Origin: Betaproteobacteria bacterium
GTDB taxonomy: Bacteria > Pseudomonadota > Gammaproteobacteria > Burkholderiales > SG8-39
Length of the DNA stretch: 64,000 bases
Assembly (NCBI GenBank): GCA_005881595.1
Contig: VBBY01000005.1
Span: 1 to 64,000 of the forward strand
Direction: 5' to 3'
The stretch's first letter is position 1, and the number at the start of each line of letters is the position of its first letter. Below the pieces are notes generated by a model. The model did not search any database and was not told the origin of the DNA. It worked only from the letters and a program-made list of their open reading frames with translations. This document shows, piece by piece, positions 1 to 64,000 of the stretch. The position numbers were made by a program, and so were the translations under genes.

Positions 1-165
1 ATCCGGGGGCAGATTCCCGGCCTGGAGATCGTGCAGCCCACCGCAATCGTGATGATCGGCGGCCTGCTCGCCTCGACGCTGATGACGCTGTTCGTGATGC
101 CGGCGCTGTACCTCGCTGCAGGCGCGCCGGAGGAGCGTGAGCGTGGGCTGGGACTCGCGAACTAA
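1..165 (+). CDS. C-terminal end of an RND-family efflux/heavy-metal transporter (truncated by window start)
   Basis: Frame 1 reads IRGQIPGLEIVQPTAIVMIGGLLASTLMTLFVMPALYLAAG...LAN* ; typical final TM segment of RND pumps. Confidence 0.75.
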   Translation: MRGQIPGLEIVQPTAIVMIGGLLASTLMTLFVMPALYLAAGAPEERERGLGLAN

Positions 166-1579
166 TGCATGCTGCGCGGCTTTTTCCCTGGCGCTAGGCT
201 CTGGCCCTTCGTCGGTCGCGGCGCAGATAGACACGGATCGACCCGGCGCGCCCGACGAGACGCGCGAGGAGCGCCGCTACGGCAAGCAGCCCGAGGCGCC
301 CTCGCCTCTGCTCTTTCGACTGCCGGGAACCGGGCCGGCCGCGCCGCCGCAGCGCCTGACCTACCAATATTCGTACAGCGGCGAGGCGGAAGCGACCTAC
401 CGCCGCGACCGGGATCTGGACCGGCGGGTGCTGGACAACGTCAGCCTGGTGAAGCCCCAGGTGAACGGGATCATCGTCTACCGGCCCACCGATTCGCTGG
501 AGGCAACCCTCGAGATGGTCCTCGAGCGCGAAATCCCGATCAGGGAGCCGGCCGAATTGGCACCTCCCAAGCGGCGCTGGTCGCTGCTCGTCGACCAGGG
601 CTTCGTCACTTTCAGGCGTCCCGGCCAGCCGTTCTCGCTGACCGTCGGCCGCCGCAACTTCGAGGACGACCGGCACTGGCTCTACGACACGTCGATGGAC
701 ATGGTCAGCGCGGGCTACCGCGAAGGCAGGTTCCGGGCGGAAGTCTCGTTCGGACGCGAGATCTGGACGGATCTCGACCTCGCCCCGCATGTCCAGCAGG
801 TCAAGGACCGGATCGACACCTACATGCTGTATGCCGATTATCGCGGGATCGAAAACCACCGGCTCGGGGTCTATGGGATCGCCCGCGACGACCGCGCCAA
901 GCTCGAGGGGCGCCCGGTGCTTGCCGGGGTGCGCTTGCAGGGCACGCCGTCGGAGAGCCTGAGCTACTGGAGCGAGCTCGCGGCGGTGCGCGGCAAGGAC
1001 GAGGATTCGCACCGGCTCAAAGGACATGCGTTCGACGTAGGCGGTACCTACCGGTTCAGCAGCCTGCCGTTCAAGCCGAACGTCACGCTCGGCTATGCGT
1101 TTGGCAGCGGCGACGGCAATCCCAGGGACAAGACCAACACCGAGTTCCGCCAGACCGGCCTGCAGTCGAACGAGAGCCGGTTCGCCGGCGTCGCCCTGTT
1201 CAACATTTACGGCGAGGCCATCGAGACGGAGCTCAGCAACCTTCAGGTCGCCACCGTCGGCCTCGGCTTCCGTCCGGATTACGCCACGTCCCTGGATTTC
1301 GTGTTTCATCGCTACCGCCTGCACAAGATAGCCGACGAAAACCGCTCGTGGGCGTTGACGGCGCTGATGAACCAGGTGCCCGGGCAGCAGAGCAAGCAGG
1401 TGGGACAGGCGTTCGACATCGTCCTGGGGTTTCGCAACATGTTCGGAGTGCGTCGCCTGGGCCTCGACCTGCGCATGGGATGGTTCTTCCCCGGCAAGGC
1501 GTTCAACCGGGACGAGGAGCAGCCGAGCATTCGCCGCGCCAACAACGCCTTCGCGCTGGTGGCGAAATTTTTCTACTGA
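137..1579 (+). CDS. Outer-membrane beta-barrel protein, alginate-export (AlgE)-like
   Basis: 480-aa ORF; periodic aromatic/charged beta-barrel pattern ending in ...VAKFFY* (C-terminal aromatic); start uncertain. Confidence 0.65.
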   Translation: MSVGWDSRTNACCAAFSLALGSGPSSVAAQIDTDRPGAPDETREERRYGKQPEAPSPLLFRLPGTGPAAPPQRLTYQYSYSGEAEATYRRDRDLDRRVLDNVSLVKPQVNGIIVYRPTDSLEATLEMVLEREIPIREPAELAPPKRRWSLLVDQGFVTFRRPGQPFSLTVGRRNFEDDRHWLYDTSMDMVSAGYREGRFRAEVSFGREIWTDLDLAPHVQQVKDRIDTYMLYADYRGIENHRLGVYGIARDDRAKLEGRPVLAGVRLQGTPSESLSYWSELAAVRGKDEDSHRLKGHAFDVGGTYRFSSLPFKPNVTLGYAFGSGDGNPRDKTNTEFRQTGLQSNESRFAGVALFNIYGEAIETELSNLQVATVGLGFRPDYATSLDFVFHRYRLHKIADENRSWALTALMNQVPGQQSKQVGQAFDIVLGFRNMFGVRRLGLDLRMGWFFPGKAFNRDEEQPSIRRANNAFALVAKFFY

Positions 1580-1597
1580 CCTGACAAGGAGGATTTC

Positions 1598-2305
1598 ATG
1601 ATGAAACAGGCACTGCGATGCGGGTTCGCCGCGACGGCGATCCTGGCGGTTTCTCTGGCGACGGGGCAGGGCAAGGCCAAGCCCGAGTGGCAGGAGGAAT
1701 TCGGCATCTCAAGCTGCACCCTGCAGACCACCGGGCGCAATGAGTACTTCATTCTGGAGCCTGGCCACCAGCTCGTCCTGGAAGGCGGCGGCGTGAAGCT
1801 GCACAGGACGGTGCTCAACGAGACGCACACGGTGGACGGCGTCCTGACGCGGGTGGTCGAGGAACGGGAATGGAAGGACGGGCAGCTTCACGAGGTCGCC
1901 AGGAACTACTTTGCCATCTGCGACCAGACGAAGGACGTGTTCTATTTCGGCGAAGACGTCGCTTTCTACGAGAACGGCAAGGTCACCAAGACCGACGGCT
2001 CCTGGCAGGCGGGAAAGGGCAACCGCGCCGGCCTGATGATGCCTGGCAGCCCGAAGCCGAAGATGAAGTTCTACCAGGAGCTCGCCCCCGGGGTGGCGAT
2101 GGACCGCGCCGAGATCGTGAGCCTCACCGACACCTGCAAGACGCCGGCCGGGACCTTCCAGCGATGCATGCGGGTGAAGGAGAGCTCGCCGCTCGAGCCG
2201 GGTGCGAGCGAGTACAAGTTTCACGCGCCCGGCATCGGCCTGGTGCGCGACGACGAGCTGCGGCTCGTGAAGCACGGCTTCATCGACGCCGCGAAGGGCA
2301 AATAG
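1598..2305 (+). CDS. Hypothetical secreted protein
   Basis: 235-aa ORF with signal-like N-terminus, RBS aaggag upstream. Confidence 0.65.
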   Translation: MMKQALRCGFAATAILAVSLATGQGKAKPEWQEEFGISSCTLQTTGRNEYFILEPGHQLVLEGGGVKLHRTVLNETHTVDGVLTRVVEEREWKDGQLHEVARNYFAICDQTKDVFYFGEDVAFYENGKVTKTDGSWQAGKGNRAGLMMPGSPKPKMKFYQELAPGVAMDRAEIVSLTDTCKTPAGTFQRCMRVKESSPLEPGASEYKFHAPGIGLVRDDELRLVKHGFIDAAKGK

Positions 2306-2329
2306 CGGCTGGCCGATTGGGGCGTCGCG

Positions 2330-3196
2330 ATGGGCGCCAAGACCCTGACCATCGCCGCGCTTGCGGCGATGGCCCTCGCCGGCGGTGCACCGCCCTGCCG
2401 CGCGGCCGAGCCTGCCGGATTGCCCGGGTACCTGTCGGACCGCGGCGACGGCATCCCCACGTCGCTGCTCGGCACCTACATCCGCGAGAAAGAGTTCCTG
2501 TTCTACCCGTTCTATGAGTACACGCGGTTCAGGAATTTCGAGTACAGCCCGAAGGACCTTGGTGTGCGCGGTCCCAGGGAAGACGACAAGTTCTTTGGCA
2601 AGCGGGTCGAGCGCGAGGGGTTGGTCTTTCTGGCCTACGCCTTCAGCGACTCGCTCGCGGTCGAGTTCGAATCCGCAGTGTACAGCTCGGTCGATTTTAC
2701 GATGTCGGCCGACGACAACACCGCCGTGCCGGATCCCCTGCGGGAACGCGGACTCGGGGACACCGAAGCCAATATCCGCTGGAGATACTCGAAAGAGACG
2801 GCGACCCGGCCGGAGGCGATTCTCTTCCTCAAGACGGTCTTCCCGCTGCAGAAGAACAAGGCGCTCCTCGGCTCGAAGCATTTGCAACTCGAGCCGGGCA
2901 TCGTCCTGACCAAGGGCTTTTCGTTCGGCACGCTCGCGTTGCGCGGATCGGCCAACTATGACCGGGGCGAGCGCAAGCTGTCATTCAGCGGGTACGCGGT
3001 CGATTACGTGAAACGACTGAGCCCGGCGTGGCGCGTGGCATTCTCGCTCGAGGGCCACGAGGACGAGCTCTCGGCCATCGGCGAGGTGCAATACACCCTG
3101 AGCAAGAACGCCGTGCTGAAACTAAACAGCGGTTTCGGCGTGACGAAGAAGGCACCGACGTTCGCGCCGGAGATCGGCGTGCTGTTTACCTTTTGA
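2330..3196 (+). CDS. Hypothetical outer-membrane/secreted beta-rich protein
   Basis: 288-aa ORF, signal peptide ending CRAAEP, C-terminus ...IGVLFTF*. Confidence 0.6.
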   Translation: MGAKTLTIAALAAMALAGGAPPCRAAEPAGLPGYLSDRGDGIPTSLLGTYIREKEFLFYPFYEYTRFRNFEYSPKDLGVRGPREDDKFFGKRVEREGLVFLAYAFSDSLAVEFESAVYSSVDFTMSADDNTAVPDPLRERGLGDTEANIRWRYSKETATRPEAILFLKTVFPLQKNKALLGSKHLQLEPGIVLTKGFSFGTLALRGSANYDRGERKLSFSGYAVDYVKRLSPAWRVAFSLEGHEDELSAIGEVQYTLSKNAVLKLNSGFGVTKKAPTFAPEIGVLFTF

Positions 3197-3884
3197 AGGG
3201 AAACCGCCCGCGCCGGTACTGGATCAGCAGCCAGCCGCCCAGCATGCCTCCCAGATGGGCGAAATGGGCGATCCCGGCAGCAGTTCCGGTGATGCCGAAG
3301 AACAGCTCCAGGGCCGCGAAGCCGAAGACAAAGGTGCGCGCCGACATGGGAATCGGCGGAAACAGCAGGATCACCCGGCGATCAGGGAAGTACCCGAAGA
3401 ACAGCTCCAGGGCCGCGAAGCCGAAGACAAAGGTGCGCGCCGACATGGGAATCGGCGGAAACAGCAGGATCACCCGGCGATCAGGGAAGTACAGGCCGAA
3501 CGCGAGCAGCAGGCCGTAGATCCCGCCCGAGGCGCCCACCGTCGGGTACGGCGTGCCGCCCATCCAGCCCGTGACAACCAGGTGCGTGACCGCCGCGGAG
3601 AGCACGCAGGCGAAGTAGTACGCGAGGTAGAAGCGCGAGCCGAACAGCCGCTCGATCTCGCCGCCGAACATGTAGAGCGCGAACATGTTGAAGAGGATGT
3701 GCGCGACGCCGCCGTGCAGGAAGCTGTAGCTGATGAGCTGCCAGGGCTCGAAGCCGGGGCCGGCCTCCAGGCCGGAGCTCACCGGCCAGAGGGCGAACCA
3801 CTCGATGAGCGGCAGGTCGGTCGCCATCTGCAGCAGGAAGACGGCGACGTTGACGACGATCAGCGCCTGGGTGACCGGGGGCAT
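3186..3884 (-). CDS. Rhomboid-family intramembrane serine protease with internal tandem duplication
   Basis: GASGGIYGLL (catalytic Ser) and AHFAHLGGMLGG (catalytic His) motifs; start MPPVTQALIVVNVAVF. Confidence 0.85.
   Translation of the reverse strand: MPPVTQALIVVNVAVFLLQMATDLPLIEWFALWPVSSGLEAGPGFEPWQLISYSFLHGGVAHILFNMFALYMFGGEIERLFGSRFYLAYYFACVLSAAVTHLVVTGWMGGTPYPTVGASGGIYGLLLAFGLYFPDRRVILLFPPIPMSARTFVFGFAALELFFGYFPDRRVILLFPPIPMSARTFVFGFAALELFFGITGTAAGIAHFAHLGGMLGGWLLIQYRRGRFPFKR
3295..3492 (-). repeat. Perfect 2 x 99-bp tandem duplication inside the rhomboid gene
   Basis: 3295-3393 and 3394-3492 read identically; encodes YFPDRRVILLFPPIPMSARTFVFGFAALELFFG twice. Confidence 0.95.
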
Positions 3885-3918
3885 GGGCAGGAACGCGATG
3901 GTACCGCGGCGATGAAGT

Positions 3919-4605
3919 TCAAGCGGCGTCCAGCTCCGGGTAGCGGCGGAAGATCCCCTGCTGGTTGAACGCAATGCGGCGCTTCGAGCGCAGGTATCTG
4001 CCGAGTCTCGGCCGCTCGGCGACGCGCTCGTGCAGCTCGACCAGGCGAGGGACATTTTTTTCCAGGCGGCTCATCGTCCGCGGGAAGGCGTAACGCAGCC
4101 CCTCGATCATCTGGAAGAGGGACAGATCGATGTAGGAAAAGGACCTGGACTCCATCTTTTCGAAGTACTGCAAGAACTTCGGCAGGCGTTCGCTCCTGAA
4201 GTCCGCCGCGCGCCGCTTTGCTTCGGGCCTCTGGTCCTCGTAATAGAGGCCGCTGCCGATAGGGTGATGGGTGTCGTGCACCTCGACCAGCCAGTCGGCG
4301 ATGGTGAGCTGCAGCTGGTGCAGCCACAGCCGGCCGGGCTCGGCCTTGGGCGCAAGGCCCAGGCGGGGCCCGAGGTAGAAGAGGATGTTCGCGGTCTGGG
4401 CGATCAGCAGCTCTCCGGCGCGCAGGAATGGCGGCGCGAAAGGCGCTCGCTTGATCGAGGGACTCTCCAGCAGACGCTCCATCGCCTGCATGCCGCGCGC
4501 ACGGCGCGCAACGTCGATGTAATCGGCGCCCGCGTCCTCGAGCGCGAGGCGGACGAACTCGCCGCGCCCTTGGATGGAGGGCCAGTAATAGAGCGCGTAT
4601 CTCAC
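3919..4605 (-). CDS. Glutathione S-transferase family protein
   Basis: 228 aa; thioredoxin-like N-term and alpha-helical C-term of GST type. Confidence 0.75.
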   Translation of the reverse strand: MRYALYYWPSIQGRGEFVRLALEDAGADYIDVARRARGMQAMERLLESPSIKRAPFAPPFLRAGELLIAQTANILFYLGPRLGLAPKAEPGRLWLHQLQLTIADWLVEVHDTHHPIGSGLYYEDQRPEAKRRAADFRSERLPKFLQYFEKMESRSFSYIDLSLFQMIEGLRYAFPRTMSRLEKNVPRLVELHERVAERPRLGRYLRSKRRIAFNQQGIFRRYPELDAA

Positions 4606-4970
4606 AGGATCATCTGCGTCTGGATAGTGAGAGACAGCAGCCTGCCCGAGTCATCGGTGATGCGCGTCTGCCAGACATGCGTGCGCCTGCCCTTGTGGAG
4701 CGCGGTCGATTCGGCGCGCAGCTTGCCCGCGGTCGCCGCCGCGAAGAAGTTGGTCTTCGATTCGAGCGTGGCGGTCTTCAGGCCCATCGCCGAGGTGCCG
4801 ACGGCGCCGATGGTGTCGGCGAACGCCATCAGCGTGCCGCCGTGCACCGCCCCGGTGGTCGTCTTCAGGTGCTCGCCGATTTCCAGCTCGCCCACCACGC
4901 GCTCCGGCGCCACCTCCACGATGCGCATCCCGAGGTGCGCCATCAGCCCGGTATTCCATTGATCGGTCAC
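4602..4970 (-). CDS. PaaI/hotdog-fold thioesterase
   Basis: 122 aa; GAVHGGTLMAFADTIGAV motif. Confidence 0.85.
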   Translation of the reverse strand: MTDQWNTGLMAHLGMRIVEVAPERVVGELEIGEHLKTTTGAVHGGTLMAFADTIGAVGTSAMGLKTATLESKTNFFAAATAGKLRAESTALHKGRRTHVWQTRITDDSGRLLSLTIQTQMIL

Positions 4971-4995
4971 GGATGTATCCCCTTTAGTGAAGTAG

Positions 4996-6204
4996 CTAGC
5001 GAGCCGAGCGCAGCGTTAGAGAGAAGAGAGTCATTGTCAGAGCGAGAAGAGCGGCGGCGCTCGCGGCGAGCGACCAGTGGATGCCGATGAGGCTGCCGCC
5101 GAGCCCGACGGTCACGCCGCTGAAGGCGCGCAGCCCGAGGCTCGCCATGGCGAACAGGCCGATGATGCGGCCGCGGACTTCGGAGGGCGCGTGCACCTGC
5201 ACCAGGGTCTGCGCCATGGCGTTGAACGACAGCTCGAAAAACCCCGCGATGAACAGCAGCGCGAGCGCTAGCGGATACGACGTTGCCGCCGCGAAGCTGC
5301 CGATGGCAAGGCACCACAGCATCGCCAGCAGGAATGCGGTGCGCGCGTGGGGCGGCAGCAAGCCGCGGGCCTCGAGCACCAGGCCGGCGACCAGAGCGCC
5401 GGCGGCGTCGGCCGCGAGCAGCATGCTGTAGGTGAAATCGGCGTTGCCGTGACCGAGGTCGCGCGCGAACTCGGGCATCTGCGCCTGGTAGGCGTTGCCC
5501 ACCAGCAGCGACGCGCCGCCCGCGAGGAGCGTCATCGACACGATCACGCGGCTCTGCGCAGCCGCCCGGATCATCGGCAGGAGCTCGGCGAAGCCGCGCG
5601 AGGCTGGCGCCGGTTTGCGCCCGCCGTACGGCGCCTTCCACAGCCACAGGATGAGCGGCAGGTAGATCAGCATGTTGAACAGGATGCCGCGGGCGGGCCC
5701 CATCGCGAGCAGGATCAGGCCGCCGACCGCCGGGCCGAGCAGCAGCCCCAGGTAGCGGCCGGTGGCGATCAGCCGGATCGCGCTATGCAGGTGCTTTTCG
5801 CCGACGATGTCGTGGATCAACAGCTGCGCCGCCGGCGCCCACAGCACGCCGGCGAAGCCGTGCACGACGAGCAGCGCCGCGGCATGCCACATCTCGAGCG
5901 AGCCGGTCAGGAACAGCAGCCCCCAGCCGAGCGAGGCCGCCATGAACAGCAGCATGCCGAGCTGGATGATGCGCCGCGGGTCCAAGCGGTCGGCGAGCGC
6001 GCCCGAGTACACCGAGAAGAACAGGAACGGCAGCCAGTGCGACAGCACCGCGAAGCCGCCGAGCGCCGGCGAATGAAATTTCTGGAAGATGATCCAGTAG
6101 CTGATGACGTGCTCGATGCTGTCCGCCATCATGGCGAGCGCCGAGCCGATGAAATAGGCCCGGTAGCCCGGATGGCGCAGGGCGGCGAAGGACTGCTGCG
6201 GCAC
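4996..6204 (-). CDS. MFS transporter (EntS-like)
   Basis: 402 aa; 12-TM pattern, GALADRLDPRRI loop. Confidence 0.8.
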   Translation of the reverse strand: MPQQSFAALRHPGYRAYFIGSALAMMADSIEHVISYWIIFQKFHSPALGGFAVLSHWLPFLFFSVYSGALADRLDPRRIIQLGMLLFMAASLGWGLLFLTGSLEMWHAAALLVVHGFAGVLWAPAAQLLIHDIVGEKHLHSAIRLIATGRYLGLLLGPAVGGLILLAMGPARGILFNMLIYLPLILWLWKAPYGGRKPAPASRGFAELLPMIRAAAQSRVIVSMTLLAGGASLLVGNAYQAQMPEFARDLGHGNADFTYSMLLAADAAGALVAGLVLEARGLLPPHARTAFLLAMLWCLAIGSFAAATSYPLALALLFIAGFFELSFNAMAQTLVQVHAPSEVRGRIIGLFAMASLGLRAFSGVTVGLGGSLIGIHWSLAASAAALLALTMTLFSLTLRSAR

Positions 6205-6219
6205 GCCCGGGCGCTGCGG

Positions 6220-6495
6220 CTAGCTGTTTTCTTCCGTCCTTGAGGCGGGGAGGGCGCCTTTTTTCGGCCGGCCCGGGCGGTAGACGACCTGGAAGATCTT
6301 CACCGGCGGCACCGCCGGCGGGCTCTCGAGGAAGCGGCAGTCGGACTCGGTCGGCATGCTCGCCAGTGCGCCGATGCGCTTGCCGGCAACGAACACCGTG
6401 TAGCGCAGCATGTGCGTCGAGTAGGGAATCGGCTGCGCCACCACCTCGTACTTGCCGACCATGAACCGCTTGCGTTCCACCACCGGGATTCTCAT
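6220..6495 (-). CDS. Small conserved hypothetical protein (paralog of 22791..23120)
   Basis: 91 aa; shares HMLRY.VF..GKRIGA.AS.P.ESDC.FLESPP.VPP...VYRPGRPKKGA with the second copy. Confidence 0.7.
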   Translation of the reverse strand: MRIPVVERKRFMVGKYEVVAQPIPYSTHMLRYTVFVAGKRIGALASMPTESDCRFLESPPAVPPVKIFQVVYRPGRPKKGALPASRTEENS

Positions 6496-6499
6496 GGAG

Positions 6500-6736
6500 T
6501 CAGTATCGCTTTCCAGAGTTGAATTCCACCTTGACCCGCGCGACTGCGCGCCGCACCGCTTCCATCTCGGCGCGCGCCGTCTGCGCCTGCTGCATCAGGT
6601 CTTCGCTGAGCGCGCCGCCGGCCGCGGCCTGCAGGCGCGAGATCTCGTCGTTGACCCGCTTGTAGCGCTCCGCGGCGAGGTTCCAGCGCTCCACCAGACG
6701 CTGCTCCTGCTCTCGCCATGCCTTGCGCTTGTCCAT
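6500..6736 (-). CDS. Small coiled-coil hypothetical protein
   Basis: 78 aa; helical heptad-like sequence, directly upstream of 6220..6495. Confidence 0.6.
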   Translation of the reverse strand: MDKRKAWREQEQRLVERWNLAAERYKRVNDEISRLQAAAGGALSEDLMQQAQTARAEMEAVRRAVARVKVEFNSGKRY

Positions 6737-6755
6737 GGATGCCTTAGAGGTGAAC

Positions 6756-6771
6756 TGTGAAGTTTATCACA
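6756..6771. promoter_or_regulatory. CRP/FNR-family-like palindrome TGTGA-N6-TCACA
   Basis: TGTGAAGTTTATCACA, exact half-sites, 19 nt upstream of the 6736 start codon. Confidence 0.5.
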
Positions 6772-6844
6772 CGAAGCGCCCCTTCCGGCCGCCCGTTTAG
6801 GCGGTAGGAGCTTGAAAAGACTTGTGAAAGCCCCTGCCCGCGGC

Positions 6845-7459
6845 TCAAAAGCTGGTGGCCCGCTGAATGGCCGGCCGCCCGCCCAGCTCCTTCGCCCAGC
6901 GCTCCAGGTTGGGCAGCCCCTCGCAGGTCTCCGGCACCGCGCCTTTCGCGCGCGCGTAGCCGGCGTAAAGCGACAGGTCGGCGATCGTCAGCTCGCTTCC
7001 CGCACAGTACCTGCGCTCGCCGAGATAGTCGTCCCACACCTTGAAGTAGCCGCGCACCCGGCTGCGGAACAGGTCCGCGGTCGGGCCGTGCGGGTCCTTG
7101 GAGCGGATCACGGCGAACAGCGCGCCGAGCATCGGCGTGATGTCGGTAGAGGCGCTCATCAGCGCCTGCAGCATCGCTGCGCGCGCCGCCGGGTCGCGCG
7201 GCAGGAACCTGCCCGACTTCTCCGCGCAATACACCAGGATCGCGGTCGACTGCGACAGCGTCAGCGGCTTGCCGCCCGGGCCTTCGTTGTCGACGAGCAC
7301 CGGGATCTGCCCCATCGGGTTCATGGCGAGAAACCCGGGCAGCTTCTGCTCGCCCTTCTGGATGTCGATCGGGTGGAAGCGATAGGCGAGGCCGCATTCC
7401 TCGACTGCGATGCGTGCGCGCATGCCGTTCGACGTGCCGGCGGCGTAAAGATCGATCAT
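6845..7459 (-). CDS. Glutathione S-transferase (YfcG-like)
   Basis: 204 aa; MIDLYAAGTSNGMRARIAVEECGL... NPMGQIPVLVD...QSTAILVY. Confidence 0.85.
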   Translation of the reverse strand: MIDLYAAGTSNGMRARIAVEECGLAYRFHPIDIQKGEQKLPGFLAMNPMGQIPVLVDNEGPGGKPLTLSQSTAILVYCAEKSGRFLPRDPAARAAMLQALMSASTDITPMLGALFAVIRSKDPHGPTADLFRSRVRGYFKVWDDYLGERRYCAGSELTIADLSLYAGYARAKGAVPETCEGLPNLERWAKELGGRPAIQRATSF

Positions 7460-7489
7460 GGGCTCCTCCGCGAAAAAAAAAGATGGTAC

Positions 7490-8104
7490 TCAGAATCGTT
7501 TCTTCAATCCAACCGTCACCTGGTGCGGCAGCACCCCAAGGATAAACGGCGTATCGCGATGGGACGCGTGATAGCCGGCCGCGGCGCCGATGGCAAACCC
7601 GGTGATCACGTCGCTCTGCCAATGGGCCTGCAGCTTCATGCGCGCGATCGCGACATACGCCGGAAGGAGCCCCAGCGCATAGACGGCCGGATGATCCTTT
7701 CCGTACTCCAGCACGAAGGGAGTCACCGCCGCGCCAGCGAGCGCCACCTCGCCCGACGGAAAGCTGTGATGGCCGTCGCCCTTGAACCACTGGCTGGGGT
7801 CGTTGACCTCGCCCGGCCGCGGCCGCGTAAAGATCTCTTTCAGGAGTGTGGTGCTCACCGCCTCGATCGCGACGGCATCCAGCGTCTTCCAATAGGTCCG
7901 GCCAAGGCGCGTCTCGCCTCCTTCCCACAAGGCGCCGCCGATCACCACGGCGAGGGTCCCGTATTCGACGAAGGTCTGGTTGCTGCGCTTCCAGATTCCG
8001 CTGTTGTCGTAGCCAAGCCGGTGATCGATGCCGAGCGGTCCGCCGCCCGCCTGCGCCTGGAATGCGGCGGCCAGAAGAAGCCAGAACACGGGGCTACGCC
8101 GCAT
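7490..8104 (-). CDS. PAP2-superfamily phosphatase
   Basis: 204 aa; KEIFTRPRP, HSFPSGE and ARMKLQAHWQSD PAP2 motifs; signal peptide start MRRSPVFWLLLAAAFQAQAG. Confidence 0.8.
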   Translation of the reverse strand: MRRSPVFWLLLAAAFQAQAGGGPLGIDHRLGYDNSGIWKRSNQTFVEYGTLAVVIGGALWEGGETRLGRTYWKTLDAVAIEAVSTTLLKEIFTRPRPGEVNDPSQWFKGDGHHSFPSGEVALAGAAVTPFVLEYGKDHPAVYALGLLPAYVAIARMKLQAHWQSDVITGFAIGAAAGYHASHRDTPFILGVLPHQVTVGLKKRF

Positions 8105-8119
8105 ACGCAATAATAAGAG

Positions 8120-9079
8120 GTGGCAAAAGCCAAGGCGCGCCGCAGGTCCCGCAAGGCAAAAGCCGGATCGCGCGGCCCGACGCCGCTCGAATGCCGCCTC
8201 GAGTCGCTGTCGGGCGACGGCAAGGAAGCGAGCAGCCGCGTGGAAGGCGAGGGCGGGATCGTGCTGGGCTGCTACAGCGACCCGCTCGGCAAGAACCCGC
8301 TGCTCCTCGCGATCCTGCCGATCGGTTGCGTCGAGCCGACGCCGTTCCAGCGCGATCTGTCGCAGGCGCATCACCGCCGGCTCGCCGACGTCATCGACCG
8401 CACCGGCCTGTTCCTCGACCCGGTGATCGCGGTCACGGCGCCCGGCAAGGGGTTCTGGACGCCGAACGGCCGGCACCGGCTCGAGGCGATGCGGCGCCTC
8501 GGCGCGCGGGCGATCACCGCGCTGGTCGTGCCGCAGCGCGAGATCGCCTGGCAGATCCTCGCGCTCAACACCGAGAAGGCGCACAACCTGCGCGAGCGCG
8601 CGCTGGAAGTCATCCGCATCTACCGCGGGCTGATCGAAGAGGACGGCGCGCGGCCGGAATCGCAGTTCGCGTTCTATCTGGAAGAGGCGGCGCTGGTCAC
8701 GCTCGGCGTGTGCTACGAGCGCAATCCGAAATTCGCCGGCGCGTCCTACAACCCCATCGTGCGCCGCCTCGAGAGCTTTTCTCCCGACGCTCTGAATAAA
8801 ACTATCCGCGTCCATGAGAAGCATGCCGGGCTGCTGATGGAGCTCGACGAGCGCGTCGCCGCGGTCATCGCGCGGCTGAAGGCGCGCGGCTTCGTCAGCC
8901 CGTATCTGCGCGCCTTCGTCATCGCGCGCATCAACCCGCTGCGCTGGATCAAGGGCGAGCCGCCGCCGCTCGAGGAAGTGCTGAAGACGATGCGCGAGCG
9001 CGCCGGCAAGTTCAATACCGACAAAGTGAAGCAGGAAGACCTCGCCGGCGCCGGCGGCGCGCCCGACGAGCCGGATTGA
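8120..9079 (+). CDS. ParB/Srx-nuclease-domain protein (orphan, no adjacent ParA)
   Basis: 319 aa, GTG start; GRHRLEAMRRLGARAITALVV ParB-N motif. Confidence 0.75.
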   Translation: MAKAKARRRSRKAKAGSRGPTPLECRLESLSGDGKEASSRVEGEGGIVLGCYSDPLGKNPLLLAILPIGCVEPTPFQRDLSQAHHRRLADVIDRTGLFLDPVIAVTAPGKGFWTPNGRHRLEAMRRLGARAITALVVPQREIAWQILALNTEKAHNLRERALEVIRIYRGLIEEDGARPESQFAFYLEEAALVTLGVCYERNPKFAGASYNPIVRRLESFSPDALNKTIRVHEKHAGLLMELDERVAAVIARLKARGFVSPYLRAFVIARINPLRWIKGEPPPLEEVLKTMRERAGKFNTDKVKQEDLAGAGGAPDEPD

Positions 9080-9121
9080 GCGCCGCGAGTCAGTTCGCAG
9101 TCAGTTCGCCGTCAACCTGGA

Positions 9122-9262
9122 GTCAGCGCGAGCGCGTTGCAGACGCAACACGTTCTTGCACCGCGCTGACGTAAGCCTGACCGGCGAAGTTTCCGCTGGA
9201 CTGGCGCAGACCTGCTCGCTCATCCTTCCCGCGGGGTCGCCCGCATCGGGCGACGTTTTTTT
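9122..9262 (+). ncRNA. Candidate structured leader/sRNA upstream of porin
   Basis: 9-bp perfect stem GTCAGCGCG(9122-9130)/CGCGCTGAC(9162-9170), nested GTTGC-AGAC-GCAAC, ending in intrinsic terminator. Confidence 0.4.
9236..9262 (+). terminator. Rho-independent terminator inside the porin leader
   Basis: GTCGCCCG-CAT-CGGGCGAC followed by GTTTTTTT, 37 nt before the porin ATG. Confidence 0.75.
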
Positions 9263-9299
9263 CACGCTCATCAAGTTGAAAGAGGAGAGAGAGACAATC

Positions 9300-10516
9300 A
9301 TGAAGTTGAATCGCACTGCAGTTGCAGTCGCGCTCGCCATGGCGGGCGGCAGCGCGCTCGGGCAACAGGCTGCCGCCCCCGTGACGGCGGAGACCTCGGT
9401 CCAGATCTACGGGCACCTAGACGTGTCCATCGACGACATCACGAAAGGCATCGCTGGAAAGAGCAGCACAGTGGCTCCTGTCGCTACCATTCCCGCGACC
9501 GGGAAGCTCGGCTACCAGTCCGACATCTCCAGCAATCTTTCTTATCTCGGGGCTCGCGGATCCCAGACGCTCGGGTCGAGCGGACTGAGGGGGGTGTTTC
9601 AGGTCGAGATAGCTTCGTGGGCCTGGCAGGCAGCTGGGGCGCCTTCAAGATCGGCAAAACCGACGCACCCTACAAGCTGTCCACCGCGCGGATGGATCCG
9701 TTCGCCTCCTCCATCGGCGACTACAACAGCATCATGGGCAACACCGGCGGCGACAATCGCGCGGAGTTCGACACGAGGCTGTCGCACGCCGCGTGGTATG
9801 AATCGCCAAACATAAGCGGCTTCCGGGTCAATGCGCTGTTCGCGCCGGGCCAGAACCGGTCCTCCGACAACTCGATCCCCGCCAGCGGCGAACCGAACTG
9901 CACCGGCGGCAATAGCCCTGACCCGGCAAACGGTTGCAACGATGGCTCCTACGGCAATGCGTTGAGCATCGCGGGCATTTACGAGGCGGGCCCGGCCTAT
10001 TTGATCGCCGCGTACGAAAAGCACACCGACGTGAATCGCACCGGAGATGGGGCGGCGGTCGGCATCGGCGACGAGCAGGCGTTCAAGGTGGGCGTCCAAT
10101 ACAGCTTGCCGACCAACACGACGCTCAACTTCATCGTCGAGCGGATGACTCGTCACGGATCGGTCGCCGACTTCAACGAGCGGCAGCGCAGCGGCTTCTG
10201 GCTCGCCGCGACGCAGAAGGTCACGGCCAGCGATGACGTGAACATCGGCTGGGCGCACGCCGGCAAGACGCCCGGCACGCCCGACGGGCCGCTCGACAAC
10301 AAGGCGAATATGCTGGCCCTCGGCTACAAGCATCACTTCAACCGGCAGGCCAACTGGTATGCGGTTTATGCCCGCCAGGACAATAAGGATGGAGCGCACT
10401 ACGACCTCGGCGCGAGCGGGCATGGCATCACGACCGACTGCCACGACGCGGCCGGCAACTGCTACCCCGGAGGCAAGATACAAGGCCTTTCGGTCGGCAT
10501 GCAATACAACTTCTAG
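9300..10516 (+). pseudogene. Gram-negative trimeric porin, frame-disrupted
   Basis: Frame of 9300 encodes MKLNRTAVAVALAMAGG...SSGLRGVFQVE; the continuation DSFVGLAGSWGAFKIGKTDAPYK...GMQYNF* is in another frame (ORF 9617..10516); junction near 9605-9612. Confidence 0.8.
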
Positions 10517-10539
10517 GCCCGATGCGTTAGCGCAGGTTC

Positions 10540-10574
10540 GAGGCGGGCATCGTATGATGTCCGCCTCGATTTTT
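10540..10574 (+). terminator. Rho-independent terminator after porin
   Basis: GAGGCGGGCAT-CGTATG-ATGTCCGCCTC (one G-U) followed by GATTTTT. Confidence 0.75.
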
Positions 10575-10593
10575 ACAGACCTGGATTTTCATC

Positions 10594-11022
10594 ATGAAAC
10601 GCATCGTTTGCGTTGCAATGCTGCTGGCGGCGCTTTGCACCGCCGCGCCGCCGGCGCTGGCGGTGTTCGTTTTCAGGGCGGGCGATACAGTCTACGTCGA
10701 CGGCAAGCGCTACACCTGGGAGGAGTGGAAGAAAATCCGCGATACCTATCAACAGCAGCCGACGCCGACTGCCGCGGTTTCTGTTCCATCTGAGGCTCCC
10801 CGGGCTGCGTCCTGCATCACGACGATCTACTACGATGAGTTTCCGTCCCAGGACGAGCGCTTCCAATGCACCTCCGGCCTCGGTGCCGTGACCCGGGAAG
10901 AGATCCTGCAGCGCGGCTGGAAAGTCGACCTGATCGAGAAAATTCCCACCACGCCCGGCCAGCCGGCGCAGTCGCCGCGCGGGCTTCCGCTATTCCTCTA
11001 CAAGCTGGTCATCTCCAGATAA
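10594..11022 (+). CDS. Hypothetical secreted protein
   Basis: 142 aa with signal peptide MKRIVCVAMLLAALCTAAPPALA. Confidence 0.65.
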   Translation: MKRIVCVAMLLAALCTAAPPALAVFVFRAGDTVYVDGKRYTWEEWKKIRDTYQQQPTPTAAVSVPSEAPRAASCITTIYYDEFPSQDERFQCTSGLGAVTREEILQRGWKVDLIEKIPTTPGQPAQSPRGLPLFLYKLVISR

Positions 11023-11026
11023 CGCC

Positions 11027-11203
11027 ATGATCCGAGCCGCCTTGCTTCTCGCCGCCCTGCTCGCCGCCGGATGCGCCGCTCCACCACAGTCCGATCAGAG
11101 CCCCAGGCCGAGAGCGCAAAGACAGACCGACATGTTGTGCATGAACGATTGCCTGGGCAGCGGCGGGGCGCGCGAGTTCTGTCAGGATCGATGCACTGAC
11201 TAG
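11027..11203 (+). CDS. 58-aa lipoprotein with twin CX3C motif (not in ORF track)
   Basis: MIRAALLLAALLAAGCAAPPQSDQSPRPRAQRQTDMLCMNDCLGSGGAREFCQDRCTD*; lipobox LAAGC; C-x3-C-x9-C-x3-C. Confidence 0.65.
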   Translation: MIRAALLLAALLAAGCAAPPQSDQSPRPRAQRQTDMLCMNDCLGSGGAREFCQDRCTD

Positions 11204-11317
11204 GCGTCACCGGCAGACCATCCGGTCGCCCATCGACGTGCACGACAGGCGCGCGCGCGCCGACCTGGCGAAGGGCCTCCTTGTAGTACCATCACGCCGG
11301 GAGGGGCGCCTGACACT

Positions 11318-12271
11318 ATGCGGATTCTGCTCGTCTTCGCGTTGCTGGCTCTGGCGGCGGGCCTCGCCCAGAGCCAGCAATATCCCACCAAGCCGGTGCG
11401 CATCATCGCGCCGTTCGCTCCCGGCGGCGGCACCGATTTCATCGCGCGGCTGATCGCGCAGAAGCTCACCGAGCGGCTCGGCCAGCAGGTGATCGTCGAG
11501 AACAAGCCCGGCGCCGGCGGCAATCTGGGAGCCGAGTTCGCGGTCAAATCGGCGCCCGACGGCTACACCCTGCTGCTGGTGGCGGGCAGCTACACGGTGA
11601 ACCCGAGCCTGTACAAGCTGTCGTTCGATCCGGTGAACGACATCACGCCGATCGTCCAGCTCTCGCAGGGGCCGTTCGTGGTCGCGGTGCATCCTTCGGT
11701 GCCAGCGAACAACCTGAAGGAGCTGATCGAGCTGGCGCGGCGCCAGCCGGACAAGCTGTCGTACGCGTCGGCCGGCTCGGGCAGCATCACGCACCTGGCG
11801 AGCGAGCTGTTCCTCGACATGGCCAAGATCAAGATCGTCCACATCCCGTACAAGGGCACCGGCCCGGCGCTGAACGACACGATCGCGGGCAGCACGCAGC
11901 TGATTTTCGGCAGCGTCTCGACCACGCTTCAGTTCATCAAGTCCGGCCGCCTGCGCGGCCTGGCCGTCACCACCCCGCGACGCATCTCCGCGCTGCCTGA
12001 CCTTCCCACCGTCGCCGAGGCGGGAGTGCCGGGTTACGAGGTCGTGCTCTGGCACGGCCTGGTGGCCCCCAAGGGCGTGCCGCGCCTGATCGTGGATCGC
12101 CTCAACCGCGAAGCCAACGAGGTGCTGAAGGCGAAGGACATGGGCGACCTGCTGGCCACCGACGGCGTGGCCCCGGCCGGCGGCACGCCCGAGCAGTTTC
12201 GCGCGGTCATCAAGGCGGACATCGGGCGCTGGCGCGGGGTCGTGAAGCAGGCCAACATCAAGCTGGACTAG
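11318..12271 (+). CDS. Tripartite tricarboxylate transporter substrate-binding protein (Bug family)
   Basis: 317 aa; YPTKPVRIIAPFAPGGGTDFIAR...VENKPGAGGNLGAEFAVKSAPDGYTLL. Confidence 0.92.
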   Translation: MRILLVFALLALAAGLAQSQQYPTKPVRIIAPFAPGGGTDFIARLIAQKLTERLGQQVIVENKPGAGGNLGAEFAVKSAPDGYTLLLVAGSYTVNPSLYKLSFDPVNDITPIVQLSQGPFVVAVHPSVPANNLKELIELARRQPDKLSYASAGSGSITHLASELFLDMAKIKIVHIPYKGTGPALNDTIAGSTQLIFGSVSTTLQFIKSGRLRGLAVTTPRRISALPDLPTVAEAGVPGYEVVLWHGLVAPKGVPRLIVDRLNREANEVLKAKDMGDLLATDGVAPAGGTPEQFRAVIKADIGRWRGVVKQANIKLD

Positions 12272-12276
12272 CGGGC

Positions 12277-13119
12277 CTAGAGCGTCGGGCCCGGCTGCGC
12301 GAGCGCGTGCTCGGCGAGCTGCAGGACGAGCCAGTCGTAGGCGTCGTCTACCGAGTCGGTGCGGTGCACCAGCTCGACGTCGCGCGCGTCGATGGTGCCG
12401 TGGCGCACCAGGGCGTCGAAGTCGATCACCTGCCGCCAGTACTCGGTGCCGAACAGCACCATCGGCAGGGGCTTGCGCATTTTGCGCGTCTGCACCAGCG
12501 TCAGCAGCTCGAACAGCTCGTCGAGCGTGCCGTAGCCGCCGGGAAACACGATCACCGCCTTCGCCAGGTAGGCGAACCAGAACTTGCGCATGAAGAAGTA
12601 GTGGAAGTGGAAGGCGAGCTCGCGCGTGACGTAGGGGTTGTCGAATTCCTCGGTCGGGATCGAGATCGTCAGGCCCACGTTCACGCCGTGCGCCTCGGCG
12701 GCGCCGCGGTTGGCCGCCTCCATGATTCCCGGCCCGCCGCCGGTGCACACCACGAAGCGGCGCTCCTTGCGGTCGAGCTCCTTGGACCAGCTCGTGAGGC
12801 GGAAGGCGAGGCTGCGCGCGGCCTCGTAGTAGATCGACATCTTGAGCGCCATGCGCGCGGCCTCGACGCCGGCGCCGGCGGCCTCCGCCGCGCGCAGCGC
12901 CTCTTCCGCCGCCTCGCGCGACTTCAGGCGCGCCGAGCCCATGAACACGATGGTGTCGTCCACCTTGTGGTAGTCGAACCGGCTCTTTGGCTCGAGGTAT
13001 TCCGCCAGGATCCTCAGCTCGCGGGCGTCCTTGCTGCTCAGGAAGCCCGGGTTGCGGTAGGCCTGGACGGGCCGTTTCGGGCGTTCGGTCATGGCGAGTC
13101 CATCCGGAGTGGAATTCAT
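12277..13119 (-). CDS. LOG-family (TIGR00730/lysine-decarboxylase-like) protein
   Basis: 280 aa; GGGPGIMEAANRGA and PGGYGTLDELFE motifs. Confidence 0.88.
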   Translation of the reverse strand: MNSTPDGLAMTERPKRPVQAYRNPGFLSSKDARELRILAEYLEPKSRFDYHKVDDTIVFMGSARLKSREAAEEALRAAEAAGAGVEAARMALKMSIYYEAARSLAFRLTSWSKELDRKERRFVVCTGGGPGIMEAANRGAAEAHGVNVGLTISIPTEEFDNPYVTRELAFHFHYFFMRKFWFAYLAKAVIVFPGGYGTLDELFELLTLVQTRKMRKPLPMVLFGTEYWRQVIDFDALVRHGTIDARDVELVHRTDSVDDAYDWLVLQLAEHALAQPGPTL

Positions 13120-13154
13120 AATCCTACGATGGACTCGCCGGCCCGACTGAAATG

Positions 13155-13179
13155 AAAAGGGCGGCCCATTCGCCGCCCC
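13155..13179 (-). terminator. Rho-independent terminator of the OMP gene
   Basis: Minus strand GGGCGGC-gaatgg-GCCGCCC-TTTT. Confidence 0.7.
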
Positions 13180-13203
13180 TGGAACAGCCCCGTTCTTCCT
13201 TTC

Positions 13204-13848
13204 TCAGAACCGGTAGCCGACTCCAATCGAGTACACGTCGGCGTGGCCCTTGCCGGTGTCGTCGCTGCCGAGCTGCGCGTAGCGGTCCCAGCCGGCCCTG
13301 GCGAACACGTTGCGGTTGAAGTCGTACATCGCCCCGGCGCCGATCAGCAGGCCGGTCCTCGAATCGGAGGCATTGCCGACCGCGACCGCGCCGGTGTCCG
13401 AGCTCGCCTCCAGGTCGGTCTTGGTGCGGGCCACGCCGGCCTTGCCGTACACCGACCAGCTCTGCCGCAACGGCAGGATGCCGATGCCCGACAGCGAGAG
13501 CGCGTGCGCCTTGTACTTCCCGCTGATCGTGTCGGCCGCCGGGCTGGACGCCGCGGCGCTGTAGTTGAATTCGCCCAGGCGCGTGTAAGCGCCTTCGAGG
13601 GCGAAGTTGCGGTTGAAGAGATAGCCGACGCTGAAGCCCAGGCTCGTGTCGCTGCGCTCGTTGCTGCTCGAGGCGCCGATGCCCTGGTTGGCAAGCGCGT
13701 TGTCGAAGTCGCCGCCGCCCAGGCCGAGGCGGCTGCGGCCGAGGTCGATGCCGCCGTACCAGGCGCTGTCGGCGCTCTGCGCGCGAACCATGCCGGCGCC
13801 GATCGAAAGTGCGATCGCCGTGCTTGCAATGATGGCCTTCTTGTACAT
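13204..13848 (-). CDS. OmpA/OprF-like outer-membrane beta-barrel protein
   Basis: 214 aa; signal peptide, ...YSIGVGYRF* terminal aromatic, AWYGGIDLGRS. Confidence 0.8.
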   Translation of the reverse strand: MYKKAIIASTAIALSIGAGMVRAQSADSAWYGGIDLGRSRLGLGGGDFDNALANQGIGASSSNERSDTSLGFSVGYLFNRNFALEGAYTRLGEFNYSAAASSPAADTISGKYKAHALSLSGIGILPLRQSWSVYGKAGVARTKTDLEASSDTGAVAVGNASDSRTGLLIGAGAMYDFNRNVFARAGWDRYAQLGSDDTGKGHADVYSIGVGYRF

Positions 13849-13914
13849 CCGTGCTCCTTTTCACTTGTGATGAGCGCTTGTGCGCCCGGTGAAGGGAGCA
13901 TCGCCGCCCGGCGC

Positions 13915-13950
13915 GTAAAGGCCGGTCAGCCTTGCGTAAAGCTGGGTAAA
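13915..13950 (-). promoter_or_regulatory. CpxR-box-like array upstream of the OMP gene
   Basis: Plus strand GTAAA at 13915, 13936 and 13946; the last two are GTAAA-N5-GTAAA. Confidence 0.55.
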
Positions 13951-15263
13951 GCGATTTCCATGCGCAGGCCGCCGCCTTCGACGTTGGCAGCGCGGATCTG
14001 TCCGCCGTGCGCCTCGATCGCGCGCTGCGCGATGGCGAGGCCGAGGCCGAAGCCCTGTGCGCCGCCCGCGTCGCTGCCCCCGCGGTAGAACGGCTCGAAG
14101 ATCCTGCCGAGCTCCTCCGGCGCGATGCCGGGGCCGCGGTCGGTGATGCTGACCACGGCGCGCGGCGGATTCACCTCCAGGCGCATGGCGATGTCGACGA
14201 TCGAACCCGGCGCGGTGTACTTCACCGCGTTGCGCACGACGTTCTCCACCGCGCGGTGCAGGAGCTCGGCGCGGCCGCGCACGATGGCGCCGCCGACCCC
14301 ATGAAACGAGACGTCGCGCCCGGCGGCCTGCGCCTCGAAGCGCGCGTCCTCCGCGACGCTCGCCACGACCTCGGCGAGCTCGACGGGCTCAGCGGCGGGA
14401 TTCACGCTCTCCAGCCGCGCCAGCGTCAGGACTTCGCCCACCAGCTCGGAAAGCCGCGTGGCTTCGCGCTCGATGCGCTCGAGCGAGGCGTCGAGCTTCT
14501 GCGGGCTCTGGCGCACCAGGCCGATCGCCGCCTGCAGGCGCGCGAGCGGCGAGCGCAGCTCGTGCGACACGTCGTGCAGCAGCCGCCGCTGCGCGCTGAC
14601 CAGCTTCTGCAGCTGCTGCGCCATGCGGTCGAAGTCGCGCCCGAGATCGGCGATCTCGTCGCGCCGGCGTCCCATCAGCGGGCGCACGCGCGTCTCGAGG
14701 CGCCCGCCCGCCGCGGCGTCGAACGCCCAGCGCAGGCTGCGGATCGGCCGCGCCAGGTACCAGGCGAGGATCGCGCTCACCGCGAGGCTGGTGGCGGCGC
14801 CGATCACGATCAGCATCCACGGTGACACCGGCAGCGGCGGCGGGGGCGGCGCAAGCGCGGTATGCGGAACGAACAGCAGATAGCTCTCGCCGCCCGGCGC
14901 GGCGACGACTTGCGCGGCACGCGGGTGCGCGGATTCGGCGGCCAGCTCCCGCGCCCGCGCCAGGGCGCCTTCCGGCACCGCCCGGCCGAGGAGATCGCTG
15001 CCGGCGGCATCGACGGCGAAGACGCGCACCCTTCGTACTCGGCCCGTCTCCTCCATCCATTCGCGCAGGGCGGCGACGCCGCCGTGCCTGAGCGTGGCGG
15101 CCGCCATGTCGGTGGCGAACATCTGCGGCGGCCCCACCGCGAGCTGCGGCTCGGCCGACTCTCTCGCGTAGCGGTGCCACCATACCGCCGCGCCGCTGCC
15201 GGCCGCCGCCGCCACCAGCGCGAGCCAGAACGCGAAGAAGATTTTCCAGAACAGGCGCCCCAT
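13926..15263 (-). CDS. CpxA-like sensor histidine kinase
   Basis: MGRLFWKIFFAFW...HDVSHELRSPLARLQ (H-box)...NAVKYT...GFGLGLAIA. Confidence 0.9.
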   Translation of the reverse strand: MGRLFWKIFFAFWLALVAAAAGSGAAVWWHRYARESAEPQLAVGPPQMFATDMAAATLRHGGVAALREWMEETGRVRRVRVFAVDAAGSDLLGRAVPEGALARARELAAESAHPRAAQVVAAPGGESYLLFVPHTALAPPPPPLPVSPWMLIVIGAATSLAVSAILAWYLARPIRSLRWAFDAAAGGRLETRVRPLMGRRRDEIADLGRDFDRMAQQLQKLVSAQRRLLHDVSHELRSPLARLQAAIGLVRQSPQKLDASLERIEREATRLSELVGEVLTLARLESVNPAAEPVELAEVVASVAEDARFEAQAAGRDVSFHGVGGAIVRGRAELLHRAVENVVRNAVKYTAPGSIVDIAMRLEVNPPRAVVSITDRGPGIAPEELGRIFEPFYRGGSDAGGAQGFGLGLAIAQRAIEAHGGQIRAANVEGGGLRMEIALPSFTQG

Positions 15264-15268
15264 GCGGC

Positions 15269-15940
15269 TCAGCCCTTCGCCAGGTGATAGCCGATGCCGC
15301 GCACGGTGTGGATGAGCGCCGAGCCGCGGCCGAGCTTCTGGCGCACGCTGCTCAGGTGGACGTCCACGCTGCGGTCGAAGCGCGCCATCGGGCGGCCGAG
15401 CGCCTGCTCCGAGAGCTCCTTCTTGCTCACCACGCGGCCGGCGTTGCGCATCAGCACCTCGAGCACGTTGAACTCGGTGCCGGTCAGCTCGAGCGAGCGC
15501 CCGAGCCATTCGACGCGGCGCTTCTCGGGCCACATGACGAGCCCGCTCACCGACAGCGGGCCGCCGTCGGGCTGCGGCTGCAGGCGGCGCAGGATCGCGC
15601 GCAGGCGCGCCACCAGCTCGCGGGGCGTGCAGGGCTTCGGCACGTAATCGTCGGCGCCGAGCTCGAGGCCGACGATGCGGTCGACGTCGTCGCCGCGCGC
15701 CGTGAGCATGATCACCGGCACGCGGCTCGCCTGCCGGATGCGGCGCAGCGCCTCGACGCCGTCGAGCTTCGGCATCATCACGTCCAGAACCACGATCTGG
15801 TAGGCGCCGCCCGGCGCAAGGCGCGCCGCCGCCTCGCCGTCGTGCACGGCGGTGACCGCGAAGCCTTCGCGCTCGAGATACTCCTTCAGCATGGCGCTGA
15901 GCTCGACGTCGTCGTCGGCCAGCAGGACCTGCGTGCTCAT
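15269..15940 (-). CDS. CpxR-like OmpR-family response regulator
   Basis: 223 aa; VLLADDDVELSAMLKEYL, receiver plus winged-helix. Confidence 0.92.
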   Translation of the reverse strand: MSTQVLLADDDVELSAMLKEYLEREGFAVTAVHDGEAAARLAPGGAYQIVVLDVMMPKLDGVEALRRIRQASRVPVIMLTARGDDVDRIVGLELGADDYVPKPCTPRELVARLRAILRRLQPQPDGGPLSVSGLVMWPEKRRVEWLGRSLELTGTEFNVLEVLMRNAGRVVSKKELSEQALGRPMARFDRSVDVHLSSVRQKLGRGSALIHTVRGIGYHLAKG

Positions 15941-15981
15941 GGCGCCGAATGATACCGGTGAGACCTTCGCGATGTCCTGTC

Positions 15982-16007
15982 TTTACCTAGCTTTACCCAA
16001 GGTTTAC
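15982..16007 (+). promoter_or_regulatory. CpxR-box-like triple half-site upstream of the Spy-like operon
   Basis: TTTAC at 15982, 15992, 16003: TTTACCTAGCTTTACCCAAGGTTTAC. Confidence 0.6.
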
Positions 16008-16059
16008 GGCGCTTGATGGCGGCGTCGCGGAGAGTGTCTCTGTCAAACCAGGAGGCCTT

Positions 16060-16497
16060 ATGACCCGTCACAGCAACCCGCATGTCCGCAGATTCCTCAT
16101 CGCCAGCAGCCTCGCTTTCGGCCTGGGCTCCGGCGCCCTGGCGCAGCCCGAAGACAGGCCGGGACCGATGCCCTCCCACGGCATGGGAATGCATCGCATG
16201 CTGCGCCACCTCGATCTGAGCGACGCGCAGCGCGACCAGGTGTTCAAGATCTTCCACGACCAGTCGCCGGCAATGCACGAGCGCATGAAGGCGATGCGCG
16301 CCGCGCGCAAGGACCTGGAGAAACTCGCTTTGGCTTCCGCATTCGACCGCGAGCGCGCCCGCGCCATCGCCGACAGCGAGGCGAAGGCGATCGCCGACAT
16401 GGAACTCCTGCGCGCCGAGAGCATGGCGCGCGTGCGCCAGGTGCTCACCTCCGAGCAGCGCGCCAAGCTCGACCAGATGCGCGAGCACCGCCGATGA
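16060..16497 (+). CDS. Spy/CpxP-family (LTXXQ) periplasmic protein
   Basis: 145 aa; HLDLSDAQRDQVFKI...LTSEQRAKLDQM. Confidence 0.82.
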   Translation: MTRHSNPHVRRFLIASSLAFGLGSGALAQPEDRPGPMPSHGMGMHRMLRHLDLSDAQRDQVFKIFHDQSPAMHERMKAMRAARKDLEKLALASAFDRERARAIADSEAKAIADMELLRAESMARVRQVLTSEQRAKLDQMREHRR

Positions 16498-16961
16498 AAA
16501 GACGCCGGTGGCTTGCATTGATCGCTCTTCCCCTGGTGGGCAATGCTTTTGCACAATTCGGCGGCAGGCGCCGGCGCGAGGGCGGCGATGCGCAGAAAAA
16601 AAGCGGCGAGGAGCCGCGGGTCAACCAGATCGAGGCGACGCTGCACGAGTTCCACGAGGACCTCAAGCTCACCGACGCGCAAGCGCCCGCCTGGGAAAGC
16701 TATGTCGCGAAGCTGAGGGCGCTCGCGAGCGATCTCGCCAGGGAGAGCCGCTCACGCCCCCCGCAGCTTGGCCTGCTGCAGCGAATCGACCGCGTCGTCG
16801 ACGCGGCGCGCAACCGCCTCACCGCGCTCGAGGACATCGCGCAGTCCGCGAAGGCTCTCTATGCGGGGCTGACGCCCGAGCAGCAGAAGATGGCCGACCC
16901 GCGCCTGGCGAACCTCATCGCGATGCCTCTTGCCGCCAGGTCGCCTTTGTCAGCGAATTGA
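16494..16961 (+). CDS. Second Spy/CpxP-family-like periplasmic protein
   Basis: 155 aa; LKLTDAQAPAWESYV...LTPEQQKMADPRL; overlaps previous stop by 4 nt. Confidence 0.75.
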   Translation: MKRRRWLALIALPLVGNAFAQFGGRRRREGGDAQKKSGEEPRVNQIEATLHEFHEDLKLTDAQAPAWESYVAKLRALASDLARESRSRPPQLGLLQRIDRVVDAARNRLTALEDIAQSAKALYAGLTPEQQKMADPRLANLIAMPLAARSPLSAN

Positions 16962-17438
16962 AAGGAGGCAGGATTCCAGCAGCTCGAGCGCTCTGCGCGC
17001 GAAGGCCCACATGTTGGCCTCGCGCTCCGAGCTGCCTGTCTCGACAGTGATCGCGGCCTCGACCGGACCGCTGACCGCGATGCAGGCGTGGCCCGGCGCA
17101 TCCCCATAGCGGTTTCCGGTCGGGCCGCTGGCGCCGGTTTCGCTCAGGCCCCACGTCGCGCCGAGGTTGATCCGCATGCGCTGCGCGAGCAGCTTCGCGT
17201 AAGGCTCGGTTGCCGAGCGCAGGTTGGCCATGTCCTGCGCGGTGATGCCAAGCAGCGCCGAGCGGCTGGCGCCGGTATAGATGACGCCGCCGCCGAGATA
17301 GCAGGCGGAGGCTCCGGGCACCGCGACGAGCGCGGCGTTGATCAATCCGCCGGCGGCGGATTCCGCGACCGCAAGAGTCTGTCGGCGCTCCTTGAGCAGA
17401 TGGCCGACGGCGCTGCCGAGAGCGCTGAGCGATTGCAT
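16950..17438 (-). CDS. CinA-family nicotinamide-nucleotide amidohydrolase
   Basis: 162 aa; TLAVAESAAGGLINAALVAVPGAS...GAYLGG-like pattern. Confidence 0.85.
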   Translation of the reverse strand: MQSLSALGSAVGHLLKERRQTLAVAESAAGGLINAALVAVPGASACYLGGGVIYTGASRSALLGITAQDMANLRSATEPYAKLLAQRMRINLGATWGLSETGASGPTGNRYGDAPGHACIAVSGPVEAAITVETGSSEREANMWAFARRALELLESCLLSIR

Positions 17439-17523
17439 TCATTCATGTTACCAATGGATACAAATGCTCACCCAGTTCCTGCGTGGCGGGGGATAGGATC
17501 GCCGTGAAACTTCGAAGGAGCTG

Positions 17524-18141
17524 ATGATGAAGACATTTCTGCCGGCGCCGGCGCGACTCGCCGCCGCGTTCGTCGCGGCGGCCCTGCTGTCGGTGTCCCT
17601 CGCGCATGCGCAGGAGCGGCGCGAAAGGCGCGAGCACGAGCGCGAGCGCTTTCAGACGCCGCACTGGGTCTTCGACGATCGCTTCCACCACAACCACTAC
17701 TATCCGGCGGTCGGCTATGCGGTGGACGTGCTGCCGGCAGGAAACGTGGTCGTCAACTTCCGCAGCGGCCGCTTCTGGTTCCACTCCGGCGTGTGGTTCC
17801 AGCAGGCCGGCCCGCGCTATGTCGTCGTGAGGCCGCCGGTCGGCGTCCTCGTGCCCGTGCTGCCTCCGGCCTACTCGACGGTCTACGTCGCCGGCGTGCC
17901 GTATTACTACGCCAACGATGTCTATTACCTCCAGCAGCCCGGCGGCTATGCGGTGGCCGAGCCGCCGATGGTGGCGAGCCAGAACCCGCCGCCTCCGGCG
18001 GCCGCGCCCGGCAGCGCCGCACCGCCGAGTTCCCCGGGGACCTGGTACTACTGCGCCTCCGCGAAGGCGTACTATCCCTATGTTGCCGAGTGCAAGGAGG
18101 GCTGGCGAAGCGTTCCGGCGACCCCGCCGCAAGCGCGCTGA
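17524..18141 (+). CDS. Hypothetical secreted protein with C-terminal YYC...YYPYV..C.EGW module
   Basis: 205 aa; signal peptide; DUF6515-like composition. Confidence 0.7.
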   Translation: MMKTFLPAPARLAAAFVAAALLSVSLAHAQERRERREHERERFQTPHWVFDDRFHHNHYYPAVGYAVDVLPAGNVVVNFRSGRFWFHSGVWFQQAGPRYVVVRPPVGVLVPVLPPAYSTVYVAGVPYYYANDVYYLQQPGGYAVAEPPMVASQNPPPPAAAPGSAAPPSSPGTWYYCASAKAYYPYVAECKEGWRSVPATPPQAR

Positions 18142-18169
18142 TTGTTCGAGCCATTGGAGAGCGCGAAGC

Positions 18170-18559
18170 ATGAAGCTGCTGGTCAAGCTGATGGTGGTCG
18201 TGCTGGTGGCGCTTCTGAGCGTTCCGGCGCTGGCTGGGCGCGGCTCCAGCGGGCGCTCGGGGGGCTTTAGTCACTCCGGAGCCCATTTTTCGGGCGGCCG
18301 GCATTTTGTCTCGGGCGGTCATTTCTTCCCCGGCCGCCGGGTTTTTCGGAGCACGACCGTGTTCCTCGGCGTCGGAATCCCGTTCTACGCTTATTACCCT
18401 CCGCCGCTGCCTTACTACTACGACTATCCGCCGGCCTACTATCCGGCTCCTCCGCAGCAGGGCTATTGGTATTTCTGCCCGAGCGCGAATGCGTATTACC
18501 CCTATGTGCAGCAATGTCCCGAGGGCTGGCAGGCGGTCGTGCCGGTGCCGCCGTCATAA
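18170..18559 (+). CDS. Hypothetical secreted Tyr/Pro/Gly-rich protein with the same C-terminal module
   Basis: MKLLVKLMVVVLVALLSVPALA...YWYFCPSANAYYPYVQQCPEGWQAVVPVPPS. Confidence 0.7.
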   Translation: MKLLVKLMVVVLVALLSVPALAGRGSSGRSGGFSHSGAHFSGGRHFVSGGHFFPGRRVFRSTTVFLGVGIPFYAYYPPPLPYYYDYPPAYYPAPPQQGYWYFCPSANAYYPYVQQCPEGWQAVVPVPPS

Positions 18560-18576
18560 GCCCGAAGCTCCTTGCG

Positions 18577-19017
18577 GTGGTTCTCCTTCTCGTCGCGCGT
18601 CCTCTGTGCGCCGAAACCTACAAGTGGGTCGATGAGAAAGGGGTCACCAACTACTCGAGCAGCCCGCCCGCCAACGCCAAGCTGGCGGAAAAAACGCAAG
18701 TCGTGGAGGAGCGCCTCTCGGTCTATACGCCCGATCCAGGGCTCCTGCGGGCCATACAGGTTCGCCCTCCAATGAGCGCTCCGATGCCCTATTCCACGGC
18801 CGTGACATACGCGCCCCAGCACGATGCCGCTGCGACACAGCCGATGTACGACGACTATCCGTACGCAGGGTATTTCCCCTACATAGTGGTGTTCGCAGCT
18901 CCAAGGCATGTTCGGCGCACGCCTTCGTCCTCCGGATTCCACGTGCGGACGGCAAGCATGGCTTCATCGTTCCCAGTTCATTCCGCGCGCATGGGCCGCG
19001 CTTCCTGGTCGAGGTAG
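18577..19017 (+). CDS. DUF4124-domain protein
   Basis: VVLLLVARPLCAETYKWVDEKGVTNYSSSPP; start codon uncertain. Confidence 0.65.
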   Translation: MVLLLVARPLCAETYKWVDEKGVTNYSSSPPANAKLAEKTQVVEERLSVYTPDPGLLRAIQVRPPMSAPMPYSTAVTYAPQHDAAATQPMYDDYPYAGYFPYIVVFAAPRHVRRTPSSSGFHVRTASMASSFPVHSARMGRASWSR

Positions 19018-20930
19018 GACAGCTCGAACTCGGGCTCGGTCGCAAACACGTCGTCGGCGAGAAAGCCGCCCGACTGGTGGCGCCACAGCTTCTCATACTG
19101 GCCGCCGAGGAGCAGCAGCTCGGCGTGCGTGCCCTGCTCGACGATGCGGCCGGCGTCGAGCACGATCAGGCGGTCCATGCGCGCGATCGTGGACAGGCGA
19201 TGCGCGATCGCAATCACCGTCTTGCCCTCCATCAGGCCGAGCAACTGCTCCTGGATCGCTAGCTCCACTTCGCTGTCGAGGGCGGAGGTCGCCTCGTCGA
19301 GCACCAGAATCGGGGCATCTTTCAAAACAACCCTGGCCAGGGCGATCCGTTGTCGCTGGCCGCCGGAGAGCTTGACGCCGCGCTCGCCGACGTGGGCCTC
19401 GTAGCCGCTGTGGCCTTTCCAGTCCCTGAGGGCGAGGATGAACTCGTGCGCTTGCGCCTTGCGTGCGGCCGCCACCACGTCCTCGTCGCTTGCGCTCGGC
19501 CGGCCGTAGCGGATGTTGGCTGCAATCGAGCGATGCAGGAGCGAAGTGTCCTGCGTCACCATGCCGATCGCCGCGCGCAGGCTCTCCTGCGTGACGTGGG
19601 CGATGTCCTGCCCGTCGATGCAGATCCTGCCTTGCTCCGCGTCGTAGAAGCGCTGCAGGAGATTGACTAGCGTCGATTTGCCGGCGCCAGAGCGTCCGAC
19701 GACGCCCACGCGCTCCCCATGCCGAATTTGCAAACTCAATTCATTTAGTACCGGCGGAGCATCGCGCCTGCCGTAGCCGAAGGTCACGTCCTCGAAGCGG
19801 ATCTCGCCGCGCGACACCTGGAGCGCCCTCGCCTCCGGACGGTCCACTCCGCTGTGCGGCACGGCGATCGACTGCATGCCTTCCTGCACCACGCCGATGT
19901 TCTCGAAGATGCCGGTCACCTCCCAGCTCACCCAGCCGGACACGTTGGCGACCTGCCAGGCGAGCGGCAGCGCCGTGGCCACCACTCCCGCGCTCACGCT
20001 GCCCTGCGCCCACAGCCAGATGCCGGTGCCTGCGGTGCTCACCAGCAGCGCCGCATTCATCGCTGTCAGGCAGAACATGAAACGCGTGATGAGGCGCATG
20101 TGCGCGGCGATCGCGCCCTGATGCTCGTCGACCGTCTCGCGCACGTAGGCGTCCTCATCGGCGAGCCGCGCGAAGAGCTTGACCGTGAGAATGTTGGTGT
20201 AGCTGTCGACCACCCGCGCCATCACGAGCGAGCGCGCCTCCGAGCTCGCCTTCGCCAGATCGCGCATGCGCGGCACGAAGTAGCGCAGGAAAAGGAGGTA
20301 GCCGCAGAACCACAGCAGCGTCGGCAGCCCCAGGCGCCAGTCCGCCAGCGCCATCAGCGCATACGCGCTCGCGCCGTACGCCCCGATGTACCAGACCGCG
20401 CGAATGCTCGCCATCGCGCTCTCGCGCAGCGCGTTGGCGGTCTGCATCACCCGATTGGCGATACGCCCGGCGAAATCGTTCTGGAAGAACGGCCAGCTCT
20501 GGCGCACCACGTGCCAGTGGCTCTGCCAGCGGATGAGGCAGGTCGCCCCGGGGATCAGCGCGTTATGCCGGATCGCGATGTCCGCGAGCAGCACGAGCGG
20601 CCGCACGATGAGCACCAGCCCCACCATTCCCAGGAGCAGCGGCCATTGCGCGGCAAGCGCCGCCTGGCGATCCGTCGCTTCCATCAGCGACACCAGCCTG
20701 CCGATGAACAGCGGGATCACCGTATCGAGCAGCGCCACCGCCAGGCTGGCGGCGAACATCGCCGCGAACCAGCCCTTCGCCTGGCTTACGAAATGCCAAT
20801 AGAAAGCGAGCAGGCCTTGCGGCGGCGCGCCCGGCCCCGGACTGGCCGTGCCACGGATACTCGACTGGAAAAGCTTCAAGACTACCGGCAACATACCAGA
20901 TTTTCGGCGGAGGTTGAATCCTGGTCTCAA
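18978..20930 (-). CDS. ABC exporter (fused permease-ATPase)
   Basis: 650 aa; GRSGAGKSTLVNLLQRFYD Walker A, LSGGQRQRIALARV signature. Confidence 0.93.
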   Translation of the reverse strand: MRPGFNLRRKSGMLPVVLKLFQSSIRGTASPGPGAPPQGLLAFYWHFVSQAKGWFAAMFAASLAVALLDTVIPLFIGRLVSLMEATDRQAALAAQWPLLLGMVGLVLIVRPLVLLADIAIRHNALIPGATCLIRWQSHWHVVRQSWPFFQNDFAGRIANRVMQTANALRESAMASIRAVWYIGAYGASAYALMALADWRLGLPTLLWFCGYLLFLRYFVPRMRDLAKASSEARSLVMARVVDSYTNILTVKLFARLADEDAYVRETVDEHQGAIAAHMRLITRFMFCLTAMNAALLVSTAGTGIWLWAQGSVSAGVVATALPLAWQVANVSGWVSWEVTGIFENIGVVQEGMQSIAVPHSGVDRPEARALQVSRGEIRFEDVTFGYGRRDAPPVLNELSLQIRHGERVGVVGRSGAGKSTLVNLLQRFYDAEQGRICIDGQDIAHVTQESLRAAIGMVTQDTSLLHRSIAANIRYGRPSASDEDVVAAARKAQAHEFILALRDWKGHSGYEAHVGERGVKLSGGQRQRIALARVVLKDAPILVLDEATSALDSEVELAIQEQLLGLMEGKTVIAIAHRLSTIARMDRLIVLDAGRIVEQGTHAELLLLGGQYEKLWRHQSGGFLADDVFATEPEFELSYLDQEARPMRAE

Positions 20931-20944
20931 TCACTATTCGCGGC

Positions 20945-22780
20945 GTGGCCTTGCTCGCTGCGCTCTGGGCGAGCGCTGCACCCGGCGCGGCCGAGCGCCC
21001 CGAGGACCGCTGGAACCTTGCCGATCTCTATCCTTCGGTCAACGCGTGGGCCGACGACGCCGCGAGGCTCGAAGCGCAGTTGAAGGAGTTCGCTGCCTGC
21101 CGCGGGCAGCTGGGCGATTCGGCGCGCCGCCTCAAGGCCTGCCTCGACGCCAAGGCGGACTTCACCAAGCGCTACGCGAGGCTCGAAGTGTATGCCTCGG
21201 AGCTCTTCGACGAGGACACCGGCTTGCCCGATAGCCTGGAGCTGAGCGAGAAGACGCGCATCCTCGGCACCAAGCTCGAAGAGGCGACGTCATTCGTGAG
21301 GCCCGAGATCCTGCGCCTGAGCAAAGCCCGGCTCGAGCGCTTCTACGCGCGGGAGAAATCGCTCGCTATCTACCGCCACCCGCTCGAGCGGATCCTGCGC
21401 GCAGCCGCCCATACGCTCGACAGCAGCGGCGAGAGCATCGTCGCCGCCTTTGCCCTGTCGAAGGAGGCGGCGGGCTCGACCCGCCAGATTCTCGCCAACG
21501 CGGACATGCCCTGGCCGACGCTCAGGCTGGCCGACGGTAACGAAGTGAAGCTCGACCAATCGGCCTATACCGAATACCGGGAAACGGCGAACCGCGACGA
21601 CCGCAAGAAGGTTTTCGACGCGTTCTTCGGCACCTGGAAGCAGTTCGAGCGCACTTTCGGCGTCACCTTCCACGAGAGCCTGAAGAAGGACGCGATCTAC
21701 ACCAGGCTGCGCAAGTACCCGGACACCCTCTCGCGCGCGCTCGATCGCGAACGCATTCCCGCCGGCATCTATGAAACCCTGATCGCGGAGACCAACAGGA
21801 ACCTGCCCACCCTGCACCGTTACTTCAGGCTGCGGGCAAGGCTGCTCGGCATCAAGGGCGAGATGCGCTACTACGACATCTACCCGCCCCTGGTGAGCAG
21901 CGCGCGCAAGTACCCGATCGATGAGGGCAAGAAGATGATGCTCGCAGCGGTGAAGCCGCTCGGCGAGCGTTACGTGGCGGCGATGGCCGCCGGGCTGCAG
22001 AACCGCTGGATGGACGTCTATCCGCGGCCGCGCAAGCTCTCGGGCGCTCACATGGACGGCGCGGCGTACGACGTGCACCCCTTTGTCCTCATGAACTACA
22101 ACGACAACTACGAGTCGGTGTCCACGCTGGTGCACGAATGGGGACACGCGATGCACTCGTACCTGTCGAACGCGGCGCAGCCGTTCGTCACCTCGGACTA
22201 TGCCATCTTCGTCGCCGAGATCGCCTCGACCTTCAACGAAGCCCTGCTTCTGGAGCACGTGCTCAGGAACGCGGCCGACGACAACGAGCGCCTGCTGTAT
22301 CTCGGCACGGCGCTCGAGAACCTGCGCGGCACGTTCTTCCGCCAGGCGATGTTCGCGGAGTTCGAGCGCGAGGTTCACGCCCGCGTCGACCGCGGCGAGC
22401 CGCTAAGCGGCGATAAATTGACACAGATCTACGGGGAGATCCTGCGCCGCTACCACGGCGACAAGGAGGGAGTGGTGAAAATCGACGACCTGTACGGCGT
22501 CGAGTGGGCCTACATCCCGCACTTCTACCGCCCGTTCTACGTCTTCCAGTACGCCACGTCGATCGCCGCGAGCTCGCTCCTCGCCGACGCGGTGCTCAAG
22601 GGCGAGCCGGGGGCGCGCGAGCGCTATCTCGAGCTGCTCAGCGCCGGCGGCTCCGACTATCCGTACGAGCTGGTGAAGGCGGCGGGCGTCGACCTCGCAA
22701 GCCCCGCCCCCTACCGCGCGGTCGTTGCGCGGATGAACCGCATCATGGACGAGATCGAGGCGATCCAGGCCCGGCGCTGA
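20945..22780 (+). CDS. Oligoendopeptidase F-like M3 metallopeptidase
   Basis: 611 aa; HEWGHAMHS zinc motif. Confidence 0.92.
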   Translation: MALLAALWASAAPGAAERPEDRWNLADLYPSVNAWADDAARLEAQLKEFAACRGQLGDSARRLKACLDAKADFTKRYARLEVYASELFDEDTGLPDSLELSEKTRILGTKLEEATSFVRPEILRLSKARLERFYAREKSLAIYRHPLERILRAAAHTLDSSGESIVAAFALSKEAAGSTRQILANADMPWPTLRLADGNEVKLDQSAYTEYRETANRDDRKKVFDAFFGTWKQFERTFGVTFHESLKKDAIYTRLRKYPDTLSRALDRERIPAGIYETLIAETNRNLPTLHRYFRLRARLLGIKGEMRYYDIYPPLVSSARKYPIDEGKKMMLAAVKPLGERYVAAMAAGLQNRWMDVYPRPRKLSGAHMDGAAYDVHPFVLMNYNDNYESVSTLVHEWGHAMHSYLSNAAQPFVTSDYAIFVAEIASTFNEALLLEHVLRNAADDNERLLYLGTALENLRGTFFRQAMFAEFEREVHARVDRGEPLSGDKLTQIYGEILRRYHGDKEGVVKIDDLYGVEWAYIPHFYRPFYVFQYATSIAASSLLADAVLKGEPGARERYLELLSAGGSDYPYELVKAAGVDLASPAPYRAVVARMNRIMDEIEAIQARR

Positions 22781-22790
22781 CCCGCCGCGG

Positions 22791-23120
22791 CTAGCGCTCT
22801 TCCATTCGTTGCGGAAGCGCCATGCCGTGCGGGAGCTCCTCGCGAGGAGGCGCAGCGGCTTCGCTGGTGCGGGGAGGGGCGCCTTTCTTCGGGCGCCCGG
22901 GCCGGTAGACGTATTGAAAAGGGACGAGCGGGGGAACGACGGGCGGACTTTCGAGGAACTTGCAATCGGATTCGCTTGGCAGGCTTGCCGTCGCCCCGAT
23001 GCGCTTGCCATTGAGGAATACAGCGTAGCGCAGCATGTGAGCGGAGTAGGGGATCGGCGTGGCGATGATGTCGTACTTGCCGACGGAGAAGCGCCTGCCT
23101 AGGACGGTAGGGATGGTCAT
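22791..23120 (-). CDS. Small conserved hypothetical protein (paralog of 6220..6495)
   Basis: 109 aa starting MTIPTVLGRRFSVGKYDIIATPIPYSAHMLRYAVF; PGRPKKG. Confidence 0.7.
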   Translation of the reverse strand: MTIPTVLGRRFSVGKYDIIATPIPYSAHMLRYAVFLNGKRIGATASLPSESDCKFLESPPVVPPLVPFQYVYRPGRPKKGAPPRTSEAAAPPREELPHGMALPQRMEER

Positions 23121-23791
23121 TCGAAGCTGTTGACGACGACGCGCTTTTCCGCCGGGGTCCACCTTGCCCAGTATTCGTCGCCGCGCTTCTCGACCCGGAG
23201 GTTGAGGAGGGTTTCGGCGTCCACGCGGTCCGCCCGGGGCCCTTTGTCCCCCGGCGGCGCACCCGCCGCGCGCTTGCCGTAGATCAGCAACCCTTCCGCT
23301 GCGCCGCGCTCGAGCGCGATGCGGCAATGCTCCAGCCGTTCCTTGCCGCCCGGGGAGTCCGACCAGGGACGCGAATCGGCGACGTTCGGCGCCCACAGCA
23401 GGCAGCTGTTCGCGCCCTCGGCCTCCTGTACTTCCTCGGCGCGCACGCTCAGGAGCACGGTGCCGTCTGTTCGTATGCCGCCGCAGCTCCAGACCCGGTT
23501 GCGCAAGCGAACGCCGTTCACCTCGAACGCCTTGCCCCGCGTGACGAGCCGGCGTGCTTCGCCCGCCTGCCTGGGGCGGCGCACCAGCGGGTGGCCGCGC
23601 GGGCGCGCATCGAGCAGCTCGTTGCACAGCGCCGCGATCTCCGTCTCCTTGAGGCGCTCCGCGTTCGCGAGCAGCGCCCGCAGCTCGAGCGTGGTGAGCT
23701 TGTCGATCTGCTCCTTGCTCCACTTCGCCACCCGGCCCCGGGGCAGGATAGGCGCGGCACGGATGTCTTTGATGACCGGACCTGGTTTCAC
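23117..23791 (-). CDS. Conserved hypothetical protein
   Basis: 224 aa, GTG start; overlaps next gene by 4 nt; no motif recognised. Confidence 0.65.
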   Translation of the reverse strand: MKPGPVIKDIRAAPILPRGRVAKWSKEQIDKLTTLELRALLANAERLKETEIAALCNELLDARPRGHPLVRRPRQAGEARRLVTRGKAFEVNGVRLRNRVWSCGGIRTDGTVLLSVRAEEVQEAEGANSCLLWAPNVADSRPWSDSPGGKERLEHCRIALERGAAEGLLIYGKRAAGAPPGDKGPRADRVDAETLLNLRVEKRGDEYWARWTPAEKRVVVNSFE

Positions 23792-23803
23792 CTCGCTGGT
23801 CCG

Positions 23804-24007
23804 TTACACGGGCTTGATGTTGGCGGCGCGAGGGCCCTTGGGGCTCTGCTCGACCTCGTATTGCACCTTGTCGTTCTCCTTCAGCGTCTTGAACCCGCTC
23901 GCCTGGATGGACGAGAAGTGCACGAAGAGATCCTTGCTGCCGTCATCGGGCGTGATGAAGCCGAAGCCCTTGGCGTCGTTGAACCACTTTACGGTACCTG
24001 TACTCAT
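23804..24007 (-). CDS. cspA: Cold-shock protein (CspA family)
   Basis: 67 aa; [31 protein letters not shown]. Confidence 0.97.
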
Positions 24008-24148
24008 GTCTGTTTCCTTGATATCGATTGGAAAGAAGGGCGCCATCGGAAGAGAGGCGGCCCTGCGGAAAATCAAGGAGAGAACCAACCGACGAGGACA
24101 GTACGAACCGCTACGACCCGACCAGCTACTCGCTGCTTGAGAATCCTA

Positions 24149-24184
24149 CTGTATCGTTATACAGGCATTCGAGCGCGCAGTCCA
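24149..24184 (-). promoter_or_regulatory. Putative sigma70 promoter with LexA/SOS-like box over the -10
   Basis: Minus strand TGGACT-N17-TATAAC; palindrome CTGTATAACGATACAG (24149-24164) fits CTGT-N8-ACAG. Confidence 0.6.
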
Positions 24185-24186
24185 GT

Positions 24187-25365
24187 CTAACCCGGGCGCG
24201 GCCAGGGCACGCCCTGGCTGCCGCGGCGCACCGGGCCAACGCCCTTGTAGACGAACTTCTGCAGGCGCTTGCCCTCGTAGGTCTCGGTCGTGTAGAGGTT
24301 GCCCTTCGAGTCGGTGGCGATGCTGTGCACGCCGAAGAACTGGCCGGGCTGGCGGCCGCCGTCGCCGAAGCTGGTCAGCTCCTCCAGCGTCTCGCGCAGG
24401 ATGATGCGCACCTTCTGGTTGCGGCCGTCGGCCATGAAAATGTAGCGCTGCTGCGGATCGCGCGAGAAGGCGACGTCCCAGACCGAGCCTTCGCTCAGGC
24501 TCCTCCTCGCATACCACTGCTCCTTGATGAACTTGCCGTCCTTCGTGAACACCTGCAGGCGATCGTTCTGCCGGTCGCAGACGTACACCAGGCCGTCGTT
24601 CGAGACGTCGGAGCAGTGCACCGGGTTGCGGAACTGCTGCGCCGGCGGCGCGTCGGGATTGTAAGGCCCGAGGTTGCTGTCGTCGGGCTTGTTGCCGTAG
24701 GCGCCCCAGTAGCGCTTCATCTTGCCGGTGTCGGCGTCGAGCACGGCGACGCGCTTGTTCTGGTAGCCGTCGGCGACGAACGCCTCGTTGGTTTTCGGGT
24801 CGACGAAGATCTTCGCCACGCGGCCGAAGTTCTCCAGGTCGTTGCTGCCTTTGTTGTTGCCGTACTTGCCCACCTGCAGCAGGAACTTGCCGTCCTTGGT
24901 GAACTTCAGCACCTGCGCGTCCTTCGCGCCGTTGCCGCCGATCCAGACATTGCCCTTGTGGTCGACGAAGATGCCATGGTTCGACTCGGGCCATTCGTAG
25001 CCCGGTCCCGGGCCGCCCCAGTGCCGCACCAGGTTGCCGGCCTGGTCGAACACCAGCACCGGCGGCGCGCCGCGGCAGCATTCGCCGGTCGGCGGGCTGA
25101 GCTCCAGGCCCTTCTCGTTGTTGTTGAGCGTGGCCGAGCTGCGATGGATGATCCAGACGTGGTCCTGCTCGTCGACCCAGACGCCGATCGTCATGCCGAG
25201 CAGCCAGTGGTTGGGCAGGGGCTTGGGCCACAGCGGATCGACTTCGAACACCGGCGCCTGCACGACCTCGGCTTGGTTAGCCTGCCGGTCGAGGAGCGCC
25301 TGCGTGCAGCCGAGCACCGCGAGTAGCGCGACGAACGCCGCGCCGACTGCTCTGCGATTCGTCAT
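24187..25365 (-). CDS. NHL-repeat beta-propeller / peptidyl-alpha-hydroxyglycine lyase-like protein
   Basis: 392 aa; repeated blades (GNVWIGGNGAKDAQVLKFTKDGKFLLQVG etc.). Confidence 0.8.
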   Translation of the reverse strand: MTNRRAVGAAFVALLAVLGCTQALLDRQANQAEVVQAPVFEVDPLWPKPLPNHWLLGMTIGVWVDEQDHVWIIHRSSATLNNNEKGLELSPPTGECCRGAPPVLVFDQAGNLVRHWGGPGPGYEWPESNHGIFVDHKGNVWIGGNGAKDAQVLKFTKDGKFLLQVGKYGNNKGSNDLENFGRVAKIFVDPKTNEAFVADGYQNKRVAVLDADTGKMKRYWGAYGNKPDDSNLGPYNPDAPPAQQFRNPVHCSDVSNDGLVYVCDRQNDRLQVFTKDGKFIKEQWYARRSLSEGSVWDVAFSRDPQQRYIFMADGRNQKVRIILRETLEELTSFGDGGRQPGQFFGVHSIATDSKGNLYTTETYEGKRLQKFVYKGVGPVRRGSQGVPWPRPG

Positions 25366-25400
25366 CCGTGCCTCCTCCGGGAAGCGACCGGGCCGAGTAT

Positions 25401-26705
25401 ATGCAAACTCTGCAATACTGGGTGCGATTGGATCGCAATTTCATCCTCGCCGCGGCACTTCTCGCGTTCGCGCCGGGCGCGCGGGCGCACGACATCCCCG
25501 ACGAAGTCCGCGTCCAGGCCTTCGTAAAGCCCGAAGGCCAGGCGCTGAAACTGCTGGTGCGCGTGCCGCTCAAGGCGATGCGCGACGTCGACGTGCCGCA
25601 GCGGCAGGGAGGCTTCCTCGACTTCGCGCGCGTCGACAGCTCGCTGCGCGACGCGGTCGCCCTGTGGCTCGCAGGCGAGATCGAGCTTTACGAGAACGAC
25701 GCGCGGCTCGGCAAGCCGAAGCTGGTCGATGCCCGCGTCTCGCTCGAGTCGGACCGCTCCTTCGCCGCGTACGAAAGCGCGCTCGCGCATTTCAAGGATC
25801 CGCGCCTCGGCAACGACACCGAGCTCTACTGGAACCAGGGGCTGCTGGACGTGCTGCTCGCGTACCCGGTGCGCTCCGAGCGCTCCGCCTTCTCGATCCG
25901 GCCGCGGCTCGAGCGGCTCGGCATCAAGGTCAACATCGTGCTGCGCTTCCTGCCGCCGGGCGGCGAGGCGAGGGCGTTCGACCTGCACGGCGACCCCGGC
26001 CTCGTGCGCCTCGACCCGCGCTGGCACCAGGCGGCGCTGCGCTTCGTGTACTCGGGCTTCCTGCACATCCTGCAGGGCAGCGACCACCTTCTCTTCGTGC
26101 TCTGCCTGGTCGTCCCGTTCCGGCGCTTCTGGCCGCTCGCGGCCATCGTCACCGCCTTCACCGTCGCGCACTCCGTCACCCTCATCATGACTGCCCTCGG
26201 CCACGGCCCGGACGCGCTCTGGTTTCCCCCGCTGATCGAGCTGCTGATCGCCGCCTCGATCTTCTACATGGCCGCCGAGAACGTCCTCGGCAGCAGCCTG
26301 CAGCGGCGCTGGATCATCGCCTTCGCCTTCGGCCTGGTGCACGGCTTCGGCTTCGCCTACGGCCTGCAGCAGCTCCTGCAGTTCGCCGGATCCCACCTCA
26401 TCACCTCGCTCCTCGCCTTCAACCTCGGAGTCGAGCTCGGCCAGCTCCTCGTGCTGATCGTCCTCGTCCCGCTGCTCAGCTTCCTCTTCCGCTATCTTCC
26501 CGAGCGCGTCGGCACGATCATCATCTCGCTGGTCGTGGGTCACACAGCCTGGCATTGGCTCCTCGAGCGCTGGGAGCGCCTGAGCAGATTCCCCTGGCCC
26601 ACGCTCGACGCCGCGACGCTCGCCAGCGCAATTCGCTGGCTCATCGCACTGCTGGTGCTTGCAGGGTTGGCGTGGATAGCTGCTCACAAAAGATCACACA
26701 GATAA
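25401..26705 (+). CDS. HupE/UreJ family membrane protein
   Basis: GFLHILQGSDHLLFVLCLV ... GFAYGL TM pattern. Confidence 0.85.
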   Translation: MQTLQYWVRLDRNFILAAALLAFAPGARAHDIPDEVRVQAFVKPEGQALKLLVRVPLKAMRDVDVPQRQGGFLDFARVDSSLRDAVALWLAGEIELYENDARLGKPKLVDARVSLESDRSFAAYESALAHFKDPRLGNDTELYWNQGLLDVLLAYPVRSERSAFSIRPRLERLGIKVNIVLRFLPPGGEARAFDLHGDPGLVRLDPRWHQAALRFVYSGFLHILQGSDHLLFVLCLVVPFRRFWPLAAIVTAFTVAHSVTLIMTALGHGPDALWFPPLIELLIAASIFYMAAENVLGSSLQRRWIIAFAFGLVHGFGFAYGLQQLLQFAGSHLITSLLAFNLGVELGQLLVLIVLVPLLSFLFRYLPERVGTIIISLVVGHTAWHWLLERWERLSRFPWPTLDAATLASAIRWLIALLVLAGLAWIAAHKRSHR

Positions 26706-26754
26706 ATCCAAATAATGCATGGACGAGTCGCGCCGGGGGATTCATTGTGCGGCG

Positions 26755-28293
26755 ATGTCAAACCTTAAAATTACCCATAGACTCGCGCTCCTGCTCGGGG
26801 TGCTGGTCCTCTCTCCGGTGGTTTGGGCCGGCGCACCGCAGGCCTACATCACCAATCTCAACGACGGCACGGTCTCAGTGATCGACACGGCGAGTAACAC
26901 CGTGATGGCGACGGTGCCGGTGGGGAATTTCCCTAACGGCGTGGCGCTGACGCCCGACGGGGCGCACGTCTATGTGGCGAATGTTGTCGACGGCACGGTC
27001 TCGGTGATCGAAACGGCCGGCAACACCGTGACCGCGACCGTACCGGTGGGGCTGTTCCCATTCGGCGTGGCAGTGACGCCCGACGGCGCCCACGTCTATG
27101 TGGCGAACCAGGGCGGCGGCAACGTCTCGGTGATCGCCACGGCAAGCAATACCGTGACGGCGACGGTGACGGTTGGCCCCAGCCCAACCGGAGTTGCGGT
27201 AACGCCCGACGGGACCCGCGTCTATGTGGCGAACGATGGCGACGGCACGGTCTCGGTAATCGACACCGCAAGCAACGGCGTGATCGCGACCGTGACGGTA
27301 GGGGGCGGCCCGGTGGGCGTTGCGGTGACGCCTGACGGAGCCCGCGTCTATGTGGGGAATTTTTCCGGCAGCACGGTTTCGGTGATCGCCACGGCAACCA
27401 ATACCGTGACGGCGACGGTGACGGTGGGGCTCAACCCGGAGGGCATTGCGGTGACGCCCGACGGGACCCGCGTCTATGTGGCGAACTTCAACGCGAACAC
27501 GATCTCGGTGATCGCCACGGCCAGCAATACCGTAACGGCGACGGTGACCGTTGGCGCCAACCCAGCTGGAGTTGCGGTGACGCCCGACGGCGCCCACGTC
27601 TATGTGGCGAATCAGAACAGCAACAATGTCGCGATGATCGCCACGGCCGGCAACACCGTGACGGCGACGGTGCCGGTGGGTGTCCTTCCCCGTGCCTTCG
27701 GCAAGTTCATCAGCTCCTCGGGTGACGCGACGCCGCCGGTGACGAGCTTGGCCGCGCAGCCCGGAACGCTCAAGGGGCGGAAGTTGATGACCGCGAACGC
27801 GACGCTGACCGTTTCGCCGGGCGGCCTGACGATCCAGACACGATGCTTCGACTCGTTCGGCCTTAACGTCCTTCTGTCGGCGACCGACGATTCCTCCGGC
27901 GTCGCGCAGATCAACTACGGGTCTGCACACTTCGTGCTCGGACAGCAGCCGCCGAATCCTGCGCTCGACCAGAGCATCGCGTCGGCAAGCGGAACGATCC
28001 CGTTCCCGACCACCGGCGTCTTCGTGCTCAACTACGGCGCGGTGGACCTCGCAGGGAACCAGGAAACGACGAAGAGCGCGCTGGTGATGGTGAATTCGTT
28101 CAAGGCGTTTGCGTGCGCGACACAACCGTTCGCCTTGGCAGCGCTCCCGAGCTCCGCAACGGTGACCGTGAGCGGCACCCTGACCAACGGCTCGAAGACC
28201 AAGCCGTTCAGGTTCAAGTTCAAGTACGGACCGCGCTCAGCAGGGCGCGACGGCGATGACGACGAGAACGACAACGACGCCCGCGATGATTGA
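26755..28293 (+). CDS. YVTN-type beta-propeller secreted protein
   Basis: Seven PDG.xVYVAN...VSVIxTAxNTVxATVxVG repeats; signal peptide; acidic C-terminus. Confidence 0.9.
   Translation: MSNLKITHRLALLLGVLVLSPVVWAGAPQAYITNLNDGTVSVIDTASNTVMATVPVGNFPNGVALTPDGAHVYVANVVDGTVSVIETAGNTVTATVPVGLFPFGVAVTPDGAHVYVANQGGGNVSVIATASNTVTATVTVGPSPTGVAVTPDGTRVYVANDGDGTVSVIDTASNGVIATVTVGGGPVGVAVTPDGARVYVGNFSGSTVSVIATATNTVTATVTVGLNPEGIAVTPDGTRVYVANFNANTISVIATASNTVTATVTVGANPAGVAVTPDGAHVYVANQNSNNVAMIATAGNTVTATVPVGVLPRAFGKFISSSGDATPPVTSLAAQPGTLKGRKLMTANATLTVSPGGLTIQTRCFDSFGLNVLLSATDDSSGVAQINYGSAHFVLGQQPPNPALDQSIASASGTIPFPTTGVFVLNYGAVDLAGNQETTKSALVMVNSFKAFACATQPFALAALPSSATVTVSGTLTNGSKTKPFRFKFKYGPRSAGRDGDDDENDNDARDD
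26842..27720 (+). repeat. Seven 126-bp (42-aa) beta-propeller repeats
   Basis: Recurring 'gtgacgcccgacgg...cgtctatgtggcgaa' and 'tcggtgatcgccacgg' at constant spacing. Confidence 0.85.
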
Positions 28294-28378
28294 TCACCTA
28301 GCGGAGCGCCGCCAGAGGCCAGCCTTGCTTCAGGCGTAAACTACCCCGCCTGTCTTTGGACCCGAGCGGGAGCACGTC

Positions 28379-29560
28379 ATGAAGAACCTTGGTTTTGCGC
28401 TTAGACCGATGTTAAGCGTCGCGTTGGCGATGTGTCTGGTGGCGAGCGTTACTCCGGCCGCAGCTCAATTCGTGATCATCGGCATCGACAACAAGGTTTT
28501 CTGGGATAGCGACGCGAAACCGATCCTCTCCCCGCCTGGAAAGGACGCGGTCATCATCTTGGATATCAGCGACCGCATGAATCCGCGGATCGTCGCCAGT
28601 CTGGCACTGATGAATTCCGTGTTCGGTCCACCCGTGAATCTGGCCATCACGCCGGACGAGAGCCTGGCACTCGTAGCGAACTCTATGGACTGGGTTCAGG
28701 ACGGCGCAGCGTGGAAGGGCGTTCCCGGAAGCGACATATTCGTGATCGACCTGAAGGCGAACCCACCCGCGCTAGTCTCCACCGTAAAAGCGGGCAGGCA
28801 GCCTTCTGGCATGGCAATCAATCGTGCGGGGAATCTGGCGCTCGTTACCAACCGGGCTGATAACTCTATTTCCGTACTCTCAATTCGCGGAAAAGAGGTC
28901 AAGGTGGTGGACACCGTAGCGATGGGCGAACAGGTTTCGGCCGTGGCGTTCACACCGGACGGCAAACGGGCGCTCGCCGCCAAGAACGTCAACAATAAGG
29001 CTGCTCTGCTGCAGGTCGACGGCGAGAAAGTGACCTACGCAAAGTACGACATGTTGGTGGGTCTTTTTCCCTACAACTTGGGAATTACGCCGAATGGAAA
29101 ACTCGCCCTCACGGCGAATAACGGCAACTCCGGCTCCGCGGACGGAAACGTAGATACTGTTGGCGTAATTGACCTGGAGGCAACGCCACCCCGCGTCATT
29201 GACCAGGTGGTGGTCGGCGACGGGCCGGAGGGCTTCGCCATCAGCCCGACGGGCGAGGTCGCAGTGGCCATCCTGCTTCGCGGCAGCAACGCAGCCAAAT
29301 CAGCGTTTTTCTACAATCGCAACGGATCGGTGGCAGTGCTGAAGATCGATGGCAAGAAGGTTACGAAGGTAGGTGAAGTGGAGGTCCGAGGCTTGCCTGA
29401 GGGAGCGGTATTCAGTCCGGATGGCAAGTACCTGTACGTCGGAAACTACATGGACGACGACATCTCCATTCTCAGGGTAGACGGGACCACCGTGACTAAC
29501 ACCGGCAAGCTGGTCAAACTGCCTGGCCATCCGGCTTCCATGCGCAGCGTTGTCCCCTGA
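28379..29560 (+). CDS. YncE-like beta-propeller secreted protein
   Basis: 393 aa; signal peptide; multiple TPDGKxAL / SPDGKYLYVGNY blades. Confidence 0.8.
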   Translation: MKNLGFALRPMLSVALAMCLVASVTPAAAQFVIIGIDNKVFWDSDAKPILSPPGKDAVIILDISDRMNPRIVASLALMNSVFGPPVNLAITPDESLALVANSMDWVQDGAAWKGVPGSDIFVIDLKANPPALVSTVKAGRQPSGMAINRAGNLALVTNRADNSISVLSIRGKEVKVVDTVAMGEQVSAVAFTPDGKRALAAKNVNNKAALLQVDGEKVTYAKYDMLVGLFPYNLGITPNGKLALTANNGNSGSADGNVDTVGVIDLEATPPRVIDQVVVGDGPEGFAISPTGEVAVAILLRGSNAAKSAFFYNRNGSVAVLKIDGKKVTKVGEVEVRGLPEGAVFSPDGKYLYVGNYMDDDISILRVDGTTVTNTGKLVKLPGHPASMRSVVP

Positions 29561-29569
29561 CGTAAGAGA

Positions 29570-30043
29570 CTAGGATTTTGGCGCGGGATGGATGTTGTCC
29601 ACCCAATGCACCTCTTCTGGTTTCTCCACCACCGGAATATCCAGGTTCACCACCACCGGCTGCTGACCGCTGCGGCATAGGACGCAGGAGAGCGGCTCGG
29701 TGTCGCTCGCGTTGATTTCCTGATGCGGGACGAAGGGCGGGACGTAGATGAAGTCGCCGGGGCCGGCTTCGGCCATGAACTCGAGCTTGTCGCCCCAGCG
29801 CATGCGCGCCTTGCCGCTCACCACGTAGATCACGCTCTCTACCGGGCCGTGATGGTGGGCGCCGGTCTTGGCCTTGGGGTGGATGACGACGGTGCCGGCC
29901 CAGAGTTTCTCGGCGCCGGCGCGCGCGTGGGTGATGGCGGCGGCGCGGTTCATGCCCGGGGTCTGCGGGGTGTTGATGTCGAGCTCGTTGGAGTGGACGA
30001 CGCGCACGCCGTCGTACTTCCACTTGGGCTTGGGATCGGTCAT
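29570..30043 (-). CDS. Cupin-domain protein
   Basis: 157 aa; KTGAHHHGPVESVIYVVSGKARMRWG and PGDFIYVPPFVPHQEIN. Confidence 0.88.
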   Translation of the reverse strand: MTDPKPKWKYDGVRVVHSNELDINTPQTPGMNRAAAITHARAGAEKLWAGTVVIHPKAKTGAHHHGPVESVIYVVSGKARMRWGDKLEFMAEAGPGDFIYVPPFVPHQEINASDTEPLSCVLCRSGQQPVVVNLDIPVVEKPEEVHWVDNIHPAPKS

Positions 30044-31344
30044 CGCGAGCCTCCGGGTTTGCGTGCCTCGAGCAGCGGCGGGCTCACGCCGTCGAGACCG
30101 GCGAGCCCGAGCACGACGAGCAGCGCGTTCTGCGGGCCGAGCCAGGCGTCGGTCGGCTTGTAGGATTCGTTGAGCGAGTGCATGGCCTGATGGTCGCCGC
30201 CGTGGCTGATGGTCACGGCCGGGATGCCGAGGGACATGGCGAGATTGGAGTCCGTGCTCGCCGAATCCAGGGTCGCTTGCTGGCCAAGCGCGCGGAGCGA
30301 GCGACGGGCAACGTGGACGATCTTCGAGTCCTCGGGCGTGCGCCCCGCCGGGCGGTCGCCGATCAGCTTCAGCTCTACGGTGATGCCGTCGGCGTTCCAG
30401 CGCCGGTTCTCTTCCGCCGCCGCGTCGCGGACGTGCGCGAGGATGGTCTTCTCGAGCTTGAGCAGCTCGTCCATGCTGTCGGAGCGCATGTCGATGCCCA
30501 TGCGCGCGTCGCCGGCGATGGCGTTGACCGAGGTGCCGCCGCGCACGATGCCGACGGTGAACGTGGTCTTGGGCGAGGAGGGCGTCCTCACCTCCGAGAT
30601 CTTCGCGATCGCCCGTCCCATGGCGTGGATCGCGCTCGGCAGGCCGAAGGCGCCGAAGCTGTGGCCGCCCGGCCCCTTGAAGATCGCCTCGTAGCGATGG
30701 CTGCCGGTCGCGCGGCTGACGATGCGGCCGATCCGGTCGCCGTCCAGCGAAATGAAGCCGTCGATGTCCGGGTGGTCGCGGAAGAGGGCCTTCACGCCGC
30801 GCAGGTCGCCGAGCTCCTCCTCGCCTACCGTGCCGACGAACAGCACGTCGCCCACGGTGGAGAGGGCGTTGGCGCCCATGGCGCGGAGCACCGCGAGCAG
30901 CTCGACCAGGCCGCGCGTATCGTCGCCGATGCCGGGCGCGTAGTAGCGGCCGTCCTTTTCCTTCACTGTCACGTCGGTGCCCTCGGGAAAGACGGTGTCG
31001 AGATGGGCGGAGATCGCCAGCTTCGGGCCGCTGCCGCGGCCTTTGCGCGCGCCGATGACGTTGCCTTCGCGGTCGATGTAGGCGTCGCTCAGGCCCACCT
31101 CGCGCAGGCGCTTCACGTAGTACGCGGCGCGCGCCTGCTCCTTGAAGGGCGGCGAGGGGATCTCGGTGAGGGTCTTCTGCTCCTCGAACGTGCGCGCGTC
31201 GTCGGCTCTGATGTCGGCGAGCGCCTTGATAACGGCAGGTGCAGAGAGGATGGAGTGGAACGCCTGGTCGACGTCCTGCGCGAGCGCAGCCGCGGCGAGG
31301 CCAATGCCGCCCAGGGCGGCGATCCACCGGGAAACGGCTTTCAT
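30040..31344 (-). CDS. M20-family metallopeptidase
   Basis: SAHLDTVFPEGTD, GIGDDTRGL, GEEELGDLRG motifs; start MKAVSRWIAALGG. Confidence 0.9.
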   Translation of the reverse strand: MKAVSRWIAALGGIGLAAAALAQDVDQAFHSILSAPAVIKALADIRADDARTFEEQKTLTEIPSPPFKEQARAAYYVKRLREVGLSDAYIDREGNVIGARKGRGSGPKLAISAHLDTVFPEGTDVTVKEKDGRYYAPGIGDDTRGLVELLAVLRAMGANALSTVGDVLFVGTVGEEELGDLRGVKALFRDHPDIDGFISLDGDRIGRIVSRATGSHRYEAIFKGPGGHSFGAFGLPSAIHAMGRAIAKISEVRTPSSPKTTFTVGIVRGGTSVNAIAGDARMGIDMRSDSMDELLKLEKTILAHVRDAAAEENRRWNADGITVELKLIGDRPAGRTPEDSKIVHVARRSLRALGQQATLDSASTDSNLAMSLGIPAVTISHGGDHQAMHSLNESYKPTDAWLGPQNALLVVLGLAGLDGVSPPLLEARKPGGSR

Positions 31345-31413
31345 TTCGCTCGCGAGCATAGCGCAGGTGGCGAAGGAAGCTAACATCAAAGGTCGAATAA
31401 CAGGGAGGGGAAA

Positions 31414-32265
31414 ATGATCCGCTTCGGAACGTGGCTGGTCGCGGCGTTGAGCATGGCGGCGGCAGTGGCGGCGGCGGAAACGCCGCTCGAGCGCGGCAAG
31501 TACCTGGTGGAAGGGATCCTGACCTGCGGGAACTGCCACACGCCGCGGGTGCAGGGCGGCGCGCTCGATACGGCGCGGCTGCACGCGGGCGGCCCGCAGA
31601 GCTGGGAAACGTCGGAGTACAGGGTCAAGGGCGCGAACATCACGCCCGACCGGGAGACCGGCATCGGCGGCTGGAGCGCCAATGATGTGCTGCGCGCCAT
31701 TCGCGACGGCGTGCGGCCGAACGGCCAGCAGCTCTCGCCGCAGATGCCTTACGCCTACTACAAGATCTTCACGCCGTCAGACCTCGAGGCGGTGGTGGCC
31801 TATGTCCGCTCGCTGCCTGCGGTTTCCAGCAAGCTGCCGGCATCGGTTTACAAGGTGGCGAAGATGCACGTCGAGATCCCGGCGGGCGCGGACCAGCCGA
31901 TGCCGGAGAGCGCCATGAAGGATCCGGTGAAGCGAGGCTTCTACCTCGTCACCATCGGCCATTGCATGGAATGCCACTCGCCGCGCACCGACGGGCGCAG
32001 CGATCTGAAGAATGGGCTCGGCAAAGGCGGCGAGAAGTTCGAGGGGCCGTGGGGCGTGAGCGTGTCGCGTAACATCACTTCGCATCCGGTCGCCGGCCTC
32101 GGCGGCTGGAGCGACGCCGAGATCAAGCGCGCGATCACGCAAGGCGTCGGCAAGGGCGGCAGGAAGCTCTTGCCGCCGATGGGCTTCGCCTGGTACGCGC
32201 GCATGACCGAGCCGGACCTCGACGCGATCGTCGCCTACCTGCGGACCGTGCCGCCTTTGGAATGA
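31414..32265 (+). CDS. Diheme cytochrome c
   Basis: Two CXXCH motifs: CGNCH, CMECH; signal peptide. Confidence 0.92.
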   Translation: MIRFGTWLVAALSMAAAVAAAETPLERGKYLVEGILTCGNCHTPRVQGGALDTARLHAGGPQSWETSEYRVKGANITPDRETGIGGWSANDVLRAIRDGVRPNGQQLSPQMPYAYYKIFTPSDLEAVVAYVRSLPAVSSKLPASVYKVAKMHVEIPAGADQPMPESAMKDPVKRGFYLVTIGHCMECHSPRTDGRSDLKNGLGKGGEKFEGPWGVSVSRNITSHPVAGLGGWSDAEIKRAITQGVGKGGRKLLPPMGFAWYARMTEPDLDAIVAYLRTVPPLE

Positions 32266-32477
32266 GCGCGCTTTCGCCGGGGGACGCGGGCTTCCTTCGA
32301 AGGCGGCGCGGCCTGCTGCCCGATCTGCGCGATCAGGTCCGCATACTGCATCGCGGTGCCGCAGACCGCGCAGTAGAACCGCGCCAGCGGCCCGGAATAA
32401 TCCTCTGGATCGGGCTTGAACTGCGTGCTGTCGCAAGAAGAGCACTTCGCGCTGATCTTGCCGATGCGGAATTGCAT
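32235..32477 (-). CDS. Small zinc-ribbon protein
   Basis: 80 aa; CSSC...YCAVCG; overlaps 3' end of cytochrome c. Confidence 0.6.
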   Translation of the reverse strand: MQFRIGKISAKCSSCDSTQFKPDPEDYSGPLARFYCAVCGTAMQYADLIAQIGQQAAPPSKEARVPRRKRAHSKGGTVRR

Positions 32478-32551
32478 GCGAGCCTTTCTGGACGTGAGCA
32501 GCGAGGGTAGTAAAACCGCAACCGCGGCGCGAGGAATTATGACCACGTTTT

Positions 32552-34200
<1,649 letters not shown>

Positions 34201-34201
<1 letters not shown>

Positions 34202-35910
34202 CAGACCGCGGTCAGACGCTTGGCGAAGTCGCTGTCGACGCCGAGAGCGTAGCGCGCCAGCTCATCGGCCATAGCGGTGACGGCGGCGGCCGGGATGCGG
34301 CCGCGGACCTTGCCGATGCGCCGCACGTTGGTCGCGTCGATCGTCACCGCGAGCGCCTCGTAGTCGGCGCGGATCTCCACCTCGCAAAGCAGCCCGGAGC
34401 GCACGCTGAAGGTGGCGCGCGTTGCCTCGCCGAAGTCGCTGCGCGCGTCGACGCGCAGGTCGTAGACCGCCTTCATCGACTTCAGGTACTGCTCGAAGCG
34501 CGGGATGTCGGCGGTTTGCAGCGTGACCCGCGCCGGCGGCTGCGGGCTGACGCGGAAGCGCAGCAGCACGTGCTCGCAGTAGTCCTTGCCCTCGATGCGG
34601 CGCGGCCGGCTGTCGCACCAGGCCTCCGACAGCGTCGCCGCCGCGACGCGGCCGAGATAGAGGAAGTCATAGGGCGCGCTCGTGGCGGGCGCCACGTCGT
34701 TCAGCTCCTTCGCGAACTCGGCCAGGTACTGGGTCGCGGCGCGCAGGTCCTGGTCGAGCTTCGCTATGGCCTTCGCGCGCGCCGCGGCCGGGTCTTCGCG
34801 GCGCGGCTGCAGCGCTCCCTGCTTGCGCAGCATCTCGACTGCGCCCAGGCGGCGCGCCGCCTCGCCGGCCTGGCGCTCGCGCTCGTACGCCGCGCGCTTG
34901 CGCGCCTCTTCCTCCTGCCAGCGCCGCACCTGCTGTTCCCTCTTGAGCCGCTCCTCCTCGGCGGCGCGCAGCCGCGCCTGCTCCTCGAGGTCGTAGCGCT
35001 TGGTGAACTCGTCGAGATCGTCGAGGAGCGGGTTGTGCGCCGGCTTCTGCGGGTTGATGAGCAGCGTCTTGTCGTACGCCGTGTCGGCGTACTGCATTTT
35101 GCGGAGCTCCTGCGCCATGTCCCCGGCGCGCTGATAGCGCTGCTCGGGCCTTTTCGCGAGCGCGCGGTCGACGATGCGCTCGAACCCGACCGGGAGCTGC
35201 GGCTCGAGCGAGCGCAGCGGGGGGTGCGGCTCGCCGGCGATGCGATTCATGATCTGGAACACCGAGGTGTCGCCCGGCCGCTCGAACGGCGAGCTGCCGG
35301 TGAGCATCTCGTAGAGCACGCTGCCGAGCGAGAACACGTCGGAGCGCGGATCGCTCTTCTGGCCGAGCACCTGCTCCGGCGACATGTACTTCGGCGAGCC
35401 GAGGGCGGCGCCGGTCTGCGTCATCGTCGAGGAGGGCACGTAGGCGACGCCGAAGTCGGTCAGCTTGCAGCGCCCCGAGGCCGCGACCATCACGTTCGCC
35501 GGCTTCACGTCGCGATGCACGATCGAGAACTTGTGCGCGTGCTCGAGCGCGTCGGCGATCTGCGCGGCGAGATCGGCGGTGGTCTGCAGCGGGATGCGCT
35601 GCGGGTCCTTCAGCATCTGCTGCAGCGAGCGGCCCTCGAGCAGCTCCATCGCGATGTAGGCGACGCCGTCCTGCTCGCCCACGTCGTGGATGATGACGAT
35701 GTTGGGGTGATTGAGCCGGCCGGCCGAGCGCGCTTCGCGCAGGAACCGCTCCCGCACCTCGGCCATCACCTCCTCGGGCAGGTCGGGCAGCAGCGTCTTC
35801 AGCGCGACCTCGCGCTCGATCAGCGGGTCGATGGCGCGGAACACCGCGCCCATCGCGCCGCGGCCCAGCTCTCCAAGGATCCTGTAACGGCCAAGCGCCT
35901 TTGCGTTCAA
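34201..35910 (-). CDS. Hanks-type Ser/Thr protein kinase (copy 1) with unknown C-terminal domain
   Basis: VALKTLLPDL, HRDVKPANVMV, DFGVAYV, GSPKYMSPEQV; TTG start aligned with copy 2. Confidence 0.92.
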
Positions 35911-35953
35911 CCTCGGCTTCTCCCTTATCCCCGGTCTGCATAATGCCGGTTAC

Positions 35954-35969
35954 CCGCTTGAATTTCCAG
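35954..35969 (-). promoter_or_regulatory. 16-nt motif CTGGAAATTCAAGCGG upstream of kinase copy 1
   Basis: Identical to 39897..39912, 43 nt before the start codon. Confidence 0.6.
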
Positions 35970-36055
35970 CGCTTTGGGCTTAACTGGGTCGTCCTGTTGA
36001 ATTCCCTCGTTGCGGCGTACACTGACTTCGTCCTCAGGGGAAGGAGACCATACCG

Positions 36056-37654
36056 ATGAAACCCGGGCTGCTCGCTGTTCTATCTCTATTTGCATTCACA
36101 ACGTCGAACGCGCTGGCTCACGACGGGAGGGAAGGCTTCGGCAGAGTGCTGTTCAAGACTTCGTGCACTGCGCAGGCGCAGAAGGAGTTCGAGCGGGCCC
36201 TAGCGCAGCTGCATTCGTTCGATTTTCCCGAAACGCTGAAATCGTTCGCCGCTATTCCCCAGACCGATCCGGGCTGCGCGATCTCTTACTGGGGGCTCGC
36301 GGTGGCGACGCGCCCCAATCCGCTCGTCGGCCCGTGGGACGCGGCGACGCTGAAGCGCGGCCTCGATGCGGTGGAGAAGGGCGAGGCGATCGGCGCCAAG
36401 ACGCAGCGCGAGCGCGACTGGCTGGCGGCGATCAAGGAGTTCTACAAGGACTTCGACAAGGTCGACCAGGACACGCGCACCCGGAACTACGAGAAAGCGA
36501 TGCAGGCGCTGACGAAGAAGTACCCGGGCGACGTCGAGGCGAAGGTGTTCCACGCGCTGGCGCTCAACGAGATTTTCGACCACAAGGACATGGCGCCGCT
36601 GCTGAAGGCGATCGCCATCCTGGAGCCGCTCGACAGGAAATATCCCGACCATCCCGGGATCACCCACTACCTGATCCACAGCTACGACTTCGCGCCGCTC
36701 GCCAGGAAGGGCGTGCCGGTGGCGAACAAGTACGCGAAGATCGCGCCGTCGGCGTCGCACGCGCAGCACATGCCTTCGCACATCTACTCGATGGTCGGCA
36801 TGTGGCAGGAGTCGATCGCCTCGAACCTCAGGTCGGTCGCCGTGGCGAGCGAATACGCGGCGAAAGCCAAGCTCGACGGCGTGCTGGTCGGGGTGCCGCA
36901 CTCGTATGACTTCATGCAGTACGCCTACCTGCAGCTCGGCCAGGACGCGAAGGCGCGCGAGCTGATCGGCGAGAACGCCAAGATCAGCAAGGTCCTCGGG
37001 CCGGTGTCGGCCGGCAACACCGCGCGCGCCGCGGTTCCCGCACGCTATGCGCTCGAGCGCCAGGACTGGAAGGGCGCGGCGCAGCTGCAGCCGCTCGGCA
37101 CGCCGTTCCCGGCCGCCGAAGCCATCACGCATTTCGCCCGCGCCATGGGCGCGGCGCGCAGCGGCGATGCCGCCGCCGCGCAGGCCGACATCGACAAGCT
37201 CAAGCAGCTGCGCGAAGGACTTCTCGCAGGCCGCCAGCCGTACTGGGCCGAGCAGGTCGAGATCCAGGTGCTCGCCGCGACCGCCTGGCTGCACAACAGC
37301 CAGGGTAACCGCGAAGAGGCGCTGAAGTTCATGCGCGGCGCCGCCGACCTCGAAGACTCGAGCGAGAAGCACGTCGCCATGGAAAACCGCCTGTATCCGA
37401 TGCGCGAGCAGCTCGGCGACATGCTGCGCGGCTACGGCGAGCCCGCTGCGGCGCTGAAGGAGTACGAGCTGTCGATGAAGAACGCGCCGAACCGGCTGCG
37501 CGGCTATTACGGCGCGGCAAAAGCGGCGCAAGACTCGGGACAGGCGAAGAAGGCAGGCGCCTATTTCAAGCAGCTGGCGAGATTGACCCGCGACGCCGAC
37601 GGCGACCGGCCCGAGATCGTCGAGCTGAAGCAGTACCTCGCCAGCGCGAAGTGA
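36056..37654 (+). CDS. TPR-repeat secreted protein
   Basis: 532 aa; signal peptide, TPR-like helices. Confidence 0.8.
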   Translation: MKPGLLAVLSLFAFTTSNALAHDGREGFGRVLFKTSCTAQAQKEFERALAQLHSFDFPETLKSFAAIPQTDPGCAISYWGLAVATRPNPLVGPWDAATLKRGLDAVEKGEAIGAKTQRERDWLAAIKEFYKDFDKVDQDTRTRNYEKAMQALTKKYPGDVEAKVFHALALNEIFDHKDMAPLLKAIAILEPLDRKYPDHPGITHYLIHSYDFAPLARKGVPVANKYAKIAPSASHAQHMPSHIYSMVGMWQESIASNLRSVAVASEYAAKAKLDGVLVGVPHSYDFMQYAYLQLGQDAKARELIGENAKISKVLGPVSAGNTARAAVPARYALERQDWKGAAQLQPLGTPFPAAEAITHFARAMGAARSGDAAAAQADIDKLKQLREGLLAGRQPYWAEQVEIQVLAATAWLHNSQGNREEALKFMRGAADLEDSSEKHVAMENRLYPMREQLGDMLRGYGEPAAALKEYELSMKNAPNRLRGYYGAAKAAQDSGQAKKAGAYFKQLARLTRDADGDRPEIVELKQYLASAK

Positions 37655-38107
37655 GCGGCCGGTTGCTGCGCCGGGCAGCGCTGGCGCTGCTGCTGTCCGG
37701 CGCGCGAGCCGCGCTCGGCGACCCCGGCGACGACGAGGGCTCCGGCGACCCCGAGTACGCGCGCGGCCGGCAGGCGATCGAGGCGAAGGACTGGCAGGGC
37801 GCGGTGCGGCTGCTTTCGTCCGCGGCGCTGCGCGACACGCGCAACGCCGACATCCAGAACTATCTGGGCTACGCGTACCGCAACCTCGGCGAGATGCCGC
37901 TCGCCTTCAAGCACTATTCGCGCGCGCTGCAGCTCGACCCGCGCCATCGCGGCGCCCACGAATATCTGGGCGAGGCCTACCTGATGATCGGGAACCTCGC
38001 CAAGGCCGAGGAGCACCTCGCGGCCCTGCGCAGAATCTGCCTGCTTCCCTGCGCGGAGTACGGCGACCTCGAGAAGAAGCTGGCCGAGTACCGGAAGGCG
38101 TCGGTGA

Positions 38108-38118
<11 letters not shown>
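37651..38118 (+). CDS. TPR-repeat protein
   Basis: 155 aa; NAYIQNYLGYAYRNLGEMPLAFKHYSRALQLDPRHRGAHEYLGEAYL-type repeats; overlaps previous stop. Confidence 0.82.
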
Positions 38119-39850
<1,732 letters not shown>

Positions 39851-39896
39851 TTGCCCGCCTTCCCTTCTCTTCCCCAACATCAATGATGCCTCTTAG

Positions 39897-39912
39897 CCGC
39901 TTGAATTTCCAG
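39897..39912 (-). promoter_or_regulatory. 16-nt motif CTGGAAATTCAAGCGG upstream of kinase copy 2
   Basis: Identical to 35954..35969, 46 nt before the proposed GTG start. Confidence 0.6.
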
Positions 39913-40000
39913 TAATTTGATATCAGGCGGAAAAATGCTGGTAGAGCAGAGACAAACCGGCGGGAAATCGCAGCGAGCTCGGCGAGCCCGCTTGCTGCGG

Positions 40001-40468
40001 CTAAATCCTAAGCGCCCACTCGCCCTCGCCGCGGCGGCACGCGACACCGCGGATCATGTGCTGGCGCCCGTCGGCGGTGATCAGCGTGGTGAACTCCCGG
40101 CACGGCCGCTCGGTCTGCTGGAAGTCGCGCGTGGGCACCAGGCGATAGCTGACGCCGGTCGCCTTGTTGGTCCAGACCACGGTGCTCTTCACTACGGCCA
40201 GCTCGAGCGCATGGCCCCAGCAGCCGCGGTCGGCATCATCTAGCTGCGGGCGGATCTTCGTGCCGCTCATCATTGCCACCGCGCCTTCCTGCTTCGCGGC
40301 CACGCTCTTGCTCACGGCAGCGGCGTCGCAGGTGCCGGCGATGACGCCGTAGTCCTTTGTCCACTTCTTGCCCGTGTAGCCGAGGTAGAAAGACGGATCG
40401 GCGAGGGCCGCGGGCGGCATGGAAACGAAGCCCAGCAGCGCAGCGAGCGCAATGCCTGTCTTCTTCAT
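40001..40468 (-). CDS. Hypothetical secreted protein
   Basis: 155 aa; MKKTGIALAALLGFVSMPPAALADPSFYLGYTGKKW. Confidence 0.65.
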   Translation of the reverse strand: MKKTGIALAALLGFVSMPPAALADPSFYLGYTGKKWTKDYGVIAGTCDAAAVSKSVAAKQEGAVAMMSGTKIRPQLDDADRGCWGHALELAVVKSTVVWTNKATGVSYRLVPTRDFQQTERPCREFTTLITADGRQHMIRGVACRRGEGEWALRI

Positions 40469-40574
40469 GGCAGCCCCCTTGATTGGAACTTCGTGGAGCG
40501 AGTCTAGACGCGCCGGGTCACGCCAGTCAGCGCAATATGTCACGTTGCCGTAGTCCAAATGATCCACGGTTATA

Positions 40575-43007
40575 GTGGGCGGCATGCTGCGCCTGCTGCT
40601 GCTCGGCTCTCATCGCCCGCGCGGCCGCGCGCTGCTCTCGGTCCTCGGCATCGCCCTCGGTGTCGCGCTCGGCTACGGCGTGTACCTGGTCAACCGCGCC
40701 GCGGTGGACGAGCTCGCCGCGGCGGTGCGCGGCCTCGCCGGCGAGGCGGACCTGGAAGTAAGGGGCGGGCGCGGCGGATTTCCGGACTCGCTCTATCCGG
40801 CCATCGCCAGGCTCCCCGGCGTCGCCTCGGCGAGCCCCGGGCTGGAGCTCGACGCCGGCCTGGCGGGCAGCGAGCGGACCATTCGGCTGATCGGCATCGA
40901 TGCGCTGCGCGAGCGGCGGCCGGAGCTGCTGACGCCCGACAGGGTCCTCCTCTCGGCGGCCGCTGCCGAGCTCGCGAAAGGCGATCGGCTGCGGCTGGTC
41001 GTCGGGCACCGGACAGTCGAGCTGCAGGTCGGCGGGGTCGTGGACCTCAAAGGCGTGGAGGCGCTGACCGACATCGCCACCGCGCAGTGGCGGCTCGAGC
41101 GCCTCGGCCAGCTGAACCGCCTCGATGTGCGCCTGAAGCGCGGGGCCGACCGCGAGGCAGTGCGGCTGCGCATCGCCGCCCTGCTGCCGCCCGGCGTTCA
41201 CGTGGCTCCGGTGCAAGCGCTCGAGCAGGCGAGCAGCTATCCCTCGCGCGCCTACCGCGTGAACCTCGACGTGCTCGCCATGGTGGCGCTCTTCACGGGA
41301 GGCTTCCTGGTGTTCTCGGCGCAGGCCCTGCAGGTCGCGCGGCGCCGCGGCGAGCATGCGCTGCTGCGGGTGCTGGGATTGCGGCGGCGCGGCGTTTTGC
41401 AGCTGGTCTTGCTGGAGGCTGCCGCGCTCGGCGCAATCGGCGGCCTGGCCGGCCTTGGACTCGGCTATGCGCTGGCGCTTGCGGCGGTGCGCGCGTCGGG
41501 CGCTGACCTCGGCGCCGGGGTGTTCCGGGGTCTTTCACCCAAGCTGGATTTTTCCTTGATCCCTGCATGTTTTTATCTGGCCGCAGGAATCGCCGTGGCT
41601 GTAGCCGGAGCGCTGCTTCCGGCGCGAGACGCGGCGCGCCAGGCGCCGGCACAGGCGCTGAAGGCGGGCGACGAGCAGCGCCTGTTCGCGCGGCTGTCGT
41701 CGCCCTGGCCCGGGCTGGCTTGCATCCTGGCTGGCGCCGCGCTGGCGCAGCTCGGACCGGTCGGCGGGCTGCCGATCTATGGCTACGCCGCCATCGGCTG
41801 CCTGCTCGTCGGCAGCATCGCGCTCATGCCGAGGCTCTCGCAGGCGGTGTTCGACGCGCTGCCTCTGCCGCGCTCGCCAGGCCTCGCGCTCGCGCTGGCC
41901 CAGCTGCGCGGCGCACCGGGGCAGGCGGCCGTGAGCCTCGCCGCGATCGTCGCCAGCTTCTCGCTGATGGCCGCGATGGCGATCATGGTCGCGTCGTTCC
42001 GGCAGTCCGTCGATGACTGGCTCAACACGGTGCTGCCGGCCGAGCTGTACTTGCGCACCAGCCATGCCGGCGACACCGGCTACCTCGAGCCCGGGTTCGA
42101 GGCGCGCGTGCGCGCGCTGCCGCAGGTGGCGCGCGCCGACTTTCTGCGCTCGGGCCGCATCCTCCTCGATCCCTCTCGTCCGCCGCTCGTGCTGATCGCG
42201 CGCGATCGCGCCGAGAAGGCGTTTCCGAAAGTTGGCCGGCAGTATGCGCGCCGGGCGGGCGACCCTGCTGCGGTGTGGATCAGCGAGGCGGTCAGCGATC
42301 TGTACGGCTTTTCTCCGGGCCGGAAAATCCAGCTGCCCGTCAACGGCCAAAGCATCACGTTCGTGGTTGCGGGAGCGTTCCGCGATTACGCCCGCCAGCA
42401 CGGCTCGGTTCTCATCGATCGCGCCGATTACGCCGCGCTCACCGGCGACCGGCGCGTGAACGACGCGGCGCTATGGCTCACGCCGGGCGCGACGCCGGCC
42501 CAGGCGATGGACGCGATCCGCGCGCTGCCCGGAGCCGCCGGGGTCGACCTCGCCACGCCGGGGGAGATCCGGCAGCTGTCGCTGCGCATCTTCGACCGCA
42601 GCTTCGCCGTCACCTATGCGATGGAGGCCGTGGCGATGCTGGTCGGCCTGTTCGGGCTCTCGTCCAGCCTCGGCGCCATCGTGCTCGCGCGGCGGCGCGA
42701 GTTCGGCATGCTGCGCCACCTCGGCCTCACCCGTGCGCAGATCCGCGCCATGCTCGCCGCGGAAGGCGGGCTGCTCGCTCTGCTCGGCGCGCTCGCCGGC
42801 CTTGCGGCGGGAGCTGCCATCAGCCTGGTTCTGGTCTACGTGGTGAACCGCCAGTCGTTCAACTGGAGCATGGAGCTGCATCCACCGTACGGGTTGTTGG
42901 GTGTTTTGATTTTGATACTCGTCGGTCTTGCAGTCTTTACGGCGATTCTCTCCGGAAAGGAAGCGATGGGAATCGGGCCGGTTCGAGCGGTGCGCGAGGA
43001 CTGGTGA
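40575..43007 (+). CDS. FtsX/LolCE-type ABC transporter permease
   Basis: 810 aa; two FtsX-like halves (AREFGMLRHLGLTRAQIRAMLAAEG). Confidence 0.9.
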   Translation: MGGMLRLLLLGSHRPRGRALLSVLGIALGVALGYGVYLVNRAAVDELAAAVRGLAGEADLEVRGGRGGFPDSLYPAIARLPGVASASPGLELDAGLAGSERTIRLIGIDALRERRPELLTPDRVLLSAAAAELAKGDRLRLVVGHRTVELQVGGVVDLKGVEALTDIATAQWRLERLGQLNRLDVRLKRGADREAVRLRIAALLPPGVHVAPVQALEQASSYPSRAYRVNLDVLAMVALFTGGFLVFSAQALQVARRRGEHALLRVLGLRRRGVLQLVLLEAAALGAIGGLAGLGLGYALALAAVRASGADLGAGVFRGLSPKLDFSLIPACFYLAAGIAVAVAGALLPARDAARQAPAQALKAGDEQRLFARLSSPWPGLACILAGAALAQLGPVGGLPIYGYAAIGCLLVGSIALMPRLSQAVFDALPLPRSPGLALALAQLRGAPGQAAVSLAAIVASFSLMAAMAIMVASFRQSVDDWLNTVLPAELYLRTSHAGDTGYLEPGFEARVRALPQVARADFLRSGRILLDPSRPPLVLIARDRAEKAFPKVGRQYARRAGDPAAVWISEAVSDLYGFSPGRKIQLPVNGQSITFVVAGAFRDYARQHGSVLIDRADYAALTGDRRVNDAALWLTPGATPAQAMDAIRALPGAAGVDLATPGEIRQLSLRIFDRSFAVTYAMEAVAMLVGLFGLSSSLGAIVLARRREFGMLRHLGLTRAQIRAMLAAEGGLLALLGALAGLAAGAAISLVLVYVVNRQSFNWSMELHPPYGLLGVLILILVGLAVFTAILSGKEAMGIGPVRAVREDW

Positions 43008-43975
43008 AAAGAAGGGATTTCTTCAAGCTGCTCGCGCTGGCGGCGTATCCCAAGGTCGTTCCGCACCATCGCCTGCAGTTCCCGCGCGATCACGGCGCGC
43101 ATCCCGAGTACCGCACCGAGTGGTGGTACGTCACCGGCTGGCTCGACGGGCCGATGGGCTTCCAGGTCACCTTCTTCCGCGCGCGGCCGCAGGAACAGTC
43201 CGACAACCCGAGCAGCTTCAATCCGCGCCAGGTATTGCTGGCCCACGCCGCCATCGCCGATCCGAAGCGCGGCCGCCTGATCCACGAGGAGCGCGCGGCG
43301 CGCGCCGGTTTCACGCTCGCGCACGCCGAGACCGGGCGCACCGGCGTCTGGATCGACGACTGGCGGCTGGTGCTCGAGGGGGACAAGTACCACTCGCAGA
43401 TCGCAGCGCGCGAGTTCGACCTGGACTTGACGTTTTTCACTTCCGATCGCCCTTTATTGCAGGGCGAGGCGGGCTTCAGCCGAAAGGGTCATCGTCCCGA
43501 GGAAGCCAGCTACTACTACAGCCGGCCCCACCTGCACGTCGCCGGCAGCGTCAACGGCAGGCAGATCGACGGAGCCGCCTGGCTCGACCACGAATGGTCG
43601 AGCGCCTACCTCGCCCCCGAGGCCGCCGGCTGGGACTGGACCGGGATCAACCTGTTCGACGGCGGCTCGCTGACGGCGTTCCGCATGCGCGGGAAAAAGG
43701 ACGGCGTGCATTACGCGCCGCCGGGCGTGTCGTTCGAGCCGGTCCGCCTGTGGAAATCGCCGCGCACTGGAGTGGAATACCCAGTGTCTATGAAAGTAAA
43801 AAATGGAAACACCGAGTTACTGCTCGAACCGTTGATGGATGACCAGGAGCTCGACGCTCGCACGAGCGCGGGGACGATCTACTGGGAAGGCGCGGTGCGC
43901 GCTTTCGACGGCAGGAACGAAGTCGGCCGCGGCTACCTGGAGCTCACCGGGTACTGGCGGCCCATGTCCCTGTGA
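43004..43975 (+). CDS. AttH/carotenoid 1,2-hydratase-like lipocalin protein, Tat-like signal
   Basis: VKRRDFFKLLALAAYP; FPRDHGAHPEYRTEWWYVTGWL; overlaps permease stop by 4 nt. Confidence 0.88.
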   Translation: MKRRDFFKLLALAAYPKVVPHHRLQFPRDHGAHPEYRTEWWYVTGWLDGPMGFQVTFFRARPQEQSDNPSSFNPRQVLLAHAAIADPKRGRLIHEERAARAGFTLAHAETGRTGVWIDDWRLVLEGDKYHSQIAAREFDLDLTFFTSDRPLLQGEAGFSRKGHRPEEASYYYSRPHLHVAGSVNGRQIDGAAWLDHEWSSAYLAPEAAGWDWTGINLFDGGSLTAFRMRGKKDGVHYAPPGVSFEPVRLWKSPRTGVEYPVSMKVKNGNTELLLEPLMDDQELDARTSAGTIYWEGAVRAFDGRNEVGRGYLELTGYWRPMSL

Positions 43976-44807
43976 GAATGAGGCCGATGCCGGCGAAGTG
44001 GTACCAGCCCGGCAGCTCGCCGAGGAACAGCGCCGAAAGCGCCACTCCCATCGCCGGCATCAGGTGCAGCGTCGCGCCGGCCCGGGCTGCGCCGAGGCGC
44101 GTCACCACGTAGCTCCACCCGGCATATGCGAGGAGCAGCGAGCCGATCCCCGAGTAGAGCACCGCGAGCGTACCCTGCGCTGTCAACCGCATGTCATAAG
44201 CCGTGGTTTCCCATGCCAGCCAGGGAAGCATGTAGACCAGGCCGAAACCGCACACCATGGTGAGAAGCTCGGCGATGTCGAGCGGATCGCGCCTCACGCG
44301 CAGCAGCACGGTGTAGCCGGCCCACATCAGCATCGACGCGACCGCCATCAGGTCGCCGATGTTGAACGCAACCAGGTGGACCTTGCCCTGCGTGGCGATC
44401 AACGCCACGCCGCTGAACGAGATCATCACGCCGGCCCATTGCGCGAGGCGGATGCGCTCGCCGAGCGGCGCGGCGAGCAGCAGGATGAAGATCGGCGTGA
44501 CGGAAAGGTACAGGATGCCGCTCGTCGCCGTGGTGTAGTGCAGGCCGAGCCACTGCAGCGCGAGGTGCGGGCCGCCGCCGGCGAGGCCGAGGGATGCAAG
44601 CACGATCCAATCGCGCCGTTTCGTCAGAGGGAGCTTGCCGGTCAGACCCTTGAACGTGAACGGCAGCAGAATCGCCAGCACCAGGATCAGGCGCCCGACG
44701 GTGGCGAGCGCCGGGCCGATCTCCTCGCGCGCCGCGCGCGCGACGATCCAGTTGCCGGACCACAGCAGCAGCGTGGCGAAGAGGACGAGCCAGGCAGCGA
44801 AACGCAT
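43944..44807 (-). CDS. EamA/DMT-family transporter
   Basis: 287 aa; 10-TM pattern, two EamA halves. Confidence 0.88.
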   Translation of the reverse strand: MRFAAWLVLFATLLLWSGNWIVARAAREEIGPALATVGRLILVLAILLPFTFKGLTGKLPLTKRRDWIVLASLGLAGGGPHLALQWLGLHYTTATSGILYLSVTPIFILLLAAPLGERIRLAQWAGVMISFSGVALIATQGKVHLVAFNIGDLMAVASMLMWAGYTVLLRVRRDPLDIAELLTMVCGFGLVYMLPWLAWETTAYDMRLTAQGTLAVLYSGIGSLLLAYAGWSYVVTRLGAARAGATLHLMPAMGVALSALFLGELPGWYHFAGIGLILTGTWAASTR

Positions 44808-44828
44808 GCGCAGGCGATTATCGCCTGC

Positions 44829-45611
44829 ATGCTAAGCTCGACCATGCCTCGCGTAACGGCCGCGGGCCGCTCGCTCGAGTATGAATGGGTCGGGACACAG
44901 CGGAGCGGCAGGCCGGTGCTGGTGTTCCTGCACGAAGGTCTCGGCTCGATCCGGCAGTGGCGCGACTTCCCGCAAAACGTGGCCCAAGCCCTCGGCTGCG
45001 GCGCGCTCGTCTACGACCGCTATGGCTACGGGCAGTCCGACGTGCTGCAGGAACCCAGACGCAGCGTGCGATTCATGCACGACGAAGCCCTGCTTTCCCT
45101 GCCCGAAGTTCTTTCCCGCCTGAGAGTCGAAAATCCCGTCCTGGTCGGCCACTCCGACGGCGCTTCCATTTCCCTGATCCATGCAGGAGCCGGGCACAAG
45201 GTGAAGGCCGTGGTGGCGATGGCGCCGCACGTGTTCGTCGAGGAGATCTGCATTCGCTCGATCGTCGGGGCCGCGCGCGCTTTTGAAGCCACCGAGCTGC
45301 CGGACAAGCTCGGGCGCTACCACCGCGACGCGAAGAAAACCTTCTACGGCTGGGCCGACGTCTGGCGCGATCCCGAGTTCACGCGCTGGGACATCACCGA
45401 ATACCTTCCCCGGATCGGCTGCCCGGTGCTGGCGATTCAGGGCCGCGGCGACGAGTACGGCACGATGGCGCAGCTCGACGCGATCGAGCAGCGGGCAGGC
45501 GGCCCCTGCGAGGTGATGAAGCTCACCGACTGCGGGCACGCTCCGTTCCGGGATCAGCCGGAGAAGACGCTCTCAGCCGTCACCGCGTTCCTCGACAGGC
45601 TGAAAGCATGA
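44829..45611 (+). CDS. Alpha/beta hydrolase
   Basis: VLVGHSDGASISL nucleophile elbow; DRYGYGQSD. Confidence 0.9.
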   Translation: MLSSTMPRVTAAGRSLEYEWVGTQRSGRPVLVFLHEGLGSIRQWRDFPQNVAQALGCGALVYDRYGYGQSDVLQEPRRSVRFMHDEALLSLPEVLSRLRVENPVLVGHSDGASISLIHAGAGHKVKAVVAMAPHVFVEEICIRSIVGAARAFEATELPDKLGRYHRDAKKTFYGWADVWRDPEFTRWDITEYLPRIGCPVLAIQGRGDEYGTMAQLDAIEQRAGGPCEVMKLTDCGHAPFRDQPEKTLSAVTAFLDRLKA

Positions 45612-46801
45612 ATCGCAACGATCCGCTCGTCATCTCGCTCATCGCCCTCGGCCACGCGACCAGCCACTTCATGCAGCTCGTGCTGCCGCCGCTCTTTCCG
45701 TTGATGCGCGAGGAGCTCGGCGTGACGTATGCGACGCTCGGCATGGTGGCGGCGGTGTTCTACGCCGTCTCGGCGCTGCTCCAGCCCCTCGCGGGGTTCG
45801 TCGTCGACCGCTACGGCGGCCGCGGCGTGCTGCTCGGCGGCATCACGCTAATGAGCCTCGGCACGGCGTTGATGAGCCTCGCGCACGGTCCCGGCCTGCT
45901 GCTGCTGGGCGCGTCTCTCTCGGGACTGGGCAACAGCGTATTCCATCCGGCCGATTTTGCGATCCTGAACGGCCGCGTGAGCCCGCCGCGGCTCGGCTAT
46001 GCCTTCAGCGCGCACGGCGTGGCCGGCTCGCTCGGCTTCGCCATCGCGCCGGTGTTCAGCGCCACGCTGGCGAGCCTCTTCGACTGGCACACAGCGCTGC
46101 TTGCCGGGGCCGGGGTGGCGTGCGCCGTGTTTCTGCTTTTGCTGCTCAACATGAATCAGCTCGCTTTCGTGCATGAAAAGCGCAGCCAGGTGAAAACCCC
46201 ATTCATGAACGACGCCCGCGTGCTGCTGTCAGGGCGCGTGGTGGCGTGCTTCCTGTTCTTCGCGCTGCACGCCGCGGCGCTCACCGGCCTGATGAGTTTC
46301 GGGGTCGCGGCGATGAACGAGCAGTTCGGCGTCGCCGCCACCCTGGCGTCCACCGCGGTCGCGGCGTACATGGTGGGCTCCGCGGGCGGCATGCTCCTCG
46401 GCGGGTTCGTCGCGTCGCGCGCTTCCCGTCCCGACTTCGTGGCGGCCGCCGGCATGGTGATCTCGGCGTGCGTGATGCTGAGCGTCGCGGCAGGCGCGAT
46501 TCCGGGAGCAGGGCTGCCCGCGGCGTTGGCGGCCGCCGGCATCGCGGTCGGCCTGACCTATCCGTCGCGCGACCTGATCGTGCGCGCCGCGACGCCGCCG
46601 GGTGCGACGGGGCGGGTGTACGGCTTCGTGTATTCCGGGCTCGACGTCGGGTCGTTCGCGACGCCGGTGTTCTATGGCTGGCTGATGGATCACAGCCTGC
46701 CGCACGGCGTGTTCTACGCGATCTTCGGCTTCACGCTGCTCGCGATGTTTACGGTATTGCAGTTGCCGGGCCGCAGGCCCGCTGCTATTCAGCGTATCTG
46801 A
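45608..46801 (+). CDS. MFS transporter
   Basis: 397 aa; 12-TM, VVDRYGGRGVLLGG loop. Confidence 0.88.
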   Translation: MNRNDPLVISLIALGHATSHFMQLVLPPLFPLMREELGVTYATLGMVAAVFYAVSALLQPLAGFVVDRYGGRGVLLGGITLMSLGTALMSLAHGPGLLLLGASLSGLGNSVFHPADFAILNGRVSPPRLGYAFSAHGVAGSLGFAIAPVFSATLASLFDWHTALLAGAGVACAVFLLLLLNMNQLAFVHEKRSQVKTPFMNDARVLLSGRVVACFLFFALHAAALTGLMSFGVAAMNEQFGVAATLASTAVAAYMVGSAGGMLLGGFVASRASRPDFVAAAGMVISACVMLSVAAGAIPGAGLPAALAAAGIAVGLTYPSRDLIVRAATPPGATGRVYGFVYSGLDVGSFATPVFYGWLMDHSLPHGVFYAIFGFTLLAMFTVLQLPGRRPAAIQRI

Positions 46802-47564
46802 TCCCGCGGCGTTCGAGCATGCGCAGGAGCGCGGGCCAGTCCTTCTGCTGCGCCGGGCGGCTCTCGCGGCTGAACTGCTGCGCCGCGGTGTCCGCCGCCG
46901 CCTGCGACATCAGCTGCACGTTGTGCAGGCCGCCGGCCATCGCGTCGATCTGGATCTGGCAGGCGCAGTCGAGGTAGTACATCAGCTCGAACGCCTCGCG
47001 CACGGTCTCGCCGAGCGTGAGCAGGCCGTGGTTGCGCAGGATCATCGCCTTGGCGGTCTTGCCGAGGTCGCGCGCCATGCGGCTGCGCTCATCCATCTCG
47101 AGCGCGATGCCCTCGTAGTCGTGGTAGGCGACCTGCTGCTGCACCATCATCGCGTGCTGGCTGATGGGCAGCAGGCCGCACTTGTGCGCCGACACCGCCA
47201 CGCCGGCACGCGTGTGGGTGTGGAGCACGCAGTTGATCTCGGGGCGCGCCTCGTGCATGCAGCCGTGGATCACGAAGCCGGCCTCGTTGTAGCCCAGGCC
47301 CGTCGGATCGTCCAGCACCTTGCCGTGCGGATCGACCTTCACCAGGTTCGACGCGGTGATCTCGTCGAACATCAGCCCGTAGGGATTGACTAGGAAGTCC
47401 TCGGCACCGGGCACGCGCGCAGAGAAGTGCGTGTAGATGAGGTCGGTCCACTTGAAGATCGCCGCGAGCTGATAGGCGGCGGCCAGATCGACGCGCACGT
47501 CCCACTCTTCCTTGCTGACGCGCTCGCGCAGGGGGGTGGACTTGAACTGCAGGTTGGCGGCCAT
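46785..47564 (-). CDS. Class II aldolase/adducin family protein
   Basis: LIYTHFSARVPG, VLHTHTRAGVAVS, RNHGLLTLG. Confidence 0.92.
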   Translation of the reverse strand: MAANLQFKSTPLRERVSKEEWDVRVDLAAAYQLAAIFKWTDLIYTHFSARVPGAEDFLVNPYGLMFDEITASNLVKVDPHGKVLDDPTGLGYNEAGFVIHGCMHEARPEINCVLHTHTRAGVAVSAHKCGLLPISQHAMMVQQQVAYHDYEGIALEMDERSRMARDLGKTAKAMILRNHGLLTLGETVREAFELMYYLDCACQIQIDAMAGGLHNVQLMSQAAADTAAQQFSRESRPAQQKDWPALLRMLERRGIRYAE

Positions 47565-47577
47565 GGGGCTCTCCGGT

Positions 47578-48507
47578 TCAGGCGGCAATCATAACCCGGC
47601 TTTCGACGGCGTCCAGCGCATCGAGAAGCAGGCCGGGATGGTTCTGCTTTAACAGGGCGGAATCCGAAAGCAGGCGCCGCCACAGCCTCGCGCGCGGGTG
47701 GCCGTGATAGAGCCCGAGCATGTGGCGCGTGACCTGCCGCAGGGAGGCGACGGTTTTCGCATAGCCGGCCATCCTCTTCACTACGTCTGCGCGCGTTTTC
47801 CCCGCATCGGCGAGCAGCCAGGGATTGTGATACGCGGCCCGGCCGAGCATTACCCCGTCCACGTGCGCCAGATGCTCCTCGATTTGCTGCCTGGAGGTGA
47901 TGCCGCCGTTGATCACGATTTCGAGCTGCGGAAAGTCCTGCTTCAGCCGATAGACGTATTCGTACTTGAGCGGCGGCACCTCGCGGTTCTCCTTCGGCGA
48001 GAGGCCCTTAAGGATGGCATTGCGCGCGTGCACGATGAAGGTCTCGCAGCCCGCCGCGGCGACCGTGGCGACGAAGTTCCTGAGAAAAGCGTAATCCTCG
48101 ATCCGGTCGACGCCGGTTCGATGCTTCACCGTGACCGGAATGCCGGCTTCCTGCCTGATTCTCGAAACGCATTCTGCGACCAGCGCGGGCTCGGCCATCA
48201 GGCAGGCGCCGAAAGCGCCTTTCTGCACCCGCTCGCTCGGGCAGCCGATGTTGAGGTTGATCTCATCGTAGCCGTAGTCCGCGCCGAGCTTCGCGCAGCG
48301 GGCGAGATCCTCGGGGTCGCTGCCTCCGAGCTGCAGGCCGACCGGGTGCTCCGCGCGATCGAAAGCCAGATGCTGCTCGACGTCGCCGTGGATCAGCGCG
48401 CCGCAGGTGATCATCTCGGTATAGAGCCGGGCGCGCGAGCAGACCTGCCTGAGGAAGTACCGGCAGTGGCGGTCGGTGAGATCCATCATCGGCGCAACGA
48501 GAATCAT
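47578..48507 (-). CDS. dusA: tRNA-dihydrouridine synthase A
   Basis: LGGSDPEDLARCAKLGADYGYDEINLNIGCPSERVQKGAFGACLM. Confidence 0.95.
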   Translation of the reverse strand: MILVAPMMDLTDRHCRYFLRQVCSRARLYTEMITCGALIHGDVEQHLAFDRAEHPVGLQLGGSDPEDLARCAKLGADYGYDEINLNIGCPSERVQKGAFGACLMAEPALVAECVSRIRQEAGIPVTVKHRTGVDRIEDYAFLRNFVATVAAAGCETFIVHARNAILKGLSPKENREVPPLKYEYVYRLKQDFPQLEIVINGGITSRQQIEEHLAHVDGVMLGRAAYHNPWLLADAGKTRADVVKRMAGYAKTVASLRQVTRHMLGLYHGHPRARLWRRLLSDSALLKQNHPGLLLDALDAVESRVMIAA

Positions 48508-49481
48508 CGATATTGTCCCGAAGCCGCAGCGCGCGCCCGGATCAGGCCGAACAGGCTCTCGGTAAACGGCGCGCTCACATCAGCTTTCTTCGCGATCTCG
48601 AGGGTGCCCGCCAGCAGGCCGTCGATCTCGAGGGGCTTGCCCGCCTCCATGTCCTGCAGCATGGAGGTCTTGAACTTGCCGAGGTGGCGGGCCATGTCGA
48701 TGCGCGCCTCGGGGTCGATGTCGGCGTCGACGCCGACTGCGCGGCCGATGGCGAGCACCTCGCGAATGACCTGCACCATGTAGGCCTTGATCTCCGGGTC
48801 CTCGATCAGCCGGTCGGCCGTCGTCATGGTCAGCGCCGACACCGGGTTGAAGCTGACGTTGCCCAGCAGCTTCACCCAGAACTCCTTTTCGATGAACTCG
48901 CTCGTCACGGCCTCGAACCCGGCCGCGGCCAGCGCCTCGGCGATGCGCCGGGTGCGGGCGGTGTTCGTGCCGCCGGGCTCGCCGAGGATCAGGCGCCTGC
49001 CCATGTTGTGGCTGATGAGCCCCGGCTCGGGAGTCGAGGCGGCGAGGTGGATCACGCAGCCGACGATGCGGCCGGTCGGCATGGCGCGCGAGAGCTTGCC
49101 GCCGGGATCGAGCGACTCCAGGCGCTCGCGGCCGTTGCCGAATTTCAGGCGGTCGAAAAACCACCACGGCACGCCGTTCATTGCCGTGACGACCGAGGTG
49201 TCTTTGTCGAGCAGAGGTGAAATCGATTCGGCGACGTGCGTAAGGCTTTGCGCCTTCACCGTGACTAATACGTAGTCCTGCGTTCCGAGCTTCGCCGGGT
49301 CGGCTTCGGCCTTGATCCGGAAGGATTCGACCTCACCTTTGCTGCGCACGCGCAGGCCATGGCGCTGGATGGCCTGGAGTTGAGCGCCGCGCGCGACGAC
49401 CGAGACGCCCTGGCCGGAACGCGCGAGCCATGCCGCGATCAAACCACCGATGGCGCCGGCGCCGTAGACGCAAATGCGCAT
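48504..49481 (-). CDS. panE: 2-dehydropantoate 2-reductase
   Basis: [32 protein letters not shown] Rossmann motif; [11 protein letters not shown]. Confidence 0.85.
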
Positions 49482-49528
49482 GGTGCTATTCTAGGGAAAA
49501 CAGGGACAGACCACGTTTTCGAGGAGTC

Positions 49529-50187
49529 ATGCAGATGTTCTCGTTCAGGAAGAAGATGACCCAGCTGCTGCCATCGCAAAGCACGCTTCCGGGCCGCTCG
49601 ACGCCGCTGCAGGTCCCGGCCGAGCATTTCGTGAATCGGCATGCGCTGAAGCCGCCGTTTCCAGAAGGCCTGCAGCGCGCCGTGTTCGGCATGGGCTGCT
49701 TCTGGGGCGCCGAGCGCCTGTTCTGGAAGACCCCCGGCGTGTACTCGACCGCAGTCGGCTACTCCGGCGGCGAGACGCAGAACCCGACCTACGAGGAAGT
49801 GTGCTCGGGATTGACCAACCACGCCGAAGTGGTGCTGGTGGTCTTTGACCCGAAGATCGTGAGCTACGACGAGCTGCTCAGGGTTTTCTGGGAAGGCCAC
49901 GACCCGACGCAGGGCATGCGCCAGGGCAACGATGCCGGCACGCAGTACCGCTCGGCCATCTATACATATGGTGCGGAGCATTTGAAAGCCGCGCTTTCCT
50001 CACGCGATCGTTTTCAGGAATCCCTGGAAAAGGCAGGATACGGCGCAATCAGCACCGAGATCCGCGAGGCGCCCGAGTTCTACTACGCCGAGGACTATCA
50101 CCAGCAGTACCTCGCCAAGAATCCCGCGGGCTACTGCGGCCTCGGCGGCACCGGCGTGTCCTGCCCGGTTGGAGTCCTCGCCAAGGC

Positions 50188-50191
<4 letters not shown>
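49529..50191 (+). CDS. msrA: Peptide-methionine (S)-S-oxide reductase
   Basis: [41 protein letters not shown]. Confidence 0.96.
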
Positions 50192-50553
<362 letters not shown>

Positions 50554-50645
50554 AGTCCGCCGAAGTGTGCCGTATGTAGAGCACTTAGCCGCTGTGCCGC
50601 AGGACCGCTAGCAAAAAATGCGTCATTGCATGTAGCCTATTACCC

Positions 50646-52712
50646 ATGAGAAAGGGGAGGAGGGTCGCGGCCATGGTGCTCGCCATGGTGCCGGCCTGCG
50701 CCGTGGCGCAGGACGACGTCGTGGTGATCACCGCGACGCGCCAGCCACAGCCGAGCCTGGAGATTCCGGCATCGGTCGACCGGATCTACGCCGACGAGAT
50801 CCGCGAAGGCCGGCCGCAGGTGAACCTCTCGGAGAGCCTCGGCCGCGTGCCGGGCATCGTGGTGCAGAACCGGCAGAACTACGCCCAGGACCTGCAGATC
50901 TCCTCGCGCGGCTTCGGCGCCCGCTCGACCTTCGGCGTGCGCGGCATCCGCCTCATCGCCGACGGCATTCCGGCAAGCATGCCCGACGGGCAGGCGCAGG
51001 CGGCCAACTTCGACTTGGGCTCGGCACAACGCATCGAGGTGCTGCGCGGCCCGTTCTCCAGCCTTTACGGCAACGCTGCCGGAGGCGTGATCAGCATCGA
51101 GACCGAGGATGGCGCGCCGATCCCGACGGGCGAAGCGAGCCTGACGCTCGGCAGCTACGGCACCTGGCGTGAAGCGATGAAGTTTGGCGGCCAGTCCGGG
51201 GAGCTCGGCGGCACGGCAAGCATGTCTCATTTCCATACCGAGGGGTATCGCCAGCACAGCGAAACGAACCGGGACCTTGCCAATGGAAAGTTGAAGTACG
51301 CAGTCAGCCAGGACACGTCGCTGACGCTGATTGGGAATACCCTGCGCCAACCACAGACCCAGGACCCCTTGGGGTTGAAGCGAGCAGAGTTCAGCCAAGA
51401 CCCGCGCCAGGCGACGCCGGACGCGATCACCTTCAATACGCGCAAAACCGTAGTGCAGGAGCAACTCGGTTTGGCTCTGGACCATCGACTCGATGCTTCT
51501 AACAGCTTGCAGGCGACGGTGTATGGCGGGCAGCGCTGGGTCGAGCAATTCCTCGCCATTCCGATCAACACCCAGATGGCGGCCACGCATTCGGGAGGCG
51601 TGGTGAATCTCGATCGCGGCTACGGCGGCGCGGCGCTGCGTTACTTCAGGACTATCTCCAGCTTCCGCCTTTCAGCCGGCGTGGAGTATGAAACGCTGAA
51701 GGAGCGGCGCAGGGGATTCCTCAACAACTTCGGCGAGTCCGGCGCGCTGAAGCGCGACGAAGACAATACCGTGTCGAGCACCGGCCTCTTTGCGCAAGGC
51801 GAATGGAAGTTTGCCGAGCGCTGGTCGGCGCACGCCGGCCTGCGCACGAGCAACGTGCGCTTTGAGTCCGAGGACCATTTCATCGCTACGGGGAACGGTG
51901 ACGACAGCGGCTCGAAGTCTTATCGGGGCACGACGCCCGTGGCCGGTTTGCTATATAGACTGAACCAAGCAACGAGTCTTTACGGCAATGTCGGCCGAGG
52001 CTTCGAGACGCCGACGCTGGTGGAGGTGGCGAACCGCCGCGGCGGAACCGGCTTCAATTTCGACATCCAGGCGAGCAGCAGCCGCCATGCCGAGCTCGGC
52101 GTGAAATCCATCGTTCCGGGCTGGATGCGGCTGAACGCGGCGTTGTTCGACATCGTTACCAGTAACGAAATCGTGGTCGATCAGAACTCCGGCGGGCGCG
52201 CTTCGTTCAAGAACGTCGGACATACCGACCGCAAAGGCATCGAGCTTGGCGCGGAGACGGTGTTCCCGGGGCCATTCGAGGCACGCATCGCCTACACGTA
52301 CTTGAAGGCGACGTTCCGCGAAGCTTTTACCACCGTGGTGACCCTGCCGCCAATGACGGTGAACGTGCCCGCGGGTAGCCTTCTACCTGGGGTGCCGAAG
52401 AACGTGCTCTACGGCGAGCTGCGCTACCGCCACGAGCCTTTCTATGCGCAGCTCGAGGCGCTCCACAAATCTCGCGTCCCGGTCAACGACCCCAACTCCG
52501 AGTTCGCGGACGCCTATACGACCCTCAACCTGATGGCCGGGGTGGTCCAGCAGGGCCGCAACTGGCGCATTACGGAGTTCGCGCGCATCGACAATCTGAC
52601 CGACCGCAACTATGTGGGCTCGGTGATCGTCAACGAGACGAACAGCCGCTTCTACGAGCCTTCGCCGCGCCGCAACATGACCATTGGCATCCAGGCAAGC
52701 CTTCAGTTCTAA
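50646..52712 (+). CDS. TonB-dependent receptor, YncD/PqqU-like
   Basis: NLSESLGRVPGIVVQNRQNYAQDLQISSRGFGARSTFGVRGIRL...YVGSVIVNETNSRFYEPSPRRN closely resembles E. coli YncD from memory. Confidence 0.88.
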   Translation: MRKGRRVAAMVLAMVPACAVAQDDVVVITATRQPQPSLEIPASVDRIYADEIREGRPQVNLSESLGRVPGIVVQNRQNYAQDLQISSRGFGARSTFGVRGIRLIADGIPASMPDGQAQAANFDLGSAQRIEVLRGPFSSLYGNAAGGVISIETEDGAPIPTGEASLTLGSYGTWREAMKFGGQSGELGGTASMSHFHTEGYRQHSETNRDLANGKLKYAVSQDTSLTLIGNTLRQPQTQDPLGLKRAEFSQDPRQATPDAITFNTRKTVVQEQLGLALDHRLDASNSLQATVYGGQRWVEQFLAIPINTQMAATHSGGVVNLDRGYGGAALRYFRTISSFRLSAGVEYETLKERRRGFLNNFGESGALKRDEDNTVSSTGLFAQGEWKFAERWSAHAGLRTSNVRFESEDHFIATGNGDDSGSKSYRGTTPVAGLLYRLNQATSLYGNVGRGFETPTLVEVANRRGGTGFNFDIQASSSRHAELGVKSIVPGWMRLNAALFDIVTSNEIVVDQNSGGRASFKNVGHTDRKGIELGAETVFPGPFEARIAYTYLKATFREAFTTVVTLPPMTVNVPAGSLLPGVPKNVLYGELRYRHEPFYAQLEALHKSRVPVNDPNSEFADAYTTLNLMAGVVQQGRNWRITEFARIDNLTDRNYVGSVIVNETNSRFYEPSPRRNMTIGIQASLQF

Positions 52713-52741
52713 TAGCGCCTCCTACCGAGGAGACGAGAGAC

Positions 52742-53959
52742 ATGAGAGACCTTGCCGTTGCTGCCGCGGCCATGGCCGTATTCACCGTTGCCCAAGCCCA
52801 GGACAAGCCCGCCGCAGCGCCGCCGCCTTCCTGGCACCAGGGCAAGCCACCCGCGCTCGGCGAGTCGACACTGCACCCGTTCGCGCCGAACCTGGCCGGG
52901 CGCTCGGCGAAGGACCTGCCGACCGACAAGCTGAAGGTTCCGCCCGGCTTCAAGGTCGAAGTCTGGGCCGAAGGCATTCCCGAGGCGCGCTCGCTCGCGC
53001 GCGGCGAAAAGGGCACGGTGTTCGTGAGCAACCGCCTGTCGAAGAACGTGTACGCCGTCGTGGACCGCGGCGGCACGCGCGAGGTGAAGACCATTCTCAA
53101 GGGCCTCAACTCGCCGAACGGCATCGCCTTCAGCCGCGGAACCCTGTTTGTCGCGGAGCGCGACAAGATCACGCGCTACGACGGCATCGAAGGCAGGCTC
53201 GACAATCCGGGCCAAGGCAAGGTGGTGGTCGAGGGTCTCGATCCGACCCAGCAGCCGGGGCACTACTGGAAGTACCTCGCGATGGGGCCGGACGGGAAGC
53301 TCTACTTCAACATCGGCGCCCCCGGCAACATCGTCATGCCGAACTACACGCAGGCCTCGATCATGCGCGTGGATCCCGGCAAGGGTGTGCTCGAGAACGT
53401 CGCGCTGGGCGTGCGCAACTCGGTCGGCTTCGACTGGAATCCCAGGACCAAGGAGCTGTGGTTCACCAACCACGGGCGCGACTGGCTGGGCGACGACTCG
53501 CCGAACGACACGCTTCACCGGGTGACGAGCAAGGGAGTCCATTTCGGCTATCCGTTCTGCCACCAGGGCGACACGCTCGACCCCGACTACGGGAAGAACC
53601 GGTCGTGCTCGGAATTCGCGCCGCCTGCGCTCAAGCTCGGCGCGCACATCGCGCCCCTCGGCATGAAGTTCTACACCGGCAAGATGTTCCCGGCGGAATA
53701 CCGGAACAACATCTTCATCGCCATGCACGGCTCGTGGAACCGCAGCACCAAGCAGGGTTATAACGTGACGCGCGTGGTGGTCAACGACAAGGGCAAGGTC
53801 ATCAGGTCGGTGCCATTCCTGACCGGCTTTCTGCAGGACGAGAGAGGCGATCCGCCGATGTGGGGCCGCCCGGTCGACGTCCTGGTGATGCGCGACGGCG
53901 CGTTGCTCGTTTCCGACGACTACAACGGCGTTATCTATCGGGTCAGCTACGGGAAGTGA
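52742..53959 (+). CDS. PQQ-dependent sugar (sorbosone) dehydrogenase-type protein
   Basis: 405 aa; VWAEGIPEARSLARGEKGTVFVSNR...GVRNSVGFDWNPRTKELWFTNHGRDWLGDD. Confidence 0.88.
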   Translation: MRDLAVAAAAMAVFTVAQAQDKPAAAPPPSWHQGKPPALGESTLHPFAPNLAGRSAKDLPTDKLKVPPGFKVEVWAEGIPEARSLARGEKGTVFVSNRLSKNVYAVVDRGGTREVKTILKGLNSPNGIAFSRGTLFVAERDKITRYDGIEGRLDNPGQGKVVVEGLDPTQQPGHYWKYLAMGPDGKLYFNIGAPGNIVMPNYTQASIMRVDPGKGVLENVALGVRNSVGFDWNPRTKELWFTNHGRDWLGDDSPNDTLHRVTSKGVHFGYPFCHQGDTLDPDYGKNRSCSEFAPPALKLGAHIAPLGMKFYTGKMFPAEYRNNIFIAMHGSWNRSTKQGYNVTRVVVNDKGKVIRSVPFLTGFLQDERGDPPMWGRPVDVLVMRDGALLVSDDYNGVIYRVSYGK

Positions 53960-54561
53960 CGGCGGCTTCGGCCACCCGGCGCGGCGCGGCGATCGCATTC
54001 GCTGCGCTGGCGCTCGGTGCGGCGAGCGTCGCCGCGGCCGATCGCGACGCCGGCCGGCGCAAGGCCGAGGTCTGTGCCGCCTGCCACGGCCCGGCGGGCA
54101 ATTCAGTGAACCCGGCAGTGCCGTCGATCGCCGGCCAGCCGGCGCAGTTCGTCGCCACCGAGCTGTTCCTGTTCCGTGAAGGCAACCGCAAGGACCCGCA
54201 GATGTCGGCGATCGCCGCGGGTCTTTCCAATGGCGACCTGAACGACCTGGCGGAATATTTCGCCGCCGAAAGGCCTGCGCCGCCCAAGCACCGCACCGCC
54301 CCGGAAAACGCCGCCGCGGCACCCGCTCTCGCGCACAAGTTCAACTGCGTGCAGTGCCACGGGCCCGAGCTCATGGGGCAGCAGCACATTCCGCGGCTGG
54401 CGGGACAGCAGCCGGACTACCTGCTCGCGCAGCTCAAGGGCTTCAAGGCGGGCACGCGCGCCGACATCGACGGCAACATGACCTCGGCCGCTCAGGCGCT
54501 CTCGGACCAGGACATCCAGGTCCTGGTCGACTATCTCGCCGGCTTGAGCTCCGGCAACTAA
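53956..54561 (+). CDS. Cytochrome c (c4-like, two hemes)
   Basis: CAACH and CVQCH; GTG start overlapping upstream stop by 4 nt. Confidence 0.9.
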   Translation: MTAASATRRGAAIAFAALALGAASVAAADRDAGRRKAEVCAACHGPAGNSVNPAVPSIAGQPAQFVATELFLFREGNRKDPQMSAIAAGLSNGDLNDLAEYFAAERPAPPKHRTAPENAAAAPALAHKFNCVQCHGPELMGQQHIPRLAGQQPDYLLAQLKGFKAGTRADIDGNMTSAAQALSDQDIQVLVDYLAGLSSGN

Positions 54562-54565
54562 AGTC

Positions 54566-57245
<2,680 letters not shown>

Positions 57246-57271
<26 letters not shown>

Positions 57272-57410
57272 GTTTTTTCAATTCATTCAAAAGGCGCGAG
57301 CGCTCTTCCAGCAGCGCCGCGAGCTGCTCGTCGCAGCGCGCGATCGGCGTCGGATAGTTGCGGATTTCCTCCGACAGCTCGGCAATCCGCCGTTCCAGGT
57401 CGGTGCTCAT
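57246..57410 (-). CDS. 54-aa helical small protein (not in ORF track)
   Basis: [54 protein letters not shown]; overlaps both prpD 3' end and acnA 5' end. Confidence 0.55.
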
Positions 57411-58837
57411 GGGACGAACAGGTCCACGAATTCATTGACCGGCGTTTTCTCCAGCCGGCCGGGATCCGCGCAGAGCTCAAGAATAGTCTTCTGCTGCTCC
57501 GGCGGGAAGCGCCGCGCGAGGTTGGTCTTGAACTTCTCGACCAGGATCGGCATGCCTTCCTTGCGCCGGCGCCGGTGGCCGATCGGGTACTCGCAGAGCA
57601 CTTCCTTCAGCTTGCTGCCGTCCTTGAACTCGACCGTGAGCGCGTTGGCGATCGAGCGCTTCTTCGGGTCGTGGTAGTCGCGGGTAAAGCGCTTGTCCTC
57701 CACGCACGTGATTTTCTTTCTCAAGGCATCTATCCCGGGGTCCGCGGCCACTTCGTCCTCGTAGTCCGCGGCCGTCAGGCGGCCGAAGATCAGCGGCACC
57801 GCGACCATGTACTGGATGCAGTGGTCGCGGTCGGCCGGGTTCGCGAGCGGCCCTTTCTTGTCGATGATGCGGATGGCCGCCTCATGGGTTCTGATGCGAA
57901 TACGCTTGATGTCCCGGATTCGGTCTTTCACCAGAGGGTGAAGCTGCATGGCGCATTCCACCGCGGTCTGCGCGTGGAATTCCGCCGGATACGAGATCTT
58001 GAACAGCACGTTCTCCATCACGTAGCTGCCGAAAGGGCGCTGGAACTTGAACGGCTGGCCCTTGAAGAGCACGTCGTAGAAGCCCCAGGTCCTGGCGGTG
58101 AGCGCAGACGGGTAACCCATCTCCCCGGTCCTGGAGATGAGCGCCAGCCGTACCGCCCGCGAAGCAGCATCGCCCGCGGCCCAGCTCTTGCGCGAGCCGG
58201 TGTTGGGCGCGTGGCGATAGGTGCGCAGACTCTGGCCGTCCACCCACGCCTGCGACACGGCGTTCACCACCTGCTCGTAGGTGCAGCCGAGCAGGGGCGC
58301 GACCACCGCGGCGGAGGCGACCTTCACCAGCACGACATGATCCAGGCCGACGCGGTTGAAGCTGTTCTCCAGGGCGATCACTCCCTGGATCTCGTGCGCC
58401 TTGATCATCGCCGTCAGCACGTCCCTGACGAGCAGGGGCTGCTTCTTGTTTCTCGACAGCCAATCCGCGACCGCCAGGATCGCGCCGAGGTTATCCGAGG
58501 GGTGGCCCCACTCGGCGGCGAGCCAGGTGTCGTTGAAATCGAGCCAGCGGATCATGGCGCCGATATTGAACGCCGCCTGCACCGGGTCGAGCTGGTAGCG
58601 CGTTCCAGGCACCTTCGCCCCGTTGGGCACGATTGGCCCGGGCACGATCGGTCCGAGCAGCTTGGTGCACGCCGGGTACTCGAGCGCCTCCAGCCCGCAG
58701 CCCAGGGTGTCCATCAGGCAATAGCGCGCCGTTTCGTAGGCCGGCCTGCTCTTGATGTCGAACTTGGTCGCGTAGTCGGCGATGAGCGTCAGCACCTTGT
58801 CGGGCTTCGGCCGGACGTTCGGGGGGAAGGCCGGCAT
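57407..58837 (-). CDS. prpD: MmgE/PrpD family 2-methylcitrate dehydratase
   Basis: 476 aa; [31 protein letters not shown]. Confidence 0.93.
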
Positions 58838-59043
58838 CAGGGGTCGGCCTCGTCTAGCGGCTCGAAGGTGTACTCACTTCCTCCGGCCTTCGGCGCGTGG
58901 CGCATCGGCGGAGCCGGCGCGCGCTCGCCCGGCTTCTTGTCCCACCAGATCGCGCGCCCCTGTTTCTGCGATTCGACCTCCTCGGGGTGCTCGGCGAGGA
59001 ACTGCCGAATGAACCTGGTTAGGTCCGATTCGTACATGCTCAT
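58837..59043 (-). CDS. DUF3460-like small protein
   Basis: 68 aa; [33 protein letters not shown]. Confidence 0.8.
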
Positions 59044-60194
59044 CGCTTCTCGAGCGGAACCCACGGCAGGTTTTCCGGGCCGGTGTAATTGGCGCCCGGG
59101 CGGATGATCTTGCCGTCGACGCGCTGCTCGATGACGTGCGCCGACCAGCCGCTCGCGCGCGAGATGACGAAGATCGGCGTGAACATCGCGGTGGGCACGC
59201 CGAGCATGTGATAGGAGACCGCGCTGAACCAGTCGAGGTTGGCGAACATCTTCTTCTCGCGCCACATCACCTGCTCGAGCCGCTCGGCGATGTCGAACAG
59301 CCTGGTGTTCCCGGCGCTCTTCGAGAGCCACCGCGCTACCGCCTTGATCACCCCGTTGCGCGGATCGCCGGTGGTGTACACCGGATGGCCGAAGCCGATG
59401 ACGATCTCCTTCGCCCGCACGCGGCGCACGATATCGGCTTCCGCCTCGTTGGGATCGGAATATCTGGACAGGACCTGGTAGGAGAACTCGTTCGCGCCGC
59501 CGTGCTTCGGGCCGCGCAGGGCGCCGATGCCGCCGCAGATCGCGCTGTACAGGTCCGAGCCGGTGCCGGCGATCACGCGGCAGGTGAAGGTGCTGGCGTT
59601 GAATTCATGCTCGGCGTAGAGGATGAGCGAAGTGTGCATCGCGCGCACCCATTCCGCGCCGGGTTTTTTCCCGTGCAGGAGATGCAGAAAATGGCCGCCG
59701 ATGGAATCGTCGTCAGTCTCGGTCTGGATGCGCTTGCCGTGATGCGTGAAGTGATGCCAGTAGAGCAGCATCGAGCCCAGCGAAGCCATCAGCCGGTCGG
59801 CGATATCGCGCGCGCCGGCGCTGCTGTGATCCGGCTTCTCCGGCTCCAGCGTGCCGAGCACCGATACGCCGGTGCGCATCACGTCCATGGGGTGCGCGCT
59901 GCCGGGGATGTTTTCCAGCGCTGCCCGCAGCTCGCGCGGCAGCGCGCGGAGCGCTTGAAGCTTCTTCTTGTAAGCCGTGAGCTCGCCACGAGTGGGAAGT
60001 TTCTCGTGCACCAGCAGGTAGGCAATCTCCTCGAATTCGGCCTTGTCGGCGAAGTCGAGGATGTCGTAGCCGCGGTAGTGCAGGTCGTTGCCGGTGCGCC
60101 CCACGGTGCACAGCGCGGTATTCCCGGCGACGACCCCGGACAGGGCGACCGACTTCTTGGGCTTAGCCGGCTTTGCCTCTGGAGAAGAGCTCAT
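59040..60194 (-). CDS. prpC: 2-methylcitrate synthase
   Basis: [48 protein letters not shown]. Confidence 0.95.
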
Positions 60195-61044
60195 CCAGCT
60201 TCTTTTCGTAAGAGTGATAGTTGAGGAACTCGTACAGCTCTTCCCGGGTTTGCATTTCCGGCAGCAGGGCCTTTTGCGAGCCTTCCCGTCGCACGGTCTC
60301 AAAAGCCCTAAGCGCGGCCTTGTTCATGGCGCGGAACGCGGTCAATGGATAGAGCGCGATGGCCACGTCCGCCGAGCGCAGCTCGGCCACGCTGTAGAGC
60401 GGCGTGCGTCCGAACTCGGTGATGTTGGCGAGGATCGGCACCTTCACCGCGGCGGCGAACTTGCGGTACATCGCGAGCTCGGTGAGCGCCTCCGGGAAGA
60501 TCATGTCGGCGCCGGCTTCCACGTATTTCACCGCACGGGAAATTGCGGCGTCCAGGCCCTCGTTCGCGAGAGCATCGGTGCGCGCCATGATGACGAAGGC
60601 AGGATCGGTCCGCGCATCGACCGCCGCCTTGACGCGGTCGGCCATTTCCTCGCCGCTGACGAGCTCCTTGCCGGGACGGTGGCCGCAGCGCTTGGCGCCG
60701 GCCTGGTCCTCGATATGCATCGCCGCGGCGCCGGCCTTGATGAGCGAGCGCGTGGTGCGCGCCACGTTGAAGGCGCTGACGCCGAACCCGGTGTCGACGT
60801 CGGCGAGCAGCGGCAGGTCGCACACGTCGGTGATGCGCCGGATGTCGGTCAGCACGTCGTCGAGATTGGAGATGCCGAGGTCGGGCATGCCGAGCGAGCT
60901 GGCAGCGACGCCGGCGCCGGAAAGATAGATCGCGCGGTAGCCGACGCTCTTCGCCATCACGGCGTGATAGGCGCAGACGGTGCCGATCACCTGCAGGGGT
61001 GTTTCCTCGGTCAGCGCCTGCCTGAACTTCGCTCCGGCGCTCAT
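60163..61044 (-). CDS. prpB: 2-methylisocitrate lyase
   Basis: [42 protein letters not shown]. Confidence 0.95.
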
Positions 61045-62030
61045 AGCAGATGCTTGACGCTGTCGCGCTCTTCGTGGAGCTCCTTCAGGGTCGCGGCCAT
61101 CCTTTTGCGGCTGAATTCCGAGATCTCGATGCCCTTGACGATCGAATACCTGCCGCCCTGCGTGGTCACCGGGTAGCCGTAGATCACGCCTTCCGGGACG
61201 CCGTAGCTGCCCTCGGCAGCGATGCCCATCGTCACCCAGTCGCCCTCGCGCGTGCCGCCGATCCAGTCGCGCACGTGGCCGATCGCTGCGTTGGCCGCGC
61301 TCGCCGCCGAGGACAGCCCGCGCGCGTCGATGATCGCGGCGCCGCGCTTCTGGATGGTGGGAATGAAGGTCTGCTCGAGCCAGGTCTGGTCGCTGATCAT
61401 CGGCCAGACCTTCTTGCCGTCGGCTTGGGCCTGGAAGATGTCCGGATACTGCGTCGCCGAGTGGTTTCCCCAGACGGTGACTTTTCGAATCGAGCTGACC
61501 GGCTGCGCCACCTTGTGCGCTATCTGCGAAACGGCCCGGTTATGGTCGAGGCGCATCATGCCGGTGAACTGCGCCGGCTTCAGGCCTGGCGCGTTTTTCA
61601 TCGCGATGAGGCAGTTGGTGTTCGCCGGGTTGCCGACGACCAGCACTTTCACGTCTCGCCTGGCGACCTTGTCGAGCGCTCGGCCTTGCGGCGCGAAAAT
61701 CCTGCCGTTCGCCTCAAGCAGGTCCTTGCGCTCCATGCCGGGACCGCGCGGGCGGGCGCCGACCAGCAGCGCGATGTCGACATCGCGGAACGCGACCTCC
61801 GGCTCGGAGGCGGCGGCCATGCCCTGGAGCAGCGGAAAGGCGCAGTCGTCGAGCTCCATCATCACGCCCTTCAGCGCCTTCTGCGCCTTCTCGTCGGGGA
61901 TCTCGAGCATCTGCAGGATCATCGGCTGGTCCGTCCCCAGCATCTCGCCCGCGGCGATGCGGAACAGCAGCGAGTAGCCGATCTGGCCGGCGGCGCCGGT
62001 CACGGCGACGCGTACGGGGGCTTTTGGCAT
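61041..62030 (-). CDS. mdh: Malate dehydrogenase
   Basis: [38 protein letters not shown]. Confidence 0.97.
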
Positions 62031-62098
62031 GTATGCTCCGGGATGGGGGGCGCGCAGCGATGGTACCGCAGCTAGACTGAGTTATTGCACTGCAGCGT

Positions 62099-62104
62099 TA
62101 TAAT
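62099..62104 (+). promoter_or_regulatory. Consensus TATAAT -10 element immediately before sdhC
   Basis: TATAAT 12 nt upstream of the ATG at 62117; no clear SD. Confidence 0.45.
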
Positions 62105-62116
62105 TGCAAGACTCCA

Positions 62117-62524
62117 ATGGCGAATGCGGCGCTGAAGAGACGACGTCCGAAGTACCTGAGCCTTGCCGCACTTGTCTTCCAGATCCGCCTGCCCCTGCCG
62201 GGGAAGGTCTCAATCCTGCACCGCATCTCCGGCGCGCTGCTCGTCTTTCCGCTGGCGGCATGGCTGCTCTATCTGCTCGACCAGAGCCTCGCCTCCGAGG
62301 AAGGCTTCAACCACGTCAAGGACCACTATCTGCAGGCGCCTCTCGCGAAGGCGGGGCTGCTGGTCTTCATCTGGGCGTATTGCCATCACTTCTGCGCCGG
62401 CATTCGCTTTCTTCTCCTGGATATCAACCAGGGCATCGAGCTGCAGGCGGCGCGCCGCAGCGCCGCGCTGGTGCTCGCGGTGAGCCTCGCGCTCACGGCG
62501 TACTTCGGATACCGCGTATGGTGA
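62117..62524 (+). CDS. sdhC: Succinate dehydrogenase cytochrome b556 subunit
   Basis: 135 aa; [28 protein letters not shown]. Confidence 0.94.
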
Positions 62525-62862
62525 ACCGCGTCATCGTCGGCGCGCACTACGGCATGGGCAGCTGGCTCGCGCAGCGCATCACCGCCGTGATCATGGCGGT
62601 CTACAGCCTGATCCTCGGCTTCGTGCTGATCGAAGAGGGGCCGTTCGATTACGCCGAGTGGCAGGAGCTGTTCGCGAACGGCTGGATGCGCGTCGCGACG
62701 CTGCTCTTCGCCGCGGGCCTAGCCTGGCACGCCTGGGTCGGCATGCGCGACATCTGGATGGATTACGTCAAGCAGGACGGGCTGCGCCTCGCCTTGCAGG
62801 TGCTGACAGTGCTCCTGCTCGCCTGCTACCTAGGCTGGGCCGTGCAGGTTCTCTGGCGGTGA
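62518..62862 (+). CDS. sdhD: Succinate dehydrogenase membrane anchor
   Basis: [30 protein letters not shown]...[17 protein letters not shown]. Confidence 0.93.
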
Positions 62863-64000
62863 TCCCGGTCCGCAAATTCGACGCGATCGTGGTCGGAGCT
62901 GGAGGCTCGGGCATGCGCGCCGCGCTGGAGCTCGCGCGCCGGGAGCTCAAGGTCGCGGTGCTCTCGAAGGTCTTCCCGACGCGCTCGCACACCGTGGCAG
63001 CACAGGGCGGAATCGCCGCGCCGCTCGCCAATTCGACCGAGGACCACTGGCACTGGCACATGTACGACACCGTCAAGGGCTCCGACTACCTCGGCGACCA
63101 GGACGCGATCGAATACATGTGCCGCCGCGCCATCGAAGTGGTGGTCGAGCTCGAGCACATGGGCATGCCCTTCGACCGCCTCGAGAACGGCAAGATCTAT
63201 CAGCGCCCCTTCGGCGGCCATACGCAGAACTACGGCAGCCCGAAGATGGCGATGCGCGCCTGCGCGGCGGCCGATCGCACCGGGCACGCGATGCTGCACA
63301 CGCTGTACCAGCAGAACGTGCGCGCCAACACGCAGTTCTTCGTCGAATGGATGGCGCTCGACCTGGTGCGCGACCCGCAGGACGGCGCCGTCATCGGCGT
63401 CACGGCCCTCGAGATGGAGAGCGGCGAGCTCTATCTGCTGCAGGCGAAAGCGGTGCTCCTGGCGACCGGCGGCGCCGGCCGTATCTACCTGTTCACGACC
63501 AACGCCTTCATCAACACCGGCGACGGCCTGGGAATGACCGCCCGCGCCGGCCTGCCGCTGCAGGACATGGAGTTCTGGCAATTCCACCCCAGCGGCGTGG
63601 CCGGCGCCGGGGTGCTCATCACCGAGGGCGTGCGCGGCGAGGGCGGCTATCTGGTCAACAAGAACGGCGAGCGCTTCATGGAGCGCTATGCGCCGAGCGC
63701 CAAGGACCTGGCGAGCCGCGACGTCGTGTCGCGCGCTATGATCACCGAGATAAAGGAGGGCCGGGGCTGCGGTCCAGAGGGCGACTACCTGCTGCTCAAG
63801 CTCGATCATCTCGGCTCGGAAGTGATCCAGCATCGGCTGCCGGGGATCCGCGAGATCGCGATCAAGTTCGCCAACGCCGATCCGATCCGCGATCCGATCC
63901 CGGTGGCGCCGACGGTGCACTATCAGATGGGCGGCATCCCGACGAATTACATGGGACAGGTGGTGGCGCCCGAGGGCTCGAGCAAGGAGGCCATCGTCCC
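62859..64000 (+). CDS. sdhA: Succinate dehydrogenase flavoprotein subunit (runs off the window)
   Basis: [20 protein letters not shown]...[16 protein letters not shown]...[31 protein letters not shown] start. Confidence 0.96.

Follow-up and report, generated by a model that had tools for sequence, protein, structure and literature searches.

A PqqU-type receptor, a six-bladed dehydrogenase and a diheme cytochrome c probably form a PQQ-scavenging and PQQ-using gene unit in a betaproteobacterium

Results

A three-gene unit at 50646-54561

We analysed a 64,000-nucleotide stretch of the draft genome of an uncultured bacterium, probably a betaproteobacterium (hereafter the window), and propose that positions 50646-54561 hold a gene unit that both scavenges and uses PQQ, a reading to which we assign a probability of roughly 0.78. 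The initial annotation had grouped a receptor, a propeller dehydrogenase and a cytochrome c gene here, with a 29-nt gap between the first two genes and a 4-nt overlap between the last two, and we confirmed its reading frames and coordinates. The features of the locus are as follows.

50646..52712, + strand: pqqU, putative TonB-dependent PQQ receptor, 688 aa with signal peptide (homology to E. coli PqqU, residue signature, clade)
50715..50741, + strand: TonB-box-like stretch DVVVITATR of the receptor, read from the translation
52742..53959, + strand: probable AA12-like/GSDH six-bladed PQQ sugar dehydrogenase, 405 aa with signal peptide (PF07995, profile, fold, residues)
53956..54561, + strand: diheme c4-like cytochrome c, 201 aa, GTG start, probable electron acceptor (two CxxCH motifs; 6q2u match)
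54073..54087, + strand: heme-binding motif CAACH of the cytochrome c
54346..54360, + strand: heme-binding motif CVQCH of the cytochrome c
54566..57271, - strand: acnA-type aconitase, a conserved downstream neighbour and locus marker outside the unit, also present in L094 and L062

The gap between the receptor and propeller genes contains a GAGGAG stretch resembling a ribosome-binding site, and signal-peptide-like N-termini are found on the propeller and the cytochrome c as well as on the receptor. The close spacing suggests that the three genes are read as a single transcript. A sigma-70 scan over 50400-54750 detected no promoter; we give little weight to promoter and terminator scans here, as they were uninformative. 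The named relative L094 has the same three genes in the same order with acnA likewise downstream, and its acnA is 84% identical to that of the window (81% in L062).

PQQ supply and other quinoproteins in the genome

The draft genome (3.79 Mb, 96.6% complete, 257 contigs) encodes a single clear PqqU. We found pqqC neither in this genome nor in four other sampled genomes of the family, and no pqqE match in the draft genome passed the cut-off (best match 61 bits, cut-off 381 bits). By gene content, the bacterium seems unable to synthesise PQQ, and PQQ scavenging is well supported; this genome-wide check agrees with the initial annotation, which had proposed scavenging and had seen no pqq biosynthesis genes in the window. 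The same annotation described the operon as self-contained, a term that we abandon. The genome encodes at least six full-length methanol/ethanol-type (eight-bladed) quinoproteins beyond the neighbouring GSDH, as well as a second, separate GSDH of the Asd type, and the nearest PqqU lacks the enzyme pair at the same locus (see below). With these other enzymes in the genome, PqqU presumably supplies several clients, of which the neighbouring GSDH need not be the main one.

We note two further associations. At L070 (G000:C216:40000-55533), a second TonB receptor, which profile matches place with the siderophore type, lies between two eight-bladed quinoproteins, and a diheme cytochrome at this locus is 46% like that of the window; L070 could be a further cofactor- or metal-uptake unit for quinoproteins. 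Separately, pqqU lies approximately 8 kb or less from pqqC in 11 of the 24 genomes of the order that have both (G065, G148, G029, G114, G118, G070, G075, G039, G048, G092 and G016); a published survey of PqqU mentions pqqU-pqq synteny for only four Burkholderiales (PMC12124388).

PqqU and GSDH genes are repeatedly linked

PqqU was present in 54 of 150 sampled genomes of the order. A GSDH gene lay within 5 kb of PqqU in 12 of these 54, which is about 25 times the expectation of approximately 0.5, itself a rough estimate from observed gene density. The pairing is not due to chance. The linked enzyme was AA12-like in nine genomes (G000, G143, G059, G144, G002, G097, G108, G147 and G049) and Asd-like in three (G015, G069 and G146), and a cytochrome c gene was present at all nine AA12-like loci. 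Receptor, GSDH and cytochrome c follow one another in this order in the window and in L094; six genomes have the order GSDH, cytochrome c, PqqU, and the arrangement is divergent in G143 and convergent in G144. Among 80 named PqqU loci, 9 had an AA12-like gene within 7 kb, in various arrangements. Linkage to PqqU changed nine times across a tree of 62 AA12-like enzymes, with linked cases on scattered branches. Comparison of cytochrome presence with PqqU linkage by independent pairs gave no signal, with too few informative pairs.

We rejected the idea of a fixed operon, given these many arrangements and an empty locus in G103 (L062; G103:C79:12000-25000). The PqqU of G103, the nearest to that of the window (66%), sits at the same msrA-hslR-pqqU-acnA-prpD locus without the GSDH-cytochrome cassette, and acnA follows pqqU within a few bases; this makes it a natural reference for how the cassette was gained, lost or replaced. 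The GSDH found at the pqqU-acnA locus belongs to one clade in the window and to another well-supported clade in L094, and is missing in G103. Hence, cassettes came, went or were replaced at this locus, and PqqU and the GSDH-cytochrome pair are not obligate partners.

Across the order sample, GSDH was present in 52 of the 54 genomes with PqqU and in 41 of the 96 without it (Fisher p 3e-12, shared ancestry ignored), an association that a conservative control for genome size lowers to p 0.02. We then considered genomes without eight-bladed enzymes, which we called with TIGR03075 at E 1e-40; an E. coli protein, presumably Gcd, is picked up at this cut-off. Of the 54 PqqU genomes, 22 lacked an eight-bladed enzyme; all 22 carried GSDH and none carried pqqC. 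Among genomes with neither PqqU nor an eight-bladed enzyme, GSDH was present in 31 of 85 (Fisher p 1e-8 versus 22 of 22, a value inflated by ancestry and genome size). A set of 50 named PqqU genomes, which may partly overlap the order sample, included 17 without eight-bladed enzymes, and GSDH was present in all 17 (16 by Pfam, and one, L100, with a GSDH cut at the contig end beside PqqU); it was common in the remaining named genomes too (29/33). The 17 include two Nitrosospira genomes (L107 and L111). In addition, the amoA-bearing genomes G015 and G146 encode PqqU together with a GSDH of the Asd type in the same orientation. The GSDH frame of G015 opens 3 nt after the receptor, with a likely signal-peptide start approximately 140 nt after it, and the GSDH of G146 lies approximately 2.8 kb from PqqU.

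These data bear on an alternative in which PqqU mainly feeds eight-bladed methanol/ethanol-type quinoproteins elsewhere in the genome and is adjacent to the GSDH-cytochrome pair only by chance or through shared regulation. The other quinoproteins of this genome and the empty locus of G103 would fit such a reading, but we consider it unlikely, because linkage exceeds rough chance, takes more than one gene order and is spread over the enzyme tree, and because GSDH is present in every sampled PqqU genome of the order that lacks an eight-bladed quinoprotein.

The propeller is a probable PQQ sugar dehydrogenase

The product of the second gene matches Pfam PF07995 (GSDH) weakly, at 53.7 bits against a cut-off of 25 and over approximately 100 columns. 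A profile of nine relatives retrieved fungal AA12 PQQ dehydrogenases first (TrAA12, 6i1t, E 7e-20; CcPDH, 6jt5, E 6e-19), followed by bacterial aldose dehydrogenases. An AlphaFold2 model (pLDDT 82) had 6jt5 as its best Foldseek match (E 1.8e-22), and the best 23 PDB matches were all six-bladed PQQ-type sugar dehydrogenases; hedgehog-interacting protein and lactonases were among the weaker matches. We use the label AA12-like for this likeness in sequence and fold; it does not imply formal CAZy AA12 membership.

The PQQ contacts listed for CcPDH (R273, H363, R430, N431, H539, H560, W563, N564 and R621; PMC6881789) align, in this order, with R83, H174, R225, N226, H302, H329, W332, N333 and R376 of the propeller, and the Ca ligand D451 aligns with D247, such that every listed PQQ and Ca contact is present. 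R83, H174, R225, N226, H302, W332 and N333 are invariant among 23 relatives, and H329 is replaced by R or K in some of them. A weak phmmer segment (query 115-142) was rejected as the counterpart of the R273 region, as the full profile alignment places R273 at R83. Judged from sequence and model, the protein is a probable PQQ sugar dehydrogenase. Many six-bladed propellers have no quinoprotein function, and the low Pfam score and the weaker fold matches could indicate a related lactonase- or binding-type protein without PQQ, in a cassette linked to pqqU for another reason. We regard this as improbable, since all listed ligands are kept, most of them invariantly, the best fold matches are PQQ enzymes, and the gene is paired with one for a c-type cytochrome and, in repeated cases, with one for a PQQ receptor.

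Compared with the fungal pyranose dehydrogenases Coprinopsis CcPDH (6jt5/6jwf, PMC6881789) and Trichoderma TrAA12 (6i1t, PMC6881810), the propeller shares the six-bladed fold and the AA12-typical HGSWN loop at approximately 20% identity. In CcPDH the cytochrome is a heme b domain fused to the enzyme, whereas the window has a separate gene for a diheme c-type cytochrome; bacterial homologues have been described as lacking the fungal cytochrome domain (PMC4133262). E. coli YliI/Asd (2g8s) and Acinetobacter sGDH (1c9u) belong to the same GSDH superfamily and have the catalytic His and Arg-Asn pair in common with the window propeller, but in the latter the AA12-type loop replaces the Lys377 contact of sGDH.

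The third gene encodes a protein with two CxxCH motifs whose best solved match is cytochrome c4 (6q2u, E 9e-24). It has two heme domains of the same type as c4 (6q2u, 1etp) and, unlike c4, is gene-linked to a quinoprotein, as whose electron partner it may act. Many relatives likewise have a separate gene for a diheme c4-like cytochrome 3' of GSDH.

The receptor carries the PqqU signature

The receptor matches E. coli YncD/PqqU (PDB 6v81, 9c4o; PMC12124388) over its full length (E 2e-158, far beyond chance), with 280 of 667 aligned residues identical (42%), and no other solved TonB receptor is close to it. PqqU has been defined by Y/F/W99, R304 and R365 (Munder et al. 2025, PMC12124388). The corresponding residues of the window receptor are F96, R297 and R355, and the signature is kept in 111 of 111 PqqU homologues that we collected. 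K267, R518, Q81, Q118 and Q301 further match E. coli K274, R536, Q84, Q121 and Q308. Unlike E. coli PqqU, the receptor has L, V and N at positions 310, 477 and 481 (Q310L, N477V and Y481N; 3 of 11 PQQ contacts), and its gene directly precedes a dehydrogenase-cytochrome pair. Single changes at these three positions were tolerated in the published assay (PMC12124388, in whose text one of them appears as N447E). A tree of 29 PqqU sequences, 3 of them enterobacterial, and 11 other TonB receptors from the same loci separated the two sets with 100% SH-aLRT support. The NCBIfam PqqU model NF041535 scored 662 bits, far above the next model (159 bits) and below its cut-off of 1200 bits, an NCBI naming threshold that we judged too strict and not a biological criterion; we used the residue signature for PqqU identity.

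These comparisons support the assignment of the receptor as PqqU, as the initial annotation had suggested from its likeness to YncD. That annotation had named a lack of PQQ-contact residues, or clustering with siderophore or metal receptors, as grounds for giving up the idea; we found the contacts present on alignment and the receptor in a fully supported clade that includes enterobacterial PqqU and excludes the other TonB receptors. Transport of another ligand, such as a siderophore or a different cofactor, is very improbable: sequence is a poor guide to TonB receptor substrates, the NCBIfam score is below the cut-off and three contacts differ, but the signature is complete here and in all relatives, the K274 and R536 equivalents are kept too, the PqqU clade is distinct, and PQQ genes are genomically associated with PqqU.

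We made two side observations on other PqqU sequences. At L074 and L075, from the amoA-bearing genomes G015 and G146 with an Asd-type GSDH nearby, PqqU has a glutamate at the K274 position, a variant proposed to co-bind a metal ion (PMC12124388). The PqqU of L101 (CAMDRT010000014.1), titled as a Bordetella parapertussis MAG, clusters with environmental betaproteobacterial MAGs, and the name is probably wrong.

Discussion

We infer PQQ transport, PQQ dependence, substrate, electron route and co-transcription as parts of the following scheme. The receptor would bind external PQQ and deliver it to the periplasm using TonB energy, where the apo form of the six-bladed GSDH/AA12-like dehydrogenase would take up PQQ and Ca2+. 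The enzyme would then oxidise a sugar-type substrate (an aldose or 2-keto-aldose), with H174 as general base, and electrons would pass to the neighbouring diheme cytochrome c and on to a terminal oxidase. PqqU would also provide PQQ to the other quinoproteins of the genome, and GSDH-cytochrome cassettes would repeatedly have come to sit beside pqqU. The parts of this scheme are known; judging by the searchable literature, which mostly leaves out subscription journals, neither the combination of pqqU with a GSDH-cytochrome pair nor its recurrence seems to have been described.

The only PqqU survey that we found searched with eight-bladed profiles only and left about one in three PqqU genomes, such as those of Nitrosomonadaceae, without a quinoprotein; its authors proposed that an enzyme yet to be identified, or a role as antioxidant, accounts for such genomes (PMC12124388). 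As all the PqqU genomes without eight-bladed enzymes that we sampled carry GSDH, six-bladed enzymes stand out as candidates for the PQQ enzyme that the survey did not find. We therefore lean, with some reserve, towards a combined view: (i) six-bladed GSDH are the clients that explain PqqU where no PQQ enzyme has been reported, in Nitrosomonadaceae and others; and (ii) cassettes of GSDH and cytochrome c have settled next to pqqU on repeated occasions, making units for import and use. This idea makes the open question of orphan PqqU raised by the survey experimentally testable, and adjacency to pqqU offers a genomic marker by which PQQ enzymes not yet described, with a cytochrome partner encoded separately, could be found. 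The pairing of PqqU with GSDH may explain why some bacteria without a previously reported PQQ enzyme, ammonia oxidisers included, retain PqqU.
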